A DNA stretch of 64,000 nt from Paracoccaceae bacterium (GTDB taxonomy: Bacteria; Pseudomonadota; Alphaproteobacteria; Rhodobacterales; Rhodobacteraceae): positions 38,362-102,361 of the forward strand of contig JAFMHK010000006.1 in NCBI GenBank assembly GCA_017854585.1, read 5' to 3'. How positions within the stretch are numbered: position 1 is the first letter of the stretch; each line of letters begins with the position of its first letter. Below the pieces are notes generated by a model. That model saw nothing but the letters and a program-made list of their open reading frames with translations. It did not search any database and was not told where the DNA came from. Below, piece by piece: positions 1-64,000 of this stretch. A program made the position numbers and the translations under genes.

Positions 1-413
1 TCGGCGATGCGTGCGGCTTCGGCCTCTTGCGCGGCGTGCGCTTCTTCTTCGGCGATGCGTGCGGCTTCGGCTTCGGCTTCTGCGGTGGCCGCGTCCTCTT
101 GGGTGGCGCGCAGGCTGTCGGCCAGTTCGGCGTCGGCGATGGTTTCTTCGGGGGTGTTGTCACGCGGACGCATGATCAACCCGGTTTCGGACAGCCGCGC
201 CTCGACCCGGCGCTGGATCGCGGCCTCGGTGACGCTGCGGAGCATGTCTGCATCCGGGGTTGGCGGTTCGGCACCGAAGAAACGGTCTTCGGCGGCCAGA
301 TCGCGGAAATATTCTGCAATAGCCTTCATCGCGGAAAACGGGTCGTCGAACGCTTCCAAGGTGCAGGAAAACGTGCCGTATGAAACCGTCAGGATCTTGT
401 TTGCATCGCTCAT
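1..413 (-). CDS. Conserved hypothetical protein, N-terminal part
   Basis: The gene starts with ATG at 413 and runs off the left edge of the window, so only the first 137 residues are visible. It begins [20 protein letters not shown]. The first 65 residues or so look like a compact folded domain, and the rest becomes rich in Ala and Glu (repeats of the [11 protein letters not shown] type), probably a charged helix or linker. I recall closely similar N-termini in Rhodobacterales genomes as uncharacterised proteins, sometimes with misleading chemotaxis labels, but no function can be assigned from sequence. It is divergent from thiN; the 107 bases between them would hold both promoters. Confidence 0.75.
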
Positions 414-520
414 GTTACTACTTCACTCTGCTCGTCCGACTATGGTGCCGGAATTTACCATCTTGCCAATCGGTGTAACAAACTGATTCCAGACAAACGG
501 GACGGCATTTGGGCCATTCA

Positions 521-1228
521 ATGATCATTAACCCAAAAAAAGGCGACAATTTGCCAATCTCCAACGTGATTGTTGACACGAACACATTCGTGACACTTTT
601 GGGTGGCGGTGACGTTAACACCGCCGATCTTGATATGGCGCTGGCGCTGGCCCCTGTTTTGGTGGCTGCGGACGGCGGGGCGGATACGGCGCTGCGCCAT
701 GGAAAGACGCCGCGCGCGGTGATCGGCGATCTTGATTCGCTGAGTTCCGAGGGCCGTGCGGCCATTGATGACGCGACCGTTTATCACATTCCCGAGCAGG
801 ACAGCACCGATTTTGACAAGGCGCTGCGGTCAATCGTGGCGCCGCTGATCCTTGCGGTGGGGTTCACGGGGCGGCGGATCGACCATGAACTAGCCGCATA
901 TCACGGGCTGGTTGCGCGCCCTGACGCGCGCTGCATCATCCTGGGAACCGACGATATCGCATTTCATGCGCCGCCGCAGATCGTGCTGGACCTGCCGCCG
1001 GGCGCGCGCCTGTCGTTGTTTCCAATGGCGGAAATGGGCATCGCGTCGACCGGGCTGCGCTGGGCCACTGACGGGATAGCATTTCACCCCGCGCGCAAGA
1101 TCGGCACCTCGAACGAGGTGGCGGTGGGACCTGTGCGTCTGACCCCGACGCGATCGGGGATGCTGCTGATTTTGCCGCGCGTTCATCTGGCGGCCGCGAT
1201 CACGGGGCTGGTCGGGGCACATATTTAG
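521..1228 (+). CDS. thiN: Thiamine diphosphokinase
   Basis: This enzyme transfers pyrophosphate from ATP to thiamine to make thiamine diphosphate in the cytosol. The protein has 235 residues from the ATG at 521, a usual length. The family motifs are present: an ADGGAD segment near residues 50-55, GDLDS at 69-73 and QDSTDFDKAL from residue 93, the acidic residues that bind Mg-ATP and thiamine. A C-terminal beta-rich thiamine-binding half follows. The start is uncertain: a TTG lies 12 bases upstream in frame and a GTG at 566 would begin just before the conserved VIVDTNTF segment; none has a strong ribosome-binding site. A ThDP-dependent enzyme is encoded further along (18238-19851), but the gene stands alone here. 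Confidence 0.88.
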   Translation: MIINPKKGDNLPISNVIVDTNTFVTLLGGGDVNTADLDMALALAPVLVAADGGADTALRHGKTPRAVIGDLDSLSSEGRAAIDDATVYHIPEQDSTDFDKALRSIVAPLILAVGFTGRRIDHELAAYHGLVARPDARCIILGTDDIAFHAPPQIVLDLPPGARLSLFPMAEMGIASTGLRWATDGIAFHPARKIGTSNEVAVGPVRLTPTRSGMLLILPRVHLAAAITGLVGAHI

Positions 1229-1288
1229 CCTCGCACAACCGTGCGCGGTTCTGTAAAGGTCTGATGATGCAACAAAACGGATGTGCCT

Positions 1289-2077
1289 ATGCCGGCTGAG
1301 CTGTCCCCGATTGATAAAGCAAAATATGTCGCTGCCCGCAGGGCGGTGGATTTCGTTGAAGATGGCATGCGGGTAGGGCTTGGAACGGGCTCGACTGCGG
1401 CATGGATGGTGCGCTGTCTGGGGGAGCTTGTCCGCGAAGAGGGCATGAAGATTACCGGCGTGGCGACATCAGGCCGAACCGCCGAACTGGCGCGGCAGGT
1501 GGGCGTGCCCATCAAGACGCTGGACGAGGTCAAATGGCTGGACCTGACGATTGACGGGACCGACGAATACGACCCCAGCCTGAACCTGATCAAGGGTGGC
1601 GGCGGTGCGCTGCTGCAGGAAAAGATCGTGGCGACCGCCAGCGACCAGATGATCGTGATCGCCGATCTGTCGAAGCAGGTCGATGCGCTGGGCGCGTTCC
1701 CCCTTCCGGTGGAGGTGATCCCGTTTGGATGGCAGACCACCAAGGCGTTGATCGAGGAAATGTTGTCGAACGTCGATGTGATGGGGCGGGGGGCATCGCT
1801 GCGGCTGAATGACCGGGCACCGTTCCGCACGGATGAGGGGAACTTCATTCTGGACCTGCACCTGCGCCGCATCGGCAACCCGCAACAGTTGAGCCTGATC
1901 TTGAACCAGATCCCCGGCGTTGTGGAGAACGGGCTGTTTCTTGATATTTGCGACGTGCTGGTGATTGGCAACGGCGACGGCACCGTCGAGGTGCGCGATA
2001 TCAACAACGGCACCGTGGAACATGAACGTATCGACATCATCGATACCGAGAACCTGTTCGTCGACGGCGCAGAATAG
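1289..2077 (+). CDS. rpiA: Ribose-5-phosphate isomerase A
   Basis: It interconverts ribose 5-phosphate and ribulose 5-phosphate in the non-oxidative pentose phosphate pathway. The product has 262 residues. The phosphate-binding loop GLGTGSTA lies at residues 30-37, DGTDE at 89-93 and KGGGGALLQEK at 102-112; these hold the active-site Asp, Lys and Glu of the RpiA family. I chose ATG 1289; an in-frame GTG six bases upstream is possible and neither has a strong ribosome-binding site. It lies 60 bases after thiN and 21 bases before gor on the same strand, so the three may be co-transcribed. Confidence 0.93.
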   Translation: MPAELSPIDKAKYVAARRAVDFVEDGMRVGLGTGSTAAWMVRCLGELVREEGMKITGVATSGRTAELARQVGVPIKTLDEVKWLDLTIDGTDEYDPSLNLIKGGGGALLQEKIVATASDQMIVIADLSKQVDALGAFPLPVEVIPFGWQTTKALIEEMLSNVDVMGRGASLRLNDRAPFRTDEGNFILDLHLRRIGNPQQLSLILNQIPGVVENGLFLDICDVLVIGNGDGTVEVRDINNGTVEHERIDIIDTENLFVDGAE

Positions 2078-2098
2078 ACGCGCGCGGAAGGAAACCCC

Positions 2099-3562
2099 AT
2101 GAAGTTCGATTACGACCTATTCGTCATTGGTGGCGGTTCAGGGGGCGTGCGCGCCGCACGGATGGCGGCAGCCGAGGGGGCCAAGGTGGGCCTTGCCGAG
2201 GAAAGCCGCATGGGGGGCACCTGCGTGATCCGCGGGTGCGTGCCGAAAAAGCTGATGGTGTTCGCGTCCAGCTATCGTGAAGGGTTCGCAGAGGCGCGCG
2301 CCTATGGCTGGGATGCGCAGGAAGGCGATTTTCACTGGGACCGGTTCAGCGGCCATCTGAACAAGGAACTGGACCGGCTGGAGCAGGTGTATCGCAACCT
2401 GCTGGACGGCTCGGGCGTGGAGATTATCGACAGCCGTGCGGTGGTGGAGGATGCCCACACCGTCAAGTTCGCCAATGGCGTGACCAAGACGGCCAAGCAT
2501 ATCCTTGTGGCCACGGGCGGGCGGCCAGTGCGACCCGACATGCCGAACGCGCATCTGGGGATCGTGTCAGATGACATCTTTCATCTGCCGGAACTGCCGA
2601 AATCCATCCTGATCGTGGGCGGCGGGTATATTGCCTGCGAATTTGCCTGCATCCTGAACGGACTGGGCGTGGCGGTCACGCAATTCTACCGTGGCGCGCA
2701 GATCCTGCGCGGCTTCGACGATGAGGCGCGCGGTCTGGTGGCCGAGATGATGCGCAGCAGCGGCATCGATCTGCATGTGGGCACCAACATCGTGGATCTG
2801 GCCACCGCCGATAGCGCGCATGCCGCGTCCAGCACGGGGACCGGGGCCGATGTCGGCATGGGGGCACCCGTCGAGCCAGACAAGGCGTTGCACGCCAAGG
2901 TCACCCGCGGCACGCCGGGCAAGCCCGTCTGGGTAAAGGCCACCAACGGGCGCGAGGACGTGTTTGATCAGGTGCTGTTTGCCACCGGGCGCGAACCCAA
3001 CACGCACGGCATGGGCCTTGAAAAGATCGGTGTCGAGATCGGCCGCCGGGGCGAAATTGTCGTCGATGCGTATAGCCAGACCGGTGTGCCGTCGATCTAT
3101 GCGATCGGCGATGTCACGAACCGCCTGCAACTGACGCCCGTCGCGATCCGCGAGGGCATGGCGTTTGTGGAGACCGTGTTCAAAGGCAACCCGACAGCGC
3201 CCGACCATGATCTGGTGCCATCGGCGATTTTCACGCAGCCGGAAATGGGCACGATCGGCCTGACCGAGGAAGCCGCGCGCGATCAGGAGGAGATCGAGGT
3301 TTATTGCACCTCGTTCCGGCCGATGCAGCAGGCGTTCGCCGGCAAGAGTGACCGGGTGCTGATGAAGCTGGTGGTCAGCAAGGCGACCCGGAAGATTCTG
3401 GGATGTCACATTGTCGCGCCGCAGGCGGGGGAAATGATCCAACTGGCGGGCATTGCGATCAAGATGGGGGCCACGAAAGAAGATTTCGACCGCACGGTTG
3501 CGGTCCACCCCACAATGTCCGAAGAGCTGGTGACAATGCGTACACCGACGCGGACCGCTTGA
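2099..3562 (+). CDS. gor: Glutathione-disulfide reductase
   Basis: This FAD flavoprotein reduces oxidised glutathione with NADPH in the cytosol. The FAD-binding GGGSGGVRAA is near residues 11-20, the redox-active disulfide is C42-VIRG-C47, and the partner active-site pair H470 and E475 sits near the C-terminus in HPTMSEE. A second dinucleotide fold (IVGGGYIACEFA) binds NADPH. The start ATG has GGAAGG about ten bases upstream. At 487 residues it is longer than the roughly 450 usual for the family; the extra length is mainly a Ser/Ala/Gly-rich stretch between the NADPH domain and the FATGREPNT motif. Other class I disulfide reductases can look alike, but the active-site spacing fits glutathione reductase best. 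Confidence 0.9.
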   Translation: MKFDYDLFVIGGGSGGVRAARMAAAEGAKVGLAEESRMGGTCVIRGCVPKKLMVFASSYREGFAEARAYGWDAQEGDFHWDRFSGHLNKELDRLEQVYRNLLDGSGVEIIDSRAVVEDAHTVKFANGVTKTAKHILVATGGRPVRPDMPNAHLGIVSDDIFHLPELPKSILIVGGGYIACEFACILNGLGVAVTQFYRGAQILRGFDDEARGLVAEMMRSSGIDLHVGTNIVDLATADSAHAASSTGTGADVGMGAPVEPDKALHAKVTRGTPGKPVWVKATNGREDVFDQVLFATGREPNTHGMGLEKIGVEIGRRGEIVVDAYSQTGVPSIYAIGDVTNRLQLTPVAIREGMAFVETVFKGNPTAPDHDLVPSAIFTQPEMGTIGLTEEAARDQEEIEVYCTSFRPMQQAFAGKSDRVLMKLVVSKATRKILGCHIVAPQAGEMIQLAGIAIKMGATKEDFDRTVAVHPTMSEELVTMRTPTRTA

Positions 3563-3657
3563 ATTTGCGGCGAAAACGCACAAGTTCAGGTGCAATTTGG
3601 GCAACGTGCCCCATATGATACACGACAGGTTAGAGATGATGAGGGGATCAACAATCA

Positions 3658-4827
3658 ATGGCTGGCAATAGTGGCGGGCCGTGGGGCGGCGGAAGCGGTT
3701 CTGGCGGTGGTAATCGCGGCAACAACGGCAATGGCGGAAACGGTGGCGATAGACGTCCTCCTCGGGGTGAGGGTGGCCAGCAGATGCCGGAAATTGACGA
3801 GATCGTCCGCAAGGGCCAGGAACAGCTGCGCGTCCTGATGGGCGGTCGCGGTGGTGGCACCGGCGGCGGTGGCACCGGCGGCGGCGGCGGCAATTTCGAG
3901 ATTGGCCGCGGGGCCTATGTGATCGGCGCGCTGGCTGCCGTGGGGCTGTGGGTATTTTCATCGTTCTATTCGGTCCGGCCGGAAGAACAGTCGGTCGAAT
4001 TGTTCCTTGGCGAGTTTTCATCCATCGGGAACCCCGGTCTGAACTTTGCGCCTTGGCCGTTGATCACCGCCGAGGTGATTGCGGTGACGTCGGAGCGGAC
4101 CGAAGCCATCGGCACGAGCCGGTCGGGCGCGTCCGAGTCGGGCCTGATGCTGACGACGGACGAGAATATCGTCGACATCGATTTCCAGGTGGTCTGGAAC
4201 ATCAGCGATCCGGCGCAGTTCCTTTTCAATCTGCGCGATCCGGAAACCACGGTCCGCGCCGTGTCTGAGGCGGCGATGCGCGAAGTCATCGCGGCCAGCC
4301 AGTTGGCGCCAATTCTGAACCGTGATCGGGAACTGATTGCCGATACGGTGCGCGAACTGATCCAGCAGACGTTGGACAGCTATGACAGCGGCATCAACAT
4401 CGTGCGTCTGAACCTTGACCGCGCCGACCCGCCGCAAGAGGTGATCGACGCCTTCCGTGACGTGCAGGCCGCCGAGCAGGAGCGCGACCAGTTGGAGCGT
4501 CGTGCGGATGCCTATGCGAACCAGGTTCTGGCCGGTGCACGCGGTGAAGCCGCGCAGGTGCTGGAACAGTCCGAGGGGTATCGCGCACAGGTCGTGAACG
4601 AGGCCGAGGGTGAGGCGAGCCGTTTCCTTGCGGTTCTGGGTGAATATCAACAGGCACCCGAGGTGACACGCCGCCGTCTTTATCTGGAAACGATGGAGCG
4701 GGTTTTGGGTGATGTGGACCTTGTGATCCTTGACAGCAATGGCGATGGCAACGGCGTTGTTCCGTACCTGCCATTGAACGACCTGCGCCGCGGTAGCGGC
4801 ACATCCACCACGGGGAGCGGCAACTGA
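3658..4827 (+). CDS. hflK: FtsH protease activity modulator HflK
   Basis: HflK is a membrane-anchored SPFH/band-7 protein. With HflC it forms the large periplasmic complex around the FtsH protease and controls turnover of membrane proteins. The 389 residues comprise a Gly/Asn-rich cytoplasmic tail (about 1-80, split by a short helix near 40-60), one membrane segment (about 84-102), then an SPFH domain and a long Ala/Glu/Arg-rich coiled coil (about 260-340). GAGGGG precedes the ATG. The stop overlaps the hflC start in TGATG, so the subunits are translationally coupled. The very Gly-rich start is common for HflK. Confidence 0.95.
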   Translation: MAGNSGGPWGGGSGSGGGNRGNNGNGGNGGDRRPPRGEGGQQMPEIDEIVRKGQEQLRVLMGGRGGGTGGGGTGGGGGNFEIGRGAYVIGALAAVGLWVFSSFYSVRPEEQSVELFLGEFSSIGNPGLNFAPWPLITAEVIAVTSERTEAIGTSRSGASESGLMLTTDENIVDIDFQVVWNISDPAQFLFNLRDPETTVRAVSEAAMREVIAASQLAPILNRDRELIADTVRELIQQTLDSYDSGINIVRLNLDRADPPQEVIDAFRDVQAAEQERDQLERRADAYANQVLAGARGEAAQVLEQSEGYRAQVVNEAEGEASRFLAVLGEYQQAPEVTRRRLYLETMERVLGDVDLVILDSNGDGNGVVPYLPLNDLRRGSGTSTTGSGN

Positions 4828-5711
4828 TGAAACGTATTACTTATATCATTCCCGTGATTGTTCTGGGCGTTGCAGTGCTGCTCAGCTCGGTCTTTGTGGT
4901 TGATGAACGCCAGCGTGCGCTGGTGCTGCAGTTTGGTCAGATCCGGCAAGTGATCGAAGAACCGGGCCTGAACTTCAAGATCCCGTTGATTCAGGAAGTC
5001 GTGTTCTACGATGACCGGATCCTGTCGCTGGATACCGCCGAAATCGAGGTGACACCGTCCGATGACCGGCGTCTGGTGGTGGATGCGTTCGCGCGCTATC
5101 GCATCGCGGACGTCGAACAGTTCCGGCGCGCCGTTGGCGTGGGTGGCATGCGTGCCGCCGAGGATCGTCTGGAAGGCATCTTGAACCCGCAGATCCGTGC
5201 GGTTCTGGGTTCGGAAGGTGTGACCTCCAACACGATCTTGTCGTCTGACCGGTCGGCATTGATGGACCGCATCACCGCGCAGGCGCGGTCGCAGGCCCTA
5301 CCATTGGGTCTGGAGGTTCTGGACGTGCGGCTGAAGCAGACGAACTTGCCGTCCCAAAACCTTGAGGCGACATTCAGCCGGATGCGCGCCGAACGGGAAC
5401 GGGAAGCGACGGACGAGCGCGCCCGCGGTGAAGAGGCGGCCCTGCGGGTCCGCGCCCTTGCCGACCGGACCGTGGTCGAACTGGTGTCTGACGCCAATCG
5501 GGAAGCCGAGATCATCCGCGGTGAGGCCGATGCCGAGCGCAACGGAATCTTCGCGGAAGCTTTTGGTCAGGATATCGAGTTCTTCGAGTTCTATCGGTCG
5601 ATGACCGCCTATGAGCGTGCGCTGCGTCAGCAGAACTCGACCATGGTGATCAGCCCCGACAGCGAGTTCTTCGAATACCTGAGTAATTCGGGCCAACGCC
5701 CGGTGGAGTAA
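4827..5711 (+). CDS. hflC: FtsH protease activity modulator HflC
   Basis: HflC is the partner of HflK. The 294-residue protein has one N-terminal transmembrane segment (about residues 5-22), an SPFH domain starting DERQRALVLQFGQI, and a charged coiled coil (about 185-235) with the REREATDERARGEE pattern. It shares one base with hflK and is followed after four bases by a DUF2065 gene and then by a DegP-type protease gene, the usual alphaproteobacterial membrane quality-control cluster. Confidence 0.95.
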   Translation: MKRITYIIPVIVLGVAVLLSSVFVVDERQRALVLQFGQIRQVIEEPGLNFKIPLIQEVVFYDDRILSLDTAEIEVTPSDDRRLVVDAFARYRIADVEQFRRAVGVGGMRAAEDRLEGILNPQIRAVLGSEGVTSNTILSSDRSALMDRITAQARSQALPLGLEVLDVRLKQTNLPSQNLEATFSRMRAEREREATDERARGEEAALRVRALADRTVVELVSDANREAEIIRGEADAERNGIFAEAFGQDIEFFEFYRSMTAYERALRQQNSTMVISPDSEFFEYLSNSGQRPVE

Positions 5712-5715
5712 ACCG

Positions 5716-5916
5716 ATGCTGACCGCGATCCTCTTGGGTATCGGTATGGTTCTGGTGATCGAGGGGCTGGTGTTCGCACTGGCCCCTTCGCGTCTGGAGG
5801 ACCTGTTGCGCATGATGGCGCAGATCCCGCCCGAAACCCGGCGGATCATCGGGTTGGTGGCGATCGCGCTGGGCGTGTTGATCGTGGCGTGGGCGATGCG
5901 CCTTGGGGCGCTGTAG
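5716..5916 (+). CDS. DUF2065 (YjeT-like) small inner-membrane protein
   Basis: A 66-residue protein with two hydrophobic helices (about 3-22 and 43-62) joined by a short basic loop containing PSRLEDLLRMMAQIPPETRR, which is characteristic of the DUF2065 family. It starts four bases after the hflC stop. In Proteobacteria this small protein is regularly encoded next to hflKC; its function is unknown, and a role beside the HflKC-FtsH complex is an inference from position. Confidence 0.85.
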   Translation: MLTAILLGIGMVLVIEGLVFALAPSRLEDLLRMMAQIPPETRRIIGLVAIALGVLIVAWAMRLGAL

Positions 5917-6086
5917 GATCGGGCCGTGCGGCCGGACATCCGGGCCTGCAAATCCTGCCCCACCCCGAAGAAGGCCCGCAGGGCGACCGTTCGGTTCTGT
6001 GCTGTTCAGGTGGCGGCATTGGGGAAGTCTAACAGGGTTCTCACGCGCAATTGAGCGGGGAGACGCCTTATTTGACGGCTTGTCGG

Positions 6087-6117
6087 TTGATCACCGGGCA
6101 CCAGATGCAGATATAAT
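6087..6117 (+). promoter_or_regulatory. Candidate promoter for htrA
   Basis: A perfect TATAAT at 6112-6117 lies 19 bases after TTGATC (6087-6092), within the 256-base gap before htrA and about 55 bases upstream of its GTG. The -10 box is striking in this GC-rich context; the spacing is slightly long. Confidence 0.4.
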
Positions 6118-6172
6118 TATCTACCGGTGTGGTCGGCAGGCCGCAAAGACCGGTTTCAAAGGAGGATCGTTC

Positions 6173-7705
6173 GTGAATTTCCAACCGGCCCCCAACAGGC
6201 AGCGCCTTGCCGCGCAAGCCCGTGTCGCCACCGCACCTGATACCATCGTGGCCCCGCGACTGGCCTATCGCGCCAGTCTTGCGCTGATTATCGTGTCGAT
6301 GATCGTGACCACGTTCCTGATCAGCGCGACCCCCACGCGCGCGCAGACCCTGCGGCCCGCCACATTCGCCGATCTGGTGGATCAGGTCGGTGACGCGGTC
6401 GTCAACATCACAACATCGTCGGTCGTCGCCGGGCGAGGTGGGCCAGCGCCCATCGTCCCCGAGGGCAGCCCGCTTGAGGATTTCTTCAACGACTTCATGA
6501 ACCGTGATGGCGATGGCGAGCGCCCCGCGCAGCGCAGTCAGGCCCTTGGGTCGGGGTTCGTGATTTCCGAGGATGGATATATCGTTACCAACAACCACGT
6601 GATCGAGGGTGCCGATGAGATCCTGATCGAATTTCGCGGTGGGTTCGAATTGCCCGCCACACTGGTCGGGACTGACCCCAACACCGATATCGCACTGTTG
6701 CGGGTCGAGGCGGACGAACCGCTGCCCTATGTTCCGTTCGGAAACAGCAGCGCAATCCGCGTCGGCGACTGGGTGATGGCCATGGGCAACCCGCTGGGTC
6801 AGGGGTTCTCGGTTTCGGTCGGGATCGTGTCGGCCCAACAACGCGCGTTGTCGGGCACGTATGACGATTACATCCAGACCGATGCCGCCATCAACCGTGG
6901 CAATTCGGGCGGGCCGCTTTTCAACCTTGATGGTGAAGTGATCGGCGTGAACACGGCCATCTTGTCGCCGACGGGCGGCTCCATCGGGATCGGGTTTTCG
7001 ATGGCGTCCAACGTCGTGACCCGCGTTGTTGACCAGTTGCAGGAGTTCGGGGAAACCCGCCGCGGCTGGTTGGGCGTGCGCATTCAGGATGTGACAGACG
7101 ACATTGCCGAAGGTCTGGGCATGGACGAGGCGCGCGGTGCGCTGGTGACCGATATTCCCGAAGGCCCGGCCAGCGAAGCCGGTGTCGAGGTCGGTGACGT
7201 CATCTTGACGTTCAATGGCATCGACGTGGCCGATACCCGCGAACTGGTGCGTGTGGTCGGTGACAGCGCCGTGGGCGAAACCGTGCGGATGGTCGTGTTC
7301 CGTGATGGAGCGACCCAGACGCTGCGGGTGACGCTTGGCCGTCGCGAAACCGCCGAGTCCGCTGCGGCCCCCGATGCCGAGGAGCCGATGCTGCCTGCCA
7401 GCGGCGAAGTTCTGGGTATGACACTGACGCCGTTGACCGACGATCTGCGCGAGGCCCTTGGTGCACGCAATGTCACCGATGGTCTGGTCATCGAAGCGGT
7501 CGATCCCGCCAGCGATGCCGCGGGAAAGGGCCTGCAGGCGGGTGATATCATCACCGAGGTCGGCCAACAGCCGATCAGCGACGTGGACGGATTTCTGGCA
7601 CGCATCGACACCGCCCGCGAAGCCGGGCAGCAAAGCATCTTGCTGTTGATCCGGCGCGACGGGAACCCCCGGTTCGTGGCGCTTGGCGTCGGCACGGACG
7701 AGTAG
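6173..7705 (+). CDS. Periplasmic serine protease, DegP/HtrA family
   Basis: A 510-residue trypsin-like protease with two PDZ domains that degrades misfolded envelope proteins. The N-terminal membrane segment/signal (about 38-58, ending PTRAQT) directs it to the periplasm. The catalytic triad is H142 (NNHVIEGA), D172 (NTDIALLRV) and S245 (RGNSGGPLF). The PDZ domains lie roughly at 295-385 and 410-505. I chose the GTG at 6173 because AAAGGAGG sits eight bases upstream; the reading frame stays open further upstream but that stretch does not resemble a protein. It lies downstream of hflK-hflC-DUF2065 and ends at a strong terminator. Whether it is DegP- or DegQ-like cannot be settled by eye. Confidence 0.93.
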   Translation: MNFQPAPNRQRLAAQARVATAPDTIVAPRLAYRASLALIIVSMIVTTFLISATPTRAQTLRPATFADLVDQVGDAVVNITTSSVVAGRGGPAPIVPEGSPLEDFFNDFMNRDGDGERPAQRSQALGSGFVISEDGYIVTNNHVIEGADEILIEFRGGFELPATLVGTDPNTDIALLRVEADEPLPYVPFGNSSAIRVGDWVMAMGNPLGQGFSVSVGIVSAQQRALSGTYDDYIQTDAAINRGNSGGPLFNLDGEVIGVNTAILSPTGGSIGIGFSMASNVVTRVVDQLQEFGETRRGWLGVRIQDVTDDIAEGLGMDEARGALVTDIPEGPASEAGVEVGDVILTFNGIDVADTRELVRVVGDSAVGETVRMVVFRDGATQTLRVTLGRRETAESAAAPDAEEPMLPASGEVLGMTLTPLTDDLREALGARNVTDGLVIEAVDPASDAAGKGLQAGDIITEVGQQPISDVDGFLARIDTAREAGQQSILLLIRRDGNPRFVALGVGTDE

Positions 7706-7776
7706 GCGCGACCCATCCGCTAGGTGACCGACACCGGCAGGGCCTTTTGATCCGTGCCGGTCGGCAGACAAACCAG

Positions 7777-7807
7777 AAAGCGCGTCGCCTTGGCGGCGCG
7801 CTTTTTC
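7777..7807 (+). terminator. Rho-independent terminator after htrA
   Basis: The 13-base arm AAAGCGCGTCGCC pairs with GGCGGCGCGCTTT (one G-T pair) across a minimal loop and is followed by a run of T. It lies about 70 bases after the protease stop codon. No gene is seen between it and 8047. Confidence 0.85.
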
Positions 7808-8046
7808 ATTGGCAGGCGTGACCGGGTGCTGCCCTGACGGTTTGGGCCGGTTTGGGTTGGGTGTTTTGGCGATGACCGCCGTGCGGCGCAGGCCGCCAGA
7901 CATCTCGCCAATGCGTCTTTTGTGTGCAGGCGGGGGTGCTTAGCGAGATTGCCGTTCACCTTTTGCGGAGGTGGCGACGGAGCATTGGACAGACGCGCCC
8001 CAAGCGGCCACGGTGTATGCAACACACACTGCCAAAGGACACCGTC

Positions 8047-8502
8047 ATGCGACCCATCACCCCCTTCGCCGTCTTGTTATCGCTTGCCGGCCTGATGCCC
8101 GCGCAGGCACAGGACGCCGGCGAACGGATTCAGGTCACCGGCGAAATCATCGATACGTGGTGCTATTTCTCGGGTGTGATGGGTGGCCCGGACGCGGTGC
8201 AGGGGTCGGCGCACCATACCTGCGCCATGTGGTGTTCGGCGGGCGGTATCCCGGTGGGGCTGCTGGCCGAGGATGGAACAGTCTACATGGTCCTTCAGAT
8301 CGAAGACAGCACCGACAGCGCCAGCGGCGACACGCAGTTGCGCCTTGCCAGTCACACGGTGACGGCGGACGGGATGCTGTATCGACGTGACGGGCTGAAT
8401 TATCTGGTTGTCGCCGACGTGGTGGCCGATCTGGATATTCAGAACGAAAACCACCTTGATTTCGGGGTTGTCCCCGGTTTCGCCGTTCCGGACGAGGGTT
8501 GA
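8047..8502 (+). CDS. Secreted protein of unknown function with HTCAMWC motif
   Basis: The 151-residue product begins with a signal peptide (MRPITPFAVLLSLAGLMPAQ, cleaved after AQA). The mature part has a small beta-rich domain with GEIIDTWCYFSG and a conserved-looking HHTCAMWCSAGGIPVGLL segment, which gives Cys and His residues suited to metal, haem or disulfide chemistry. AAAGGA lies upstream of the ATG. It heads a run of five same-strand genes that includes a SCO copper chaperone, so a role in copper handling or respiratory-enzyme maturation in the periplasm is an inference from position. I do not recognise the family by name. Confidence 0.75.
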   Translation: MRPITPFAVLLSLAGLMPAQAQDAGERIQVTGEIIDTWCYFSGVMGGPDAVQGSAHHTCAMWCSAGGIPVGLLAEDGTVYMVLQIEDSTDSASGDTQLRLASHTVTADGMLYRRDGLNYLVVADVVADLDIQNENHLDFGVVPGFAVPDEG

Positions 8503-8506
8503 GATC

Positions 8507-9073
8507 ATGAAGCGCATGTTGATTGCCGTATTGGCCCTGACAACACCCGCCGCCGCGCAGGATTTCTCGGAGAACTCGGAAGCGCGCAGCTGGAACCTTG
8601 CGTATGAAACACCCGCGAGGTTCGCGGCGACAGTGGTCGATATCTTGTGCGAGCTGTCCGGCAACTGTGCCGAGAATTGCGGCGATGGCACGCGCCAGTT
8701 GGGCCTGATCCGCGAAGCCGATGGCGTGCTGGTGTTTCCCAACAAGAACAACCAGCCCGCGTTCACCGGCGCAGTGGAGGAACTGCTGCCCTATTGCGGC
8801 CGGATGGTCGAGGTTGATGGCCTGCTGATCGAGGATGATTACGTGGGCGCGTTCAACATCTATCAGGTGCAGCGCATTCGCGGGATGGACGAGCCTGAAT
8901 GGACAACGGCCAACCGCTGGACGGATGTGTGGGCGGAAAACAACCCTGATGCCGCGGGCGTGGGGCCGTGGTTCCGCCGCGATCCGCGCGTGTTGGCCGA
9001 GATTGCGACCGAGGGTTACTTTGGCCTTGGGTTGGTGCGTGACGCCGAAATCCGGGCAGAGTTGTTCCCGTGA
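8507..9073 (+). CDS. Secreted hypothetical protein in SCO cluster
   Basis: A 188-residue protein with a signal peptide ending TTPAAAQ. The mature part contains three closely spaced cysteines in ILCELSGNCAENCGDG, a later LLPYCGRMVEVDGLLIEDD stretch, and a tail rich in Trp (EWTTANRWTDVW). It starts four bases after the preceding gene and its stop overlaps the SCO gene in GTGA, so it is certainly part of the same operon. I do not recognise the family. The shared theme of secreted cysteine residues with its two neighbours suggests a joint periplasmic redox or metal function. Confidence 0.72.
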   Translation: MKRMLIAVLALTTPAAAQDFSENSEARSWNLAYETPARFAATVVDILCELSGNCAENCGDGTRQLGLIREADGVLVFPNKNNQPAFTGAVEELLPYCGRMVEVDGLLIEDDYVGAFNIYQVQRIRGMDEPEWTTANRWTDVWAENNPDAAGVGPWFRRDPRVLAEIATEGYFGLGLVRDAEIRAELFP

Positions 9074-9627
9074 GGGGGCTGGTCCTGTGCCTTGCGTTCT
9101 GCGCGGCCCCGGTGCTGGCGCAATCGCCGCTGCCCTTTGACGTCGGCGGCGCGTTTTCCTTGACCGATCAGGCCGGGGCCACGCGCACGCAGGCCGACCC
9201 CGACGGTCTGCCGCAGCTGTTGTTCTTCGGGTATGCCAATTGCCAAGAGATCTGTTCGGCAACGCTGCCGATGATGGCGGATGTGGCCGATATTCTGGCG
9301 GCGCGCGATGTGGCGCTGCGGCTGGTCATGGTGACGGTGGACCCTGCGCGCGACACGGTGGCGACGCTTGGCCCGGCATTGGCCCGGATCAGGCCGGGGT
9401 TCGTCGGGCTGACAGGGTCAGACGCGGCGCTGCAGATTGCCTATGACGCCTATCAGGTCGACAGCGAAGAGGTGTTTTTCGACCCTGAATTCGGCCCCGT
9501 GTTGGCCCATGGCAGTTTCATTTACCTGTTGGATGGCGCGGGGGCCGTGCAAACCTTGCTGCCGCCGATCTTGGCCGCCGATCAGGTGGCCGATATCGTC
9601 GCGGGCTATCTGGAGCCGTCAGGGTGA
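9070..9627 (+). CDS. SCO1/SenC family copper chaperone
   Basis: SCO proteins are periplasm-facing thioredoxin-fold proteins that bind copper and help assemble the CuA centre of cytochrome c oxidase. The 185-residue product has a signal sequence, the metal-binding CxxxC motif C58-QEI-C62 and the third ligand H147 in AHGSFIYLLD. The expected MVTVDPARDT strand follows the motif. The start is GTG, overlapping the previous stop by four bases. Its genes of known relatives often lie near oxidase or copper-trafficking genes; here the neighbours are two unknown secreted proteins and a rhodanese. Confidence 0.9.
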   Translation: MRGLVLCLAFCAAPVLAQSPLPFDVGGAFSLTDQAGATRTQADPDGLPQLLFFGYANCQEICSATLPMMADVADILAARDVALRLVMVTVDPARDTVATLGPALARIRPGFVGLTGSDAALQIAYDAYQVDSEEVFFDPEFGPVLAHGSFIYLLDGAGAVQTLLPPILAADQVADIVAGYLEPSG

Positions 9628-10091
9628 TGGTCGACCGACGGGTGGTTGTTGTGGGCGGGGTTGCGGGGCTGCTGGTGGGTGGCGGCGCGCTGGCGCTTGG
9701 TGGCGACAGGTTCCTTTACGCGGTTTTGCGGCCCGGATTTTCCGGCCCCAGCCTGCGCGTACAGGAGGCGTTTGAACAGGCCTCGGTCGAGGACATCACG
9801 TTGGTCGATATCCGGCGGCCCGATGAATGGGCAGCCACCGGGTCGCCCCGCTATGGTCACCGGCTGGATATGCAGCGCGATGATTTCGTGGCGGCGTTGA
9901 CGCGGCTGGTCGAGGGGGACCGCAACGCGCCCATTGCGTTGATCTGTGCGCGCGGCGTGCGGTCGGCGCGGTTGTCCAACCAGCTGATGGAGGCAGGGTT
10001 CACCAACATCATCGACGTGCCCGAGGGCATGTTGGGGTCGGATGCCGGGCCGGGATGGTTGGATTGGGGCCTGCCGGTCGAACATGATTAG
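9627..10091 (+). CDS. Membrane-anchored rhodanese-domain protein
   Basis: The 154-residue protein has an N-terminal hydrophobic anchor (about residues 5-26) and one rhodanese fold. The catalytic Cys is C107 in the loop CARGVRS, which matches the CxxxxR active-site pattern, so the domain is likely active in sulfur transfer. TLVDIRRPDEW is the typical first rhodanese motif. The start overlaps the SCO stop in TGATG, and the end overlaps the esterase start by eight bases. The anchor should place the domain in the periplasm next to the other products of this operon. Confidence 0.85.
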   Translation: MVDRRVVVVGGVAGLLVGGGALALGGDRFLYAVLRPGFSGPSLRVQEAFEQASVEDITLVDIRRPDEWAATGSPRYGHRLDMQRDDFVAALTRLVEGDRNAPIALICARGVRSARLSNQLMEAGFTNIIDVPEGMLGSDAGPGWLDWGLPVEHD

Positions 10092-10902
10092 AGGCGCGCT
10101 TGCGATACTGGCGGCGTTGTTTGCCAGCCCCGCCGCCGCAGGATGTCTGGATGATCCCGCCCCCTGCAGTGTGCCCCTTGGGACCTATCATCTGGCGTTG
10201 CCCGACGATCAGGACGGCCCGGTGCCCGCGATGATCTTCTTGCATGGCGCGGGGGGCAGCGGCATGGGCGCAATCAGCAACACCGGCATCTCGGCCACAT
10301 TGCTGGCGCGTGGCTATGCCGTCATCGGACCCAACGGGCTGGACCGCGAAGGGCGGTTCGGAACCGGCTGGTATTTTCACCCCGAACGGCCCCGGCTGCG
10401 CGACGAGGCCGCGTTTCTGCGCGAGGTGCGTGACGACGTGGTGGCGCGGTTCGGGGTTGATGGTGCGCGCGTGATCCTTGCGGGGTTTTCGGTGGGCGGG
10501 TCAATGACCAGCTATATCGCGTGCGAGGACCCGGACGCCTTTGCCGCCTATGCCCCGGTGGCGGGCAGTTTCTGGCGGCCGCACCCAACGGAATGCGCGG
10601 CCCCGGTGCGCCTGCTGCATACCCATGGCTGGCGCGATCAGACCGTGCCGTTGGAGGGGCGGCCGCTGCGCGACGGGGCGGTCTATCAGGGCGATGTCTG
10701 GGTTGCGATGCAGATCTGGCGGGAGGTCAACAGCTGCGCCATGCTGCGCCCCGATGCGTTTGACACCGAAGGCCGGTTCTGGCGTCGGCGGTGGGATGAC
10801 TGCACGCCCGGCACGGCGTTGGAATTCGCGCTGCATCCGGGGGGGCATGGCATCCCGCAGGGGTGGGCCACGATGACGCTCGATTGGTTCGAAGGCTTGT
10901 GA
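10084..10902 (+). CDS. Secreted alpha/beta-hydrolase, PHB depolymerase/feruloyl esterase-like (LpqC type)
   Basis: A 272-residue secreted hydrolase with signal peptide (MIRGALAILAALFASPAAAG). The nucleophile is S136 in GFSVGGS, the oxyanion region is FLHGAGGSG, and a late His in LHPGGHGIP completes the triad. The fold and motifs match the polyhydroxybutyrate depolymerase/acetyl-xylan or feruloyl esterase group (COG3509-like); the true ester substrate is not evident. It overlaps the rhodanese gene by eight bases. Its stop codon directly abuts the stop of opgH on the other strand, leaving no intergenic space. Confidence 0.83.
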   Translation: MIRGALAILAALFASPAAAGCLDDPAPCSVPLGTYHLALPDDQDGPVPAMIFLHGAGGSGMGAISNTGISATLLARGYAVIGPNGLDREGRFGTGWYFHPERPRLRDEAAFLREVRDDVVARFGVDGARVILAGFSVGGSMTSYIACEDPDAFAAYAPVAGSFWRPHPTECAAPVRLLHTHGWRDQTVPLEGRPLRDGAVYQGDVWVAMQIWREVNSCAMLRPDAFDTEGRFWRRRWDDCTPGTALEFALHPGGHGIPQGWATMTLDWFEGL

Positions 10903-12783
10903 CTATTGCGCCGCGATCGTGTCCTGCGCGTCCAATAGGCGTTCAAAGCGCCGCCGCTCGGTCTTGGCGCGCCGGATGATGGTGGGGGCGTTCAGGGTTT
11001 CAGGCGTTCCCAGATAACGATGCGACCACCGATGTGCGGCCAGATCGACGCCGCTGAGCGCGGAGAGCGCGATGGCGGCCGCAAGGCTGAGCGCGATGGG
11101 CGCAAGCCAAGGGCTGATCAGGCCAAGCCACATGCCTGCCAGCAACAAGATGCCAATCAGCGTTTCGAGGGCGTGGAACTTGGCCAGCGTGCGGAGGCCA
11201 TAATGGCCACCATGACGGGTCTGCGGGGTCCAAGCCACGCGGATGCCGACGATGGACCGCGCCACGGCAAGCGATTGCTGGATCATCAAGATCGGTGCGT
11301 AGAGGATGGACAGCGCGATTTCCGTCAGCAACGACGCCGTGAATTGCCGCAAACCACCCAGATTGCGCAGGCGCAGCCCCGCGTGGTGGATGGTGCCCGC
11401 CGCGATCAGTTTGGGCGCCAGCAACATGCCATACATGAAGATCAGGATCGCCAGATTGTTCGTCGTCGTCATTTCCGGCCACGTGACCTGCGGGTTCAGA
11501 CCGCTGAAATAGGCGATGACGTTAATCTGTTCGCCGTTCCCGATCAGCGCCCACACGATCAGCAGGGCAAACCATGCCGGCGCCAGCAGATACCCCATGG
11601 CCCCGGAAAACAGGTGGAACCGCGAGACCGGGTGTAACCCGCGCGTGGCCAGCAGGCCAAGGTGTTGCAGGTTGCCCTGACACCAGCGCCGGTCGCGCAG
11701 GATATAATCGATCAGCGTCGGGGGCGCCTCTTCGTAACTGCCCTCGATCCGGGGCAGGAACCGCACGGCCCAGCCCGCGCGGCGCAGCAGCCCCGCCTCG
11801 ACGAAGTCATGCGACAAGATCATCCGGTTTCCCCTGCGTGCGCGGACCTGTGGCAGGCCGGCACAGGCGGCGAAGGCGGCGCTGCGGATGATGGCGTTAT
11901 GGCCCCAGTAATTTCCCTCGCGGCCAGACCAGCGTGCCAGTCCTTCGGCCAAGGGCGTGCCGTAGATGCGGCTGGAAAACTGCTGGACCCGGCCAAAGAC
12001 AGTGCACGCGCCATAGAGCATGGGAAACGATTGGATCAGGCCTGCGGCGGGGTCACGGGCCAGCGCGTCGGTCAGGGCGACGATGGCGCGCGCGCTCATC
12101 AGGCTGTCGGCGTCCAGCACCAGCATCGCGGCATGTGCGCCGCCCCAGTGTTCGACCCAGTCGGCCAGATTTCCGACCTTGCCTTCGGTGTTTTCCGCGC
12201 GGCGGCGGTAATGGATGGCTGCGGCGGGAAATTGGGCGCGCAAGGCGAAGAACGCCCTGATCTCGCGCACGGCGATGGCGTCATCGCGTGTGTCGGACAA
12301 GATGAACAGGGTATAGCGGTGCGCGTTGGGCGTGGTGGCCAGCCCGGCCAGCATGGCGGCGGCGTTTCCAAAAACGTCGGACGGGCTTTCGTTATACACA
12401 GGCACCAGCAGCGCCACATCTTGGGCGGTAACCGGACCTTCGGGGGGCGGGCGCATGGGCCGCAACACAAGTGCCGCGATACCAAGGGTCGCGGTGCTGA
12501 CCGACAGGGCGATCCAGAAGAACGTGACCGCGATGGTGGCGATCAGCGCGGTTTCGAACCACGTCAGCCCATCCATGGAGAACCAGTCGGTGAAGGCCGC
12601 GACAAGGCCAAGCGTGGTCAAGATGGCCGGGCCGAAGGTGGCCGCGCGCCACAGCCCCGCCTGACCACGTTCGACCGTCGCGGGGGCATTGGCGTCGCGG
12701 TAGGGGCGGTTCAGTTGCTGGATCGGACGGCTGAGCGGGGCCTCGGGCGGCATCCAGTTGAACAGGGGGGTAAGGTCGGTCAT
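10903..12783 (-). CDS. opgH: Glucans biosynthesis glucosyltransferase OpgH (MdoH)
   Basis: OpgH is the inner-membrane glucosyltransferase that polymerises UDP-glucose into the linear backbone of osmoregulated periplasmic glucans and moves it to the periplasm. The 626-residue protein has two N-terminal membrane helices, a GT2 domain with LLVPVYNES, a DAD motif in MLVLDADSLMS, SHDFVEAGLL, and the RRWCQGN product-binding motif, followed by several C-terminal membrane helices. The ATG at 12783 overlaps the opgG stop (ATGA). It is the last gene of opgC-opgG-opgH. Confidence 0.94.
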   Translation of the reverse strand: MTDLTPLFNWMPPEAPLSRPIQQLNRPYRDANAPATVERGQAGLWRAATFGPAILTTLGLVAAFTDWFSMDGLTWFETALIATIAVTFFWIALSVSTATLGIAALVLRPMRPPPEGPVTAQDVALLVPVYNESPSDVFGNAAAMLAGLATTPNAHRYTLFILSDTRDDAIAVREIRAFFALRAQFPAAAIHYRRRAENTEGKVGNLADWVEHWGGAHAAMLVLDADSLMSARAIVALTDALARDPAAGLIQSFPMLYGACTVFGRVQQFSSRIYGTPLAEGLARWSGREGNYWGHNAIIRSAAFAACAGLPQVRARRGNRMILSHDFVEAGLLRRAGWAVRFLPRIEGSYEEAPPTLIDYILRDRRWCQGNLQHLGLLATRGLHPVSRFHLFSGAMGYLLAPAWFALLIVWALIGNGEQINVIAYFSGLNPQVTWPEMTTTNNLAILIFMYGMLLAPKLIAAGTIHHAGLRLRNLGGLRQFTASLLTEIALSILYAPILMIQQSLAVARSIVGIRVAWTPQTRHGGHYGLRTLAKFHALETLIGILLLAGMWLGLISPWLAPIALSLAAAIALSALSGVDLAAHRWSHRYLGTPETLNAPTIIRRAKTERRRFERLLDAQDTIAAQ

Positions 12784-14294
12784 GCCGTCCACCGATAAAG
12801 CCAGACCTCGGACACGAGTTGCCCGGCGCGACGCAATTGGGCGCGCATCTCGATTGCGGTCTGGTCGCCGGGGGTGAAGCTGAATGCCAGCCGGACGCCG
12901 CCCGTGCCGGGGTTGCGTTCCAGAATGCCGGTGGACAGGTCCACGGTGCCGGCGCTGATATGATGGGTCAATTCCGCCACATCGCCCGACAGGGCCGGGT
13001 GATCTTCGAAATCGATCGCGACCACGGTGGCGGAACGGTCGTAATTGCCGCCGATCCGGGTGTTGGTCACGGCGGCCACATCAGGCAGACCACCGGGCCC
13101 GTCGCCCCATTGCATCCGATAGGCGAAGTCATAGGGCTGGCCCGCCGGGATCACCGCACGGGGGCGCCAATAAGCGACGATATTGTCGTACACCTCGAGA
13201 TCTGCGGGGATCTCGACCAGTTGCACGGAGCCTGCGCCCCAATCCCCCTCGGGGGTGATCCAGAGCGAGGGGCGGTTTTCATAGCGCGCTTCGAAATCGG
13301 CGTAATCTTCCACACGGCGGGTGCGCTGCATCAGGCCAAAGCCACGCGGGCCGTCATCGACGAAGTGGCTGATCTGCAGGGTGCGCGGGTTGGCCAAGGG
13401 CCGCCACAACCGTTCGCCGGCATTGTTCCATGCCAGCAAGCCTTCGCTGTCGTGGACCGCCGGGCGGAAATCATCGAAACGGATATGGTTGGTATCGTCG
13501 AACAAGAACATCGAGGTCAGCGCGCCGATCCCCACATGGTCCAGATCGACGCGCGGGAACAGCGTGGCGCGCACGGCCACATTGGTCGGGCGTCCGGGTT
13601 CGATCACGAAGGAATAAAGGCCGGTCAACGACGGGCTGTCCATCATTGCGTGGACGTGAAAGGCGGTGTCGCCGGGGTGTGGCGCCTCGACCCAGAAGCG
13701 GGTGAATTCTGGGAATTCCTCGCCGGTCGCATCGCCGGTGCCAAGCGCGAGACCGCGCGCCGAAATGCCGTAATTCTGCCGATTGGCAATGGCGCGGAAA
13801 TAGCTGGCGCCTTGGAACACCATGAATTCTTCGTAGATGCCGGGGGTGTTCAGTTCGGCCCGCAGGCGCAGGCCGGAATACCCCATGCGTGTGTCAACCG
13901 GCATGGTCGGGAACTGGTCGGTGGTATCGAACAGGTCGATGTCAAAGCCAAGGGTGCGGGCCATGCCGTCTTCGACGATGTTGATTTCGACGGGGCGCGG
14001 AAAATAGAGGCCAGCGGGGAACATATCCAGTTGCAGGGGGCGGTCGGTGTCCGCCCAGATGCCACGTTGACTGTTGAACCAGATCATCCGGTATTGATCG
14101 TAGGACAAGTTCAGCCATTCCTCGGGCACGCGGGTGCCGGGGGTGTAGGGTGCTGCGGCCAGCGTCTGCGCCTCGGCCAGAAGCGCGTTCAGGGAAAACG
14201 GTGCCTCGGCCACGACAACCTCGGCGCGGGCGGCGGCGGGCATCGCGGCAAAGGCGGTGGCCGTTGCCAACAGGGTGCGGCGGGTCACGTTCAT
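12780..14294 (-). CDS. opgG: Periplasmic glucan biosynthesis protein OpgG
   Basis: OpgG acts in the periplasm on the glucan backbone made by OpgH and is needed for osmoregulated periplasmic glucan synthesis. The 504-residue protein starts MNVTRRTLLATATAFAAMPA, a twin-Arg-like signal, then has the OpgG/OpgD beta-sandwich (PFSLNALLAEAQ, LSYDQYRMIWF, RMGYSGLRLR). I chose ATG 14294 because it overlaps the opgC stop (ATGA) and begins directly at the signal; an in-frame ATG 18 bases upstream would only add residues inside opgC. OpgD is a paralogue with a Tat signal, so an OpgD-type role is possible. Confidence 0.92.
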   Translation of the reverse strand: MNVTRRTLLATATAFAAMPAAARAEVVVAEAPFSLNALLAEAQTLAAAPYTPGTRVPEEWLNLSYDQYRMIWFNSQRGIWADTDRPLQLDMFPAGLYFPRPVEINIVEDGMARTLGFDIDLFDTTDQFPTMPVDTRMGYSGLRLRAELNTPGIYEEFMVFQGASYFRAIANRQNYGISARGLALGTGDATGEEFPEFTRFWVEAPHPGDTAFHVHAMMDSPSLTGLYSFVIEPGRPTNVAVRATLFPRVDLDHVGIGALTSMFLFDDTNHIRFDDFRPAVHDSEGLLAWNNAGERLWRPLANPRTLQISHFVDDGPRGFGLMQRTRRVEDYADFEARYENRPSLWITPEGDWGAGSVQLVEIPADLEVYDNIVAYWRPRAVIPAGQPYDFAYRMQWGDGPGGLPDVAAVTNTRIGGNYDRSATVVAIDFEDHPALSGDVAELTHHISAGTVDLSTGILERNPGTGGVRLAFSFTPGDQTAIEMRAQLRRAGQLVSEVWLYRWTA

Positions 14295-15532
14295 TTCGCG
14301 GCTGCCCGCCATGGCTGGCTTTTGAAGAACGCCAGCGCATAGGCCATACCGATCAGGATCGCGACGCCGATCAGGTTCCCGGCCACGACGTTGAACGTGC
14401 TGCGCCCGATCTGGTCCCAGACGAACCCGATGATCCGCGCCAGCACCATCGAGACAAGGAAGATGCCAAGCGACTGCTGGCCGACCTTGGTCAGCAAGCC
14501 GATCACCTTGGCCCAGATCCGTGCGGCAAGCCCGGTGCCGGTCACGATCAACCGTTGTCCGCCTTCACCCGCGACCGCGTAACCCAGATAGGCCAGTGCC
14601 AGAAATTGCGCGAACCGCAGGACGCCAAAGTCGGACTTGTTGAACCAGCCTGAGTTGTCGGTGCGCCAGTCGCGCGCCCAGTCAAGGTCAAGTTCGCGGA
14701 TGCCGACGTTCGACAGCGGCACGTTCAAGACCACGATCGCCAGCGCCAGACCGATCAGCCAACGGTTCAGGGGCGGTGCCGGTATCCAGCCGCGCATGAA
14801 CGCGAACCCGGTGAAAAAGATCAGTTGCCAGCCGAAGGGATTGAAGAACCATTGCCGGTCCGACCACGGTTCGGCGGGCAGGGACAGGTGCAGATGGCCC
14901 AGACCCAATGCCTCCAGCAGGGCGCCCTGCGCGAAGATCCACAGGCTGACGGATACGGCGGCCAGCAGCCACAGGTTCGCCCGCGCCAGCCCCATCACGA
15001 TCGGAAGCATCATCAAGATGGCCATATACATGGGCAGAATGTCGAAATAATTTGGCACGTAGGTCAGTGTGAACAGGCCCACAAGCTGCGGCCCCGGCTC
15101 GCTGAAGAACCGCCAGAGGTTCAGGGTGCCGATATAGACGGTTTCGAACGCCCCGGTCATGTCGATGCCCGCCAGCAGCATTGCCAGCACGAAGAACATC
15201 CCCAGATGCGCCCAGTAAACCTGCCAGACCCGATAGGCCACGCGGGCAGTGCCAAGGCCCCAGCCTGCACGGTCAAAGCTGCCGCCGAACGCGATGGCCG
15301 ACGCCATCCCCGAGCAAAACACGAACATCTCGGTGGCGTCGGAAAAGCCCCAGCGGGCGGGGATCCACGAGGTGAAGAAATTGCCGGGCGTATGCGCGAA
15401 CAGGATGATGATCATGGCGATGCCGCGATAGAAATCCAGACGTGGGTCACGGACCCGCGCAGCCGGATGGGCGCGCGGCGCGGTGGCTGCGGCCGGGGGC
15501 TGGCGCATTTCATCAGGTGTGGTGGCAACCAT
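14291..15532 (-). CDS. opgC: OpgC-family membrane acyltransferase (glucan succinylation)
   Basis: A 413-residue integral membrane protein with about ten hydrophobic helices. DPRLDFYRGIAMIIILFAH near the N-terminus is the hallmark of OpgC proteins, the acyltransferase-3-like enzymes that add succinyl groups to periplasmic glucans. It is the first gene of opgC-opgG-opgH, each overlapping the next by four bases. I placed the start at ATG 15532; a GTG nine bases upstream is an alternative. Succinylation makes the glucan anionic, which fits osmoregulation in a saline habitat (inference). Confidence 0.9.
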   Translation of the reverse strand: MVATTPDEMRQPPAAATAPRAHPAARVRDPRLDFYRGIAMIIILFAHTPGNFFTSWIPARWGFSDATEMFVFCSGMASAIAFGGSFDRAGWGLGTARVAYRVWQVYWAHLGMFFVLAMLLAGIDMTGAFETVYIGTLNLWRFFSEPGPQLVGLFTLTYVPNYFDILPMYMAILMMLPIVMGLARANLWLLAAVSVSLWIFAQGALLEALGLGHLHLSLPAEPWSDRQWFFNPFGWQLIFFTGFAFMRGWIPAPPLNRWLIGLALAIVVLNVPLSNVGIRELDLDWARDWRTDNSGWFNKSDFGVLRFAQFLALAYLGYAVAGEGGQRLIVTGTGLAARIWAKVIGLLTKVGQQSLGIFLVSMVLARIIGFVWDQIGRSTFNVVAGNLIGVAILIGMAYALAFFKSQPWRAAAK

Positions 15533-15564
15533 ACGCGTCACTTTTTTCTGCTGTGCAGCATCGA

Positions 15565-16926
15565 TTACGCTGCAGGTGCGTGATTGCCAAGGCCCGACGC
15601 GCGGCGACCGGCGGCTATCAGCGCATGGCGCGCGCTTGCATAAGCATCCTCGTGGCCTTTGCGCTGTGCACTGCGCTCGGCCAGAATGGCCTCGGCCTCA
15701 TCGAGGTGACCCGCGCGTATGCCCGCGTCGATGGTAAGCCGTTCGAACACGTCGCGTTGGGCGTGACTGCCGCCGGCCTGTCGCAGGGTCGTGCGGGCGC
15801 GTGCAAGGTTTACGAAGGCGGCGGAATACCGGGCCTCGCCAAAGGCCTCCAACCCGGCGGCGGCGGACAGGCCCGGGTTCGCCATGGCGCGGTGTGTGTC
15901 GGTTTTGGCGGCGTGGGCATCGCGGTGCAACCGGCCCATCATTTCGGCAATCGCGGTTTCACGGTGGTCGCCGACAAGCGCCATCAGATAGTGAAGATCG
16001 GCAAAGACAAGGCAGCCGTCGGCGGTGCGGTTCGCCGAAAAATCCGCGAGTTCTTCCCAACGGTCACCTACGTCCACCCCCTCCAGTTCCAACCGGCTGA
16101 GCAGCGATGTGGCGTTTGAGATGTCGCGGTAGTCATCGGTCTTGTCGGCCCTGATCTGCCGATCATACAGTGCCATGACCTGATCGATCTGTCCCAGATC
16201 CAGATGCATCAACGCCTTGTGCCACCAGACGTGATAGCGGAAATTATTGCAGTGCGCCCACGCGGTTTCGCGCGCCTCGAGCCATGCAATGCCGCCAACG
16301 GAATCGCCGGTCATGTCATGCACATGCGCCACCGCATGCAAACCCCATGCATCGTCGGCAGACAGGTCCAGCCCGGCCCGGCCGGTGCTGCGCGCACGGT
16401 CGTAGTCTCCGGTTTCCTCAAGCGCAAAGGCATAGCATCCCATCAGGTAACCGCGCGCGGCATGATCGGCCCCATAGCCCGGCATCACCTGTTCCAGCGT
16501 GCGGCGCATACCGGGCGCATCGCCCAGCACAAAGCGCACGGCATGGTCCAGTTTCATCGTCAGCGCATCGCCGGGGTAGTCGCGCAAAATGGCGGCAAAC
16601 TGTTCCAACGCACCGATCAGCGAGCCGTTCAGCCACAGGTGCAGGGCTGCGACGTAGGCGCGGTCGCGCGGGTGACTGGGCTGCGCGGCCTTGGCCAGCC
16701 GCAGGGCGTCTTGGGCGGTTGCGATCAATTCCCGACGGCCAAGCAGCAGGTAGAACATGCCTTTCACGGCGTGGCCCAACGCAAAATCGGGCGCTGCGGC
16801 CAACACAGCGCCCAGATGCTGCGGGGTGCTGGCTCCATGGGCCAGAAAGGCCATCTGGGTCGCGTTCCAATCGGCCAGCGCGGCCGGATCGCCCAGCATG
16901 GTCGGTTGGTCAAAAATATCTAGCAT
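15565..16926 (-). CDS. Tetratricopeptide-repeat protein, TTC38-like
   Basis: The 453-residue product is all-helical with TPR-like pairs, for example LGHAVKGMFYLLLGRRELI and a distinctive stretch GLHAVAHVHDMTGDSVGGIAWLE followed by NNFRYHVWWHKALMHLDLG, which is typical of bacterial proteins related to tetratricopeptide repeat protein 38. No catalytic motif is evident. I placed the start at ATG 16926, preceded by AGGG; the frame is open upstream but the extra sequence is not protein-like. It lies on the same strand as the opg operon and 33 bases before it. The cellular role is unknown. Confidence 0.8.
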   Translation of the reverse strand: MLDIFDQPTMLGDPAALADWNATQMAFLAHGASTPQHLGAVLAAAPDFALGHAVKGMFYLLLGRRELIATAQDALRLAKAAQPSHPRDRAYVAALHLWLNGSLIGALEQFAAILRDYPGDALTMKLDHAVRFVLGDAPGMRRTLEQVMPGYGADHAARGYLMGCYAFALEETGDYDRARSTGRAGLDLSADDAWGLHAVAHVHDMTGDSVGGIAWLEARETAWAHCNNFRYHVWWHKALMHLDLGQIDQVMALYDRQIRADKTDDYRDISNATSLLSRLELEGVDVGDRWEELADFSANRTADGCLVFADLHYLMALVGDHRETAIAEMMGRLHRDAHAAKTDTHRAMANPGLSAAAGLEAFGEARYSAAFVNLARARTTLRQAGGSHAQRDVFERLTIDAGIRAGHLDEAEAILAERSAQRKGHEDAYASARHALIAAGRRASGLGNHAPAA

Positions 16927-17055
16927 TGTCGCGGCACCCTGCCTTTGGAAAAAGATGGTCAGGGGGAAAGCCTTACGCGGGCCACCGCACACGCACACAT
17001 AACACTCAGGTGAATAACGGGATTGTGAGGGGGGTGCCGCGCGCGCCGTGGCCAA

Positions 17056-18234
17056 TCAGGGCTTGGCGGCAAGCATGCGAAGAACGGTTTCGGTATCTTG
17101 TCCGAACCGGGGCGGAGCGTGGCGATACGTGACCGGCGTGCGTGAAAGCTTCAGCGGATTGCCGATCATCGGAACGGGGGCTGCAGTATCGTCATGGGGA
17201 ACCGCGATGGTCATGTCACGTGCCGCCACCTGATCCGAGGCAAAGACCTGATCCAGTGTCTGCACCGGGCCAACGGGAACGCCCGCCCCCTCCAACCCGG
17301 CCACAAGCGCGGCGCTGGTCATGATGGCGACCTGTGCCTCCACTTGCGGCAAAAGCGCCTCGCGGTTGGCAAGGCGGGCGGGGTTGGTCGCGAAGCGCGG
17401 ATCGCTGGGCAGGTCGGACATGCCGATCACGTCGCAGAAACGCCGGAACTGGGCGTCGTTGCCGACCGCCACAAGCACATGCCCGTCCATCGTGGCAAAC
17501 ACTTGATAAGGCACGATGTTGGGGTGCGCATTGCCGCGCCGTTGCGGGACGTTGCCCGACACGAGGTAATTCACGCCTTCGTTGATCAGCCAGGCAATCT
17601 GGCTATCGACGAGGGCCACGTCGATATGTTGGCCTTCGCCGGTCCTTTCCTTGTGACGCAGCGCGGCCAGGATGCCCACGGTCGCATACATCCCGCACAT
17701 CACATCGGCGATGCCGACGCCCACTTTCATCGGCTGCCCCGTGGGGTCGCCCGTCAGGGACATCATGCCGCCAAAGCCCTGCGCCATCAGGTCATAGCCG
17801 GGTTTCGCGCGGTTCGGGCCGGTCTGCCCAAAGCCCGAGATGGAGCAATAGACCAGCCCCGGAAAGGCGGCCAGCATCGTCGCTGCATCCAGCCCGTATT
17901 TGGCCAGCCCGCCGGGTTTGAAGTTCTCGATCATGATGTCGGCGGTGGCGGCAAGCGCGCGCACCTGCGCCTGCCCGTCGGGGGTGGTGATATCAATCGC
18001 GACAGATAACTTGTTGCGGTTGGCGGCGATGAAGTAGGCCGACAGATCGGTTGCTTGCCCATCGGCGCCGGTAACATAGGGAGGGCCCCATTGGCGGGTG
18101 TCATCACCCCCGGTGACGGGGTTTTCGACCTTGATCACCTCGGCCCCCAGATCGCCCAGCAACTGCGTGCAGGTCGGCCCGGCAAGAATCCGGCTGAGGT
18201 CGAGGATGCGGATGCCATCAAGTGCGCCGGTCAT
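17056..18234 (-). CDS. Class III CoA-transferase (CaiB/BaiF/Frc family)
   Basis: This enzyme moves coenzyme A between carboxylic acids through covalent enzyme intermediates. The 392-residue protein has the family N-terminus (GIRILDLSRILAGP..LLGDLGAEVIKVE) and the nucleophilic Asp D148 in KPGYDLMAQ. The substrates cannot be read from sequence. It lies three bases downstream of a gene for a ThDP-dependent enzyme on the same strand, so the two probably act on linked substrates. Formyl-CoA transferase plus oxalyl-CoA decarboxylase is a known pairing of these two families, but the partner here does not look like oxalyl-CoA decarboxylase. Confidence 0.9.
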   Translation of the reverse strand: MTGALDGIRILDLSRILAGPTCTQLLGDLGAEVIKVENPVTGGDDTRQWGPPYVTGADGQATDLSAYFIAANRNKLSVAIDITTPDGQAQVRALAATADIMIENFKPGGLAKYGLDAATMLAAFPGLVYCSISGFGQTGPNRAKPGYDLMAQGFGGMMSLTGDPTGQPMKVGVGIADVMCGMYATVGILAALRHKERTGEGQHIDVALVDSQIAWLINEGVNYLVSGNVPQRRGNAHPNIVPYQVFATMDGHVLVAVGNDAQFRRFCDVIGMSDLPSDPRFATNPARLANREALLPQVEAQVAIMTSAALVAGLEGAGVPVGPVQTLDQVFASDQVAARDMTIAVPHDDTAAPVPMIGNPLKLSRTPVTYRHAPPRFGQDTETVLRMLAAKP

Positions 18235-18237
18235 GGC

Positions 18238-19851
18238 TCAGATCCGCCCGTCATAGGCGTGCGGCGCGATCAGCGCGGCGATGACGGTGAAGGTATCGGC
18301 GGTCAGCGCGGCCTGCAGCGCGGCGCGCAATTCCGCGCGGCTGGTGGCCGTCACGCCGTTTCCGCCAAACGCCCGGCCGATCGCCGCGAAGTCGTGGCCG
18401 CCGAAATCGACGCCCACATTCGACAATTGCCGTTGGCGCTGCTTGAGTTCGATCAGGGCGAGTGATTGGTCCACGAAGACCACGAAAATGGTGTTCTGCC
18501 CCAGCTCTGCCGCCGTGGCCATTTCACCCGCGACCATCAAGAACCCCGCATCCCCCGAAAAGCTGACGACGGGCCGGGTGGGTGCGGCCAGTTTCGCGCC
18601 CATGGCCAGCGGAACGGCGCAGCCCATGGTGCACAACCCCGAGGATTGCAGCAAACTGCGCGGTGCCGGGCACGACCACATCTGCGACAACAAGATGCGG
18701 TGTGCGCCGCTATCGACGGTGGCGATGGTGTCGGCGGGCAGGGTGGCGCGGCATTCCGCGATCACGGCCGCCGGGCCCCACGCATCGGCGGTGGGAAAAT
18801 CGGCAGCCAGCGCTTGCCGGACCTGTGCGATCCGGCCGTCGGGCCAGACCGGGCGCGGGGCAACGCCCGCGCCCAAGGCCGTCAGCGTCGCCCCGGTATG
18901 CGCGACGAAGCTGAGCGTGGCCTGATGCATGTAGTGGTGATTGGGAACCGCATGGATATCGATCACGCGGGTGGCGGCGGGATCCCATGGGTTGCGCCAT
19001 CCGGTGCGCATCTCGATCGGGTCATAGCCGACGCAGATCACCAGATCGGCGGCTTCGACAAACGGCAGCAGGTGCTTGTCCGCCAACGGCGACAACCCTG
19101 CCCCGCCAAGCGCCAGCGCGTGATCTTCGGGGATCACGCCTTTGGCCTTGTAGGTGGTGATGACGGGAATGCCGAAGGTTTCCGCGAATGCCGTCAGCGC
19201 CGCAGCGCTGTCGTCATACAACACATCCAACCCCGCGATGATGACGGGGCGGGCGGCATCGGCAAGCCAGTCGCGGGCCTGCGTCAGATCGGCGGGGATA
19301 TTGGGGCTGGCTACGGTGCGACGGGCCGTGCTGTCCTTGGCGGGGGCATCGGCCACCGAAATTGGCACGTCGATGTGAACGGGGCCATTGCGCCCCTCGG
19401 TCGCGATGCCGATCGCCTTGTCGGCGATCACGCCCGCCGCGTCGGCGGACAGGGTGAACCCCGCCTTGGTGATCGGCGCGAAAACCGCGCGATGGTCGAG
19501 CACCTGATGGGTGTAGGTCTGCGCCTCTGCATCATCGACGCAGCCCGTCAGCACGATCAGCGGCACGCGGTCCTGATCGGCATTGGCCACCACGTTGACG
19601 CCGTTCATGGCGCCGGGGCCCACGGTCGCCACCAGAATGCCGGGCGCACCGTCGACATGGTGCACGCCTTCGGCCATGAAACCGGCGGCATTTTCGTGCT
19701 TGGCCAGATGAAAGTTGATCCCGGCTTTCACCAGCGCGTCAATCAGGGTCAGGACTTCGCCCCCCGGCATCCCGAAGGCGTGGCGGCAGCCGGCCTGATA
19801 TAGACGGCGGGCAAGGATGTCGGCGGCGCGTAGCGGAGGATTCTGTGTCAT
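18238..19851 (-). CDS. Thiamine diphosphate-dependent enzyme, acetolactate synthase-like
   Basis: The 537-residue protein has the three domains of the acetolactate synthase/oxidase superfamily: an N-terminal pyrimidine-binding domain with the catalytic Glu in AKHENAAGFMAEG, a central domain (RPVIIAGLDVLYDD), and a C-terminal pyrophosphate domain with GDAGFLMVAGEMATAAELGQN. The usual metal-binding NN at the end of that motif is replaced by Asp-Gln (FVDQSLALIELK), a variant I believe recurs in a subgroup of these enzymes. The reaction is unknown; it could be a decarboxylase, an acetyltransferase or an acyloin synthase. The CoA-transferase gene follows after three bases. Confidence 0.82.
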   Translation of the reverse strand: MTQNPPLRAADILARRLYQAGCRHAFGMPGGEVLTLIDALVKAGINFHLAKHENAAGFMAEGVHHVDGAPGILVATVGPGAMNGVNVVANADQDRVPLIVLTGCVDDAEAQTYTHQVLDHRAVFAPITKAGFTLSADAAGVIADKAIGIATEGRNGPVHIDVPISVADAPAKDSTARRTVASPNIPADLTQARDWLADAARPVIIAGLDVLYDDSAAALTAFAETFGIPVITTYKAKGVIPEDHALALGGAGLSPLADKHLLPFVEAADLVICVGYDPIEMRTGWRNPWDPAATRVIDIHAVPNHHYMHQATLSFVAHTGATLTALGAGVAPRPVWPDGRIAQVRQALAADFPTADAWGPAAVIAECRATLPADTIATVDSGAHRILLSQMWSCPAPRSLLQSSGLCTMGCAVPLAMGAKLAAPTRPVVSFSGDAGFLMVAGEMATAAELGQNTIFVVFVDQSLALIELKQRQRQLSNVGVDFGGHDFAAIGRAFGGNGVTATSRAELRAALQAALTADTFTVIAALIAPHAYDGRI

Positions 19852-19863
19852 GCACGGCCAATA

Positions 19864-20349
19864 TCAGCGTGTCGCGACATTGGCGATACTTTCAAACGCC
19901 GCGTCCAATTCGCCTGCCGCCGCGATCAGGTCATTCCCGCCCTCGGCAAAATAGGGGGCAAACACGAAACTGGGCGCCTTGTAGGACAAGGTGGCGGTGC
20001 CGTCGCCGTCCGCAGTCAGGTAGAAGCGGACAGGCGCTTCGATCATCGCGGCGGTGGACAGGGCCAGAATGCGGACCGCGTAGACGTTGTTGAACACGCC
20101 GACGACACGGTTTTCCGGTATCACGATGCCGCGCGCTGCGGCCGCGTCAGTGGGCCCGGCCATCGTGACCACCCCAAAGCCCGCAACGCCCACGGCGGTC
20201 CGAAGATTGTCCAGCAGTTCTTGGAACGGTTGATCGGTGTCGATCACCACCCACCCGTCACGCGGCCCGACGGATTGGGCGGGGGCACTGGTGGCAAGGA
20301 TCGCAAGGGCGAGGGCAGTGGCAAGGGCAAGGTAAGGCAGCGGGCGCAT
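19864..20349 (-). CDS. Secreted DUF302-domain protein
   Basis: The 161-residue product starts with a signal peptide (MRPLPYLALATALALAILAT, cleaved near APAQS). The mature part matches the DUF302 alpha-beta domain, with FQELLDNLRTAVGVAGFGVVT and ENRVVGVFNNVYAVRIL. The ATG at 20349 has AAAGGAG upstream, which decides it over an earlier in-frame start. The function of DUF302 proteins is not established. It ends 12 bases before the ThDP enzyme start and is divergent from the CMD-domain gene. Confidence 0.85.
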   Translation of the reverse strand: MRPLPYLALATALALAILATSAPAQSVGPRDGWVVIDTDQPFQELLDNLRTAVGVAGFGVVTMAGPTDAAAARGIVIPENRVVGVFNNVYAVRILALSTAAMIEAPVRFYLTADGDGTATLSYKAPSFVFAPYFAEGGNDLIAAAGELDAAFESIANVATR

Positions 20350-20467
20350 CGTCGTCTCCTTTGCGGGCGACCCTTGCCCATGATGGCGGCGCTGACAAAT
20401 CACAGTCCTGTGGCCCTACCCATTCGCCGCGATCCGCGCCATGGTGCCCCAGAAGGAGGACCCTGCA

Positions 20468-21052
20468 ATGCCCCAACCCGATCACGTTTCGATCTACGAC
20501 CTGCCCGATCCCGACGATCTTGATGACGATATGAAGGCGTATTTCGCCATCTGTCAGGACAAGCTGGGGATGGTGCCGAACGTGTTGCGCACCTTCAGCT
20601 ACAATCAGGACAAGCTGCGTGCCTTCGCCCAATACTACAACACGCTGATGCTGGCCCCGTCGGGGTTGAGCAAGCTGGAGCGCGAGATGGTGGCGGTGGT
20701 CGTCAGCTCCGCAAACCGATGTTTCTATTGCCTTGTCGCGCATGGGCAGGCGGTGCGGAAACTGTCAGGCGATCCCGAACTGGGCGAAATGCTGGTGATG
20801 AATTACCGGGTCGCCAAGTTGGACCCGCGCCAGCGTGCGATGCTGGATTTCGCATGGAAGCTGACCAAGACGCCGTTTGACGTGGGTGATGCCGACCGTG
20901 AAGCGCTGCGCGCGGCCGGTCTGGCGGAAAGCGAGATCTTCGATCTGGCCGACGTGATCGGCTTTTTCAACATGTCGAACCGCTTTGCCATCGCATCCGA
21001 CATGATGCCGAACCGGGAGTATCATGGGATGGACCGCGCGCCAGCAAGCTGA
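20468..21052 (+). CDS. AhpD-like carboxymuconolactone decarboxylase/peroxidase-related protein
   Basis: A 194-residue all-helical protein of the CMD/AhpD superfamily. The redox motif C85-FYC-C88 followed by H92 (CFYCLVAHG) is the AhpD-type peroxidatic disulfide site. It fits the 'peroxidase-related enzyme' group rather than a true ring-opening decarboxylase. AAGGAGG precedes the ATG by six bases. Reductant and substrate are unknown. A terminator hairpin overlaps the end of the gene. Confidence 0.87.
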   Translation: MPQPDHVSIYDLPDPDDLDDDMKAYFAICQDKLGMVPNVLRTFSYNQDKLRAFAQYYNTLMLAPSGLSKLEREMVAVVVSSANRCFYCLVAHGQAVRKLSGDPELGEMLVMNYRVAKLDPRQRAMLDFAWKLTKTPFDVGDADREALRAAGLAESEIFDLADVIGFFNMSNRFAIASDMMPNREYHGMDRAPAS

Positions 21053-21068
21053 CGCGCGGGTCCTTTTT
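21031..21068 (+). terminator. Terminator overlapping the end of the CMD gene
   Basis: GGACCGCGCG (21031-21040) pairs with CGCGCGGGTCC (21053-21063) with one bulged base, followed by TTTTT. The 5' arm is inside the last codons and the stop codon lies at the end of the loop (21050-21052). It separates this gene from the convergent bhcD, and the T run is two bases from the bhcD stop. Confidence 0.75.
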
Positions 21069-21070
21069 CG

Positions 21071-22069
21071 TCAGAACGCGACGGTCTGCGCCACGCCCTG
21101 CGCCAGTGCCAGATCCACCACCTTGGCGGCCACGGCAAGATCTTGCAGACCGACGCCGGTGCCGTCGAACAAGGTGATTTCCTTGTCTGACTTGCGCCCC
21201 GGATGGGTGCCGTTGATGACGGCCCCGATCTCCACGATGTCGCCCTCGGCGATCAGGCCGCGCGCGATGGCGTGCTGTGCCTCGCCGATGGAGATGCTCT
21301 GCGCGATCTCATCGGTGAACACGGTCGCCTTTGCCAGCAATTCGGCCTCGACCTCTTGCTTGCCTTTGGTGTCGGTGCCCATGCACGCCAGATGGGTGCC
21401 CGGTTTCACATGGTCGGCCAGCAGGCTGGGTGCGAACGACGAGGTGATCGATACGATCACATCGGATTGTGCGCCAAGATCGGCCAGCGACACGGGTTCG
21501 AACGGCAATCCAAGCTCTGCGGCGGTTGCTTCCAGCCGGCTCAGCATCTCGGGGTGCAGGTTCCAGCCCACGACCTTTTCGAAGTTCATCTGTGCGACGG
21601 CCGCCCGCATCTGGAACGCCGACTGGTGGCCCGCACCGATCATGCCCAGAACCTTGCTGTCGGGCCGCGCCAGATGTTTCAGCGACACCGCCTGCGCCGC
21701 TGCGGTGCGCAGTGCAGTCAACAGGTTGCCGCCGACCAGCGCCTTGACCCGGCCCGTATCCGCGTCGAACAAGATGACGGTGGACTGATGGTTGGTCAGG
21801 CCCTTGGCTTCGTTGCCCGGCCAATAGCCGCCGGATTTCAGGCCAAGAGCCAGATTTTCCCGATCAAAGCCGGATTTGAACCCATAAAGCGCGTCCGCGT
21901 GGCCGATAGCTTCCCGGATGACCGGGAAGTTATAGGCTTTGCGGCTGGCCATTGCGGCGAAGCACGCCTCAACCGCGTCGAATGCGGCTGCGGGTGTCAT
22001 CAGACCGGCGATTTCGCCTTCGGGCACGATCGTGACCATGTTGGCGTTGACTGCTTGATCCAGCGACAT
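21071..22069 (-). CDS. bhcD: Iminosuccinate reductase BhcD (ornithine cyclodeaminase family)
   Basis: BhcD reduces iminosuccinate to L-aspartate with NADH, the last reductive step of the beta-hydroxyaspartate cycle. The 332-residue protein belongs to the ornithine cyclodeaminase/mu-crystallin family, with the substrate-site Lys in ALYGFKSGFD and the dinucleotide loop GMIGAGHQSAFQ. The ATG at 22069 shares one base with the bhcC stop. Family alone would allow alanine dehydrogenase or another imine reductase; the assignment rests on its place as last gene in bhcA-bhcB-bhcC-bhcD with divergent bhcR. Confidence 0.88.
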   Translation of the reverse strand: MSLDQAVNANMVTIVPEGEIAGLMTPAAAFDAVEACFAAMASRKAYNFPVIREAIGHADALYGFKSGFDRENLALGLKSGGYWPGNEAKGLTNHQSTVILFDADTGRVKALVGGNLLTALRTAAAQAVSLKHLARPDSKVLGMIGAGHQSAFQMRAAVAQMNFEKVVGWNLHPEMLSRLEATAAELGLPFEPVSLADLGAQSDVIVSITSSFAPSLLADHVKPGTHLACMGTDTKGKQEVEAELLAKATVFTDEIAQSISIGEAQHAIARGLIAEGDIVEIGAVINGTHPGRKSDKEITLFDGTGVGLQDLAVAAKVVDLALAQGVAQTVAF

Positions 22070-23232
22070 CAGTACGCCTTTCCGCGTGCCGACACGGGCC
22101 AAAGGGTTTCGACCTTGCCGCCGCGCACGCCGACATACCAGTCGTGGACGTTGCAGGTTGGGTCGCAGTGGCCCGGCACAAGGTGCAGTTTGTCGTTCAC
22201 CTTGAGCACGCCATCGGGGTCGGCCACGACGCCATGCTCATCCGAGCACTTCACATATGTGACGTCGGTGCGGCCAAAGACGACGGGCAGGCCGCTGTCG
22301 ACGGATTGGGCTTTCAGGCCTGCATCGACGATGGCCTTGTCCGCCTTGGCGTGTGACATGACCGAAGTCAGCAGGAACAGCGCGTTCTCCCACTCGCCCT
22401 GATCGATGCGCTTGCCTTCGGCATCAAGGATGCGCCCGTAATCGGCATCCATGAACGCATAGGACCCGCACTGAAGCTCGTTATACACGCCCGAGGTGCT
22501 TTCGAAGTAGTAGGAGCCGGTGCCGCCACCGCCGACGATGTCGCATTCGATCCCTTCGGCCTTCAACGTGTCGACGGCATCCTTGACCTGTGCAACCGCC
22601 AGCGCGATCTTTGCCTTGCGGTCCTCATAGCTGTCCATGTGCTGCATCGCGCCCTGATAGGCTTGGATGCCGGCGAATTTCAGACCGGGTGCCGCGTTCA
22701 GCGCCTTGGCGATTTCGACAACCGCGGGGGTTGTGGTCACGCCGCAGCGTCCCGCGCCACAATCGATTTCCACGAGGCATTCGATTTGCGTGCCGTGGCG
22801 GGTTGCCGCCTCGGACAGGTCCGCGACGTTGTCCAGATCGTCGACGCAGCAGATGGTCCGCGCGCCAAGCTTGGGCATACGGGCCAGGCGGTCGATCTTT
22901 TCGGGCTGGCGCACTTGGTTGGACACAAGCACGTCCTTGATGCCGCCGCGCGCGAACACCTCTGCCTCGGAGACCTTCTGGCAGCAGACACCGCAAGCGC
23001 CGCCGAGTTCGACCTGCAGTTTCGCCACGTCGACGGACTTGTGCATCTTGCCGTGCACGCGGTGGCGCATGCCGTGGGCCTTGGCGTAATCGCCCATCTT
23101 CTTGATGTTGCGCTCAAGCGCGTCCAGATCCAGCACGAGGGCCGGGGTCTGAATGTCGGCGGCGTCCATTCCGGGCAGGGCAGGGACGTCAAAGCCAACT
23201 TCAAGTTCTTCAAATTTGGTCGGTGCGTTCAT
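22069..23232 (-). CDS. bhcC: beta-Hydroxyaspartate aldolase BhcC (D-threonine aldolase family)
   Basis: BhcC joins glycine and glyoxylate to beta-hydroxyaspartate. The 387-residue protein is a fold type III PLP enzyme; the cofactor Lys is K62 in HRVHGKMHK, and the C-terminal HCD motif (LVPGHCDPTC) is the divalent-metal site of D-threonine aldolase relatives. AAAGGA lies upstream of the ATG. Alone it could be taken for a D-threonine or 3-hydroxyaspartate aldolase; neighbouring bhcA, bhcB and bhcD make the cycle role by far the most likely. Confidence 0.92.
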   Translation of the reverse strand: MNAPTKFEELEVGFDVPALPGMDAADIQTPALVLDLDALERNIKKMGDYAKAHGMRHRVHGKMHKSVDVAKLQVELGGACGVCCQKVSEAEVFARGGIKDVLVSNQVRQPEKIDRLARMPKLGARTICCVDDLDNVADLSEAATRHGTQIECLVEIDCGAGRCGVTTTPAVVEIAKALNAAPGLKFAGIQAYQGAMQHMDSYEDRKAKIALAVAQVKDAVDTLKAEGIECDIVGGGGTGSYYFESTSGVYNELQCGSYAFMDADYGRILDAEGKRIDQGEWENALFLLTSVMSHAKADKAIVDAGLKAQSVDSGLPVVFGRTDVTYVKCSDEHGVVADPDGVLKVNDKLHLVPGHCDPTCNVHDWYVGVRGGKVETLWPVSARGKAY

Positions 23233-23246
23233 GGTCCGGGTCCTTT

Positions 23247-24200
23247 TCAGTTAATCCAGGGCAAGGTGTCGAGGTCGACATTCCCGCCGGTGATGATCAC
23301 GCCCACGCGTTTGCCGCGGAACGTCTCGGGGTTCTTGATGATGGTGGCCAGTGGCACGGCGCAGCTTGCCTCGATGATGATCTTCATCCGCTGCCACGTC
23401 AGTTTCATCGCGGCGATGATCTCTTCCTCGGAGGCGGTGAAAATGTCGGTCACGTGGTTTGACACGAAATGCCAGGTATTCTCTTTCAGCGGCACCTTCA
23501 GGCCATCGGCGATCGTGACCGGCGCGTCGTCGGCGATGATGTGCCCGGCCTTGAAGCTGCGATAGGCGTCATCGGCCTGTTCCGGTTCGGCCGCATAGAT
23601 CGCGACCTCGGGGGCAAGATGCGACATGGTCAGGCAGGTGCCCGAAATCATTCCGCCGCCGCCGATGGGTGCGATGACGGCATCCAGACCATCGGTCTGT
23701 TCCATCAATTCACGCGAACAGGTGCCTTGCCCGGCAATGACGCGCGGGTCGTTGTAGGGGTGCACGAAGTCGGCCCCGGTTTCCGCGTGGATGCGGGCGA
23801 ATACCTCTTCGCGACTGGATGTGGACGGCTCACATTCCGTGATGATGCCGCCGTATCCACGCACCGCGTCTTTCTTGGCCTGCGGGGCGGTGCGGGGCAT
23901 GACCACGTGGCACGGGATGCCCCGGCGGCCAGCCGCATAAGACAATGACAGCGCGTGGTTGCCGGACGAGTGCGTTGCCACGCCCTTGGCGGCGACCTCA
24001 TCACTCAGCCCGAATACCGCGTTGGATGCGCCGCGCACCTTGAATGCGCCCGCCTTCTGGAAGTTCTCGCATTTGAAGAACAGTTCCGCCCCGGTCAGCT
24101 CGTTCAGATAGCTTGATGTCAGGATCGGCGTGCGGTGAATGTAGGGCGCAATGCGGTCATGTGCGGCCAGCATGTCGTCAAAGGTCGGAAGATTTGTCAT
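23247..24200 (-). CDS. bhcB: beta-Hydroxyaspartate dehydratase BhcB
   Basis: BhcB removes water from beta-hydroxyaspartate to give iminosuccinate. The 317-residue protein is a fold type II PLP enzyme of the threonine/serine dehydratase group. The cofactor Lys is K54 in GAFKVRGASNA; SSGNHALSLS and the phosphate-binding IGGGGMISG are in place. I chose the ATG at 24200 because GAAGGA lies just upstream; an ATG at 24212 overlapping the bhcA stop (ATGA) would add four residues. It lies 14 bases before bhcC. Confidence 0.91.
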   Translation of the reverse strand: MTNLPTFDDMLAAHDRIAPYIHRTPILTSSYLNELTGAELFFKCENFQKAGAFKVRGASNAVFGLSDEVAAKGVATHSSGNHALSLSYAAGRRGIPCHVVMPRTAPQAKKDAVRGYGGIITECEPSTSSREEVFARIHAETGADFVHPYNDPRVIAGQGTCSRELMEQTDGLDAVIAPIGGGGMISGTCLTMSHLAPEVAIYAAEPEQADDAYRSFKAGHIIADDAPVTIADGLKVPLKENTWHFVSNHVTDIFTASEEEIIAAMKLTWQRMKIIIEASCAVPLATIIKNPETFRGKRVGVIITGGNVDLDTLPWIN

Positions 24201-24208
24201 GATGTCCT

Positions 24209-25399
24209 TCATTGTGCCGCAGCCTTCATCGAAGCGGCCCCGCGGCGAAACACGCCCTGTGCCGCGGCAACGCCGGACCCCGGCGTCACGTTCAGGTCCA
24301 GATCGGACATCACCATTTCCACGGTCGCCAGACCCGACAGGACCATCGCGTCGGTCAGCATGCCAAGGTGGCCGATGCGGAACACCTTGCCAGCCACGTC
24401 GCCAAGCCCGGTGCCGAATGCCATGTCGTAATGCTCGGACGCGTGGGACACGATGGTTGAGGCGTTGAAACCCTCAGGCGTGCAGATCGCCGTGACCGTA
24501 TCGGAATACAGCTCGGGCCGCAGCGCGCAGGGCTTCATGTCCCATGCGAAAACTGCTGCGCGCACACCTTCGGCCAGACGCTTGTGGCGGGCAAAGACGT
24601 TGTCCAGCCCTTCGGCCAACATCATCTCGGTGGCCAGTTTCAGACCGTTCATCAGGCCGACGGCGGGCGTGTAGGGATATGCGTTGGCGGCATAGCCTTT
24701 GCGCATGTCGTCGATGCTGAAATAGGTCCGGGGCAGGGTGGCCGTCTTGCTGGCGGCAATCGCCTTTTGGCTGAAGCCGGTAATGCCCAGACCCGCGGGA
24801 AGCATGAAGCCCTTCTGGCTGCCGGTGACGGCCACATCGACGCCCCAGCCGTCAAATTCGAACGGCATGCAGCCGATGGAACTGACGCCGTCCACCATCA
24901 GCAAGGCGCCATGACCTGCCGCATCCATTGCGCGGCGCACCGCAGCGATATCGCTGACAACGCCGGTCGCGGTTTCGTTGTGTGTGGCCAGAACCGCCTT
25001 GATCTTGCCAGCCTTGTCGGCGCGCAGGATTTCTTCGAACTTGTCCGCAGGCACGCCATCGCCCCACTGGACGTCGACTTGCGTGACCTCCAGCCCAAAG
25101 CGCTGGCACATGTCGATCCACTTGTGGCTGAACAGGCCGTTGCGCGCGGCAAGGATGCCGTCGCCGGGGTTCAGGGTGTTGGCGATCGCCGCTTCCCAGC
25201 CGCCGGTCCCAGTGCCGGGAATGATATAGATCTCGGCGTCGGTCGCCCGCATGACCTTGGCCACGCCTTCGCGTGCGGGGTGCAGGACGCTTGCGAAGAA
25301 CGGCGAGCGGTGGTCGACCGTGGGCATGTCGCATGCTTTGCGAATGACCTCGGGAATGTTGGTCGGTCCTGGGATGAAAACCGGGTTCTGGCTGATCAT
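24209..25399 (-). CDS. bhcA: Aspartate-glyoxylate aminotransferase BhcA
   Basis: BhcA transfers the amino group of aspartate to glyoxylate, giving oxaloacetate and glycine, and so regenerates the glycine used by BhcC. The 396-residue protein is a class V aminotransferase resembling serine-glyoxylate aminotransferase; the PLP Lys is K196 in VTGSQKGFMLPAG. The ATG at 25399 is preceded by GGAGGAGA, which decides the start. It is the first gene of the bhcABCD operon, facing bhcR across a 161-base control region. A serine-glyoxylate aminotransferase role is the alternative if the family is viewed without context. Confidence 0.92.
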   Translation of the reverse strand: MISQNPVFIPGPTNIPEVIRKACDMPTVDHRSPFFASVLHPAREGVAKVMRATDAEIYIIPGTGTGGWEAAIANTLNPGDGILAARNGLFSHKWIDMCQRFGLEVTQVDVQWGDGVPADKFEEILRADKAGKIKAVLATHNETATGVVSDIAAVRRAMDAAGHGALLMVDGVSSIGCMPFEFDGWGVDVAVTGSQKGFMLPAGLGITGFSQKAIAASKTATLPRTYFSIDDMRKGYAANAYPYTPAVGLMNGLKLATEMMLAEGLDNVFARHKRLAEGVRAAVFAWDMKPCALRPELYSDTVTAICTPEGFNASTIVSHASEHYDMAFGTGLGDVAGKVFRIGHLGMLTDAMVLSGLATVEMVMSDLDLNVTPGSGVAAAQGVFRRGAASMKAAAQ

Positions 25400-25459
25400 G
25401 GGCACGTCTCCTCCAATTTCATCCTGTCTAGGGCTGGGGACCTGCGCACACAATTTTTT

Positions 25460-25474
25460 TGAAAAGGTTTTTCA
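25460..25474. promoter_or_regulatory. Operator-like palindrome O1 in the bhcA-bhcR region
   Basis: TGAAAAGGTTTTTCA is a 15-base palindrome, and its flanks extend the symmetry to 9-base arms (25457-25465 and 25469-25477) with a 3-base centre. It has the layout of the E. coli IclR consensus (TGGAAATNATTTCCA). It lies about 60 bases upstream of bhcA, where BhcR, an IclR-family protein, could act on the bhc promoter. Confidence 0.6.
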
Positions 25475-25502
25475 AAATCCTGTGCTAGTGGAAAAAATGA
25501 AT

Positions 25503-25517
25503 TGAAACATGGGTTTG
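25503..25517. promoter_or_regulatory. Imperfect operator-like site O2 in the bhcA-bhcR region
   Basis: TGAAACATGGGTTTG repeats the left half of the neighbouring operator-like sites exactly (TGAAA) and keeps the TTT of the right half. It is centred 43 bases from O1 and 30 bases from O3. Weak alone; listed because it is in register with the two perfect sites. Confidence 0.35.
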
Positions 25518-25532
25518 GATTATTTCAGAATA

Positions 25533-25547
25533 TGAAACAGGTTTTCA
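25533..25547. promoter_or_regulatory. Operator-like palindrome O3 before bhcR
   Basis: TGAAACAGGTTTTCA has perfect 5-base arms (TGAAA/TTTCA) around a 5-base centre, the same design as O1. It ends 13 bases before the bhcR ATG and sits beside the ribosome-binding site, so binding here would fit autoregulation of bhcR. A further TTTCA half-site lies at 25523-25527. Confidence 0.55.
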
Positions 25548-25560
25548 GAAAGGGAATCGC

Positions 25561-26397
25561 ATGGCCGAAAAGCCGACAGACGAAGCGCCAGAGCGCCGCG
25601 CAAGGGGCCGCCCGCGCGCGTGGGGGGACACATCTGACCAAAACACGATCAAGTCGCTTGATCGCGCGATGGAGGTCTTGGAGCGGTTGTCGGAACTGGG
25701 GGGCACGACCTTGTCGGATCTTGCACAAGATCTGGGTCAGTCGCCCGCCACCATCTACCGCGTGCTCTATACCCTTGAGGCGCGCGGGATCGTCGATTTC
25801 GAGACGGGCACCCAGACGTGGCATATCGGTGCGGGCGCATTCCTGATCGGGTCGCGGTTCTTGCGCCGCACATCTTTGGTGGAACGCGCGCGACCCGTGT
25901 TGCGCGCGCTGATGCACGAGACCGGGGAAACGGCAAATCTGGCGGTGGAACGTGACGGGCTGGTGTTGTTCCTGTCGCAGGTCGAAACCCACGAGACGAT
26001 CCGCGCATTCTTTCCTCCCGGCACCATGTCGCCGATGCATTCGTCGGGGATCGGCAAGGCGCTGTTGTCACGGATGGAACCGGCGCGTGTCGATCAGATC
26101 ATCGCCCAGCACGGGCTGGAACGCTTTACCGATCGCACCTTGTCGGATGCCGCTGCCCTGCATGCCGATCTGGCCGTGACACGGGCGCGGGGGTATTCCG
26201 TCGACGCCGAGGAAAAGACCACTGGCATGCGCTGCATCGCGGCCCCGATTTTCGACGTGCATGGCGAAGCGGTGGCGGGCCTGTCGATTTCCGGCCCAGC
26301 GGCACGAATGCCGGCGGAACGCCAAGAGGCGCAGGCCCAAGCCGTCATGCGCGCGGCCTTTGCCGTCAGTCGCGGGATCGGCGGGCAGATGATCTGA
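25561..26397 (+). CDS. bhcR: IclR-family transcriptional regulator BhcR
   Basis: The 278-residue protein has an N-terminal winged helix (about residues 28-90; TTLSDLAQDLGQSPATIYRVLYTLEARGIV) and a C-terminal IclR effector domain with the ligand pocket segment MHSSGIGKALLS and late GMRCIAAPIFD. It is encoded divergently from bhcABCD, the arrangement known for BhcR, which senses glyoxylate and controls the cycle genes in Paracoccus. AAAGGGA precedes the ATG. Three sites of IclR-type design lie in the shared upstream region. Confidence 0.9.
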   Translation: MAEKPTDEAPERRARGRPRAWGDTSDQNTIKSLDRAMEVLERLSELGGTTLSDLAQDLGQSPATIYRVLYTLEARGIVDFETGTQTWHIGAGAFLIGSRFLRRTSLVERARPVLRALMHETGETANLAVERDGLVLFLSQVETHETIRAFFPPGTMSPMHSSGIGKALLSRMEPARVDQIIAQHGLERFTDRTLSDAAALHADLAVTRARGYSVDAEEKTTGMRCIAAPIFDVHGEAVAGLSISGPAARMPAERQEAQAQAVMRAAFAVSRGIGGQMI

Positions 26398-26461
26398 CGG
26401 GCTTGGCAGGTGCGGGCAAATCGGGCCATGCTGCAGTTGCAAACCCAACCGGAGCCTTCTG

Positions 26462-26932
26462 ATGCCAACCGATCTGTCCCTGTTGCGCGAGACCATCGCC
26501 ATTGCCGCACAAAGCCGCGCGGGCGGCAACCATCCGTTCGGTGCCTTGCTGGCCGATGCGGAAGGAACCGTGTTGCTGACCAGCGGCAACACCTTTTCCA
26601 CCGATGGCGGCTGCGGCCACGCCGAGGCGAACGTGGCCCGCGCGGCGTCGGCCAACTACACGCCCGATTTCTTGGAAACCTGCACGCTTTATACCTCGGT
26701 CGAGCCGTGCTGCATGTGTGCGGGGGCCTGTTACTGGGCGGGGATCGGCACGGTCGTTTATGGCATGACGGAAAAGCGGTTGGCGGTGCTGACTGGCGAC
26801 AACCCCGAAAACCTGACGCTGGACCTGTCTTGCGAGACGGTATTCGCCGCAGGTCGGCGCAAGGTCGAAACGCGCGGACCCTTCGTGGAGCTTGAGGGCG
26901 ATGTCGCCAAGGGCCACGAAGGGTTCTGGTAA
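26462..26932 (+). CDS. Nucleoside/nucleobase deaminase, CDA fold
   Basis: A 156-residue zinc hydrolase of the cytidine deaminase-like superfamily. The zinc and catalytic residues are H53-A-E55 (GHAEANVA) and C83/C86 in PCCMC. N-terminal GGNHPFGALLAD is typical of the guanine deaminase/TadA branch. It may deaminate guanine or cytosine or a related base; tRNA adenosine deaminase is less likely without the expected C-terminal helix features, though that cannot be excluded by eye. It stands between bhcR and the convergent betA, two bases from the betA stop. Confidence 0.83.
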   Translation: MPTDLSLLRETIAIAAQSRAGGNHPFGALLADAEGTVLLTSGNTFSTDGGCGHAEANVARAASANYTPDFLETCTLYTSVEPCCMCAGACYWAGIGTVVYGMTEKRLAVLTGDNPENLTLDLSCETVFAAGRRKVETRGPFVELEGDVAKGHEGFW

Positions 26933-26933
26933 G

Positions 26934-28595
26934 TCAGCGCTGGGCGGTCTGCCAATCGGGGTGGACCCACGGTTGCTGGTTCGCGGCCGACAGGGGCGTG
27001 CGACCCAGAATGTGATCCGCCGCCTTTTCGCCCACCATGATCGACGGCCCGTTCAGGTTGCCATTGGTGATCTGCGGAAAGATCGAACTGTCCGCCAGCC
27101 GCAATCCATCCACGCCGATCACGCGGTTTTCCGGGTCGACGACGGCATCGGGATCATCGGCGCGGCCCATCTTGCAGGTTCCGCAGGGGTGATAGGCGCT
27201 TTCGGCATGTTCGCGAATGGCGTCATCCAGCGCGTCATCCGACTGCGCGGCGCTGCCCGGCTGGATCTCGTGTTTGACGTATTTGGCCATGGCGGGCTGT
27301 GCGAACACCTCGCGGGTCAGGCGGATGGCGCGGCGAAACTCGTCCCAATCCTCGGGCGCTGTCATGTAGTTGAAGCGGATCACCGGGGCGGCGGCCGGAT
27401 CTGCGCTTGCCAATGTCACCGTGCCCCGGCTTTTTGATCGCATCGGGCCGACATGCGCCTGAAACCCGTGGCCTGCCGCCGCAACGCGGCCATCATACCT
27501 GACGGCCAATGGCAGGAAATGAAACTGGATATCGGGGTATGCGATGCCCGCGCGCGACCGGATGAAGCCGCAGCTTTCGAAGTTGTTGGACGCGCCCAAC
27601 CCCGTGCCCGTAAACAGCCACCGCGCCCCGATCAGGGCCTTGCTGATCAGGTTCCAGTATTTATAGAGCGTGATCGGCTTGGATGCGGCGTACTGCACAT
27701 ACATTTCCAGATGATCTTGCAGGTTCTGGCCCACCCCCGCGCGATCGGCCACCACGGCCACGCCATGTTCCGCCAGATGTGCCGCAGGCCCGATGCCTGA
27801 CAGCATCAGCAGCTTGGGCGAATTGATCGCACCTGCCGCCAGCACCACCTCGGCGCGCGCGCGGACGATCTGCTGCGTGCTACCATGCGACATCTCCACC
27901 CCCACGGCGCGACCGTCCTCGATCACGATCCGATGCACCAACCCGCGCAGCAACGTGCAATTGTCCCGCTTCAACGCGGGCCGCAGATAGGCGTTCGCGG
28001 CCGACCAGCGGCGCCCTTTCCAGACGGTCTGTTCGAACGGGCCAAAGCCTTCCTGCTGTTCGCCGTTGTAGTCCTGAGTGACGGGATAGCCTGCCTGCCG
28101 CCCGGCTTCGACAAACGCATGATAGAGCGGGTTGTGCCGTGGTCCGCGCGTGATGTGCAGCGGCCCGTCGGTTCCGCGCCACGCCTTGTCCGGCACGCCG
28201 TGGGCGTGTTCCATGCGCTTGAAATAGGGCAGGACGTCCGCGTAGCTCCACCCGGTTGCGCCCATCTCGGCCCAAGTGTCAAAGTCATGCGCATGCCCCC
28301 GCACATAGACCATCCCGTTGATCGAGGATGATCCCCCCACCACCTTGCCGCGCGGACATGCAAGACGACGGTTGCCCAATGCCGCCTCGGGTTCCGAGGT
28401 GTAGCCCCAATCGTAGCGCGACATGTTCATTGGATAGGACAATGCGGCAGGCATCTGGATGAACGGACCGGCGTCGCTTCCGCCATGTTCGATCACCAGC
28501 ACCGATTTGCCCGCTTCGGACAATCGGTAGGCCATGGCGCACCCGGCGCTTCCCGCGCCGATTATGACGTAATCCGCTTCGAATTGGCTGGACAT
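26934..28595 (-). CDS. betA: Choline dehydrogenase
   Basis: BetA is an FAD-dependent GMC oxidoreductase that oxidises choline to betaine aldehyde. The 553-residue protein opens with the FAD-binding fold [18 protein letters not shown], has the GMC signature [20 protein letters not shown], and ends with the catalytic His region [12 protein letters not shown]. Length is normal. The ATG shares one base with the betB stop (TGATG). It is the last gene of betI-betC-betB-betA. Confidence 0.95.
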
Positions 28596-30040
28596 CAATA
28601 CGCAGCCTCCACGCGGCCCATGCCCACGTAGACGGATTTCATCTGGCTATAGGCCTCCAGCGACGCGCGGGCATTTTCGCGGCCGAACCCGCTGCTTTTG
28701 GCGCCGCCAAAGGGCATGCCCGCGGGCGTCAGGTTATAGCTGTTGATCCAGCAGGTTCCGGCCTGAAACCCGGCGACCATGCGGTGTGCGCGGGCCAGAT
28801 CGCGGGTCATGACGCCAGCGGCCAGTCCGTAATCGGTGGCATTGGCGCGGGCCAGCACCTCGGCCTCGGTGTCGAAATCGAGAACCGATAGGACCGGCCC
28901 GAATATTTCCTCGCGGGCAAGGGTCATGTCATCGGTGACATCGGCGAAAATGGTGGGCTGCAGGTAGAACCCCGCGCGGTCGACCCTCCCGCCGCCACAG
29001 ATCAGGCGCGCGCCTTCGGCCAAACCCTTGGCGATAAAGCCCTGCACGATCTCCAACTGGCGTTCCGAGGCCATGGGCCCGAAATTCGTCGCCTCATCCA
29101 GTGGGTCGCCGATGGTGGCGTTGCCCACCCGTTGCGCCAGCCGGTCCAGAAACGCCGCCTTGATGCCGCCCTGCACGAACACCCGCGTGCCGTTGGAACA
29201 GACCTGACCGGAGGCATAGAAATTCGCGTTGATCGCGGCGCTGACGGCATCTTCCAGATCGGCATCGTCGAAGATCACCAGTGGGGATTTGCCGCCCAGT
29301 TCCATTGTCACCTGCTTCATGCTGGCGGCCGCCGCCGCATAGACCTTGCGCCCCGTTGGCGCCGACCCGGTCAGTGATACCTTGGCGACGCGCGGGTCGG
29401 TCACCAATGCCCCACCCACGTCACCCGCGCCCTGAATCACGTTGAACACGCCGGGCGGCAATCCCGCCTCGGTAAAGATGGCCGCGATCTGCAACGCCGC
29501 AAGCGGCGTCGTCTCGGACGGCTTGAAGACCATGGTATTGCCGCACGCAAGCGCCGGTGCGGCCTTCCAGCAGACGATCTGGGTCGGGTAATTCCACGCA
29601 CCGATGCCAACACACAGCCCCAGCGGTTCGCGCATCGTATAGGCCCAATCGGCCCCCAGCGGGATGTGGTCGCCGGTCAATGCACCGATCAGCCCGCCAA
29701 AATATTCCAGCGCATCGGCGCCGGATGACGCGTCGGCCACCAGCGTCTCGGACAGCGGCTTGCCGGTGTCCATGGTCTCGATCACGCTGAGGTCACGGTT
29801 GCGTTCGCGCATGATGTCCGCTGCCCGGCGCAAGATACGCCCGCGATCTGCGGCCGGCGTCGCCGCCCAGCCCGCGCGTGCGGCATCGGCGGCGGCGAGG
29901 GCTGCCTCCAGCACGGCGGGTGTGGCGTGATGCAGCTGTGCGATGACCTCACCCGTTGCGGGGTAGATCACGGGCAGGGCGGTGCCTGCGGTGTCGTCCA
30001 GATAGGCGCCGTTCACGAAATGGGAAGCCGTCGGTTGCAT
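28595..30040 (-). CDS. betB: Betaine-aldehyde dehydrogenase
   Basis: BetB oxidises betaine aldehyde to glycine betaine with NAD(P). The 481-residue protein has the aldehyde dehydrogenase landmarks: the cofactor segment [20 protein letters not shown], the general base Glu in MELGGKSP and the nucleophilic Cys in [10 protein letters not shown]. The product is both osmoprotectant and carbon/nitrogen source. One-base overlaps join it to betC upstream (TAATG) and betA downstream. Confidence 0.95.
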
Positions 30041-31548
30041 TATTCACCTCTTGGAAATCGTTTGCTTTCCTCAAGAATATTGAGGTCCATATGATTGCGC
30101 ATGTACCGTTCGGATGCAGCGCGAAGCGGCTGAAAATCCCACGGATAGTAGGCGCCGTTGCGGAGCGCCTCATAGACAACCCAGCGTCGGGCTTGGGATT
30201 GGCGCACATCGGCGTCGAATGCCTCCAGATCCCAGCGGGCGGCCGCTTGCAGGCGAAACGCCTCCAGCTTTGCGGCGTGGGCGGGATCTTGGGCAAGGTC
30301 GGTCAGTTCATGGGGATCGGTGGTCAGGTCGAACAGTTGCTCGGGATCAAGGGCGCAGTTGGTATATTTCCACCCCCCTTCGCGCAGGGCCACCAACGGC
30401 GATTGTGAGCCTTCGGCGGCGTATTCCATCGCCACGGGGCTGACGCGCGTGCCGCCCTTGCCCAGCGGCACCAGCGTTTCGCCATCGGTCCACGGCATGA
30501 CATCTTCCATGCTGACCCCGGCCAGATCGCAAAGCGTCGGGCAAAGATCGATGGTGGAGACGGGGGCGTCCACCCGGCCCGGCGCCATGTCCGGCGCGCA
30601 GATCATCAGCGGCACCCGGGCAGAGCCCTCGTAGAACGACATCTTGAACCACAGGCCCCGTTCACCAAGCATATCGCCATGGTCCGAGACGAAGACGATG
30701 ATCGCCTCCTGCCGGGTGCGCTCCAGCACGTCCAGAATACCGCCGACCTTCTGATCGATGTAAGAGATATTGGCGAAATAGGCTTGCCGGGAACGGCGAA
30801 TGTCTGCGTCCGTGATGTCGAAATTGCCAAGGTCATTGGCGTCGAGGATGCGCTTGGAATGGGCGTCGTGTTCCGCGTAGGGGATCGCGGCGACTTGCGG
30901 CATCAGGTGGTCGCAGTTGTTATACAGATCCCAATATTCCCGGCGGGCGACATAGGGGTCGTGCGGGTGGGTGAAGCTGACGGTCAGGCACCAAGGACGC
31001 GTATCTGCGCCGCGTGACAGGTCATAAAGCTTTTGCTCGGCCTCGAACGCCACGGCATCATCGTATTCCATCTGGTTGGTGATTTCGGCGACGCCGGACC
31101 CGGTCACCGAGCCCATGTTGTGATACCACCAGTCGATCCGCTCACCGGGTTTGCGGTAGTCTGGGGTCCATCCGAAATCGGCGGGGTAGATGTCTGTGGT
31201 CAGGCGTTGTTCAAAACCGTGAAGCTGGTCTGGCCCGACAAAGTGCATCTTGCCCGACAGTGCCGTGGCATAGCCTGCGCGCCGCAGATGGTGGGCGTAA
31301 GTCGGGATTGAGGACGCGAACTCGGCCGCATTGTCGTAGACCCCGGTGCGCGACGGCAATTGACCTGACATGAAGCTTGCGCGTGCGGGTGCACACAGCG
31401 GAGAGGCGGTATAGGCGTTCTCGAACCGGGTGGAGCGGGCAGCGAGACGGCGCAGGTTGGGGGTGTGCAACCAATCGGCGGGACCGTCCGGGAACAACGT
31501 ACCGTTCAGCTGATCGACCATCAGGATCAAGATATTTGGTTGGGTCAT
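30040..31548 (-). CDS. betC: Choline-sulfatase
   Basis: BetC hydrolyses choline-O-sulfate to choline and sulfate. The 502-residue alkaline-phosphatase-fold enzyme has the sulfatase signature C52-APA-R56, whose Cys is converted to formylglycine, plus the metal-site segments ILMVDQLNG and [15 protein letters not shown]. The ATG at 31548 overlaps the betI stop (ATGA); the frame is open far upstream but that part is inside betI. Its presence shows the locus serves choline-O-sulfate as well as choline. Confidence 0.94.
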
Positions 31549-32117
31549 CGGATTGCGACCTTCAAGTAATCCATCACGCGTGCCGCGGCTGTTGCACTGT
31601 CCGGCGCACCGGCATCCGCCAGCGCGTGGCGAATATAGAGCCCGTCGATCAAGGCGGCGGCCGTGGCCGCCGTCGCCTCGGGGGATGGCGACAGGGCGCG
31701 CAGCGCGTGGGTCAGGTTGGCCGCCAGCCGCCGCTGGTAAACCCGCAACAGGCGGTTCGCGGCGGGCACATGTTGCGCCATCACGTAGAAATTGAGCCAT
31801 GCCGAGATGACATGCGGTTGGAAATTCTGCGGCGCGAAACTTGCCTCGACGATTGCCCGCAAACGGGCCTCAGGCGTCTTTGCCGTCGCCAACCGGACCC
31901 GCGCCTCGGTGCCAAAGCCGGAAAGAATCGCCCGCATCGCCGCCAGAAACAGCTCCTCCTTCGAGCCGAAATAATGGTGCGCCAGCGCACTGGAGACGCC
32001 CGCAGCCTTTGCAATCTGCCCAACGGTCACATCCAAGGACCCTTCGCGACCGATTTCTGCGATTGTTGCGTTGACAAGCGCGCCCTTGCGTAATGCCATT
32101 ACTCCTGTTCTGCGCAT
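31545..32117 (-). CDS. betI: TetR-family choline-responsive repressor BetI
   Basis: BetI represses bet genes and is released by choline. The 190-residue protein has an N-terminal helix-turn-helix (LDVTVGQIAKAAGVSSALAHHYFGSKEELFLAAM) and a C-terminal ligand domain that includes FYVMAQHVPAANRL. I set the start at ATG 32117 because AAAGGA lies just upstream and homologues begin near here. It is first in betI-betC-betB-betA, and a palindromic operator lies 41 bases upstream in the divergent gap to choX. Confidence 0.91.
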   Translation of the reverse strand: MRRTGVMALRKGALVNATIAEIGREGSLDVTVGQIAKAAGVSSALAHHYFGSKEELFLAAMRAILSGFGTEARVRLATAKTPEARLRAIVEASFAPQNFQPHVISAWLNFYVMAQHVPAANRLLRVYQRRLAANLTHALRALSPSPEATAATAAALIDGLYIRHALADAGAPDSATAAARVMDYLKVAIR

Positions 32118-32157
32118 GATCCGTCCTTTGCGGTTGCCATGCCAAGAAATAGACTTT

Positions 32158-32177
32158 TTAATTGACTGGTCAATCAA
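32158..32177. promoter_or_regulatory. BetI-type operator between betI and choX
   Basis: The core ATTGACTGGTCAAT (32161-32174) is a perfect inverted repeat apart from its two central bases, and the symmetry extends to 9-base arms with one mismatch over 32158-32177. It sits in the 94-base divergent gap, 35 bases before choX and 41 before betI, so a single repressor could control both arms. The sequence resembles described BetI sites. Confidence 0.65.
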
Positions 32178-32211
32178 CAAAACACAACCGACCGTCTGAC
32201 AGGAGAGAACC

Positions 32212-33162
32212 ATGATGAATTTTCGTATTCCCCGCACAGCCGCCACCAGCGTGCTGGCCCTTGCGCTCACCGCCGGGGGAGCCATGGCCGATGCTCATGC
32301 CGATTGCGGCATCGTTACCTTTTCGGATGTGGGGTGGACCGACATCACCGCGACGACGGCGGCCACCACCGTGGTGCTCGAGGCGCTGGGCTATGAAACC
32401 GAAACCCGCGTGCTGTCCGTGCCGGTAACCTACACCGCCATGGCCGAAGGCGACATCGACGTGTTTCTTGGCAACTGGATGCCGACGATGGAGGCCGATA
32501 TCGCCCCCTACCGCGACGCCGGCACCGTCGACGTCGTGCGCGCCAATCTGGAGGGCGCAAAATATACGCTGGCCACCAATGCGGTCGGCGCGGAGTTGGG
32601 CATCGCGGATTTCGCGGACATCGCCGCACATGCCGATGATCTGAAGGCGGAAATCTACGGGATCGAGCCCGGCAACGACGGCAACCGCCTGATCCTTGAC
32701 ATGATCGGGGCCAACGCATTCGACTTGGCCGAGTTCGAGGTCGTGGAAAGCTCGGAACAGGGGATGCTGGCGCAGGTCGACCGTCTGACCAATCGCGAAG
32801 AGCCCATCGTGTTCCTTGCGTGGGAACCGCACCCGATGAACGCGAACTTCGACCTGACCTACCTGACCGGCGGCGATGACTGGTTCGGCCCCGATCTGGG
32901 CGGCGCCACCATATATACCAACACCCGCGCGGGCTATGTGGATGCCTGCCCGAATGTCGGCACGCTCCTCAACAACCTCGTCTTCAGCCTTGCGATGGAG
33001 AATGAGATCATGGCCGCGATCCTCGATGACGGCATGGACCCTGACGATGCGGCGACCGCATGGATGGCGGCCAATACCGATGATGTGATGGCGTGGCTTG
33101 ATGGCGTGACCACGTTGGATGGTGGTGACGCGGTCGCGGCGGTTACGGCCGCGCTTCAGTGA
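32212..33162 (+). CDS. choX: Choline-binding periplasmic protein of ABC transporter
   Basis: ChoX captures choline in the periplasm for ChoWV. The 316-residue protein starts with a signal peptide (cleaved near AMADAHA) and has the two-lobed OpuAC-type fold, with Trp-containing segments VGWTDITATT, FLGNWMPTME and FLAWEPHPMN that would form the aromatic cage for the trimethylammonium group. AGGAGA precedes the ATG. It is divergent from betI and first in choX-choW-GFA-choV. Confidence 0.92.
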   Translation: MMNFRIPRTAATSVLALALTAGGAMADAHADCGIVTFSDVGWTDITATTAATTVVLEALGYETETRVLSVPVTYTAMAEGDIDVFLGNWMPTMEADIAPYRDAGTVDVVRANLEGAKYTLATNAVGAELGIADFADIAAHADDLKAEIYGIEPGNDGNRLILDMIGANAFDLAEFEVVESSEQGMLAQVDRLTNREEPIVFLAWEPHPMNANFDLTYLTGGDDWFGPDLGGATIYTNTRAGYVDACPNVGTLLNNLVFSLAMENEIMAAILDDGMDPDDAATAWMAANTDDVMAWLDGVTTLDGGDAVAAVTAALQ

Positions 33163-33164
33163 TC

Positions 33165-33323
33165 ATGGTCCACGAGACGAATGCTGGTTCCGCCATTCGG
33201 CGGGGCCGGCAGGCCAACCGGCTGTCCCACCCCTGTGCGCCCTGCACATCCTGCGTGGGACATGTCGACATCAACGGGTTGGACATCATCAAGAACATCA
33301 TTGATCGGGTATCGCATGCTTGA
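33165..33323 (+). CDS. Possible small ORF between choX and choW (52 aa)
   Basis: An ATG two bases after the choX stop opens a 52-codon frame that ends five bases into choW (stop TGA at 33321-33323). It encodes Cys-x2-Cys-x2-Cys (HPCAPCTSC) followed by a helix-like tail HVDINGLDIIKNIIDRVSHA. No good ribosome-binding site is visible and I recognise no family. It may be a real coupled peptide, a leader, or chance. Confidence 0.25.
   Translation: MVHETNAGSAIRRGRQANRLSHPCAPCTSCVGHVDINGLDIIKNIIDRVSHA
33223..33262 (+). other. Inverted repeat between choX and choW
   Basis: TGTCCCAC (33223-33230) and GTGGGACA (33255-33262) can form an 8-bp stem with a 24-base loop in the mRNA. No T run follows, so it is not a plain terminator. 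Stem-loops after a binding-protein gene often stabilise that part of the transcript and raise its level over the permease; that is the likely role here (inference). Confidence 0.4.
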
Positions 33324-34218
33324 CTGGCTGACTGACCGAAAAATCCCGATCGATGACTGGGCGGAAGCCATCTTCGACAGCCTCCAACAAAACGGCGCAT
33401 GGCTGTTTGACGGTCTGGCGCGCGCGCTTGAATACATGATCGAGGTGTTCCTCGCCCTGTTGCAGGATCCGCCGAACACCGGTTGGCTGCGCGAGGTCGG
33501 GCGCGGCGAGCAGGTGTATCTTTACCCCCCCGAATACCACCCGCTTGTCATCATCGCGTTGCTGACGCTACTGGCGTGGCGGTTGCACCGCAGTTGGGGC
33601 GTGCCCGCCCTGACCGCCATCGGGTTCCTGTTCATCGTCAACCAAGGCTATTGGGAGGAAACGACCGAAAGCCTGACACTGGTTCTGGCGGCCTGCGTCG
33701 TGTGCATGGGCGTGGGCGTGCCAATCGGCATTTTCGCCGCTCACCGCCCGCAGGTTTACACGGTGATGCGCCCGGTGCTGGACCTGATGCAGACCCTGCC
33801 AACCTTCGTCTACCTGATCCCCGCCATCGTCTTTTTCGGCATCGGCATGGTGCCCGGCCTGATCGCCACGGTCATATTCGTGCTGCCCGCGCCGATCCGG
33901 CTGACCCATCTTGGCATTTCCTCGACCCCGACGCCGCTTCTGGAGGCCAGCCAGGCGTTTGGCGCCAGCGGCTGGCAGACGTTGTGGAAAATCGAGCTGC
34001 CCTACGCCCGCCCGCAGATCATGGCGGGCCTGAACCAGACCATCATGTTGTCGCTGTCGATGGTGGTGATCGCGGCGCTTGTGGGCGCGGATGGGCTGGG
34101 CGTGCCGGTGGTGCGCGCGCTCAACCGCGTGGACACCGGGCTGGGGTTCGAGGCGGGGTTGATCATCGTCGTCGTGGCCATCGTGCTGGACCGCTTGCTG
34201 AGGGTGCCCACCAGATGA
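33316..34218 (+). CDS. choW: Choline ABC transporter permease
   Basis: ChoW is the membrane channel of the choline importer. The 300-residue protein starts MLDWLTDRKIPIDDWAEAIFDSL, typical of ChoW/ProW, and has about seven hydrophobic helices with the ABC-permease contact loop EASQAFGASGWQTLWKIELP. I chose the ATG at 33316 by this homology; there is no strong ribosome-binding site and the frame is open further upstream. The stop overlaps the next gene (ATGA). Confidence 0.91.
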   Translation: MLDWLTDRKIPIDDWAEAIFDSLQQNGAWLFDGLARALEYMIEVFLALLQDPPNTGWLREVGRGEQVYLYPPEYHPLVIIALLTLLAWRLHRSWGVPALTAIGFLFIVNQGYWEETTESLTLVLAACVVCMGVGVPIGIFAAHRPQVYTVMRPVLDLMQTLPTFVYLIPAIVFFGIGMVPGLIATVIFVLPAPIRLTHLGISSTPTPLLEASQAFGASGWQTLWKIELPYARPQIMAGLNQTIMLSLSMVVIAALVGADGLGVPVVRALNRVDTGLGFEAGLIIVVVAIVLDRLLRVPTR

Positions 34219-34634
34219 CTGATACCTACAACGCCGCCTGCCATTGCGGCGCCGTCCGGTTCCGCGTGACGCTATCGAGCGGCCTTGCCTCGGCCCGACG
34301 CTGCGATTGCTCGTATTGCACCATGCGTGGCGCGGTCGCGGTTTCGGCGGCGCTGGATGACATCGCCTTCACCGCGGGCGAAGACAACCTGACGCTCTAT
34401 CAATTCAACACGCGAACGGCGAAACACTATTTTTGCAGCACCTGCGGGATCTACACCCACCACCAACGGCGATCGAACCCCAATGAGTTCGGGGTCAACC
34501 TCAGTTGCCTTGAAGGTCTGACGCCGTGGCAACTGCCGGTGATCCCGGTCAATGACGGGCAATCGCACCCGTCGGATGGCGGGCCGCCGAACCGTCTGGC
34601 AGGTATACTGCGCTATGAGGAATCCCCCAAATGA
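34215..34634 (+). CDS. GFA-family (glutathione-dependent formaldehyde-activating-like) zinc protein
   Basis: The 139-residue protein has the zinc ligands of the GFA/CENP-V fold: CHCGAVRF near the N-terminus, then CDCSYC and FCSTCGIYTHH. The family is named for Gfa, which was proposed to speed addition of formaldehyde to glutathione, but most members are uncharacterised. It lies inside the choline transporter operon, between choW and choV, with four-base overlaps on both sides. Demethylation of betaine and sarcosine releases formaldehyde or C1 units, which could explain the placement (inference). Confidence 0.85.
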   Translation: MTDTYNAACHCGAVRFRVTLSSGLASARRCDCSYCTMRGAVAVSAALDDIAFTAGEDNLTLYQFNTRTAKHYFCSTCGIYTHHQRRSNPNEFGVNLSCLEGLTPWQLPVIPVNDGQSHPSDGGPPNRLAGILRYEESPK

Positions 34635-35641
34635 CCAGTGCCGTCTCATTTCAAGATGTCTGCATCATGTTCGGCAACAAGCCGCAGACGGCGCTGCCGC
34701 TGGCGGATGCGGGTCAGGACCGGGCACAAATTCAGGCCGAAACTGGCAATATCCTTGGGGTGCATGATTGCAGCCTCGAGGTGGCGCAGGGCGAAATCCT
34801 TGTCCTGATGGGGCTGTCCGGCTCTGGCAAATCCACCCTCTTGCGGGCCGTGAACGGGCTGAACCCCGTCGTGCGCGGCAAGGTCGTGGTGCGTAACGGT
34901 GACTGGTCGTGCACACTGCCCGGCGCCTCGGCTGGCGACCTGCGCCATCTACGGCAGAACGTCGTGTCGATGGTGTTCCAGCAATTCGGCCTGCTGCCAT
35001 GGCGCACGGTGCGCGAGAATGTCGGCCTTGGCCTCGAACTCGCTGGCCAGCCCGAGGCGACCCGGCGCGCCACCGTGGACACGCAACTGGACCTTGTCGG
35101 GCTGTCCGACTGGGGCGACCGCAAGGTGGGTGAACTGTCCGGCGGCATGCAACAACGCGTCGGCCTCGCCCGCGCTTTTGCCACCGACGCGCCGATCCTG
35201 CTGATGGATGAGCCGTTTTCCGCGCTTGATCCGCTGATCCGCGCCAAGCTGCAAGATGAACTGCTGGACCTGCAGGCCAAACTCAAGCGCACCATCATCT
35301 TCGTCAGCCATGACCTTGACGAGGCATTCAAGATCGGCAACCGCATCTCGATCCTCGAAGGCGGGCGCATCGTGCAAACGGGCACCCCGCGGGAGATATT
35401 CTCGGCCCCCGCGACCGATTACGTGGCCGAGTTCGTGGCGAACATGAATCCGCTTGGCGTCTTGACCGCGCGCGATGTGATGGTGGCGGGCACCCCGTCG
35501 GGCCCCGCGATCCCGTCGGAAATGCCGGTGGGCGAAATCATGCCAAAACTGGCGTCGGCACCTGCGCTGATGGTGGTGGAAGACGGCCAGCCAATCGGTC
35601 AGGTCACCCCCTCCAGCATCGTCGCAAGGCTTGGTGCCTAG
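34631..35641 (+). CDS. choV: Choline ABC transporter ATP-binding protein
   Basis: ChoV powers choline uptake. The 336-residue protein has Walker A GLSGSGKST, the Q loop FQQFGLLPW, the signature LSGGMQQRVGLARA and Walker B ILLMDEPFSALD. An N-terminal extension before the ATPase core is usual in the ProV/ChoV group. The C-terminal part (after about 290) may be a reduced regulatory domain. The ATG overlaps the GFA stop. Confidence 0.93.
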   Translation: MTSAVSFQDVCIMFGNKPQTALPLADAGQDRAQIQAETGNILGVHDCSLEVAQGEILVLMGLSGSGKSTLLRAVNGLNPVVRGKVVVRNGDWSCTLPGASAGDLRHLRQNVVSMVFQQFGLLPWRTVRENVGLGLELAGQPEATRRATVDTQLDLVGLSDWGDRKVGELSGGMQQRVGLARAFATDAPILLMDEPFSALDPLIRAKLQDELLDLQAKLKRTIIFVSHDLDEAFKIGNRISILEGGRIVQTGTPREIFSAPATDYVAEFVANMNPLGVLTARDVMVAGTPSGPAIPSEMPVGEIMPKLASAPALMVVEDGQPIGQVTPSSIVARLGA

Positions 35642-35713
35642 ACCGGACTGCGCTTCATCTTGGCCGAAAACTCCCGCCGGAGGCGTCCGCGCTGTCCGCC
35701 CGGTGCGCCCGCA

Positions 35714-36769
35714 TCAGGCTTGCAGGACCGCCATCATCCGTTCGAGGTGGAAATCCGTGTCGCCCAGTTGATGGTCGATCATCACCAGCCGCTTGGCATA
35801 ATGCGATGCCGGGTATTCCCACGTCATGGCAATGCCGCCGTGCATCTGGATGACCTCCTCGGCCACCTGTCGCGCAATCTTGCCCACAAGGTGCTTTGCC
35901 TGTGAACAGCGCAGGGATTGCTGCGGCCCGCCCATGGCATCGGCTGCCAGAATGATGATGCTGCGCGCCTGCTCGATCTCGATGGCCAGATCGACGGCAC
36001 GATGCTGCAACGCCTGAAATGCGCCGATGGGCCGCCCGAATTGCTGCCGGGTCTTAAGGTAGTCGACAAGCATTGCGTTGGCATGCTCCATCGCGCCCAA
36101 CGCCTCCGCACTCAGCGCCAGCGCGCCCGCGTCCAGCGCATCTTGCAGCGCCGCGCCCGCGTCCGCCATCAGCAACCTGCCCGGCGTGGCGTCCAGAAAG
36201 ACCTCGGCCGCACTGCCGCCATCGATCATGCCATATCCCTTGACCTCGACATCGGCGGCCGCAACGTCATACAGCGCCAGCCCCCCGTCCTGATGCGCGG
36301 CAATCACGAACCGTTCGGCATCCGCACCGCCATAAACCACGGATTTGCGGCCCAGCAATCTGCCATCCCGCGCGGTCGTGGTGATGGTGTCCAAATCATA
36401 AGGCGCGTCCAACTCGCCCAGACCCACGCCATACCGCACACCTGACAGCAGCGGCTCCAGATCGGCCCCGGCGGCCCCCAGCAGCCGCGCGGCCAGCAGG
36501 GCGGGCAACACCGGTTCGGGGCACAGCGCGCGACCCAGTTCGGTGAAGACGGCGGTAATGTCGAACCCCGCGCCGCCCATGCCGCCCCGGTCCTCGGGGA
36601 TCAGCGCGAACACCACGCCCAGATCCACCAGCGCATCCCATTTCGCCGGATCGTGCCAAGGCGCCGCATAGGCCACAGCATTGCGATGCTGGATAGGGTA
36701 TTGCGCCGCAAGGTAGCGGCCAAGGCTGTCGGCCAGCATCCGGCGGTCATCGCTCATCTGGAAATCCAT
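35714..36769 (-). CDS. Acyl-CoA dehydrogenase, PimD-like small subunit
   Basis: The 351-residue flavoprotein has the acyl-CoA dehydrogenase layout: N-terminal helices, a shortened central beta domain, and a C-terminal helical domain with RQQFGRPIGAFQALQHRAVD and QMHGGIAMTWEYPASHYAKR. It resembles the smaller partner of two-gene dehydrogenases such as pimeloyl-CoA dehydrogenase PimD. The start overlaps the stop of the larger partner (TGATG), so a heteromeric enzyme is likely. It is the last gene of a three-gene minus-strand operon. Confidence 0.85.
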   Translation of the reverse strand: MDFQMSDDRRMLADSLGRYLAAQYPIQHRNAVAYAAPWHDPAKWDALVDLGVVFALIPEDRGGMGGAGFDITAVFTELGRALCPEPVLPALLAARLLGAAGADLEPLLSGVRYGVGLGELDAPYDLDTITTTARDGRLLGRKSVVYGGADAERFVIAAHQDGGLALYDVAAADVEVKGYGMIDGGSAAEVFLDATPGRLLMADAGAALQDALDAGALALSAEALGAMEHANAMLVDYLKTRQQFGRPIGAFQALQHRAVDLAIEIEQARSIIILAADAMGGPQQSLRCSQAKHLVGKIARQVAEEVIQMHGGIAMTWEYPASHYAKRLVMIDHQLGDTDFHLERMMAVLQA

Positions 36770-37953
36770 CAGCTCAGCATCCCCTTGGCCAGAATGTTGC
36801 GCTGAATCTCGTTCGAACCCCCGTAGATGGAGATCTTGCGATTGCTGAAATAGCTGGCCGCGTTCATCGCGTGCCCATCCGGCACCAGCGACAGGTTCCC
36901 CTCCACATCCTCCGACGGGAACGGGGCTGCCGACGCGCCCAGCGCACGCCGCGCCAGATCGTTGATCGTTTGCCGGATCACAGTGCCCTTGATCTTCAGC
37001 ATCGATGGCTCGGTCCCCAGTTTTCCGCCCTGCGCCGCAACGCTCAGCATTCGCAGGTTGGTGATCCGCATCGCCTCCAGATCGGCCTCCACGCTGGCCA
37101 GCCGCGCGGCAAAGAGCGGCTGATCGATCAACCGTTTGCCGCCCCGCGTCAGTGTGCGGGCCAACGATTTCACCTGATCAAGCGCTTGCATGCTGAACCC
37201 CACGCCCGCGATGTTCGCGCGCTCGTGCCCCAGCAGGAACTTCGCGATCGTCCAGCCGGCGTTCTCCGCCCCCACCAGATTGGTCACGGGCACGCGCACG
37301 TCGGTAAAGAACACCTCGTTCACCTCGTAGCCGCCTTCGATCAAGCGGATCGGACGCATCTCGATGCCGGGCGTATCAAGGTCGACCAGCAGAAAGCTGA
37401 TACCTTCCTGCGGCTTGCCATCGGCCTTGGTGCGGACAAGGCAGAAGATGCGATTGGCGAACTGGCCAAGGGTTGTCCACGTCTTCTGGCCATTCACCAC
37501 GTAATGGTCGCCGTCGTGCACCGCGCGGGTCTTGAGGCTGGCCAGATCACTGCCCGCGCCCGGTTCGGAATAGCCTTGGCACCACCAATCCGTGCCGTCG
37601 AGGATACGCGGCAGGTAGGTCTTCTTCTGCTCCGGGCTGCCAAACGCGATCAACACAGGCCCCAGCATCTTCAGCCCGAATGGCACGATGCGCGGTGCAT
37701 TGGCCCGGCAACATTCCTCTTCGAAGATATGTTGTTCCACGGGGCCCCATTCCTGCCCGCCGAACGCCAAGGGCCATGGTCCCGCCAGCCAGCCGCGTTG
37801 GTGCAAGATCGCGTGCCAGCGTTCCATGTCTGTCTTGGCCAGTTCCCGCCCGGCGGCAACCTTGGCGGCAATCTCATGGGGTAATTCCGCGTCAAGGAAC
37901 GCGCGGACCTGTGTCTGAAACGCGGCCTCGTGTGGTGAATAACGCAGGTCCAT
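36769..37953 (-). CDS. Acyl-CoA dehydrogenase, PimC-like large subunit
   Basis: The 394-residue protein begins MDLRYSPHEAAFQTQVRAFL and carries FAD-binding elements (WWCQGYSEPGAGSDLASLKT, NGQKTWTT) and the C-terminal SIYGGSNEIQRNILAKGMLS. The layout and partner gene match the pimeloyl-CoA dehydrogenase large subunit group. It lies three bases after the bifunctional hydratase/dehydrogenase gene. The chain length and nature of the acyl-CoA (dicarboxylyl, cyclic or branched) cannot be read from sequence. Confidence 0.87.
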   Translation of the reverse strand: MDLRYSPHEAAFQTQVRAFLDAELPHEIAAKVAAGRELAKTDMERWHAILHQRGWLAGPWPLAFGGQEWGPVEQHIFEEECCRANAPRIVPFGLKMLGPVLIAFGSPEQKKTYLPRILDGTDWWCQGYSEPGAGSDLASLKTRAVHDGDHYVVNGQKTWTTLGQFANRIFCLVRTKADGKPQEGISFLLVDLDTPGIEMRPIRLIEGGYEVNEVFFTDVRVPVTNLVGAENAGWTIAKFLLGHERANIAGVGFSMQALDQVKSLARTLTRGGKRLIDQPLFAARLASVEADLEAMRITNLRMLSVAAQGGKLGTEPSMLKIKGTVIRQTINDLARRALGASAAPFPSEDVEGNLSLVPDGHAMNAASYFSNRKISIYGGSNEIQRNILAKGMLS

Positions 37954-37956
37954 CCC

Positions 37957-40014
37957 TCATCCCTCCCGGTTCATATCGGCGAATGTGCGGCCGGTTTCGG
38001 CCATGTCGCGCAGCAACGGCGGCACCTGCCAGAATTGGGCGTCGTCTTTGGCAAACCCATTGATCCGGCGCAATATTTCGGCAGCACCCAACGTGTCCGC
38101 GTAATGCAGCGGCCCACCGCGCCAACGGGGAAAGCCGTAGCCGAACAAGAACACCGCATCGACATCGATGGGGCGCAGCGCGATGCCATCCTGCACGACG
38201 CGCGTGGCCTCGGCGATCATCGCGGTCATGTAGCGCGCGACTATCTCGTCAGCCGTGAACGCGCGCGGCGTCACGCCGTGGGCGGCCCGTTCATGTGCCA
38301 GAAGGTCCATCAGATCGGGGTTTGCGCCGCCATTTTCATGGTCATAGAACCCGCGCCCCGTCTTGCGCCCGAATTGCCCGGCCTCGCACAGCTTGTCGGC
38401 GACGCTGACATACCGTTCGCCCGGCACGCGGCCGACCCGTTTGCGATTGGCCCAGCCGATGTCCAGGCCTGCCAGATCCGAAACCTCGAACGGTCCCATG
38501 GCAAAGCCGAACCCGCGCACGGCGGTGTCGATCTGGTCGGGGGTTGCGCCATCCAGCATCATGTGGTCGGCAGCCTTGCGGTAATGGTTCATGATGCGGT
38601 TCCCGATGAACCCGTCACACACGCCTGAGCGGACCGCCACCTTGCCCAACCGCTTGGCCAAAGCGAAGCCGGTCGCCACCGCGTCGGGCCGCGTCTTGGC
38701 GCCCACCACCACCTCCAGCAGCCGCATCACATGCGCGGGAGAGAAGAAATGCAGCCCGATCACATCTTGCGGGCGCGCCGTGGCGGCGGCGATGTCATCA
38801 AGGTTCAGATACGACGTGTTGGTTGCCAGCAGCGCGTCGGGGCAGATGTCCGCGATCTGCCGCATCAGGGCCTTTTTCACCGCCATGTCTTCGAATGCGG
38901 CCTCGATCACAAGATCCGATCCGGCAATCGCAGCCATGTCCACAGCGGTTGTCAGGAGGATTCCGGCCCGCGCATCGGCGCTCATTTTTCCACGTTTGAC
39001 CGCACCATCAAGGTTCGCGGCAACGGTCGCCCGGCCGCGCGCCACCGCATCGTCGGTGCGGTCCACCAGCACCACCTGACACCCCGCCAGCAGACAAGAT
39101 GTGGCGATCCCCGCGCCCATCGTGCCCGCGCCGATCACGCCTATCTTGTTGATATGGCGGGGTGTCGCCCCGGATTCTGGTATCTTGGCGACGGCGCGCT
39201 CGGCAAAGAACGCATGGATCAACCCGGCCCGCTGCGGGCTGTCCATGCATTCATTGAACAGCCGCCGTTCTTCGATCAGGCCCTGCGTCAGGGGGCGCAG
39301 CGATGCGGCCACTGCCCGCACGGCATGGTGCGGGCTGAAGAGATGGGCCTGCGTTTCCTGCAGCATGGCGGCAGATGCAGCGATGGCGGCATCGTCGGGG
39401 GCAACCGGTTCGTCGCCCGTGACCCGCGTGGCCAAACGGCCCGCCAAGACATCACGTGCCGCCGCTATGGCCATGTGCCGGGCATCGCCCGTCACCACCT
39501 TGTCGACCAAACCGATCGCAAGCGCCTGTGTCGCGGTGATCCGTTTGCCGCTGGTGATCAGGTCCAGCGCGTTCGCGATGCCGACCAAGCGCGGCCCGCG
39601 CTGCGTGCCGCCAGCGCCGGGAAGAATGCCCAATCCGACCTCTGGAAAGCCAAGCTGCACACCGTCGATTGCAATCCGTGCATGGGTTGCGATCGCCACC
39701 TCCAACCCCCCGCCAAGCGCTGCACCATGCAACACCGAAATCACCGGTTTCGTGCATCTTTCCAGCCGGTTGCAGACATCGGGCAACAACGGGGCCTGTG
39801 CGGGTTTTCCAAATTCGCGGATGTCCGCGCCGGCGATGAAACTGCGCCCTTCGCCATAGATTGCGATGACCTGCACGCTGTCGTCGCCTTCCAGCGCGTC
39901 AACCGCCGCAGCCAGCCCCGCCCGCAAGCCGTGGCCTGCGGCGTTCACGGGTGGATTGTTCAGCCCGATCAGACCAATCGCGCCCTCCCGCGTGATCTGC
40001 ACAACGTCAGCCAT
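37957..40014 (-). CDS. Bifunctional enoyl-CoA hydratase/3-hydroxyacyl-CoA dehydrogenase (FadJ/PimF-like)
   Basis: The 685-residue protein performs hydration and NAD-dependent oxidation in beta-oxidation. The N-terminal crotonase domain (about 1-190) shows the oxyanion segments SFIAGADIREFG and PEVGLGILPGAGGTQR; the NAD domain begins near residue 295 with IGVIGAGTMGAGIA; a C-terminal 3HCDH domain pair follows. The ATG at 40014 has GGAGGGG upstream, which decides it. It heads the operon with the dehydrogenase pair and is divergent from a thiolase gene; together they form a complete beta-oxidation spiral except for acyl activation. Confidence 0.92.
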   Translation of the reverse strand: MADVVQITREGAIGLIGLNNPPVNAAGHGLRAGLAAAVDALEGDDSVQVIAIYGEGRSFIAGADIREFGKPAQAPLLPDVCNRLERCTKPVISVLHGAALGGGLEVAIATHARIAIDGVQLGFPEVGLGILPGAGGTQRGPRLVGIANALDLITSGKRITATQALAIGLVDKVVTGDARHMAIAAARDVLAGRLATRVTGDEPVAPDDAAIAASAAMLQETQAHLFSPHHAVRAVAASLRPLTQGLIEERRLFNECMDSPQRAGLIHAFFAERAVAKIPESGATPRHINKIGVIGAGTMGAGIATSCLLAGCQVVLVDRTDDAVARGRATVAANLDGAVKRGKMSADARAGILLTTAVDMAAIAGSDLVIEAAFEDMAVKKALMRQIADICPDALLATNTSYLNLDDIAAATARPQDVIGLHFFSPAHVMRLLEVVVGAKTRPDAVATGFALAKRLGKVAVRSGVCDGFIGNRIMNHYRKAADHMMLDGATPDQIDTAVRGFGFAMGPFEVSDLAGLDIGWANRKRVGRVPGERYVSVADKLCEAGQFGRKTGRGFYDHENGGANPDLMDLLAHERAAHGVTPRAFTADEIVARYMTAMIAEATRVVQDGIALRPIDVDAVFLFGYGFPRWRGGPLHYADTLGAAEILRRINGFAKDDAQFWQVPPLLRDMAETGRTFADMNREG

Positions 40015-40144
40015 GCTGCCCCTCCTGTTCACCCGGCATCCTAGCATTCTGGGCGCCCCTGACCAGTTGAAACGCGACGTCTCCCGATGGACAAGCCGTG
40101 CTTCGCCCCCTACCAATCAAGGGCGTTCTGACGGGGGAGCAAAA

Positions 40145-41347
40145 ATGCCCGAAGCCTTCATCTGTGACTACATCCGCACGCCCATCGGTCGTTTCGGGGG
40201 GGCGTTGTCATCGGTCCGCGCCGATGACCTTGGCGCTATACCCCTGAAAGCACTGCAAAACCGCAATCCAGATGTTGATTGGGCGCAGGTGGACGAGGTT
40301 ATCTATGGCTGTGCCAATCAGGCGGGTGAGGATAACCGCAATGTGGCCCGCATGTGCGCCCTGTTGGCCGGGTTGCCTGACGCGGTGCCGGGCGTCACGC
40401 TCAACCGCCTGTGCGGGTCGGGCATGGATGCCGTGATCGCCGCCGCGCGCGCCATCAAGGCGGGCGAGGCTGATCTGATCATCGCGGGCGGTGTCGAATC
40501 CATGTCGCGCGCGCCCTTCGTCATGCCCAAGGCCGATACCGCGTTTTCCCGCAACGCCCAGATCTATGACACCACCATCGGCTGGCGCTTTGTGAACAAG
40601 GCGCTCAAGGCGCAATACGGAATCGATTCCATGCCCGAAACCGCGGAAAACGTGGCAACGGATTATGGTGTTTCGCGTGACGATCAAGATGCGTTTGCCC
40701 TGCGCTCGCAAGATCGCGCCGCCGCGGCCCAAGCCAATGGACGGTTGGCCGCAGAAATCGTTCCCGTGGATATTCCGCAGCGCAAGGGCGATCCGGTATC
40801 GGTGTCATCGGATGAACATCCGCGCGCAACCACGTTGGCAAAGCTGGGAAATCTGCCCACGCCCTTCCGCGCAGGCGGGTCTGTTACGGCAGGCAACGCC
40901 AGCGGCGTGAACGACGGTGCCGCAGCCCTGATCATCGCATCCGAGGCGGCGGCCAAAACCCATGGCCTGACCCCCATCGCCCGCATCATCGGCGGCGCGA
41001 CGGCGGGCGTGCCGCCCCGCATCATGGGCATCGGCCCGGCGCCCGCGACGCGAAAGTTGTGCGCGCGGTTGGGGCTGTCGCCATCGGATTTCGACGTGAT
41101 CGAGTTGAACGAGGCATTTGCGGCCCAAGGTCTGGCCGTGCTGCGCGAACTTGGGCTGGCCGACAATGCCCCACACGTCAATCCGAACGGCGGCGCGATT
41201 GCCCTTGGCCATCCGCTTGGCATGTCGGGCGCGCGGCTGGCCGGGACCGCCGCGATGGAATTGGTGCGCACCGGCGGCCAACTGGCGCTGGCAACGATGT
41301 GCGTCGGCGTGGGGCAGGGGATCTCGATGGCGCTGGTGCGCGTTTAA
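40145..41347 (+). CDS. Thiolase, 3-oxoadipyl-CoA thiolase (PcaF)-like
   Basis: The 400-residue thiolase cleaves a 3-oxoacyl-CoA with CoA. The nucleophilic Cys lies in NRLCGSGMDAV; NEAFAAQ and HPLGMSGAR supply the catalytic His, and the second Cys is in ATMCVGVGQG. PRIMGIGPAPATRKL is the pattern I associate with PcaF/PaaJ-type 3-oxoadipyl-CoA thiolases, but PimB-like use on longer dicarboxylyl-CoA fits the neighbours equally well. GGGGGAG precedes the ATG. It is divergent from the fadJ/pim-like operon. Confidence 0.88.
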   Translation: MPEAFICDYIRTPIGRFGGALSSVRADDLGAIPLKALQNRNPDVDWAQVDEVIYGCANQAGEDNRNVARMCALLAGLPDAVPGVTLNRLCGSGMDAVIAAARAIKAGEADLIIAGGVESMSRAPFVMPKADTAFSRNAQIYDTTIGWRFVNKALKAQYGIDSMPETAENVATDYGVSRDDQDAFALRSQDRAAAAQANGRLAAEIVPVDIPQRKGDPVSVSSDEHPRATTLAKLGNLPTPFRAGGSVTAGNASGVNDGAAALIIASEAAAKTHGLTPIARIIGGATAGVPPRIMGIGPAPATRKLCARLGLSPSDFDVIELNEAFAAQGLAVLRELGLADNAPHVNPNGGAIALGHPLGMSGARLAGTAAMELVRTGGQLALATMCVGVGQGISMALVRV

Positions 41348-41359
41348 CGTTTGATAAAT

Positions 41360-41399
41360 AGGTTACAAAAAATCGGGAAATCCGGATTTCCTGTAACCT
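41360..41399. repeat. Nested palindrome between the thiolase gene and allA
   Basis: A perfect 16-base palindrome, GGAAATCCGGATTTCC (41376-41391), is enclosed by AGGTTACA (41360-41367) and TGTAACCT (41392-41399), with eight extra bases on the left side only. It could be an mRNA hairpin that ends the thiolase transcript, although no T run follows directly, or a protein-binding site for the gene downstream. Confidence 0.5.
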
Positions 41400-41426
41400 T
41401 TAATGAGGAATGAAAGGGCAGCCACA

Positions 41427-41912
41427 TTGACCCAATCAATCAAGATCCGGCCATTGTCCGCAGTCGCCTTCGCCCCGTTCGGCGATGTGCTGGATTGCAG
41501 CCAAGGGCCCGACAAGATGATCAATCAAGGCCTCTGTGGTCGCCATCACGACCGCGCCGTGCTGGACTTTTCCACCGGACGGGCGGGCCTTAGCCTGTTC
41601 GATGCGCAACCGCGTGAACTTCCGCTGATGCTGGACATGATGGAGCGTCACCCGGACGGATCACAAGCCTTCATCCCAATGACACAAAACGGTCTTCTGA
41701 TTGTTGTTGCGCCCGATGAAGGCGGCGTTCCGGGTGTCCCGCTGGCCTTTGAAACCGCCCCCGGACAGGCGGTGAATTATCATCGCGGGACGTGGCACGG
41801 TGTGTTGATGCCGCTTGCCGCGCCGGGGCTTTTCGCGGTCGTGGACAGGATTGGCGAGGGGGCGAACCTGCAAGAACATTGGTTCGCCACCCCGTACACC
41901 ATAAGCCGCTGA
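41427..41912 (+). CDS. allA: Ureidoglycolate lyase
   Basis: AllA splits ureidoglycolate to glyoxylate and urea, the last step of allantoin/purine breakdown. The 161-residue protein shows the family motifs MERHPDGSQAFIPM, AVNYHRGTWHGVLMPL and FAVVDRIGEGANLQEHW; the second is part of the active-site cupin-like fold. I chose the TTG at 41427 because AAAGGG lies nine bases upstream; an ATG at 41403 directly after the palindrome has no ribosome-binding site. No other allantoin gene is in the window. Confidence 0.88.
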   Translation: MTQSIKIRPLSAVAFAPFGDVLDCSQGPDKMINQGLCGRHHDRAVLDFSTGRAGLSLFDAQPRELPLMLDMMERHPDGSQAFIPMTQNGLLIVVAPDEGGVPGVPLAFETAPGQAVNYHRGTWHGVLMPLAAPGLFAVVDRIGEGANLQEHWFATPYTISR

Positions 41913-41918
41913 TATAAG

Positions 41919-43133
41919 TCAGAAAAAAGCTTGTAACCCGGTCTGCGCCCGGCCAAGGATCAACGCGTGCACATCATGCGTGCCTTCGTAGGTGTTGACC
42001 GTTTCAAGGTTCTGCGCGTGCCGCATGACGTGGTATTCCGCCATGATGCCATTGCCGCCATGCATGTCGCGCGCAACCCGCGCAATATCCAGTGCCTTGC
42101 CGCAATTATTACGCTTTATCAATGAGATGACCTCGGGCGCGCAGGTGCCTTCATCCAGCATCCGACCAGCGCGAAGGCTTGCTTGCAGGCCAAGGGCGAT
42201 CTCGGTCTGCATGTCGGCCAGTTTTTTCTGGAACAGTTGCGTTTGCGCCAAGGGGCGGCCGAACTGCACACGGTCCAGTCCGTATTGCCGACCCCGGTGC
42301 CAACAATCTTCCGCCGCGCCCATCACGCCCCACGAAATGCCGTAGCGCGCGCGGTTCAGACAGCCGAACGGCCCCTTGAGGCCTTCGACATTCGGCAGGA
42401 TCTGGTCGTCGGACACCTCGACGCCATCCATCACGATTTCGCCGGTAACAGACGCCCGCAGGCTGAGCTTGCCGCCGATTTTTGGCGCGCTCAGGCCCTT
42501 CATGCCCTTTTCAAGGATGAAGCCCCTGATCTTGCCGTCATGCGCTTCGGACTTGGCCCAGATCACAAAAACATCCGCGATGGGACTGTTCGAGATCCAC
42601 ATCTTGGCGCCAGAAATGCGATATCCACCATCGATTTTCTTTGCCACGGTCTTCATGCCGGCAGGGTCGCTTCCGGCGTCCGGCTCGGTCAGGCCGAAAC
42701 AGCCGACAAGCTTGCCTGCTGCCAAGCCTGGCAGGTATTTCTGACGCTGCTCTTCCGACCCGTAGGCGTGGATCGGATACATCACGAGGCTGCTTTGCAC
42801 CGACATCATGGAGCGATAGCCGCTATCTATGCGCTCGACCTCGCGCGCGACCAGACCGTAGGCGACATAGCCTGCGCCAAGGCCGCCGTATTCCTCGGGG
42901 ATGGTGATCCCCAAAAGCCCCATTTGCCCCATTTCTTCAAAGATTTCGGGGGTCACGCGTTCGTTCAGGTAGGCGTCCGTGACGCGGGGCGCCAGTTTGT
43001 CATCGGCATAGGCACGGGCACCTTCTGCGATCATGCGTTCCTCTTCGGTCAACTGATCGGACAGGTGGAAGGGATCGGCCCAGTCAAATGGTGCGAGCGA
43101 GGGGCCGGTATGGCGGGTATGTCCATCGGGCAT
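41919..43133 (-). CDS. gcdH: Glutaryl-CoA dehydrogenase
   Basis: GcdH oxidises and decarboxylates glutaryl-CoA to crotonyl-CoA, using FAD and passing electrons to electron-transfer flavoprotein. The 404-residue protein has [18 protein letters not shown], the Arg-containing [17 protein letters not shown], and the catalytic Glu in [19 protein letters not shown], all typical of the glutaryl-CoA branch. The ATG has CAGGAGA upstream. It can serve lysine/tryptophan breakdown or the glutaryl-CoA produced from odd-chain dicarboxylates by the adjacent PimC/D-like system. Confidence 0.93.
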
Positions 43134-43278
43134 TGCAAATTCTCCTGATCGGCGGTCGTCGTGATTGTGCCTGTTGTGCAGGATAGTGCAGCGAAACCCA
43201 AGCCCCATCTGCCACCGCATCGCGCGGCTGGACGCGACCGGGCACGCAGGCTAGCGTCGTGGCGACAGAGGAGCCTAC

Positions 43279-44265
43279 ATGCGCGGCGATATGCATTTAC
43301 CAAAGCAACTCAGAGGGTTGCGAATACCTGCGGTTGCGGCCCCATTGTTCATTGTGTCGGTGCCCGCGTTGGTCATTGCCCAGTGCAAGGCGGGGATCGT
43401 CGGCAGTTTTCCTGCGCTGAATGCGCGCGAAGACGCAGGGGAGCCGCCATTGCTGGAGGCGTGGTTGGCGCAGATCACCGAAGCCCTTGATGCCCACAAT
43501 CAGGCCAATCCCGACCGACCTGCCGCGCCCTTTGCCGTCAATCAGATCGTGCACCGGTCGAATACGCGGCTTGAACGCGATCTGGAGATTTGCGCGCGTT
43601 GGAGGGTGCCGATCTGGATCACATCGCTAGGCGCGCGCCCGGAGGTGAACGAGGCGGCCCATTCTTGCGGCGGTATCGCGCTGCATGACGTGATCAACAA
43701 CACATTTGCGCGAAAGGCGATTGCCAAGGGTGCGGACGGGTTGATCGCGGTGGCCGCCGGGGCCGGAGGGCATGCGGGCCTGCAATCCCCGTTTGCGCTG
43801 GTGCAAGAAATCCGTGCGTGGTTCGACGGCCCTTTGCTGCTGTCGGGGTCCATCGCGACCGGGCGGTCGTTGTTGGCCGCGCAGGTGATGGGGGCCGATC
43901 TGGGGTATGTCGGATCTGCGTTCATCGCGACGCAGGAGGCCAACGCGGTGCCCGATTACAAGCAGATGATCGTTGATGCAGGGGCGGAGGACATCGTGAC
44001 ATCTTCCTTGTTTACAGGGGTTTCGGGTAATTACCTGAAACCTTCGATCAGCCGCGCAGGTCTGGACGCGGACAACCTGAGCACGGCTGATGCGACATCC
44101 ATGAGCTTTGAGGGCGGGTCGTCCAAACCCAAGGCGTGGAAGGAGATCTGGGGCGCGGGGCAGGGCATTGGCGCGGTCGGTGCAGTCGTTCCCGCCACAA
44201 CGTTGGTGGACAGGATTGCAGCGGAATACGCCGCCGCGGTGACAGAATTAAAGGGAGTTGCATGA
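43279..44265 (+). CDS. FMN-dependent oxidoreductase, nitronate monooxygenase family
   Basis: The 328-residue TIM-barrel flavoprotein resembles 2-nitropropane dioxygenase/nitronate monooxygenase and the related FabK group. GADGLIAVAAGAGGHAG is the family's His-containing FMN motif, and LSGSIATGRSLLAAQVMGADLGYVGSAFIAT is the phosphate-binding end. Most members oxidise or reduce substrates other than nitronates, so the reaction is open. GAGGAG precedes the ATG. Its stop overlaps the start of an acyl-CoA dehydrogenase gene, which makes it the first gene of a four-gene operon. Confidence 0.86.
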   Translation: MRGDMHLPKQLRGLRIPAVAAPLFIVSVPALVIAQCKAGIVGSFPALNAREDAGEPPLLEAWLAQITEALDAHNQANPDRPAAPFAVNQIVHRSNTRLERDLEICARWRVPIWITSLGARPEVNEAAHSCGGIALHDVINNTFARKAIAKGADGLIAVAAGAGGHAGLQSPFALVQEIRAWFDGPLLLSGSIATGRSLLAAQVMGADLGYVGSAFIATQEANAVPDYKQMIVDAGAEDIVTSSLFTGVSGNYLKPSISRAGLDADNLSTADATSMSFEGGSSKPKAWKEIWGAGQGIGAVGAVVPATTLVDRIAAEYAAAVTELKGVA

Positions 44266-45500
44266 TGGATCTGGGGGTAAGCGCCAAGGTGCGCCCGTTG
44301 GTGGCGCAGGTGCGCCAGATGGTGCGCGAGGACATCGCGCCGCTGGATGCCGAGTTCCATGCCGAAGTCGGCAGGCACCCGTCAGGGGACCGGTTCCAGA
44401 TGACGGATCGGCAGATGGAAATCCTGAGCGATCTGAAGGCTTTGGCGCGATCACGCGGGTTGTGGAATTTTTGGCTTACCGGCAGCGACGCGGGCTATGG
44501 CCTGAGCACCGTGGAATACGCGTATCTGGCCGAGGAGATGGGCGCGGTGGCGATTGCTGCGGAAATCTTCAACTGCAACGCCCCTGATACCGGCAACATG
44601 GAGGTTCTGGAACGCTACGGAACACAGGCACAAAGCGCCCGCTGGCTGCCTGACCTGATGGCTGGAAAGACCCGGTCGGCCTATTTGATGACCGAGCCGC
44701 AGGTGGCATCGTCGGATGCAACGCAAATTTCGATGGCTGCCGAAAGACAGGGTGACGATTACATCCTGAACGGCGAGAAATATTGGGCAACGGGCGCAGG
44801 GGATCCGCGTTGCGCGTTGTATATCGTGATGGCCTGCACGACCCCCGGCGCGGCAAAGCATGCCCGGCATACGATGTTTCTGGTGCCTGCCAAAACACCG
44901 GGGCTTGAGGTGCTGCGCCCGATGCAGGTGTTTCATTCCGATCATGCGCCGCACGGGCACATGCATATCCGGTTCACCGATGTGCGCGTGCCGGCCGATG
45001 CCGTGGTTCTGGGAGAGGGGCGCGGCTTTGAGGTGGCGCAGGGCCGCCTTGGCCCCGGACGCATTCATCATTGCATGCGGGCGATTGGTGGCGCCGAGTA
45101 TGCCCTTGAATTAATGTGTAAAAGGGCGCTTTCGCGGACCGCGTTCGGCAAACAACTGGCCGATCTGGGGGCGAACCATGACATCATCGCCAATGCCCGC
45201 ATCGATATCGAAATGACCCGGCTGCTGTGTTTGAAAGCCGCGTGGATGATGGACAACGCCGGTGTGCGCGCGGCACAACCTTGGATATCCAAGATCAAGG
45301 TGGCCGCGCCGTTGATGGCGCTGCGGGTGGTGGATGAAGCGATGCAGCTACACGGCGCCACGGGGCTGAGCCAAGATACACCGCTGGCCGGGATTTGGGC
45401 CGATTTGCGCACGCTTCGGTTGGCAGACGGCCCCGACGCGGTGCACCGCCGCCAAGTGGCGCGCGCGGAGTTGCGCAAATACACGAACGACGCACGATGA
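44262..45500 (+). CDS. Acyl-CoA dehydrogenase, ACAD10/11-like (LvaC-type)
   Basis: The 412-residue flavoprotein has the ACAD fold with AYLMTEPQVASSDATQIS in place of the common TEPxAGSD, NGEKYWATGAGDPRC, and the C-terminal DEAMQLHGATGLSQDTPLAG. These features match the ACAD10/ACAD11 group, whose bacterial relative LvaC works with a kinase to turn 4-hydroxyacyl-CoA into an enoyl-CoA by way of a phosphorylated intermediate. The next gene is exactly such a kinase, overlapping by four bases (ATGA). AAAGGGAG precedes the double ATG at 44262/44265. Confidence 0.86.
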   Translation: MMDLGVSAKVRPLVAQVRQMVREDIAPLDAEFHAEVGRHPSGDRFQMTDRQMEILSDLKALARSRGLWNFWLTGSDAGYGLSTVEYAYLAEEMGAVAIAAEIFNCNAPDTGNMEVLERYGTQAQSARWLPDLMAGKTRSAYLMTEPQVASSDATQISMAAERQGDDYILNGEKYWATGAGDPRCALYIVMACTTPGAAKHARHTMFLVPAKTPGLEVLRPMQVFHSDHAPHGHMHIRFTDVRVPADAVVLGEGRGFEVAQGRLGPGRIHHCMRAIGGAEYALELMCKRALSRTAFGKQLADLGANHDIIANARIDIEMTRLLCLKAAWMMDNAGVRAAQPWISKIKVAAPLMALRVVDEAMQLHGATGLSQDTPLAGIWADLRTLRLADGPDAVHRRQVARAELRKYTNDAR

Positions 45501-46513
45501 GCGGCGATCTGGATCTGCGGGCCGTTGAGCGGTGGATGGCCGCGCAGGTCGAGGGCTTTCAAGGGCCTGTTTCGGCAGAAAAATTTGTGGGTGGCCAGTC
45601 AAACCCGACCTACCTGCTGCGCGCTTCTTCCGGCCAATACGTGCTGCGCCGAAAGCCACCGGGCAAGCTGTTGAAGTCTGCCCATGCGGTCGATCGGGAG
45701 TTTCGGGTGCAAGCGGCGCTTGCCGGCACCGATGTTCCGGTCGCGCGGATGCATGGGCTTTGCATGGATGACACGGTGGTGGGGTCGGCGTTCTACGTGA
45801 TGGATCACGTCGATGGGCGCAATTTTGACGATCCGCGGTTGCCGGATGTGGATAACTCGGAAAGAGCCCTGATTTTCAAAGAGATGGGGCGCGTTCTTGG
45901 TGCGATCCATTCGGTCGATATCGGGGCCGCCGGGTTGTCGGACTATGGGCCGCAAGGGGGCTATTACCGGCGTCAGATCGACCGTTGGTCCGGGCAATAC
46001 CGGGCGACCGAGACAGAGGAGATACCGGCGATGGATGCGTTGATTGTTCGGCTGGATGCTGATTGCCCCGCAGATGACGGCCGCGCCTGTCTGGTGCATG
46101 GGGATTACCGGATCGACAATCTGCTGTTCGCGCGCGATGCGCCACGGATCGTGGCGGTTCTGGACTGGGAACTTAGCACGATTGGACATCCCTTTGCCGA
46201 TCTTGCCGCCGTGGTGATGCAATGGCAGATGCCACCCGGCGATCAGGGGCGGGGGCTGGCGGGCGTGGATCGTGCGGCGCTTGGGATCCCGTCGGACGCG
46301 GCGTTCGTGGCAGATTACTGCCGGGCCATGGGGTTGACGAAGATCGATAATTTCGGATTCTACGTCGGGTTTTGTTTCTTCCGCATGGCGGCGATCTTGC
46401 AGGGTGTGAAGAAGCGCGCGCTGGATGGAAATGCGTCGAACCCGGAACGCGGTCTGCAGTTGGGCGCGTTCGTGCCGCTGTATGCGGCGGCAGGATTGGA
46501 GGTCCTAGAATGA
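45497..46513 (+). CDS. APH-family kinase, ACAD10/11 N-terminal-like (LvaA-type)
   Basis: The 338-residue protein has the aminoglycoside-phosphotransferase-like kinase fold. The catalytic loop is H201-GD203-YRIDN208 and the metal-binding Asp is D223 in DWELSTIGHPFADLA; the glycine-rich N-lobe reads VGGQSNPTYLL. This variant occurs fused to, or next to, ACAD10/11-type dehydrogenases, where it phosphorylates the hydroxyl of 4-hydroxyacyl-CoA. The overlap with the dehydrogenase gene upstream and the thioesterase gene downstream supports joint action. Antibiotic resistance is an unlikely role. Confidence 0.87.
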   Translation: MSGDLDLRAVERWMAAQVEGFQGPVSAEKFVGGQSNPTYLLRASSGQYVLRRKPPGKLLKSAHAVDREFRVQAALAGTDVPVARMHGLCMDDTVVGSAFYVMDHVDGRNFDDPRLPDVDNSERALIFKEMGRVLGAIHSVDIGAAGLSDYGPQGGYYRRQIDRWSGQYRATETEEIPAMDALIVRLDADCPADDGRACLVHGDYRIDNLLFARDAPRIVAVLDWELSTIGHPFADLAAVVMQWQMPPGDQGRGLAGVDRAALGIPSDAAFVADYCRAMGLTKIDNFGFYVGFCFFRMAAILQGVKKRALDGNASNPERGLQLGAFVPLYAAAGLEVLE

Positions 46514-46917
46514 CACAGACCGATCCCATCCTTGCCGAACAGGGCTATGCCCTGCAAAGCCACCTTGGCTATCGGTTGACGGCGTGGCGCAGTGATTTTG
46601 CACAGGTCGAACAGCCGGTGAGCGACCATATTCTCAACCGGCAGGGGCTGCCGCATGGGGGTGTCCACGCGGTCTTGCTGGATACCGCGATGGGGTATGC
46701 GGGGTGCTTCACCGGGGATGCGGCGCGCATGCAGATGTGCCTCACGCTGTCGATGACGGTCAATTTCGTATCGCGCCCCCGTGGGCAGATGCTGATTGCC
46801 ACGGCGCGGCGGGTGGGCGGTGGTGCCTCGACCTTTTTTGCGGAGGGGGAGGTCGCAGACGAGTTGGGCGAGGTGGTGGCGCGCGGGACCGGCGTGTTTC
46901 GATATCGCAAGGGCTGA
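46510..46917 (+). CDS. Hotdog-fold thioesterase, PaaI family
   Basis: The 135-residue protein has the PaaI/acyl-CoA thioesterase motif LPHGGVHAVLLDTAMGYA followed by a second half SMTVNFVSRPRGQMLIATARRV, a complete single hotdog domain. It would release CoA from an acyl-CoA that stalls in the pathway. The ATG overlaps the kinase stop by four bases. It is the last gene of the oxidoreductase-dehydrogenase-kinase-thioesterase operon; a creatininase-family gene follows after 80 bases. Confidence 0.87.
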   Translation: MTQTDPILAEQGYALQSHLGYRLTAWRSDFAQVEQPVSDHILNRQGLPHGGVHAVLLDTAMGYAGCFTGDAARMQMCLTLSMTVNFVSRPRGQMLIATARRVGGGASTFFAEGEVADELGEVVARGTGVFRYRKG

Positions 46918-46997
46918 AATTTCGGGCATTCGTGCGTTGAGCCTTCGACAAGGTGCGCGGTATTCGCTTTGATGGCCAAAACGAATGAGGCCGCCCC

Positions 46998-47792
46998 ATG
47001 ACCCTGCCAAAACGCCACTGGCGCGAGATGACCACGCGCGATTTTCACGATACCGCCGATTGGGTCGCCGTGTTGCCCCTTGCGGCGATCGAGCAGCACG
47101 GACCGCATTTGCCCGTTGGGGTTGATACGCTGATTGCCGAGGCGATGGTTTCCCGTGCCATCGCGGCGTTGCCTGACGAAAGTCCGCTGACGTTCTTGCC
47201 GGTACAGCAGGTCTGCAAGTCCAACGAACATATCGGATTTCCCGGCACGTTGACGCTTGATTGGGACGTCGCGGTGAAGGCGTGGCTTCAGATCGGGGCA
47301 AGCGTGGCGCGGGCGGGCGTGCGCAAGATGATCGTGATCACCAGCCACGGGGGAAACGTGCCGCCAATGGATATCGCCGCGCGGGAATTGCGCCAGACCC
47401 ACGGAATGGCGGTGGCGACGACGTCGTGGACCCGTCTGAGTGCTGATCGTGTCTATGACTATCCCGAAGGGCCGATGGTCGATATTCACGGGGGGCTGTC
47501 CGAGACATCGATGATGCTGGCGCTTTATCCGGATCTGGTTCGGATGGAACTGGCCGAGGACTTCGCCAGCGCACAGACGGCGTTGCGGCAGGGCTCGACC
47601 AGGTTGGGTTTTCACATGGCCGAGGCGAACATGGCTTGGCTGTCCCATGATCTGAACCCCAAGGGGACGGTGGGCGATGCATCCCGCGCGACCGCCGCCT
47701 TGGGCGCAGAGGACATCAAGCGCCAGATCGAGGGATTTGTTGCCCTTGCCGCCGATATGGCGCGGGTCAAGGTGCCGGGTGATCGGTTTTGA
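46998..47792 (+). CDS. Creatininase-family amidohydrolase
   Basis: A 264-residue metal-dependent hydrolase. The motifs EQHGPHLPVGVDT, SHGGN and the late GGLSETSMMLAL provide the two-metal site of the creatininase family. Members open cyclic amides: creatinine itself, or pyrrole- and formamide-type substrates in other pathways, so creatininase activity is not proven. No creatinase (creatine amidinohydrolase) is in the window. It is transcribed in the same direction as the preceding operon but separated by 80 bases. Confidence 0.86.
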   Translation: MTLPKRHWREMTTRDFHDTADWVAVLPLAAIEQHGPHLPVGVDTLIAEAMVSRAIAALPDESPLTFLPVQQVCKSNEHIGFPGTLTLDWDVAVKAWLQIGASVARAGVRKMIVITSHGGNVPPMDIAARELRQTHGMAVATTSWTRLSADRVYDYPEGPMVDIHGGLSETSMMLALYPDLVRMELAEDFASAQTALRQGSTRLGFHMAEANMAWLSHDLNPKGTVGDASRATAALGAEDIKRQIEGFVALAADMARVKVPGDRF

Positions 47793-47871
47793 CGCGCCGA
47801 TGGATGACAAAAAAGCAACCTGTCCAAGCATTCCTGTGGATAACTATTTCAGATAATTGAAGGTGTCCCGA

Positions 47872-49098
47872 TCAAAGGCGGTTGGTCGGAAAGTCGAATG
47901 CTTCCTGTTTGGATAGACCTTCAGCACATATGATCGCTGGAATTTGCGCCTTGAAGCGAAAGAACCCATGGGTGGCGTGTGGCCAGCTGAGCGTGTCCCA
48001 GCGTCGGCGAAGTTGCACAAATGCAATCTGATGCCCGCTGAGCGCTTTTTGCAGGCGCCGTAGTTGCGCGGCGGCGGGGCCGATGGGCGCATAGGCCGTC
48101 ACAATTTGTTCCAGACCTGCGTCCGCGGCCCAGGTAACGATATCGGCAATGTCGTGTGTGATCGGCCCCTGCGGACCCGGCAAGCGGCCCATGGCATCGG
48201 CGATGGCATCTTGGGTGAAGGCCGCCACCAGCGGCGAAACGGGCCGGGGTGACCGCTCCTGATCGCTGCGCAATGCGGCATATGCGACGATCCGGACATC
48301 AGGCCCGCAGAGCGATAGGTCAGGCGAGAGATCCTCCTCCGTCAGGAGAAGGCCGGTTCGAACGCCCTGTGCCGGATCGGGCAGTGGCGCCAATGGCCTG
48401 ATCACCGGGTGCGGCTGACCTGACAGGGCCGCGGCCCCGGTGTTGAGCCGCCATTCCGGGTTTTCCCGCCCCTCAGTGAACTTGGCGATGTTGGATGCGC
48501 GCGCGAGGTAATGTTTGCCCGGCGTCTGCAGACCGGCGACCCACCGCCAAGACAAGGTGTTCGACGCCGGATCGCCATCCAGCAGGTGACGCAGGAAGAA
48601 GTCGGCCCCCACCTCCCACGGCAAACGCAATGTGAAGATCCAGATCGAGGCGAACCACATCCGGGCGTGGTTGTGCAGATAGCCGGTGTTGACCAGTTCA
48701 TGAGCCCAACCGTTGAAGGCGGCGATATCGGTTTCCCCGGTTTCGGCACGCAAGACGGCGTCCGGATCGGTGGTTGCCAAGGCACGATCCCGGCCTTGGA
48801 TGTAATCGGCCCAGACCTGTGGCCGCAATTCCAGCCAGCCTTTCCAGTAGGTGCGCCAGAAGACTTCGGCCAGAAATTTTTCGGCTTGGGCCTGCGAATG
48901 CCGGTCCAGAACTGCCGCGATCACCTCGGCTTCGGTCACAATGCGGTGACGGATGTAGGGAGATAGTCGCGAGACATGGGGATGCCCTTGATCGGGCAAG
49001 TCATAATTGCGCCGGGCGGCGTAATCGCGCCCCGCATGAGCGACAAAGGCGGCAAGACGTGCAGACGCCGCGGCGCGGGTGGGAGGAGAACGATGCAT
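47872..49098 (-). CDS. Photolyase/cryptochrome-like FAD-binding protein with inverted domain order
   Basis: The 408-residue protein starts directly with a photolyase-type FAD-binding helical domain (about residues 10-240): LSPYIRHRIVTEAEV, AEVFWRTYWKGWLELRP, FNGWAHELVNTGYLHNHARMWFASIWIFTL and DPASNTLSWRWVAGLQTPGKHYLA. The usual N-terminal alpha/beta antenna domain is missing. Instead about 150 residues follow the FAD domain and look like an alpha/beta fold (LLLTEEDLSP, RIVAYAAL, LEQIVTAYAPIGPAAAQL, GFFRFKAQIP). DNA repair or light sensing is possible; neither is shown. The start is weakly supported (ATG 49098; GTG 49128 is an alternative). Confidence 0.82.
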   Translation of the reverse strand: MHRSPPTRAAASARLAAFVAHAGRDYAARRNYDLPDQGHPHVSRLSPYIRHRIVTEAEVIAAVLDRHSQAQAEKFLAEVFWRTYWKGWLELRPQVWADYIQGRDRALATTDPDAVLRAETGETDIAAFNGWAHELVNTGYLHNHARMWFASIWIFTLRLPWEVGADFFLRHLLDGDPASNTLSWRWVAGLQTPGKHYLARASNIAKFTEGRENPEWRLNTGAAALSGQPHPVIRPLAPLPDPAQGVRTGLLLTEEDLSPDLSLCGPDVRIVAYAALRSDQERSPRPVSPLVAAFTQDAIADAMGRLPGPQGPITHDIADIVTWAADAGLEQIVTAYAPIGPAAAQLRRLQKALSGHQIAFVQLRRRWDTLSWPHATHGFFRFKAQIPAIICAEGLSKQEAFDFPTNRL

Positions 49099-49170
49099 GC
49101 TGACTGCCGTTAATCTTCTGTTGACCACGTCAAGGTTAAGGCGGGTTCATGCGGTTTCAACCGTGCTGCC

Positions 49171-49196
49171 CTTGCAGCCCCCCCTGCGCGCTACTA
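49171..49196 (+). promoter_or_regulatory. Possible heat-shock-type promoter of clpP
   Basis: CTTGCA (49171-49176) and CTACTA (49191-49196) lie 44 bases upstream of the clpP start. The CTTG...CTA pattern resembles RpoH promoters of alphaproteobacteria. Only partial matches, so low confidence. Confidence 0.25.
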
Positions 49197-49239
49197 AGAC
49201 TCCATAGCAAGCAGTGTTCCAAATACCGAGGCAGGCGAC

Positions 49240-49878
49240 ATGAACGACCCGATCGAAACCTATATGAACCTTGTCCCCATGGTCGTCGAACAGACCAGCC
49301 GTGGCGAACGGGCCTATGACATTTTCTCGCGCCTGCTGAAGGAGCGGATCATTTTCGTGAACGGACCCATCCACGACGGGATGAGCCACCTTATCGTTGC
49401 GCAGTTGCTGCATCTGGAGTCGGAGAACCCGTCGAAGGAAATCAGCATGTATATCAACAGCCCCGGCGGCAGCGTCAGCGCCGGATTGTCGATCTACGAC
49501 ACGATGCAGTACATCAAGCCTGCGGTATCGACGTTGGTGTGCGGGCTTGCGGCCTCGATGGGGTCGGTCCTGTCGATGGCGGGAACGGCCGGTATGCGAT
49601 TCAGCCTGCCCAATTCCGAGTTCATGGTGCACCAGCCGTCCGCCGGATTTCAGGGAACCGCCGAGGACATCCTGATCAGCGCGCGCAACATCGAGCGGAA
49701 CCGTGAGCGGCTTTACCGTCTTTACGTGAAGCACACCGGTCAGGACTTCGACATCGTCCAGAAGGCGCTGGATCGCGACAAGTGGATGAACCCCGAAGAG
49801 GCCAAGGAATGGGGCCATATCGACCAGATCGTCGAAAACCGGGTGGCGGGCGATGATAAGAAAGACGACAAGAAATAG
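49240..49878 (+). CDS. clpP: ATP-dependent Clp protease proteolytic subunit
   Basis: ClpP forms the double-ring protease chamber that degrades proteins unfolded by ClpX or ClpA. The 212-residue protein has the catalytic Ser S106 ([10 protein letters not shown]) and His H131 (FMVHQPSAG), [12 protein letters not shown] at the oxyanion strand, and a Lys/Asp-rich tail (GDDKKDDKK). The N-terminal [23 protein letters not shown] is normal for alphaproteobacteria. clpX follows after 144 bases with a terminator hairpin in between. Confidence 0.97.
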
Positions 49879-49880
49879 GT

Positions 49881-49911
49881 GACGCAGGCCATGTTGGCCT
49901 GCGCCGTTTTT
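49881..49911 (+). terminator. Hairpin terminator between clpP and clpX
   Basis: GACGCAGGCC and GGCCTGCGCC pair (one mismatch) around a five-base loop, followed by GTTTTT. It starts two bases after the clpP stop and would reduce or end transcription before clpX. Confidence 0.75.
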
Positions 49912-49941
49912 GACATTGTGGTGGCTTTGCCGCTGTTCTAG
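49910..49941 (+). promoter_or_regulatory. Candidate clpX promoter
   Basis: A perfect -35 box TTGACA (49910-49915) begins in the T run of the clpP terminator. The best -10 candidate is TTCTAG (49936-49941) at 20 bases, longer than ideal. With the terminator it suggests clpX can be transcribed on its own. Confidence 0.35.
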
Positions 49942-50022
49942 GCTGACGCGAATGGCGGCAAATACCACTTGGCCGAGCGGGGCAGTTCAACCCCCGCAAG
50001 AACCCGATTGAGGGAAGACGAC

Positions 50023-51288
50023 ATGGCAAGTTCATCCGGTGGCGACTCGAAAAACACGCTCTATTGCTCGTTTTGCGGCAAGAGCCAGCATGAGGTGCGC
50101 AAACTTATTGCCGGCCCGACCGTGTTCATCTGCGACGAATGCGTCGAACTGTGCATGGACATCATCCGCGAAGAGACCAAGAGCAGTGGATTGAAATCGA
50201 CAGATGGCGTGCCGGCACCGCAGGAAATTTGCGACGTGCTGGACGATTACGTGATCGGTCAGATGCATGCCAAGCGCGTGTTGTCGGTGGCGGTTCATAA
50301 CCATTACAAGCGCCTGAACAATTCCGGCAAATCCGACATTGAACTGTCGAAATCCAATATCTTGCTGATCGGCCCGACGGGTTGCGGCAAGACGTTGCTG
50401 GCGCAGACGCTGGCGCGGATTCTGGATGTGCCATTCACGATGGCCGATGCCACCACGCTGACCGAAGCGGGCTATGTTGGTGAGGATGTGGAGAACATCA
50501 TCCTCAAGCTGTTGCAGGCCAGCGAATACAACGTCGACCGGGCGCAGCGCGGCATCGTCTATATCGACGAGGTCGACAAGATCACCCGCAAGTCCGACAA
50601 CCCCTCGATCACCCGCGATGTATCGGGCGAGGGTGTGCAGCAGGCACTGCTGAAGATCATGGAAGGCACGGTTGCATCGGTGCCGCCGCAGGGCGGGCGC
50701 AAGCACCCGCAACAGGAATTCCTTCAGGTGGACACGACCAACATCTTGTTCGTGTGCGGCGGGGCGTTCGCGGGGCTGGAAAAGATCATTGCACAGCGCG
50801 GCAAGGGGTCGGCCATCGGCTTTGGAGCTGACGTCAAGGAAAACGATACCCGTGGCGTGGGTGAGATGTTTGGTGAGTTGGAGCCCGAGGATCTGCTGAA
50901 ATTCGGCCTGATCCCGGAATTCGTGGGCCGTCTGCCCGTGATCGCCACCCTGACCGATCTGGACGAAGATGCGTTGGTCACCATCCTGACCCAACCCAAG
51001 AACGCCCTGGTCAAGCAATATCAGCGGCTTTTCGAGCTGGAAGATACCAAGCTGAAGTTCACTGACGACGCGTTGAGCGCAATTGCCAAGCGGGCCATCG
51101 CGCGCAAGACAGGCGCGCGCGGGTTGCGGTCGATCATGGAAGATATCTTGCTGGATACGATGTTCGAACTGCCGTCGAAGGAGAACGTGGAGGAGGTTGT
51201 GGTCAACGAAGAGGCCGTGACATCCGACAAGCAGCCCCTGATGATCTATTCTGACCGCAAGAAGGAAGAGCCGGCCACCGCTGGCTGA
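50023..51288 (+). CDS. clpX: ATP-dependent Clp protease ATP-binding subunit ClpX
   Basis: ClpX unfolds tagged substrates and feeds them to ClpP. The 421-residue protein has the N-terminal zinc-binding domain (C15, C18, C37, C40), Walker A GPTGCGKT at 117-124, Walker B IVYIDE (178-183), the [19 protein letters not shown] region and the sensor-2 segment [27 protein letters not shown] precedes the ATG at 50023, which decides it over an upstream in-frame start. A strong terminator follows the gene. Confidence 0.97.
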
Positions 51289-51313
51289 GCCCTTGAGTAA
51301 ATGCAGGACTGGA

Positions 51314-51346
51314 GGGTCGGAAAACAGACGTTTTCCGGCCCTTTTT
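51314..51346 (+). terminator. Rho-independent terminator after clpX
   Basis: GGTCGGAAAAC pairs with GTTTTCCGGCC (one G-T pair) around AGAC, followed by CTTTTT. It lies 26 bases after the clpX stop and 20 bases before the stop of the convergent gene. Confidence 0.88.
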
Positions 51347-51366
51347 CATTGCTGGCGGTGTGAGCC

Positions 51367-52365
51367 TTAGCGGAGCCAGAGATTTTCGCGTTTGAGGGTA
51401 TTCCTGATCTGCTGCTCTCGGCGGGGCAGATCGGCCTGATTGAACAGCGCGCGCGCCTTTTGCCCTTTGCCCTGATAGATCATACGCTTCATCGGGTCGT
51501 AGTTCTTGAGCACTTTCTTGATCTTGTTGGGGGCGGTGATGTCTTCCAGCACGTCGATCACGCGTTGATCTTCGCGTGCATAAAGCAGTGGCAGCACGCG
51601 GTAATGGCAGCTGACGGTGCCATCCAGCAGGCCGTGCGGCAACACATCACGCCCACCGCCGAAGGAATGAATGACAAGGGGCAGGGCTATCTGATCCAGC
51701 CATGGATCAAGCGTTTGGCATACCAGTTCGGAAGGGCGATCATCACGGATGGACAGCGCGTATTCCAGAAACCGTTCGCCAAATTCATGGGGGCATTTGT
51801 AATAAAAGAAACCGGCGTTGAAATAGAGGTAGCGCTGCCAGTATTCATCGGGCTGGCTGAGATCGAGGGTATTGTCGAATGGCAATCCGAACTTGTCGTA
51901 AAGCGATTTCCACGTGGCGGTGTAGCCCGGCCCATAAAGCTCGATCTGGGGCCACGTGCCTTCCCGGCGCAGCGACGCGGAGGGTTTGTCGAAGTCGAAC
52001 GGCACGGTTGTGATCTGATCAAGGATCAACGTGTCGCTATCGAAGAACACGAAGGGTTCACCCTTGGGAAGGGCCTGCAACAGTTCGATCTTGTTGCCAT
52101 AGGGGTAGCTGTCCCCGAAGTGGCGCGTTTCGAACGGAATGATCTCGGCCCCCAAAGACACAAGCAGGGCCTGAACGCTGGGGTCATTGATGCGCGGGTT
52201 GCGGGCCCAACGTGGGCCGGGTTGCGGTTCGGCGATGAAGAGACGCCCCTTGAAGTCCGGACTTTTCGCTCGGAGTGATGCCGCAAACAAGACAGCCTCG
52301 TATTGGAGCCGCCCGGATTGGGCGACAACGACAATATTGAAGGGCTTGGCGGTCTTCGGGGGCAT
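51367..52365 (-). CDS. Putative glycosyltransferase-like protein
   Basis: The 332-residue protein resembles nucleotide-sugar-dependent transferases with a GT-A fold. NIVVVAQSGRLQYEAVLFAASLR is a plausible nucleotide-binding start, and FVFFDSDTLILDQ contains the DxD-type metal motif. YLYFNAGFFYYKCPHEFGERF and a later VIHSFGGGRDVLPHGLLDG resemble the acceptor region of GT8-like proteins. Substrate unknown. It lies next to the exopolysaccharide genes on the same strand (76 bases downstream of the tyrosine kinase gene), so a glycan role is likely. Confidence 0.65.
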   Translation of the reverse strand: MPPKTAKPFNIVVVAQSGRLQYEAVLFAASLRAKSPDFKGRLFIAEPQPGPRWARNPRINDPSVQALLVSLGAEIIPFETRHFGDSYPYGNKIELLQALPKGEPFVFFDSDTLILDQITTVPFDFDKPSASLRREGTWPQIELYGPGYTATWKSLYDKFGLPFDNTLDLSQPDEYWQRYLYFNAGFFYYKCPHEFGERFLEYALSIRDDRPSELVCQTLDPWLDQIALPLVIHSFGGGRDVLPHGLLDGTVSCHYRVLPLLYAREDQRVIDVLEDITAPNKIKKVLKNYDPMKRMIYQGKGQKARALFNQADLPRREQQIRNTLKRENLWLR

Positions 52366-52441
52366 GGTGTGCTCGGTTCTTTTTGTGCCCGACGTCGCGA
52401 GAACTTATTGCAGTTAACGTGCCGTTGCCATCGTCGATTGT

Positions 52442-54550
52442 CTAGCCTTCGCTGTAGTATTGGGAGGCATACCCGTCATACCCGTATTGCCCGCCATAGC
52501 CATAGCTTTTCATTTTTCGGGTATCGACCTGACTGAGGACTGTGCCGGCGACCGTGATGCCGATACTGTTCAGCATCTCGAGCCCTTGGTGAACCTGCAT
52601 GCGCGTGGTTCTGGACCAGTGCACCGCATAGATGATCGCGTCGGCATGCCGGGCCAAGACGCGCGCGTCGGGAACGGCCAAGACCGGTGGCGTATCGATC
52701 ACGATAAAGTCGTAGCGTGCGCGCAGCGCTGCCATCATATCCGCAAAGCGGTTGGAGGCGAAAAGGTCGGCGGCATTCATCGGCACGTCGGAACCGGCAA
52801 GCACGTCGACGCCCAATTCCGCGTTCCACAGAACGGCGTCGTTCGCCGCAGTTTTGCCCATTAGCAGGTCGCCAAGCGATGTTGTGGCATCGGCATCGGC
52901 ATCGACATAGGCGCGCAGGGTCTTGCGCCTGATGTCGGCCTCAAGCAGTAGCGCGCGCTTGCCTTCCATCGCGGCCAGATTGCGGGCCAGCGCGACTGCT
53001 ATCGTCGTCTTACCCTCTGCCGGGACGGACGAGGTAACGAGGATAACCTGCGGCGGATTGTCCATGTCTGACATGAGGATCGAGGTGCGAAGGTTGCGCA
53101 CCGCCTCGGAGGCAATCGAGTTCGGATTTTCGCGCAAATGCCGAACGATGTCGTGTCGCACACCAGTCCCGAACAGGGGAATACTTGCAAGAACGGTGCT
53201 GTCGGTCTGTCGGCGCAGGTCATCGGGGGATCGGAAACCGGTGAACAAGGTTTCGCGCAGCAGCACGATGCCGGCACCCAAGGTCAGGCCCAGAAGACCG
53301 GACAGCGGGAGGTTGATGTTGTGGCGCGGGGTTGCCGCAGGCCTTGGCACCGCCTCGGACAGGATGCGGCTGTCAGCGGCTTCAAGGCCTTGCTGGACAT
53401 TGGTTTCCTGCAGGCGTGTCAGAAAGCTTTGGTAAAGCAAGCGGGCGGCTTCCGCTTCTCGCGCCAGTTGTTGCAAAGCGATAAGGTCTTCGGATTGCGC
53501 CTGAACCTGCGCCGTCAGCGTTTCTGCCGAGGCCTCCAATGCGCCCAACTGTGTCGCCTCGCGCAGGCCATCGTCGGCAAGCGAAGCGATGGCTGCGTCA
53601 AGGGCTGCGCGCGCCTCGAACGTCTCAAGGCGATCGGTGCGGTATTGCATGGCAATCCGTTCCAGCACGATATCGTCCGACGCTTCGGCGACGGCAATAA
53701 GGTGCGGCAGATCCGTGGCAGCGTTCAATCGGTCCAGCAGGGACTGTGCGGTCGTATTGCGCCGGGTCTGATCAACGATCCGTTCGCGCAGGTCGCGCAA
53801 TTGCAGGTTCTGGGCCTGCAGGACCTCTTGGCTGACGACATTGGATTGTTCGGTTGCGCGCGCCAGATCCTGTTCCAGCGTTTCGAGGCTTTGCTGAAGC
53901 TCGCTTGTGCGCCGTGACAGGAATTCGGTTGCTTGCGCGGCGGCCTCCAACTTTGTGACAATCTGGTCCTCGACGTAGAGTTCCGCAAAGGTGTTGATGA
54001 TCAAGGCGGATTTGTCGGGGTCGGTGGTCAGAATCGACAGGGTAAATGCCAGAGATTGACGGATGTTGGTCACCTCCAGCCGACTTTGCAGGGCATCGAT
54101 GGCCCGGTTGCGGGCCAATCCGTCGGCGTCTTCGCGTGACGGCGGCGCAAGCCCCAGGCGGCGCATCAGACGGGTCCGCAACGACGGATCGCGCAACGCG
54201 GCATTGAATTCAGGATCGCCGGTCAGATCAAGCCTATCCACCAGCCGCCCCAGCAGGCCGCGCGACCGAAAGACCTCGACCTCGGTATTGATCGCGGTGG
54301 TGTCGCTGCCACCTGCGGCAATCACGCTTTCGATGTCGGTAACGATCTGTTGTTGCTGCAAATTCAGCGCAACGGTCGCCTGTGCGGGATACATCGGTGT
54401 GGCGATCCGATAGCTGTAGTAGCCACCGATCATGACCAGAACGAACACGCAAAGAAGGATGATCCAACGCCCGCGCCACAGCGTTCCGAGCAGCCCCAGC
54501 AGGTCGATATCATCTGTCTCGTCAGGGGTCTGAATGGGCGTGATCTTCAT
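52442..54550 (-). CDS. Polysaccharide co-polymerase with tyrosine autokinase (Wzc/ExoP type)
   Basis: The 702-residue inner-membrane protein controls chain length and export of capsule or exopolysaccharide. An N-terminal Wzz domain has membrane helices near residues 30-50 and 430-450, with long coiled coils between (about 200-400). The cytoplasmic BY-kinase follows: Walker A VPAEGKTT with K514, the Walker A' segment LLLEADIRR and Walker B YDFIVIDTPPV. The C-terminus is a tyrosine cluster, SYGYGGQYGYDGYASQYY, the usual autophosphorylation tail. The Wza-type gene lies 89 bases upstream on the same strand. Confidence 0.93.
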   Translation of the reverse strand: MKITPIQTPDETDDIDLLGLLGTLWRGRWIILLCVFVLVMIGGYYSYRIATPMYPAQATVALNLQQQQIVTDIESVIAAGGSDTTAINTEVEVFRSRGLLGRLVDRLDLTGDPEFNAALRDPSLRTRLMRRLGLAPPSREDADGLARNRAIDALQSRLEVTNIRQSLAFTLSILTTDPDKSALIINTFAELYVEDQIVTKLEAAAQATEFLSRRTSELQQSLETLEQDLARATEQSNVVSQEVLQAQNLQLRDLRERIVDQTRRNTTAQSLLDRLNAATDLPHLIAVAEASDDIVLERIAMQYRTDRLETFEARAALDAAIASLADDGLREATQLGALEASAETLTAQVQAQSEDLIALQQLAREAEAARLLYQSFLTRLQETNVQQGLEAADSRILSEAVPRPAATPRHNINLPLSGLLGLTLGAGIVLLRETLFTGFRSPDDLRRQTDSTVLASIPLFGTGVRHDIVRHLRENPNSIASEAVRNLRTSILMSDMDNPPQVILVTSSVPAEGKTTIAVALARNLAAMEGKRALLLEADIRRKTLRAYVDADADATTSLGDLLMGKTAANDAVLWNAELGVDVLAGSDVPMNAADLFASNRFADMMAALRARYDFIVIDTPPVLAVPDARVLARHADAIIYAVHWSRTTRMQVHQGLEMLNSIGITVAGTVLSQVDTRKMKSYGYGGQYGYDGYASQYYSEG

Positions 54551-54639
54551 GTTGTTCCTTCACCGCGCGGCCATAAAGATCTGCCCGGTTCTTGTGGATG
54601 GCGGATACCTGTGCCGTTCGCGGGCGGATCATCATCGGG

Positions 54640-55992
54640 TCATTCGCCGGCCGCCCCGATCCCAAGGTTGACGATCGCCGGCGTGATTTGGTTGACCACG
54701 CGGCTCCACCTTGTGACGGGCTGTTCGGCCACGAAGATCACGTCGTTCGGGCGCAGTTCCAAGCGGGTTGCCAAAACGAAATTCGCGGCATTGCGGGCGT
54801 TCAGACGATAGGCCGTTATCGCGCCGAATTCGTGGGGGTCGGGCGAACCGCGCAACACGTAGATATGGGAGGGGTTGCCGGTTTGGGGGGCCACGCCGCC
54901 GTTTTCGAGTAGCGCATCCGCAAGCGATGCCGTGTTGCCGAATGGCAGGGGGAACCGCCCGGGCTGCGACACCTCGCCAACGACATAGACGTGATCTTGG
55001 GCGACGGCACCAAGGTCCAGACTGCTGCGGAAATTGTCGCGGATATCAGCAAGGGCATTGCGTTGGAGGGCGATTTCGATCTGCAATTCGTCCAGCGCAT
55101 CGGCGCGTGCACGGCGTGTGAAATCGGCGCGCTGGATCTGTTCTTCGAAATAGCCTTGGGCGCGATCAAGGTTGAATTCGGTGTCGACGAAGATGCTATC
55201 TCCATCGATCAGGCGGGTGCGCTGCAGGCCACGGTCCGAGAACAGTTCGGAGACCGGAACCTGATAAAGTATGCCATCGCGGTAGATGCGCACGACCGCA
55301 TATTCATCGCCCGTCTCCACCCCGCCAGCCGAGGCAATCACCTGATCGAGGAAAAGTGGGGTGAGGGTGACGGGAACAATGCCCGGTTCGCCCACTGCGC
55401 CGCCAACCGACACACGCTGCGAATTGAATTCAGCGACCTCGACGCTGAAGCTCGGGTCGATCCGCGCCGCGATCAGGGCTTCGAACACGGCGTCTTCGGC
55501 GTCTTGCAATGTGCGACCGCCGACCATGATGCGTCCGACATCAGGGATTGCGATGGTGCCGTCGTCTTGCACGGTATAGCCCTGCCTGCGGTTTTGCGCG
55601 GCAATCACACCTGCCAGTTCTTCGGCCGTCGTCTCGCCCTGCGGGGTCGCCAACAACAGCACATCGCCGGTGCCGATGCGGTAGGGGCCCGGTTCGGGGT
55701 CGGGGGGCAGGCGCACCTCAAGTGCGGCCGGGCGATCTTCGGGCAGATACACCTGATCAGGTAACGCACCAGCACCACGCGGCTGCCCACCCGGACCAGC
55801 AATGTTGGAAAATGCCGAAGGCAGCGATCGGGGGGCGTAGGCTGCGCTGTTGGCGATGAGCACGATTTCGGGCGACAGATCGACCACGCGGACGTTTGCA
55901 TCGCTGCGTGTGACGGTGGATGAAATATAGGCGCTACCACAGCCGGAAAGAGCGATCATGGCAGCCAAACCGAATAGAGATTTACGCGACAT
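54640..55992 (-). CDS. Outer-membrane polysaccharide export lipoprotein (Wza family)
   Basis: The 450-residue lipoprotein has the lipobox ALSGCGS, then the Poly_export domain (PYRIGTGDVLLLATP, IAIPDVGRIMVGGRTLQDAE) and SLBB-type repeats (VSVGGAVGEPGIVPVTLTP, VYVVGEVSQPGRFPLPFGNTASLADAL). It would form the outer-membrane channel for the glycan whose export the downstream tyrosine kinase controls. I chose ATG 55992 because it begins the lipoprotein signal; the frame is open further upstream. Confidence 0.91.
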   Translation of the reverse strand: MSRKSLFGLAAMIALSGCGSAYISSTVTRSDANVRVVDLSPEIVLIANSAAYAPRSLPSAFSNIAGPGGQPRGAGALPDQVYLPEDRPAALEVRLPPDPEPGPYRIGTGDVLLLATPQGETTAEELAGVIAAQNRRQGYTVQDDGTIAIPDVGRIMVGGRTLQDAEDAVFEALIAARIDPSFSVEVAEFNSQRVSVGGAVGEPGIVPVTLTPLFLDQVIASAGGVETGDEYAVVRIYRDGILYQVPVSELFSDRGLQRTRLIDGDSIFVDTEFNLDRAQGYFEEQIQRADFTRRARADALDELQIEIALQRNALADIRDNFRSSLDLGAVAQDHVYVVGEVSQPGRFPLPFGNTASLADALLENGGVAPQTGNPSHIYVLRGSPDPHEFGAITAYRLNARNAANFVLATRLELRPNDVIFVAEQPVTRWSRVVNQITPAIVNLGIGAAGE

Positions 55993-56340
55993 GTGCCCCC
56001 ACAACTTCCTTGATGTCCATCGGCCCGATGGAAAGCCCGCGATCTGGAATGACCGACCGGCCATGTCTTGCGTAACAGCCACCCTCCTGATCTCCAAGGA
56101 ATAGTGTGTTAACGCGCGCCCATGATCGGGGCGAAATCACGGCGTTACCGGCCCGCAGATCGCCCGGCGCATGCGGCAAAACACTAAGCAGTGCGCCCTG
56201 CGGAGGCCGTGGTGATCGCCGCTTTGGCGCGCTCATCTTGGATCGGCATCATTGACACCGTGGCCCCCGATCTTTCATCAAGACGCGTGGGCCGGCAACG
56301 CGTTACGCGAACCGGACAAGGCAACCAATAGGGAACGACC
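55993..56340. other. Divergent intergenic region, no gene seen
   Basis: This 348-base gap between the wza-like gene (minus) and the phosphatase gene (plus) has no convincing coding frame. It must hold the promoters of both. AGGGAACG precedes the phosphatase GTG. I see no clear operator or RNA. Confidence 0.5.
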
Positions 56341-57108
56341 GTGACACAGTCAGACACAGCCCATCGTGGCGGGTTTCCAAAACCTGCGCCCGAGCGGCGG
56401 CTTTATGTCATTGGCGACGTTCATGGGTGTTCTGGCCGTCTGGAGCGGCTGTTGCAGAAGATCGATGCCGAGATTGACCCCGGTGCCGGGCCGCCGCCGC
56501 ATCTGGTGTTCGTGGGCGATCTGGTTGATCGGGGCGACGATAGCGCCGATGTGGTGGACCATGTTCATCGCTTGTGCGGTCTGTATCCCGATACCGTGGC
56601 CTGCCTTATGGGCAATCATGAACGGATGTTGCTGGATTTTCTGGATGACCCCGCAAAACGGGGTGGCCGTTGGTTGCGCCATGGCGGATTGCAGACGATC
56701 GCCAGCTATAAGTTGCGCACGCGGTTGGACGTGGACGCGCGCGATGCGCAGCGCCTGATCGACGCGGCGGCGGAACTGGCGCAAGCCATGGGCGCGGAGC
56801 GTCTGGCGTGGTTGCGCGCACTACCGCTGAGCTGGCGGTCGGGAAACTTGTGGGTCGTTCATGCGGCGGCGCAACCAGCAACGCCGATGTCGGCCCAATC
56901 TGCACAAGATCTGCTGTGGGGGGTGCCTGAGTTTGCGGACGTCATCCGCAGGGATGGCCAATGGGTTGTTCATGGTCACACGCCGGTAGATCCACCACGG
57001 GTGGATGGCGGGCGCATCGCGATTGACACAGGCGCCGTCTATGGCGGGATGTTGAGTGCGGCCCGGATTGACCCAAACGGACACATCGCGTTTTTGCAGA
57101 CCGCGTGA
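56341..57108 (+). CDS. PPP-family metallophosphatase (serine/threonine phosphatase-like)
   Basis: The 255-residue protein has all PPP metal motifs: GDVHG (25-29), GDLVDRG (59-65), GNHE (91-94), then late VVHGHTP and IDTGAVYGG. It resembles bacteriophage-lambda-type/PrpA-like phosphatases or diadenosine tetraphosphatases. The start is GTG with AGGGAACG upstream. It lies inside the exopolysaccharide region but on the opposite strand, so a link to dephosphorylation of the tyrosine kinase is possible but unproven. Confidence 0.87.
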   Translation: MTQSDTAHRGGFPKPAPERRLYVIGDVHGCSGRLERLLQKIDAEIDPGAGPPPHLVFVGDLVDRGDDSADVVDHVHRLCGLYPDTVACLMGNHERMLLDFLDDPAKRGGRWLRHGGLQTIASYKLRTRLDVDARDAQRLIDAAAELAQAMGAERLAWLRALPLSWRSGNLWVVHAAAQPATPMSAQSAQDLLWGVPEFADVIRRDGQWVVHGHTPVDPPRVDGGRIAIDTGAVYGGMLSAARIDPNGHIAFLQTA

Positions 57109-57121
57109 TGTCGCGCCTCGT

Positions 57122-57787
57122 TCATGCGCCGCGAAAGAAAAGTACCGTCATGATGGTGCGCCAGGTTATCCACAGGTCCAGCCGGAACCCCGCACGTTGA
57201 ATATAGTGCAGATCCGCTAGCGCCTTTTTGCGGGTTGCGCTGATCCCTTCCGCATAGCCAAGTTCAACCTGCGCCAGCCCGCTAATGCCGGGGCGCACCA
57301 TATGGCGGGCGCGATATTCCGGGATCGACCGCAGGTAATGCTTGGCGTGGGGAAAGAAATCCGGACGGGGGCCGATCATGCTCATCTCCCCCTTCAGCAC
57401 ATTCCATATCTGTGGCAATTCATCGAGGCGGGCGCGCCGCAACGTTTGACCAAGCCCCGTGATGCGCTCAACCTCGATCGGATCGTCGGGGCCGCGTTGA
57501 ATCAGCGACTTGCGCATTGTGCGAAATTTCAATGTCCAGAACGGCTTGCAGTCCCTGCCCATTCGGACCTGCCGGAAGAAAAGCGGCCCCTTATTGGCGA
57601 ACGGATTGGCCACCAATAGTGCAAGCCCCAGCATGATCGCCACGGGCAGCAGAAACAGTGCAAAGAATATATCGAACGCCCGTTTGCTTGCCCAGAACCA
57701 CGGGTGGGCGCGAGGGGCGACCTGAGCCAAATCAGTCGATATCGTGATACCCGGTACGAAATTTGAAATCCGGGTAGCAAAGGTCAT
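57122..57787 (-). CDS. Undecaprenyl-phosphate sugar transferase (ExoY/WbaP-C family)
   Basis: The 221-residue protein starts a polysaccharide repeat unit by placing a sugar phosphate on undecaprenyl phosphate. One membrane helix (about 38-60) follows KRAFDIFFALFLLP, then the bacterial sugar-transferase domain with KFRTMR, the R(R/K)xxLDELPQIWNVLKGEMSMIGPRP signature and VRPGISGLAQVELGY. The sugar (galactose or glucose) cannot be told. The convergent phosphatase gene ends 13 bases away. Confidence 0.92.
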   Translation of the reverse strand: MTFATRISNFVPGITISTDLAQVAPRAHPWFWASKRAFDIFFALFLLPVAIMLGLALLVANPFANKGPLFFRQVRMGRDCKPFWTLKFRTMRKSLIQRGPDDPIEVERITGLGQTLRRARLDELPQIWNVLKGEMSMIGPRPDFFPHAKHYLRSIPEYRARHMVRPGISGLAQVELGYAEGISATRKKALADLHYIQRAGFRLDLWITWRTIMTVLFFRGA

Positions 57788-58202
57788 CCGAGATCATCCA
57801 ACTTTGCTACACAGGCCAAGGACCAAGATCTGCGGCCTCGCATCGCCCGGTGGGTCAAGCTTATGCACAGGCGCGATTCGAGACAACTGAGGATATTTCG
57901 TGGCAGTCAGGGCGGCGATCGCGGGGCCGGTCCGGTTGCCAGCACGCCAATCTGAAGAACCCGCCGAGAACAGGCGGGCGGCTGGTGGGGTTGCATCGGT
58001 TCGGGGGGCGATGGTCAAGATGAAGTGGTTCCACGTCGCTTGCGACATCAGGTTCCGCGCCAAGTTGGTCCACGGTTGCCAATACCAGCATGAACCACGA
58101 TCAGCGGTTGGTCGAAACTCCGCTTCCCTCCGCGGCACAGCTATTGGGGCGGGCAAGCTCAGGCGGGGGGCGGTAGCACATTCATTGCAACCTCGTTGCT
58201 GG
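57788..58202. other. Intergenic region with no supported gene
   Basis: This 415-base stretch upstream of the sugar transferase gene keeps the high GC of the surroundings but contains no frame with a recognisable protein. A minus-strand open frame of 144 codons crosses it, yet its translation is rich in Arg/Pro/Trp and unlike a fold. It marks the junction between the high-GC exopolysaccharide genes and the low-GC pair that follows. Confidence 0.5.
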
Positions 58203-58604
58203 TTAGCGCTTTGGAATACACTGCACATATTGGATCAGTTGGGTGGTCGATACTTCATCGGTTCTGCTTAGATAGATCACCTCACAGTGTTTTGAGAGAT
58301 AATCGAACTTCCCCTCCCAATCGTCACCAATGCCAAAGACATGCGCACCAAATCCTTCGATGTCAGATGGCTTTTGCTCCCAATTTTCTTCTGGAAAAAC
58401 ATAGTCCACATACCGGCAGGCGCTTAGTACCTCGACGCGCTCTTCAAACGGAATGATCGATGATTTATCTTTCATCTTATTGAAAGCATCCGTGGCGCAG
58501 CCGACATAGAGTTCGTCCCCCAGTGCCCTGAGCCGCTTGAGCAGGCGGACATGCCCAATGTGGAAAAGATCAAATGTTCCGTATGTAATAATTCGCTTTA
58601 CCAA
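58203..58604 (-). CDS. Cytidylyltransferase, TagD-like (glycerol-3-phosphate or phosphocholine)
   Basis: The 133-residue protein is a compact nucleotidyltransferase. YGTFDLFHIGHVRLL has the HxGH site (H15, H18), and RTDEVSTTQLIQ corresponds to the RTxGISTT motif of TagD-like enzymes that form CDP-glycerol; phosphocholine and phosphoethanolamine cytidylyltransferases share the fold. It starts with TTG at 58604, overlapping the end of the LicD gene by seven bases; no better start exists because the first conserved residues follow at once. Base composition is clearly lower in GC than the region. Confidence 0.88.
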   Translation of the reverse strand: MVKRIITYGTFDLFHIGHVRLLKRLRALGDELYVGCATDAFNKMKDKSSIIPFEERVEVLSACRYVDYVFPEENWEQKPSDIEGFGAHVFGIGDDWEGKFDYLSKHCEVIYLSRTDEVSTTQLIQYVQCIPKR

Positions 58605-59842
58605 TTCTCAAATGCCTTCGCTTTCAGGAAATCTTTGTGGTTTTCATCCCATTGTGCCCACGCTAATTTGGCGGATGTGTCAGGTATCCGCCAATCGGCG
58701 CCATAGTTGATTTCAAGAATTTTTTCGGGATATCTGGGGATCAGCGCTTTGGTTGGCTTGTCTTTCTTCAATGGAAACACGTCAGATTTTTTCAAATCGC
58801 CATAGGTATGGGGATAAACATACATCTTGCCATCTATGACCCACGCAGGAAACAGATCGATGGCGATGCCGTCTACCCGAACCGGCTTGAGGAATGGCGC
58901 ATTCAACTCGGCCATCACCGGCTCATTCAACATCCCGCGGCGTGCAAGATTGTTTTTGACCTCTACCCATTGCTCCGCAGCCTCTTCGGGGCTGGTCGCA
59001 GGCAGCAAAATGGCAATGTCCAGATCATCGTCGTGGGGTAATAGCCCCCCCTCCCGTACCAAGCCAAGCAAAGATCCTGATACCAAGAAGCTGGGCCCAA
59101 ATTCTTTTCTTAAGAAGCCAACGAAAATGTTTAGGTTTTTCCAAAATTTCGGAGAAATATCAGCATCGCCAAACTTTAGATTAACACCATGGCTACTGAA
59201 CTCTCTTGGTGCAATAGCCTCGTTCAGGAGTTTAAGATATTTGGGGTATTTCATATATCGGCGTCGTCGCCAATATAAACGACGAATTGCAAGTAAATCC
59301 GCCTCAGCAGTCCCCTCGTAGCCGTGCCTTATAACATTCAAGACGGCATATAAAAGCTCACCCTCTTCTGAGGTCTGTATCTCATTCGGCAATGCCCTTA
59401 TTTTGGCTTCAAGGCCATCCAAATCGATCGTCTTTGATTCCACTTGGCGCACAAGGATGTCATATATTTGATCAATATCGTCATACACAAAGGATGCGAC
59501 AGTAGCCTGCTGTGTGTTGTCTTCGGATATAATCGTTATTACCGCAGGTAGGTTTTGAGCCAAGATGCGGATGTCTTGAAAGCTGCAGGTCCCAGCATTC
59601 AGGCTGCGGTCCCCGAACCTTTTTGCCTGACGCTCAGTGCGGGCGTCATTGAAATAAAAGATGGCACGTTCATTGCCATAACTCAGACAAATCTTGGGCG
59701 TCGCGCCAAATGACTTGTCGAGGATGCAAAACCCGCTGATATCAAGATATTGGTCAGGAACGCCGCGGTCGATGTCAATCTTCAATTTAAGTATCGGGGA
59801 CTGGTCTTCTTGCGGCGCTATGTGCTGGATACCATTAATCAT
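58598..59842 (-). CDS. LicD-family phosphotransferase
   Basis: LicD-type enzymes move a phosphorylated alcohol (phosphocholine, glycerol or ribitol phosphate) from a CDP carrier to a glycan. The 414-residue protein has an N-terminal domain of unknown role (about 1-220) and then the LicD core: GSLLGLVREGGLLPHDDDLDIAI, with G256 and the metal-binding DDDLD at 271-275, followed by IDLFPAW. It overlaps the cytidylyltransferase gene, an obvious donor supplier. The low GC (45% in the 60 bases from 59161) suggests recent acquisition. Confidence 0.86.
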   Translation of the reverse strand: MINGIQHIAPQEDQSPILKLKIDIDRGVPDQYLDISGFCILDKSFGATPKICLSYGNERAIFYFNDARTERQAKRFGDRSLNAGTCSFQDIRILAQNLPAVITIISEDNTQQATVASFVYDDIDQIYDILVRQVESKTIDLDGLEAKIRALPNEIQTSEEGELLYAVLNVIRHGYEGTAEADLLAIRRLYWRRRRYMKYPKYLKLLNEAIAPREFSSHGVNLKFGDADISPKFWKNLNIFVGFLRKEFGPSFLVSGSLLGLVREGGLLPHDDDLDIAILLPATSPEEAAEQWVEVKNNLARRGMLNEPVMAELNAPFLKPVRVDGIAIDLFPAWVIDGKMYVYPHTYGDLKKSDVFPLKKDKPTKALIPRYPEKILEINYGADWRIPDTSAKLAWAQWDENHKDFLKAKAFENW

Positions 59843-60641
59843 GCTCTAATTATTACATCCTGTGAGGTCGAATGGCTATTTTGAACCGACATTCCCTGTA
59901 TGGCCTGCCCTCCGACGTCAGGATTGCGTGATCTAACCCGGTGATCAAGTCTTTTCCGTCTTATAAGATGGCGATGGCCGAATGATCGCCGGATATTGCT
60001 CGGCTCACGACTTGCGGCCGCGTCATCAAGGCCTGTCGGTCACCGCCGCCCAGTTGGGGATGATGAAGCGACAAGCGCAGGTTTTGGAAGAACGCCTGCC
60101 GCATCATTCCTCGGTTGAAGCTGAATCCGTTGGTGTCCACCCACGTCGTGCGGACCCCAGCGGTCGATCAGCTTGGAGGTCGTCTGCATGAACACAGACC
60201 AAGATTGCAGCGACGGGTCGGTCAGTATGTCCTGCATGACGCCTGCGACGGGCATGGCCCACGGCCGTCGCAGGACAGGTGCGGACAACCTGCAACGGGT
60301 ATCGCCGCCTTCGGTGCGGCTGTGCCACTGGCGGCTATCAGTGGTTGATCAAACAAACGCGCCCGACTGGCTGTCGGGGGAACTTTTCAGCGAGCCGTGT
60401 GCGACACGCGAAGTGTATCTATTGGCACGCACTTTTGCCAGATTGAGGTTTTGGGAGCGCGGTTCCTGCGTTTGGCCAACCAAGCGGTATACACTTGGCT
60501 GAAACCCGCCTACTAGGAAGAAGACATAATTAATTTTCTGAAAGCGGGGCTCGTTATGGGCCGCCATTTTTGTTCAGGGCATTTTTTAGGCTGATGCGAC
60601 ACGGGACAATCGCGTCAACATCTTTTTGCGGGGGCGCTATT
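59843..60641. other. Long gap with possible gene remnant on the minus strand
   Basis: Nearly 800 bases carry no confident gene. On the minus strand, 60288 down to about 60140 reads as plausible protein (GVMQDILTDPSLQSWSVFMQ, then SKLIDRWGP), and after a change of frame it continues as VDTNGFSFNRGMMRQAFFQN to about 60000. That would fit a decayed gene with a frameshift, but I recognise no family. The 40 bases before 60642 are the leader of the HYR gene. Confidence 0.3.
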
Positions 60642-61001
60642 ATGAATATTCGGGCTTTTGAAACTCTGGGACGTCTGTTGGCGCAAAGCACCGCCGGGTG
60701 GGTCAAGGCGGCCTTTCTTGCCCTCATGGCTCTCACATGGGTCGGTGCCGCGTCGGCGCAGACCATCACAGGCTTTTCTACGAACCCTTCCAGCTACACA
60801 CCGGGTCAGCCGGTGACGATTACGTGGACCGTGAACAATGGAAATAGCACTCTGGGTTCGGCCACAGCGACCGACACTGGCTTCTTTCCGGTCCGTATTG
60901 CGTACACTTGCACGCCACAGTCATCTGGCAGTCTTGGGACCCCTGTAACCTGCACAGGGACCTTGGCGACAACGGCGTCGGATTTTGGACTATTTTCTTA
61001 G
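60642..61001 (+). CDS. N-terminal part of large secreted HYR-repeat protein (frame ends early)
   Basis: The 119-codon frame begins MNIRAFETLGRLLAQSTAGW, a long signal peptide ending at AASAQT, and continues into a beta-sandwich-like domain (TITGFSTNPSSYTPGQPVTI, then TWTVNNGNSTLGS and CTPQSSGSLGTPVTCTGTLA). It stops at TAG 60999-61001, in the middle of that domain. The same domain clearly continues in another frame from about 60989, so the gene is broken by a one-base shift here, or the assembly has lost one T of the TTTT at 60983-60986. An in-frame start 72 bases upstream is possible, but 60642 begins the signal peptide. Confidence 0.72.
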   Translation: MNIRAFETLGRLLAQSTAGWVKAAFLALMALTWVGAASAQTITGFSTNPSSYTPGQPVTITWTVNNGNSTLGSATATDTGFFPVRIAYTCTPQSSGSLGTPVTCTGTLATTASDFGLFS

Positions 61002-64000
61002 CCGCGAACTTCAGCCTTGTTTCCGAAAGTGGAACGCCGTCCGGCTTCACTGGCAACAGGGAATTGCCCCAAGCGGCGCCTCCCAAAACCAACCAGACCA
61101 TCACCTTCAACCGCCCCTTCAATCTCGCGGCAGCCACTCTGAACCAATCCGTCCCGCTGACCGCCTCCGCATCGTCGGGCTTGGATGTTTCATTCACCTC
61201 GAACTCGGGCACGGTTTGTACCATTTCCGGGTCCAATGCGATCATCTTGACCGCTGGCACCTGTTCGATCACCGCGAACCAAGGCGGCAACGGCAGCTTC
61301 AATGCTGCCCCTGCGGTCACGCAAACCTTCAACGTCAATTCGATGGCCGACACCACCCCGCCCGTTTTGACCGTTCCCGACGATATCGTGGCGAACACGT
61401 CGCCGGGGCTGTCGACCGCCGTGGTATCCTATCCGACCCCGACCGCCACCGACAATGTTGGCGTAGTCTCACTGGTGCGCACCGCAGGCCCGGCATCGGG
61501 CTCTGTGTTCCCGCTTGGGTTGACAACCATCACGTATCGGGCAACGGACGTCGGAGGAAATGACACCACGCGCAACTTCACCGTCAGGGTCCTTGACAAC
61601 GAACCGCCGACCATCGGCGGCTTCGGGGACATCACGGTCAATGTCGATCCCGGAACCAATGGCGCGATCGTCACCTATGCTTCAACCTATTCGGACAATG
61701 CGCCGGGCGGTGGAGTGGTCTTGTCGCCCGTATCGGGCAGCACATTCCCCGTTGGATTCAGCACGGTCACCGTCACAGCCACGGACGCCAGTGACAATGC
61801 GGTCTCGGATACCTTCACCGTCACCGTCGTGGACAATGAAGCCCCGGTCATCACCGCGCCATCTGCTACGTGGGGCCAGACCGCCCCCGGTCTGGCTACA
61901 AAGACCAGCACCTTTGTCGCCACCGCCTTGGACGCTGTGGATGGTTCGGTCGCGCCGACATTCACCTCGTCGCCTACGCCGGGTCTGGCTTCGGGCTCCG
62001 CCTTTCCCATCGGCATCACCACCGTAACGGTCCGGGCAGAGGATGCCGCCGGAAACGTCGCGACCGCATTGGTGTTCGTGGAGGTCGCGGACCTTGAGCC
62101 TCCGACCATCGGCGGTTTTGGGGACATCACGGTCGATGTCGATCCCGGAACCAATGGCGCGGTCGTCACCTATGCTTCAACCTATTCGGACAATGCGCCG
62201 GGCGGTGGAGTGGTCTTGTCGCCCGTATCGGGCAGCATATTCCCCGTTGGATCCAGCACGGTCACCGTCACAGCCACGGACGCCAGTGGCAATTCGGCCA
62301 CGGACACCTTCACCGTCACCGTCGTGGACAATGAAGCCCCGGTCATCACCGCGCCATTTGCTACGTTTAGTTTTACAGAACCCGGTCTAGCCACGAGGGT
62401 CGTGAACTTCACCGCCACCGCAACTGACGTTGTTGATGGTCAGGTTACCGTCACATTTACGTCGGCGCCCACGCCCGGCCTCGCGTCCGGGTCATCCTTC
62501 CCGGTCGGCACCACAACCGTCACCGCGAGGGCAGAGGACGAGGCCGGTAATGTAGCGACGCAGCCCATCTTCATTGAAGTTGTGGACCGCGAGGCGCCGG
62601 TAATTACACCTCCAGCGAACATCACAGTGCCCGTTGATTCCGGAACCTCTGGTGCGGTCGTCGATTTTGTTGGCGCCGCCACCGCCACTGACAATGTCGG
62701 GGTGACGGGCATCACTTACTCCCCTCTTTCCGGCAGCGATTTTGCAGTTGGAACGACGACCGTCACGGCGGTGGCAAGCGATCTTGCCGGCAACACGGCC
62801 GACACCACGTTCACCGTCACCGTCTTGGACAACGAGGCGCCGACAATCACCGCGCCGATGGCAATCAATGACACCACAAGTCCGGGCCAGCGAACGCGGG
62901 TGGTCACCTTTGAAGCCACGGCGTTTGACGAAGTATACGGCGACATCACGCCCACCTTCACCTCGTTGCCGACGGCGGGACTGGCGTCCGGCTCGGCCTT
63001 TCCCATCGGGGCCACGACCGTGACCGTGCGCGCAGAAGACCAAGACGGGAACGTGGCGACGCAAGATATTGTCGTCACCATTACGGACGAAGAGCCTCCC
63101 ACCATCATCGTGCCCGACGATATCAACGTCGATACCGATCCGAGCTCCAGCACCGCCGTGGTCGACTATGTGGTCACTGCCGACGACAATAGCGGCCCCG
63201 TGACGCCGACTCTTACCTCTGGTTTTCCGTCCGGGACGGCCTTTTCGGTGGGCACATGGCCCATCCTGTGGACAGTCATCGATCCTTCGGGCAACTCCGC
63301 CTCAGGCAGCTTCACCATTACCGTTGAAGATAACGAGATGCCGGTGGTCACCGTGCCCGAAAACATCACCGTCAACACCGACCCCGGACTGCCGTCAGCC
63401 ATCGTCCCCTTCCAAGTCTCTGTCGTGGACGCGGTCGATGGAGAACTGACCCCAGTGATCACCTCATCACCTGTGGCGGGGCTTACCCCTGGCTCGGCCT
63501 TCCCGATCGGGGACACGACCGTGACGGTGGCGGGCACTGACAACGCCCAAAACACCGCCAGTGCCAGCTTCACCGTGACCGTCACCGACAATCAGGTGCC
63601 GATCTTCACCTCGGTGCAGGGCGACATCCTGCTGGAGGTCGACTTTGACCAGACCACCGGCGTCGTAAACTTCCCGACACCGACAGCCAGCGACAACTCT
63701 GGCATCGTCACCGTGGCGCAAACCCAAGGCCCCGTGTCCGGCAGCGCCTTCCCGCTGGGCACCACGTTGGTGGAATTCACCGCCACCGATGGCTCTGGGC
63801 TGACCTCGACGTTGCAGTTCAACGTCTCGCTCGCTCTGATCCCGCCGGGAACCGTGACCTTCGTGGTCAATTCGCCCGATGACGGGACCGTCAACTTCAC
63901 CTCCGCGACGGCGGCGTTCAACACCTCCGTGGTTGTCACCGGCGGCTCCGGCAGTTCGGGCGGCCTGCAGGTCGTGCCGGGAACCTACTCGGCCAGCTAT
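60989..64000 (+). CDS. HYR (hyalin) repeat-rich surface/secreted protein, continuing past the window
   Basis: This frame is open to the right edge (about 1,004 codons). It first completes the domain begun in the preceding frame (TIFLAANFSLVSESGTPSGF), then has a cysteine-containing Ig-like domain (to about 61350), then about ten HYR repeats of 80-85 residues, each with a PPxI/APxIT start, an FPxGxTTVTxxAxDxxGN core and an FTVTVxDNEAP end, followed by a new beta domain from about 63840. HYR domains are Ig-like adhesion modules. The protein is most likely a secreted or surface adhesin; the C-terminal export or anchor signal lies outside the window. Confidence 0.8.
61607..61870 (+). repeat. Long direct repeat, copy 1 (within HYR gene)
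   Basis: About 264 bases recur at 62102-62365, offset 495 bases (165 codons, two HYR modules). By eye the copies differ at about a dozen positions, and an uninterrupted identical block of more than 70 bases starts at GTCACCTATGCTTCAACC. This points to duplication of a two-module unit. Confidence 0.85.
62102..62365 (+). repeat. Long direct repeat, copy 2 (within HYR gene)
   Basis: Second copy of the 264-base unit that starts at 61607. Differences cluster in the codons for the module's ASDNAVSD/ASGNSATD loop. Confidence 0.85.

Follow-up and report, generated by a model that had tools for sequence, protein, structure and literature searches.

An inverted-topology photolyase of the NewPHL/Phr7 class with a probable antenna-domain homologue behind its FAD domain

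The gene at positions 47872-49098 (minus strand) of the window, by which we mean the whole 64,000-nucleotide stretch of DNA that was analysed, encodes a 408 amino acid protein (P0001) in which a photolyase FAD domain comes first and a short alpha/beta domain follows it. We consider it very probable that this gene belongs to a known class of photolyases with inverted topology (NewPHL; Phr7 in picocyanobacteria) and that a shortened homologue of the antenna domain lies behind the FAD domain. The domain order, the fold of the FAD domain, the kept active-site residues, the spread of the family and the clade that it forms are observed.

The neighbours of the P0001 gene are a creatininase-family gene (46998-47792, plus strand), which converges with it, and a divergent ClpP gene (49240-49878, plus strand). 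From stop to stop the frame measures 424 amino acids, so at most 16 further residues are available at the N-terminus and an N-terminal antenna domain cannot fit; an upstream start that would restore such a domain was looked for and ruled out on these grounds. The catalytic FAD-binding domain shared by photolyases occupies residues 6-215 (48454-49083, minus strand), which bears out the original prediction that the FAD domain comes first and starts near residue 10. The only Pfam domain of the protein is FAD_binding_7 (PF03441, residues 75-208, E 4.7e-17), residues 6-198 align with residues 202-396 of the E. coli photolyase 1dnp (E 4e-13), and the domain is also recognised by NCBIfam models. Its identity with canonical FAD domains is roughly 30%. 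In the second half of P0001, Pfam finds nothing beyond scattered weak matches, and a weak match to BLH_phosphatase is present in 5 of 81 family members (best E 3.5e-4).

AlphaFold2 with an 81-sequence alignment gave a model of P0001 with a mean pLDDT of 95.7 and a pTM of 0.92; a single-sequence model (pLDDT 35.5) was discarded. A fold search of the PDB, which covered residues 1-226 (the FAD half), superposed the model on solved photolyases with Z scores up to 16.8 (1iqr, Z 16.8, rmsd 2.5 over 211 residues; 1dnp, Z 14.7, rmsd 2.5 over 214 residues). Chain Ff of 7pub, a trypanosome mitoribosome assembly, ranked among the true photolyases in this search (Z 15.2). The FAD domain is followed by a proline-containing linker (residues 216-244; 48367-48453, minus strand). 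The 81-sequence model is free of helix and strand between residues 208 and 246, and the sole predicted element in the linker, at 222-226, comes from the poor single-sequence model. Behind the linker is a five-stranded alpha/beta domain (residues ~245-400; 47899-48366, minus strand), the 'Z-domain' of Phr7 and a probable homologue of the antenna domain, with a pLDDT mostly of 92-98 up to residue 390. Its strands (247-253, 269-276, 310-314, 331-335 and 359-363) alternate with helices, and we take this alternation across residues 247-392 to be the order known for photolyase antenna domains. The four alpha/beta segments quoted in the original prediction fall on it in order: strand 1, strand 2, strand 4 with the next helix (341-354), and the short helices 379-383 and 386-392. 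When PDB sequences were compared with the family profile the second half was left uncovered, the best stretches of the 18 matches ending by position 216 of 398.

Active-site residues were compared in 23 sampled members of the family, 10 genes from split pairs (described below) and 52 canonical photolyases, with E. coli numbering taken from the 1dnp alignment. E. coli E274, W277, N341, M345, W359, N378 and W382 correspond to E78, W81, N143, M147, W161, N180 and W184 of P0001, and all seven are kept in 23/23 sampled members. In the canonical rows Glu is found at the E78 position in 50 of 52 and the other six positions are kept in every row; in the split-pair genes Trp is present at the W184 position in 7 of 10 and the other six are kept in all ten. 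We assume E78, W81, N143 and M147 to be the positions that contact the dimer. The position of E. coli R342 (H144 in P0001) is His in all 23 members and all 10 split pairs, in contrast with Arg in 52/52 canonical photolyases. The usual electron chain has a third tryptophan, present in all 52 canonical rows, which here falls in a column (residue 109) where Trp is absent from the commonest residues of the family; the 1dnp alignment places it at residue 108, an Ala. As the third tryptophan is lost and R342 is replaced by His, the repair chemistry need not be identical to that of canonical enzymes. Three other residues, W131, W148 and W153, are Trp in 23/23 sampled members and in 1, 1 and 0 of the 10 split-pair genes, respectively, and they may form an alternative electron path.

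A homologue search found at least 586 stretches in genome contigs that encode relatives, and the best 80 of these were kept as loci. By record title these best 80 are mostly alphaproteobacterial, with some from gammaproteobacteria and actinobacteria, and all of them match across both domains. An upstream stop codon lies within 150 codons of the match in 74 of the 80 and the other six are long frames. An antenna HMM built from the 52 canonical photolyases matched the family's own frame at 0/80 kept loci; it matches 30/30 canonical control loci, which are themselves among its training rows. PF03441 is matched by 81/81 aligned members and PF00875, the antenna domain, by 0/81. Among further members, 30/30 matches extend to at least position 390 of the 398 in the model. 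The layout, with the FAD domain at 6-215 and the alpha/beta domain at ~245-400, is thus inverted as the original prediction proposed, and because it is common to the relatives it is more than chance.

Within the bacterial family of the window the inverted photolyase is present in 38 of 120 sampled genomes, and no DASH gene exceeds the cut-off in any of these 120. Across the bacterial class the family profile matches in 39 of 385 sampled genomes at E 1e-30; by row count these are 28 full-length members, 10 FAD-only genes and one canonical photolyase. The viral contigs scanned held no relative. One genome of the bacterial family (G006) has two full-length copies, on contigs C38 and C42. The genome of the window itself (G000) encodes two further antenna-domain proteins, on contigs C55 and C8 (frames of 512 and 544 amino acids), so the inverted enzyme is not the sole photolyase-like protein there. 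Six of the 80 loci (L019:1414-2928, L064:4170-5705, L056, L068, L078 and L082) have, no more than 3 kb from the inverted gene, a second photolyase gene in which the antenna domain takes its normal position. Two such neighbours were scanned; both have PF00875 followed by PF03441 and neither reaches any NCBIfam cut-off for photolyases or cryptochromes. The inverted and the nearby canonical-order genes may be a functional pair. In several small alphaproteobacterial genomes (L156-L166, most of 1.2-1.6 Mb) the FAD domain is well kept and the C-terminal domains are strongly diverged, so that of their motifs only the last one (GFF-FK) can be clearly recognised. Four Deinococcus plasmids (H9-H12) encode proteins that match the FAD half only (36-52% of the query, 36-42% identity), and these could represent additional split or FAD-only types.

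Eleven regions with FAD-only genes were fetched, and L176 was set aside because it turned out to be a canonical photolyase. In 10/10 of the remaining regions a second frame of ~130-150 amino acids lies directly after the FAD-only gene or overlaps it, an arrangement that PMC9426592 reports from picocyanobacteria as Phr4/Phr5. Alphaproteobacterial split pairs of this kind, a FAD-only gene and then an antenna-like gene, are L169-L175 and L177-L179, and also L120:968-1405. The two genes of L120 overlap at GTGA, where the first one stops and the second has its GTG start, and a C-x2-C...C cluster is found near the end of 3 of the 10 split-pair FAD genes (L169, L178 and L179). A tree of FAD domains was built from 85 rows (23 fused, 10 split-pair and 52 canonical, with Phr6, DASH and class II left out) and rooted at the midpoint, and the tool warned that long branches meet. 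In this tree the fused proteins (n=23; 100/99) and the split-pair genes (n=10; 95/91) stand apart from the 52 canonical photolyases (100/100). This branching confines the FAD-first order to one part of the 85-row tree.

The sequence comparisons make it highly likely that the second half of P0001 is a diverged antenna domain. In local mode, hhalign compared the C-terminal part with 30 antenna domains at P 0.0048 and a probability of 7%; with deeper alignments, single comparisons gave P 6.9e-4 (27%) against 30 photolyases and P 2.2e-4 (45%) against 52. The family's C-terminal domain scores 28.0 and 30.1 against antenna profiles, an antenna match that is weak taken alone, and the 38 decoys (18 families of flanking genes, each in forward and in reversed form, the reversed antenna and the reversed Phr5) score at most 20.8. 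A Phr5-like profile of ten sequences provides a bridge. It aligns over 132 columns with the family's C-terminal domain (P 2.6e-6, probability 89%) and over 132 columns with antenna domains (P 3.9e-7, probability 93%), and the highest decoy against it is its own reversal, at 25.4 (P 0.0017), followed by one at 20.2. Two of five single Phr5-like proteins tested are near-misses for the Pfam antenna model (E 0.013 and 0.1). Taken together, the similarity to the antenna through the split-pair bridge, and the clade of fused and split genes apart from canonical photolyases, mean that the structural guess of the original prediction is largely right.

Its claim to novelty is wrong, since the inverted layout is already known, having been reported in 2020 (NewPHL; Emmerich et al., NAR 48:12845) and in 2022; NewPHL, Phr6 and Phr7 are all in print (PMC9426592 and PMC13274461). 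In PMC9426592 (mBio 2022), Phr7 is described as a FAD domain followed by a C-terminal Z-domain, without Fe-S cysteines and closest to Phr4 and Phr6. The same text presents two picocyanobacterial kinds of photolyase whose domains come in reversed order, the split Phr4/Phr5 and the fused Phr6, places Fe-S cysteines in Phr4 and Phr6, and reports two class members as CPD photolyases. PMC13274461 uses the name NewPHL for the class, whose domain topology it gives as inverted, and its listed NewPHLs come from D. shibae, M. mesophilicum, Erythrobacter litoralis and Rhodospirillum centenum; the ones it names are all alphaproteobacterial. The D. shibae (A8LJA9) and M. mesophilicum (M7YZC8) proteins are tested members of the class.

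P0001 agrees with this class in its N-terminal FAD domain (residues 6-215), in the short C-terminal domain (245-400) that replaces an N-terminal antenna (PF00875 in 0/81 members), and in the mostly alphaproteobacterial membership seen in the best 80 of at least 586 loci. It has two cysteines, both within the C-terminal domain, which are too few for four Fe-S ligands; the total per member ranges from 0 to 7 (n=111), counting all cysteines and not aligned Fe-S positions. In the midpoint-rooted tree its family joins the ten Phr4-type genes (100/100) apart from the 52 canonical photolyases. No difference from NewPHL/Phr7 was found when the class was compared by its published description. With Phr4/Phr5 and Phr6 the protein shares a FAD domain that comes first and an antenna-like domain that comes second, and the alphaproteobacterial split pairs are its sister group in the FAD tree. 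It differs from Phr4 and Phr6 in having no cysteine in the FAD domain, where Fe-S cysteines are reported for them, and from the Phr4/Phr5-like pairs in being fused, their halves being separate genes. Class I CPD photolyases (E. coli, Thermus thermophilus) resemble it in the sequence and fold of the FAD domain and in most active-site positions; in contrast, their antenna domain precedes the FAD domain, they have Arg at the H144 position and their third tryptophan is present. DASH cryptochromes are reported to repair CPDs on single-stranded DNA, and single-strand repair is likewise reported for NewPHL relatives. They differ in having the canonical domain order, and P0001 scores 59.9 bits against a TIGR02765 cut-off of 317. 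For single-strand repair by DASH proteins, PMC9426592 cites Selby and Sancar (2006).

The class assignment would stand even if the C-terminal domain were an independently acquired Rossmann-like domain that shares the strand and helix order of the antenna by chance. Similar alpha/beta orders are common among proteins, the Pfam antenna model is matched by 0/81 members and the direct hhalign probability is only 45%. We regard this explanation as unlikely, as the antenna is the best profile match of the domain after Phr5 and lies above all 38 decoys, and Phr5 aligns to both the family domain and the antenna over 132 columns. Additionally, the direct and the bridged alignments share 83 columns, of which 44 agree exactly and 60 within four residues. 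At E 1e-5 the Phr5-like profile matched in 2 of 398 genomes. One match was its own gene and the other, at E 1e-6, the antenna domain at the N-terminus of a canonical photolyase; the other canonical antenna domains in these genomes thus failed to reach E 1e-5.

It is more doubtful still that the protein is a cryptochrome-like light sensor that kept the photolyase fold and lost DNA repair. The invariance of W131, W148 and W153 (23/23) and the loss of the usual third tryptophan do suggest a changed photochemistry; however, the presumed dimer-contact positions are kept in 23/23 members. The two class members reported as CPD photolyases in PMC9426592 also argue against this reading. Hardly any weight can be given to the idea that a canonical photolyase has been truncated or misannotated here, its antenna domain being lost or lying in another frame. 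The FAD domain is indeed class I-like by sequence, but the frame allows no more than 16 further residues upstream, the layout is identical in 80/80 kept loci (the best 80 of at least 586), the antenna HMM is silent in the family's frame at all 80, and the family forms its own clade.

For the preferred reading, an inverted-topology photolyase with a relocated antenna homologue, we propose the following mechanism. The N-terminal domain, judged by its sequence, would bind FAD. By analogy with known photolyases, light-excited reduced FAD would donate an electron to a cyclobutane pyrimidine dimer formed under UV and so split it, and published work on relatives makes a CPD in single-stranded DNA the most likely substrate. 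The C-terminal alpha/beta domain, most likely a shortened antenna homologue that follows the FAD domain where an ordinary antenna would precede it, probably closes the protein on its FAD side, and it need not carry an antenna pigment. We infer that its role is probably structural and not light-harvesting.

The halves found in the sister group are adjacent genes with the FAD gene first (10/10), and gene fission or fusion therefore explains the domain order. The swap of domains put forward in the original prediction holds as an inverted order, but the circular permutation that it invoked is not the simplest account, as the split pairs already have the FAD gene first. On balance, we slightly favour a history in which the Z-domain is a worn-down antenna and the FAD-first order arose once, through an adjacent gene pair that was fused in NewPHLs and is split in some alphaproteobacteria.

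P0001 is an ordinary member of the NewPHL/Phr7 class, and the gene itself adds one more to a described class; the antenna origin of the Z-domain alone may add something, and the evolutionary origin of this second domain merits attention. Should the C-terminal domain be a relocated antenna, these proteins would show how the domain order of a two-domain enzyme can change by way of split genes. Emmerich and colleagues are said to have proposed in 2020 that NewPHLs stand close to where the photolyase/cryptochrome family began. The relocated-antenna reading, if true, bears on that proposal, and with a single origin through a gene pair NewPHLs would have arisen secondarily by rearrangement instead of being remnants of an antenna-less ancestor.
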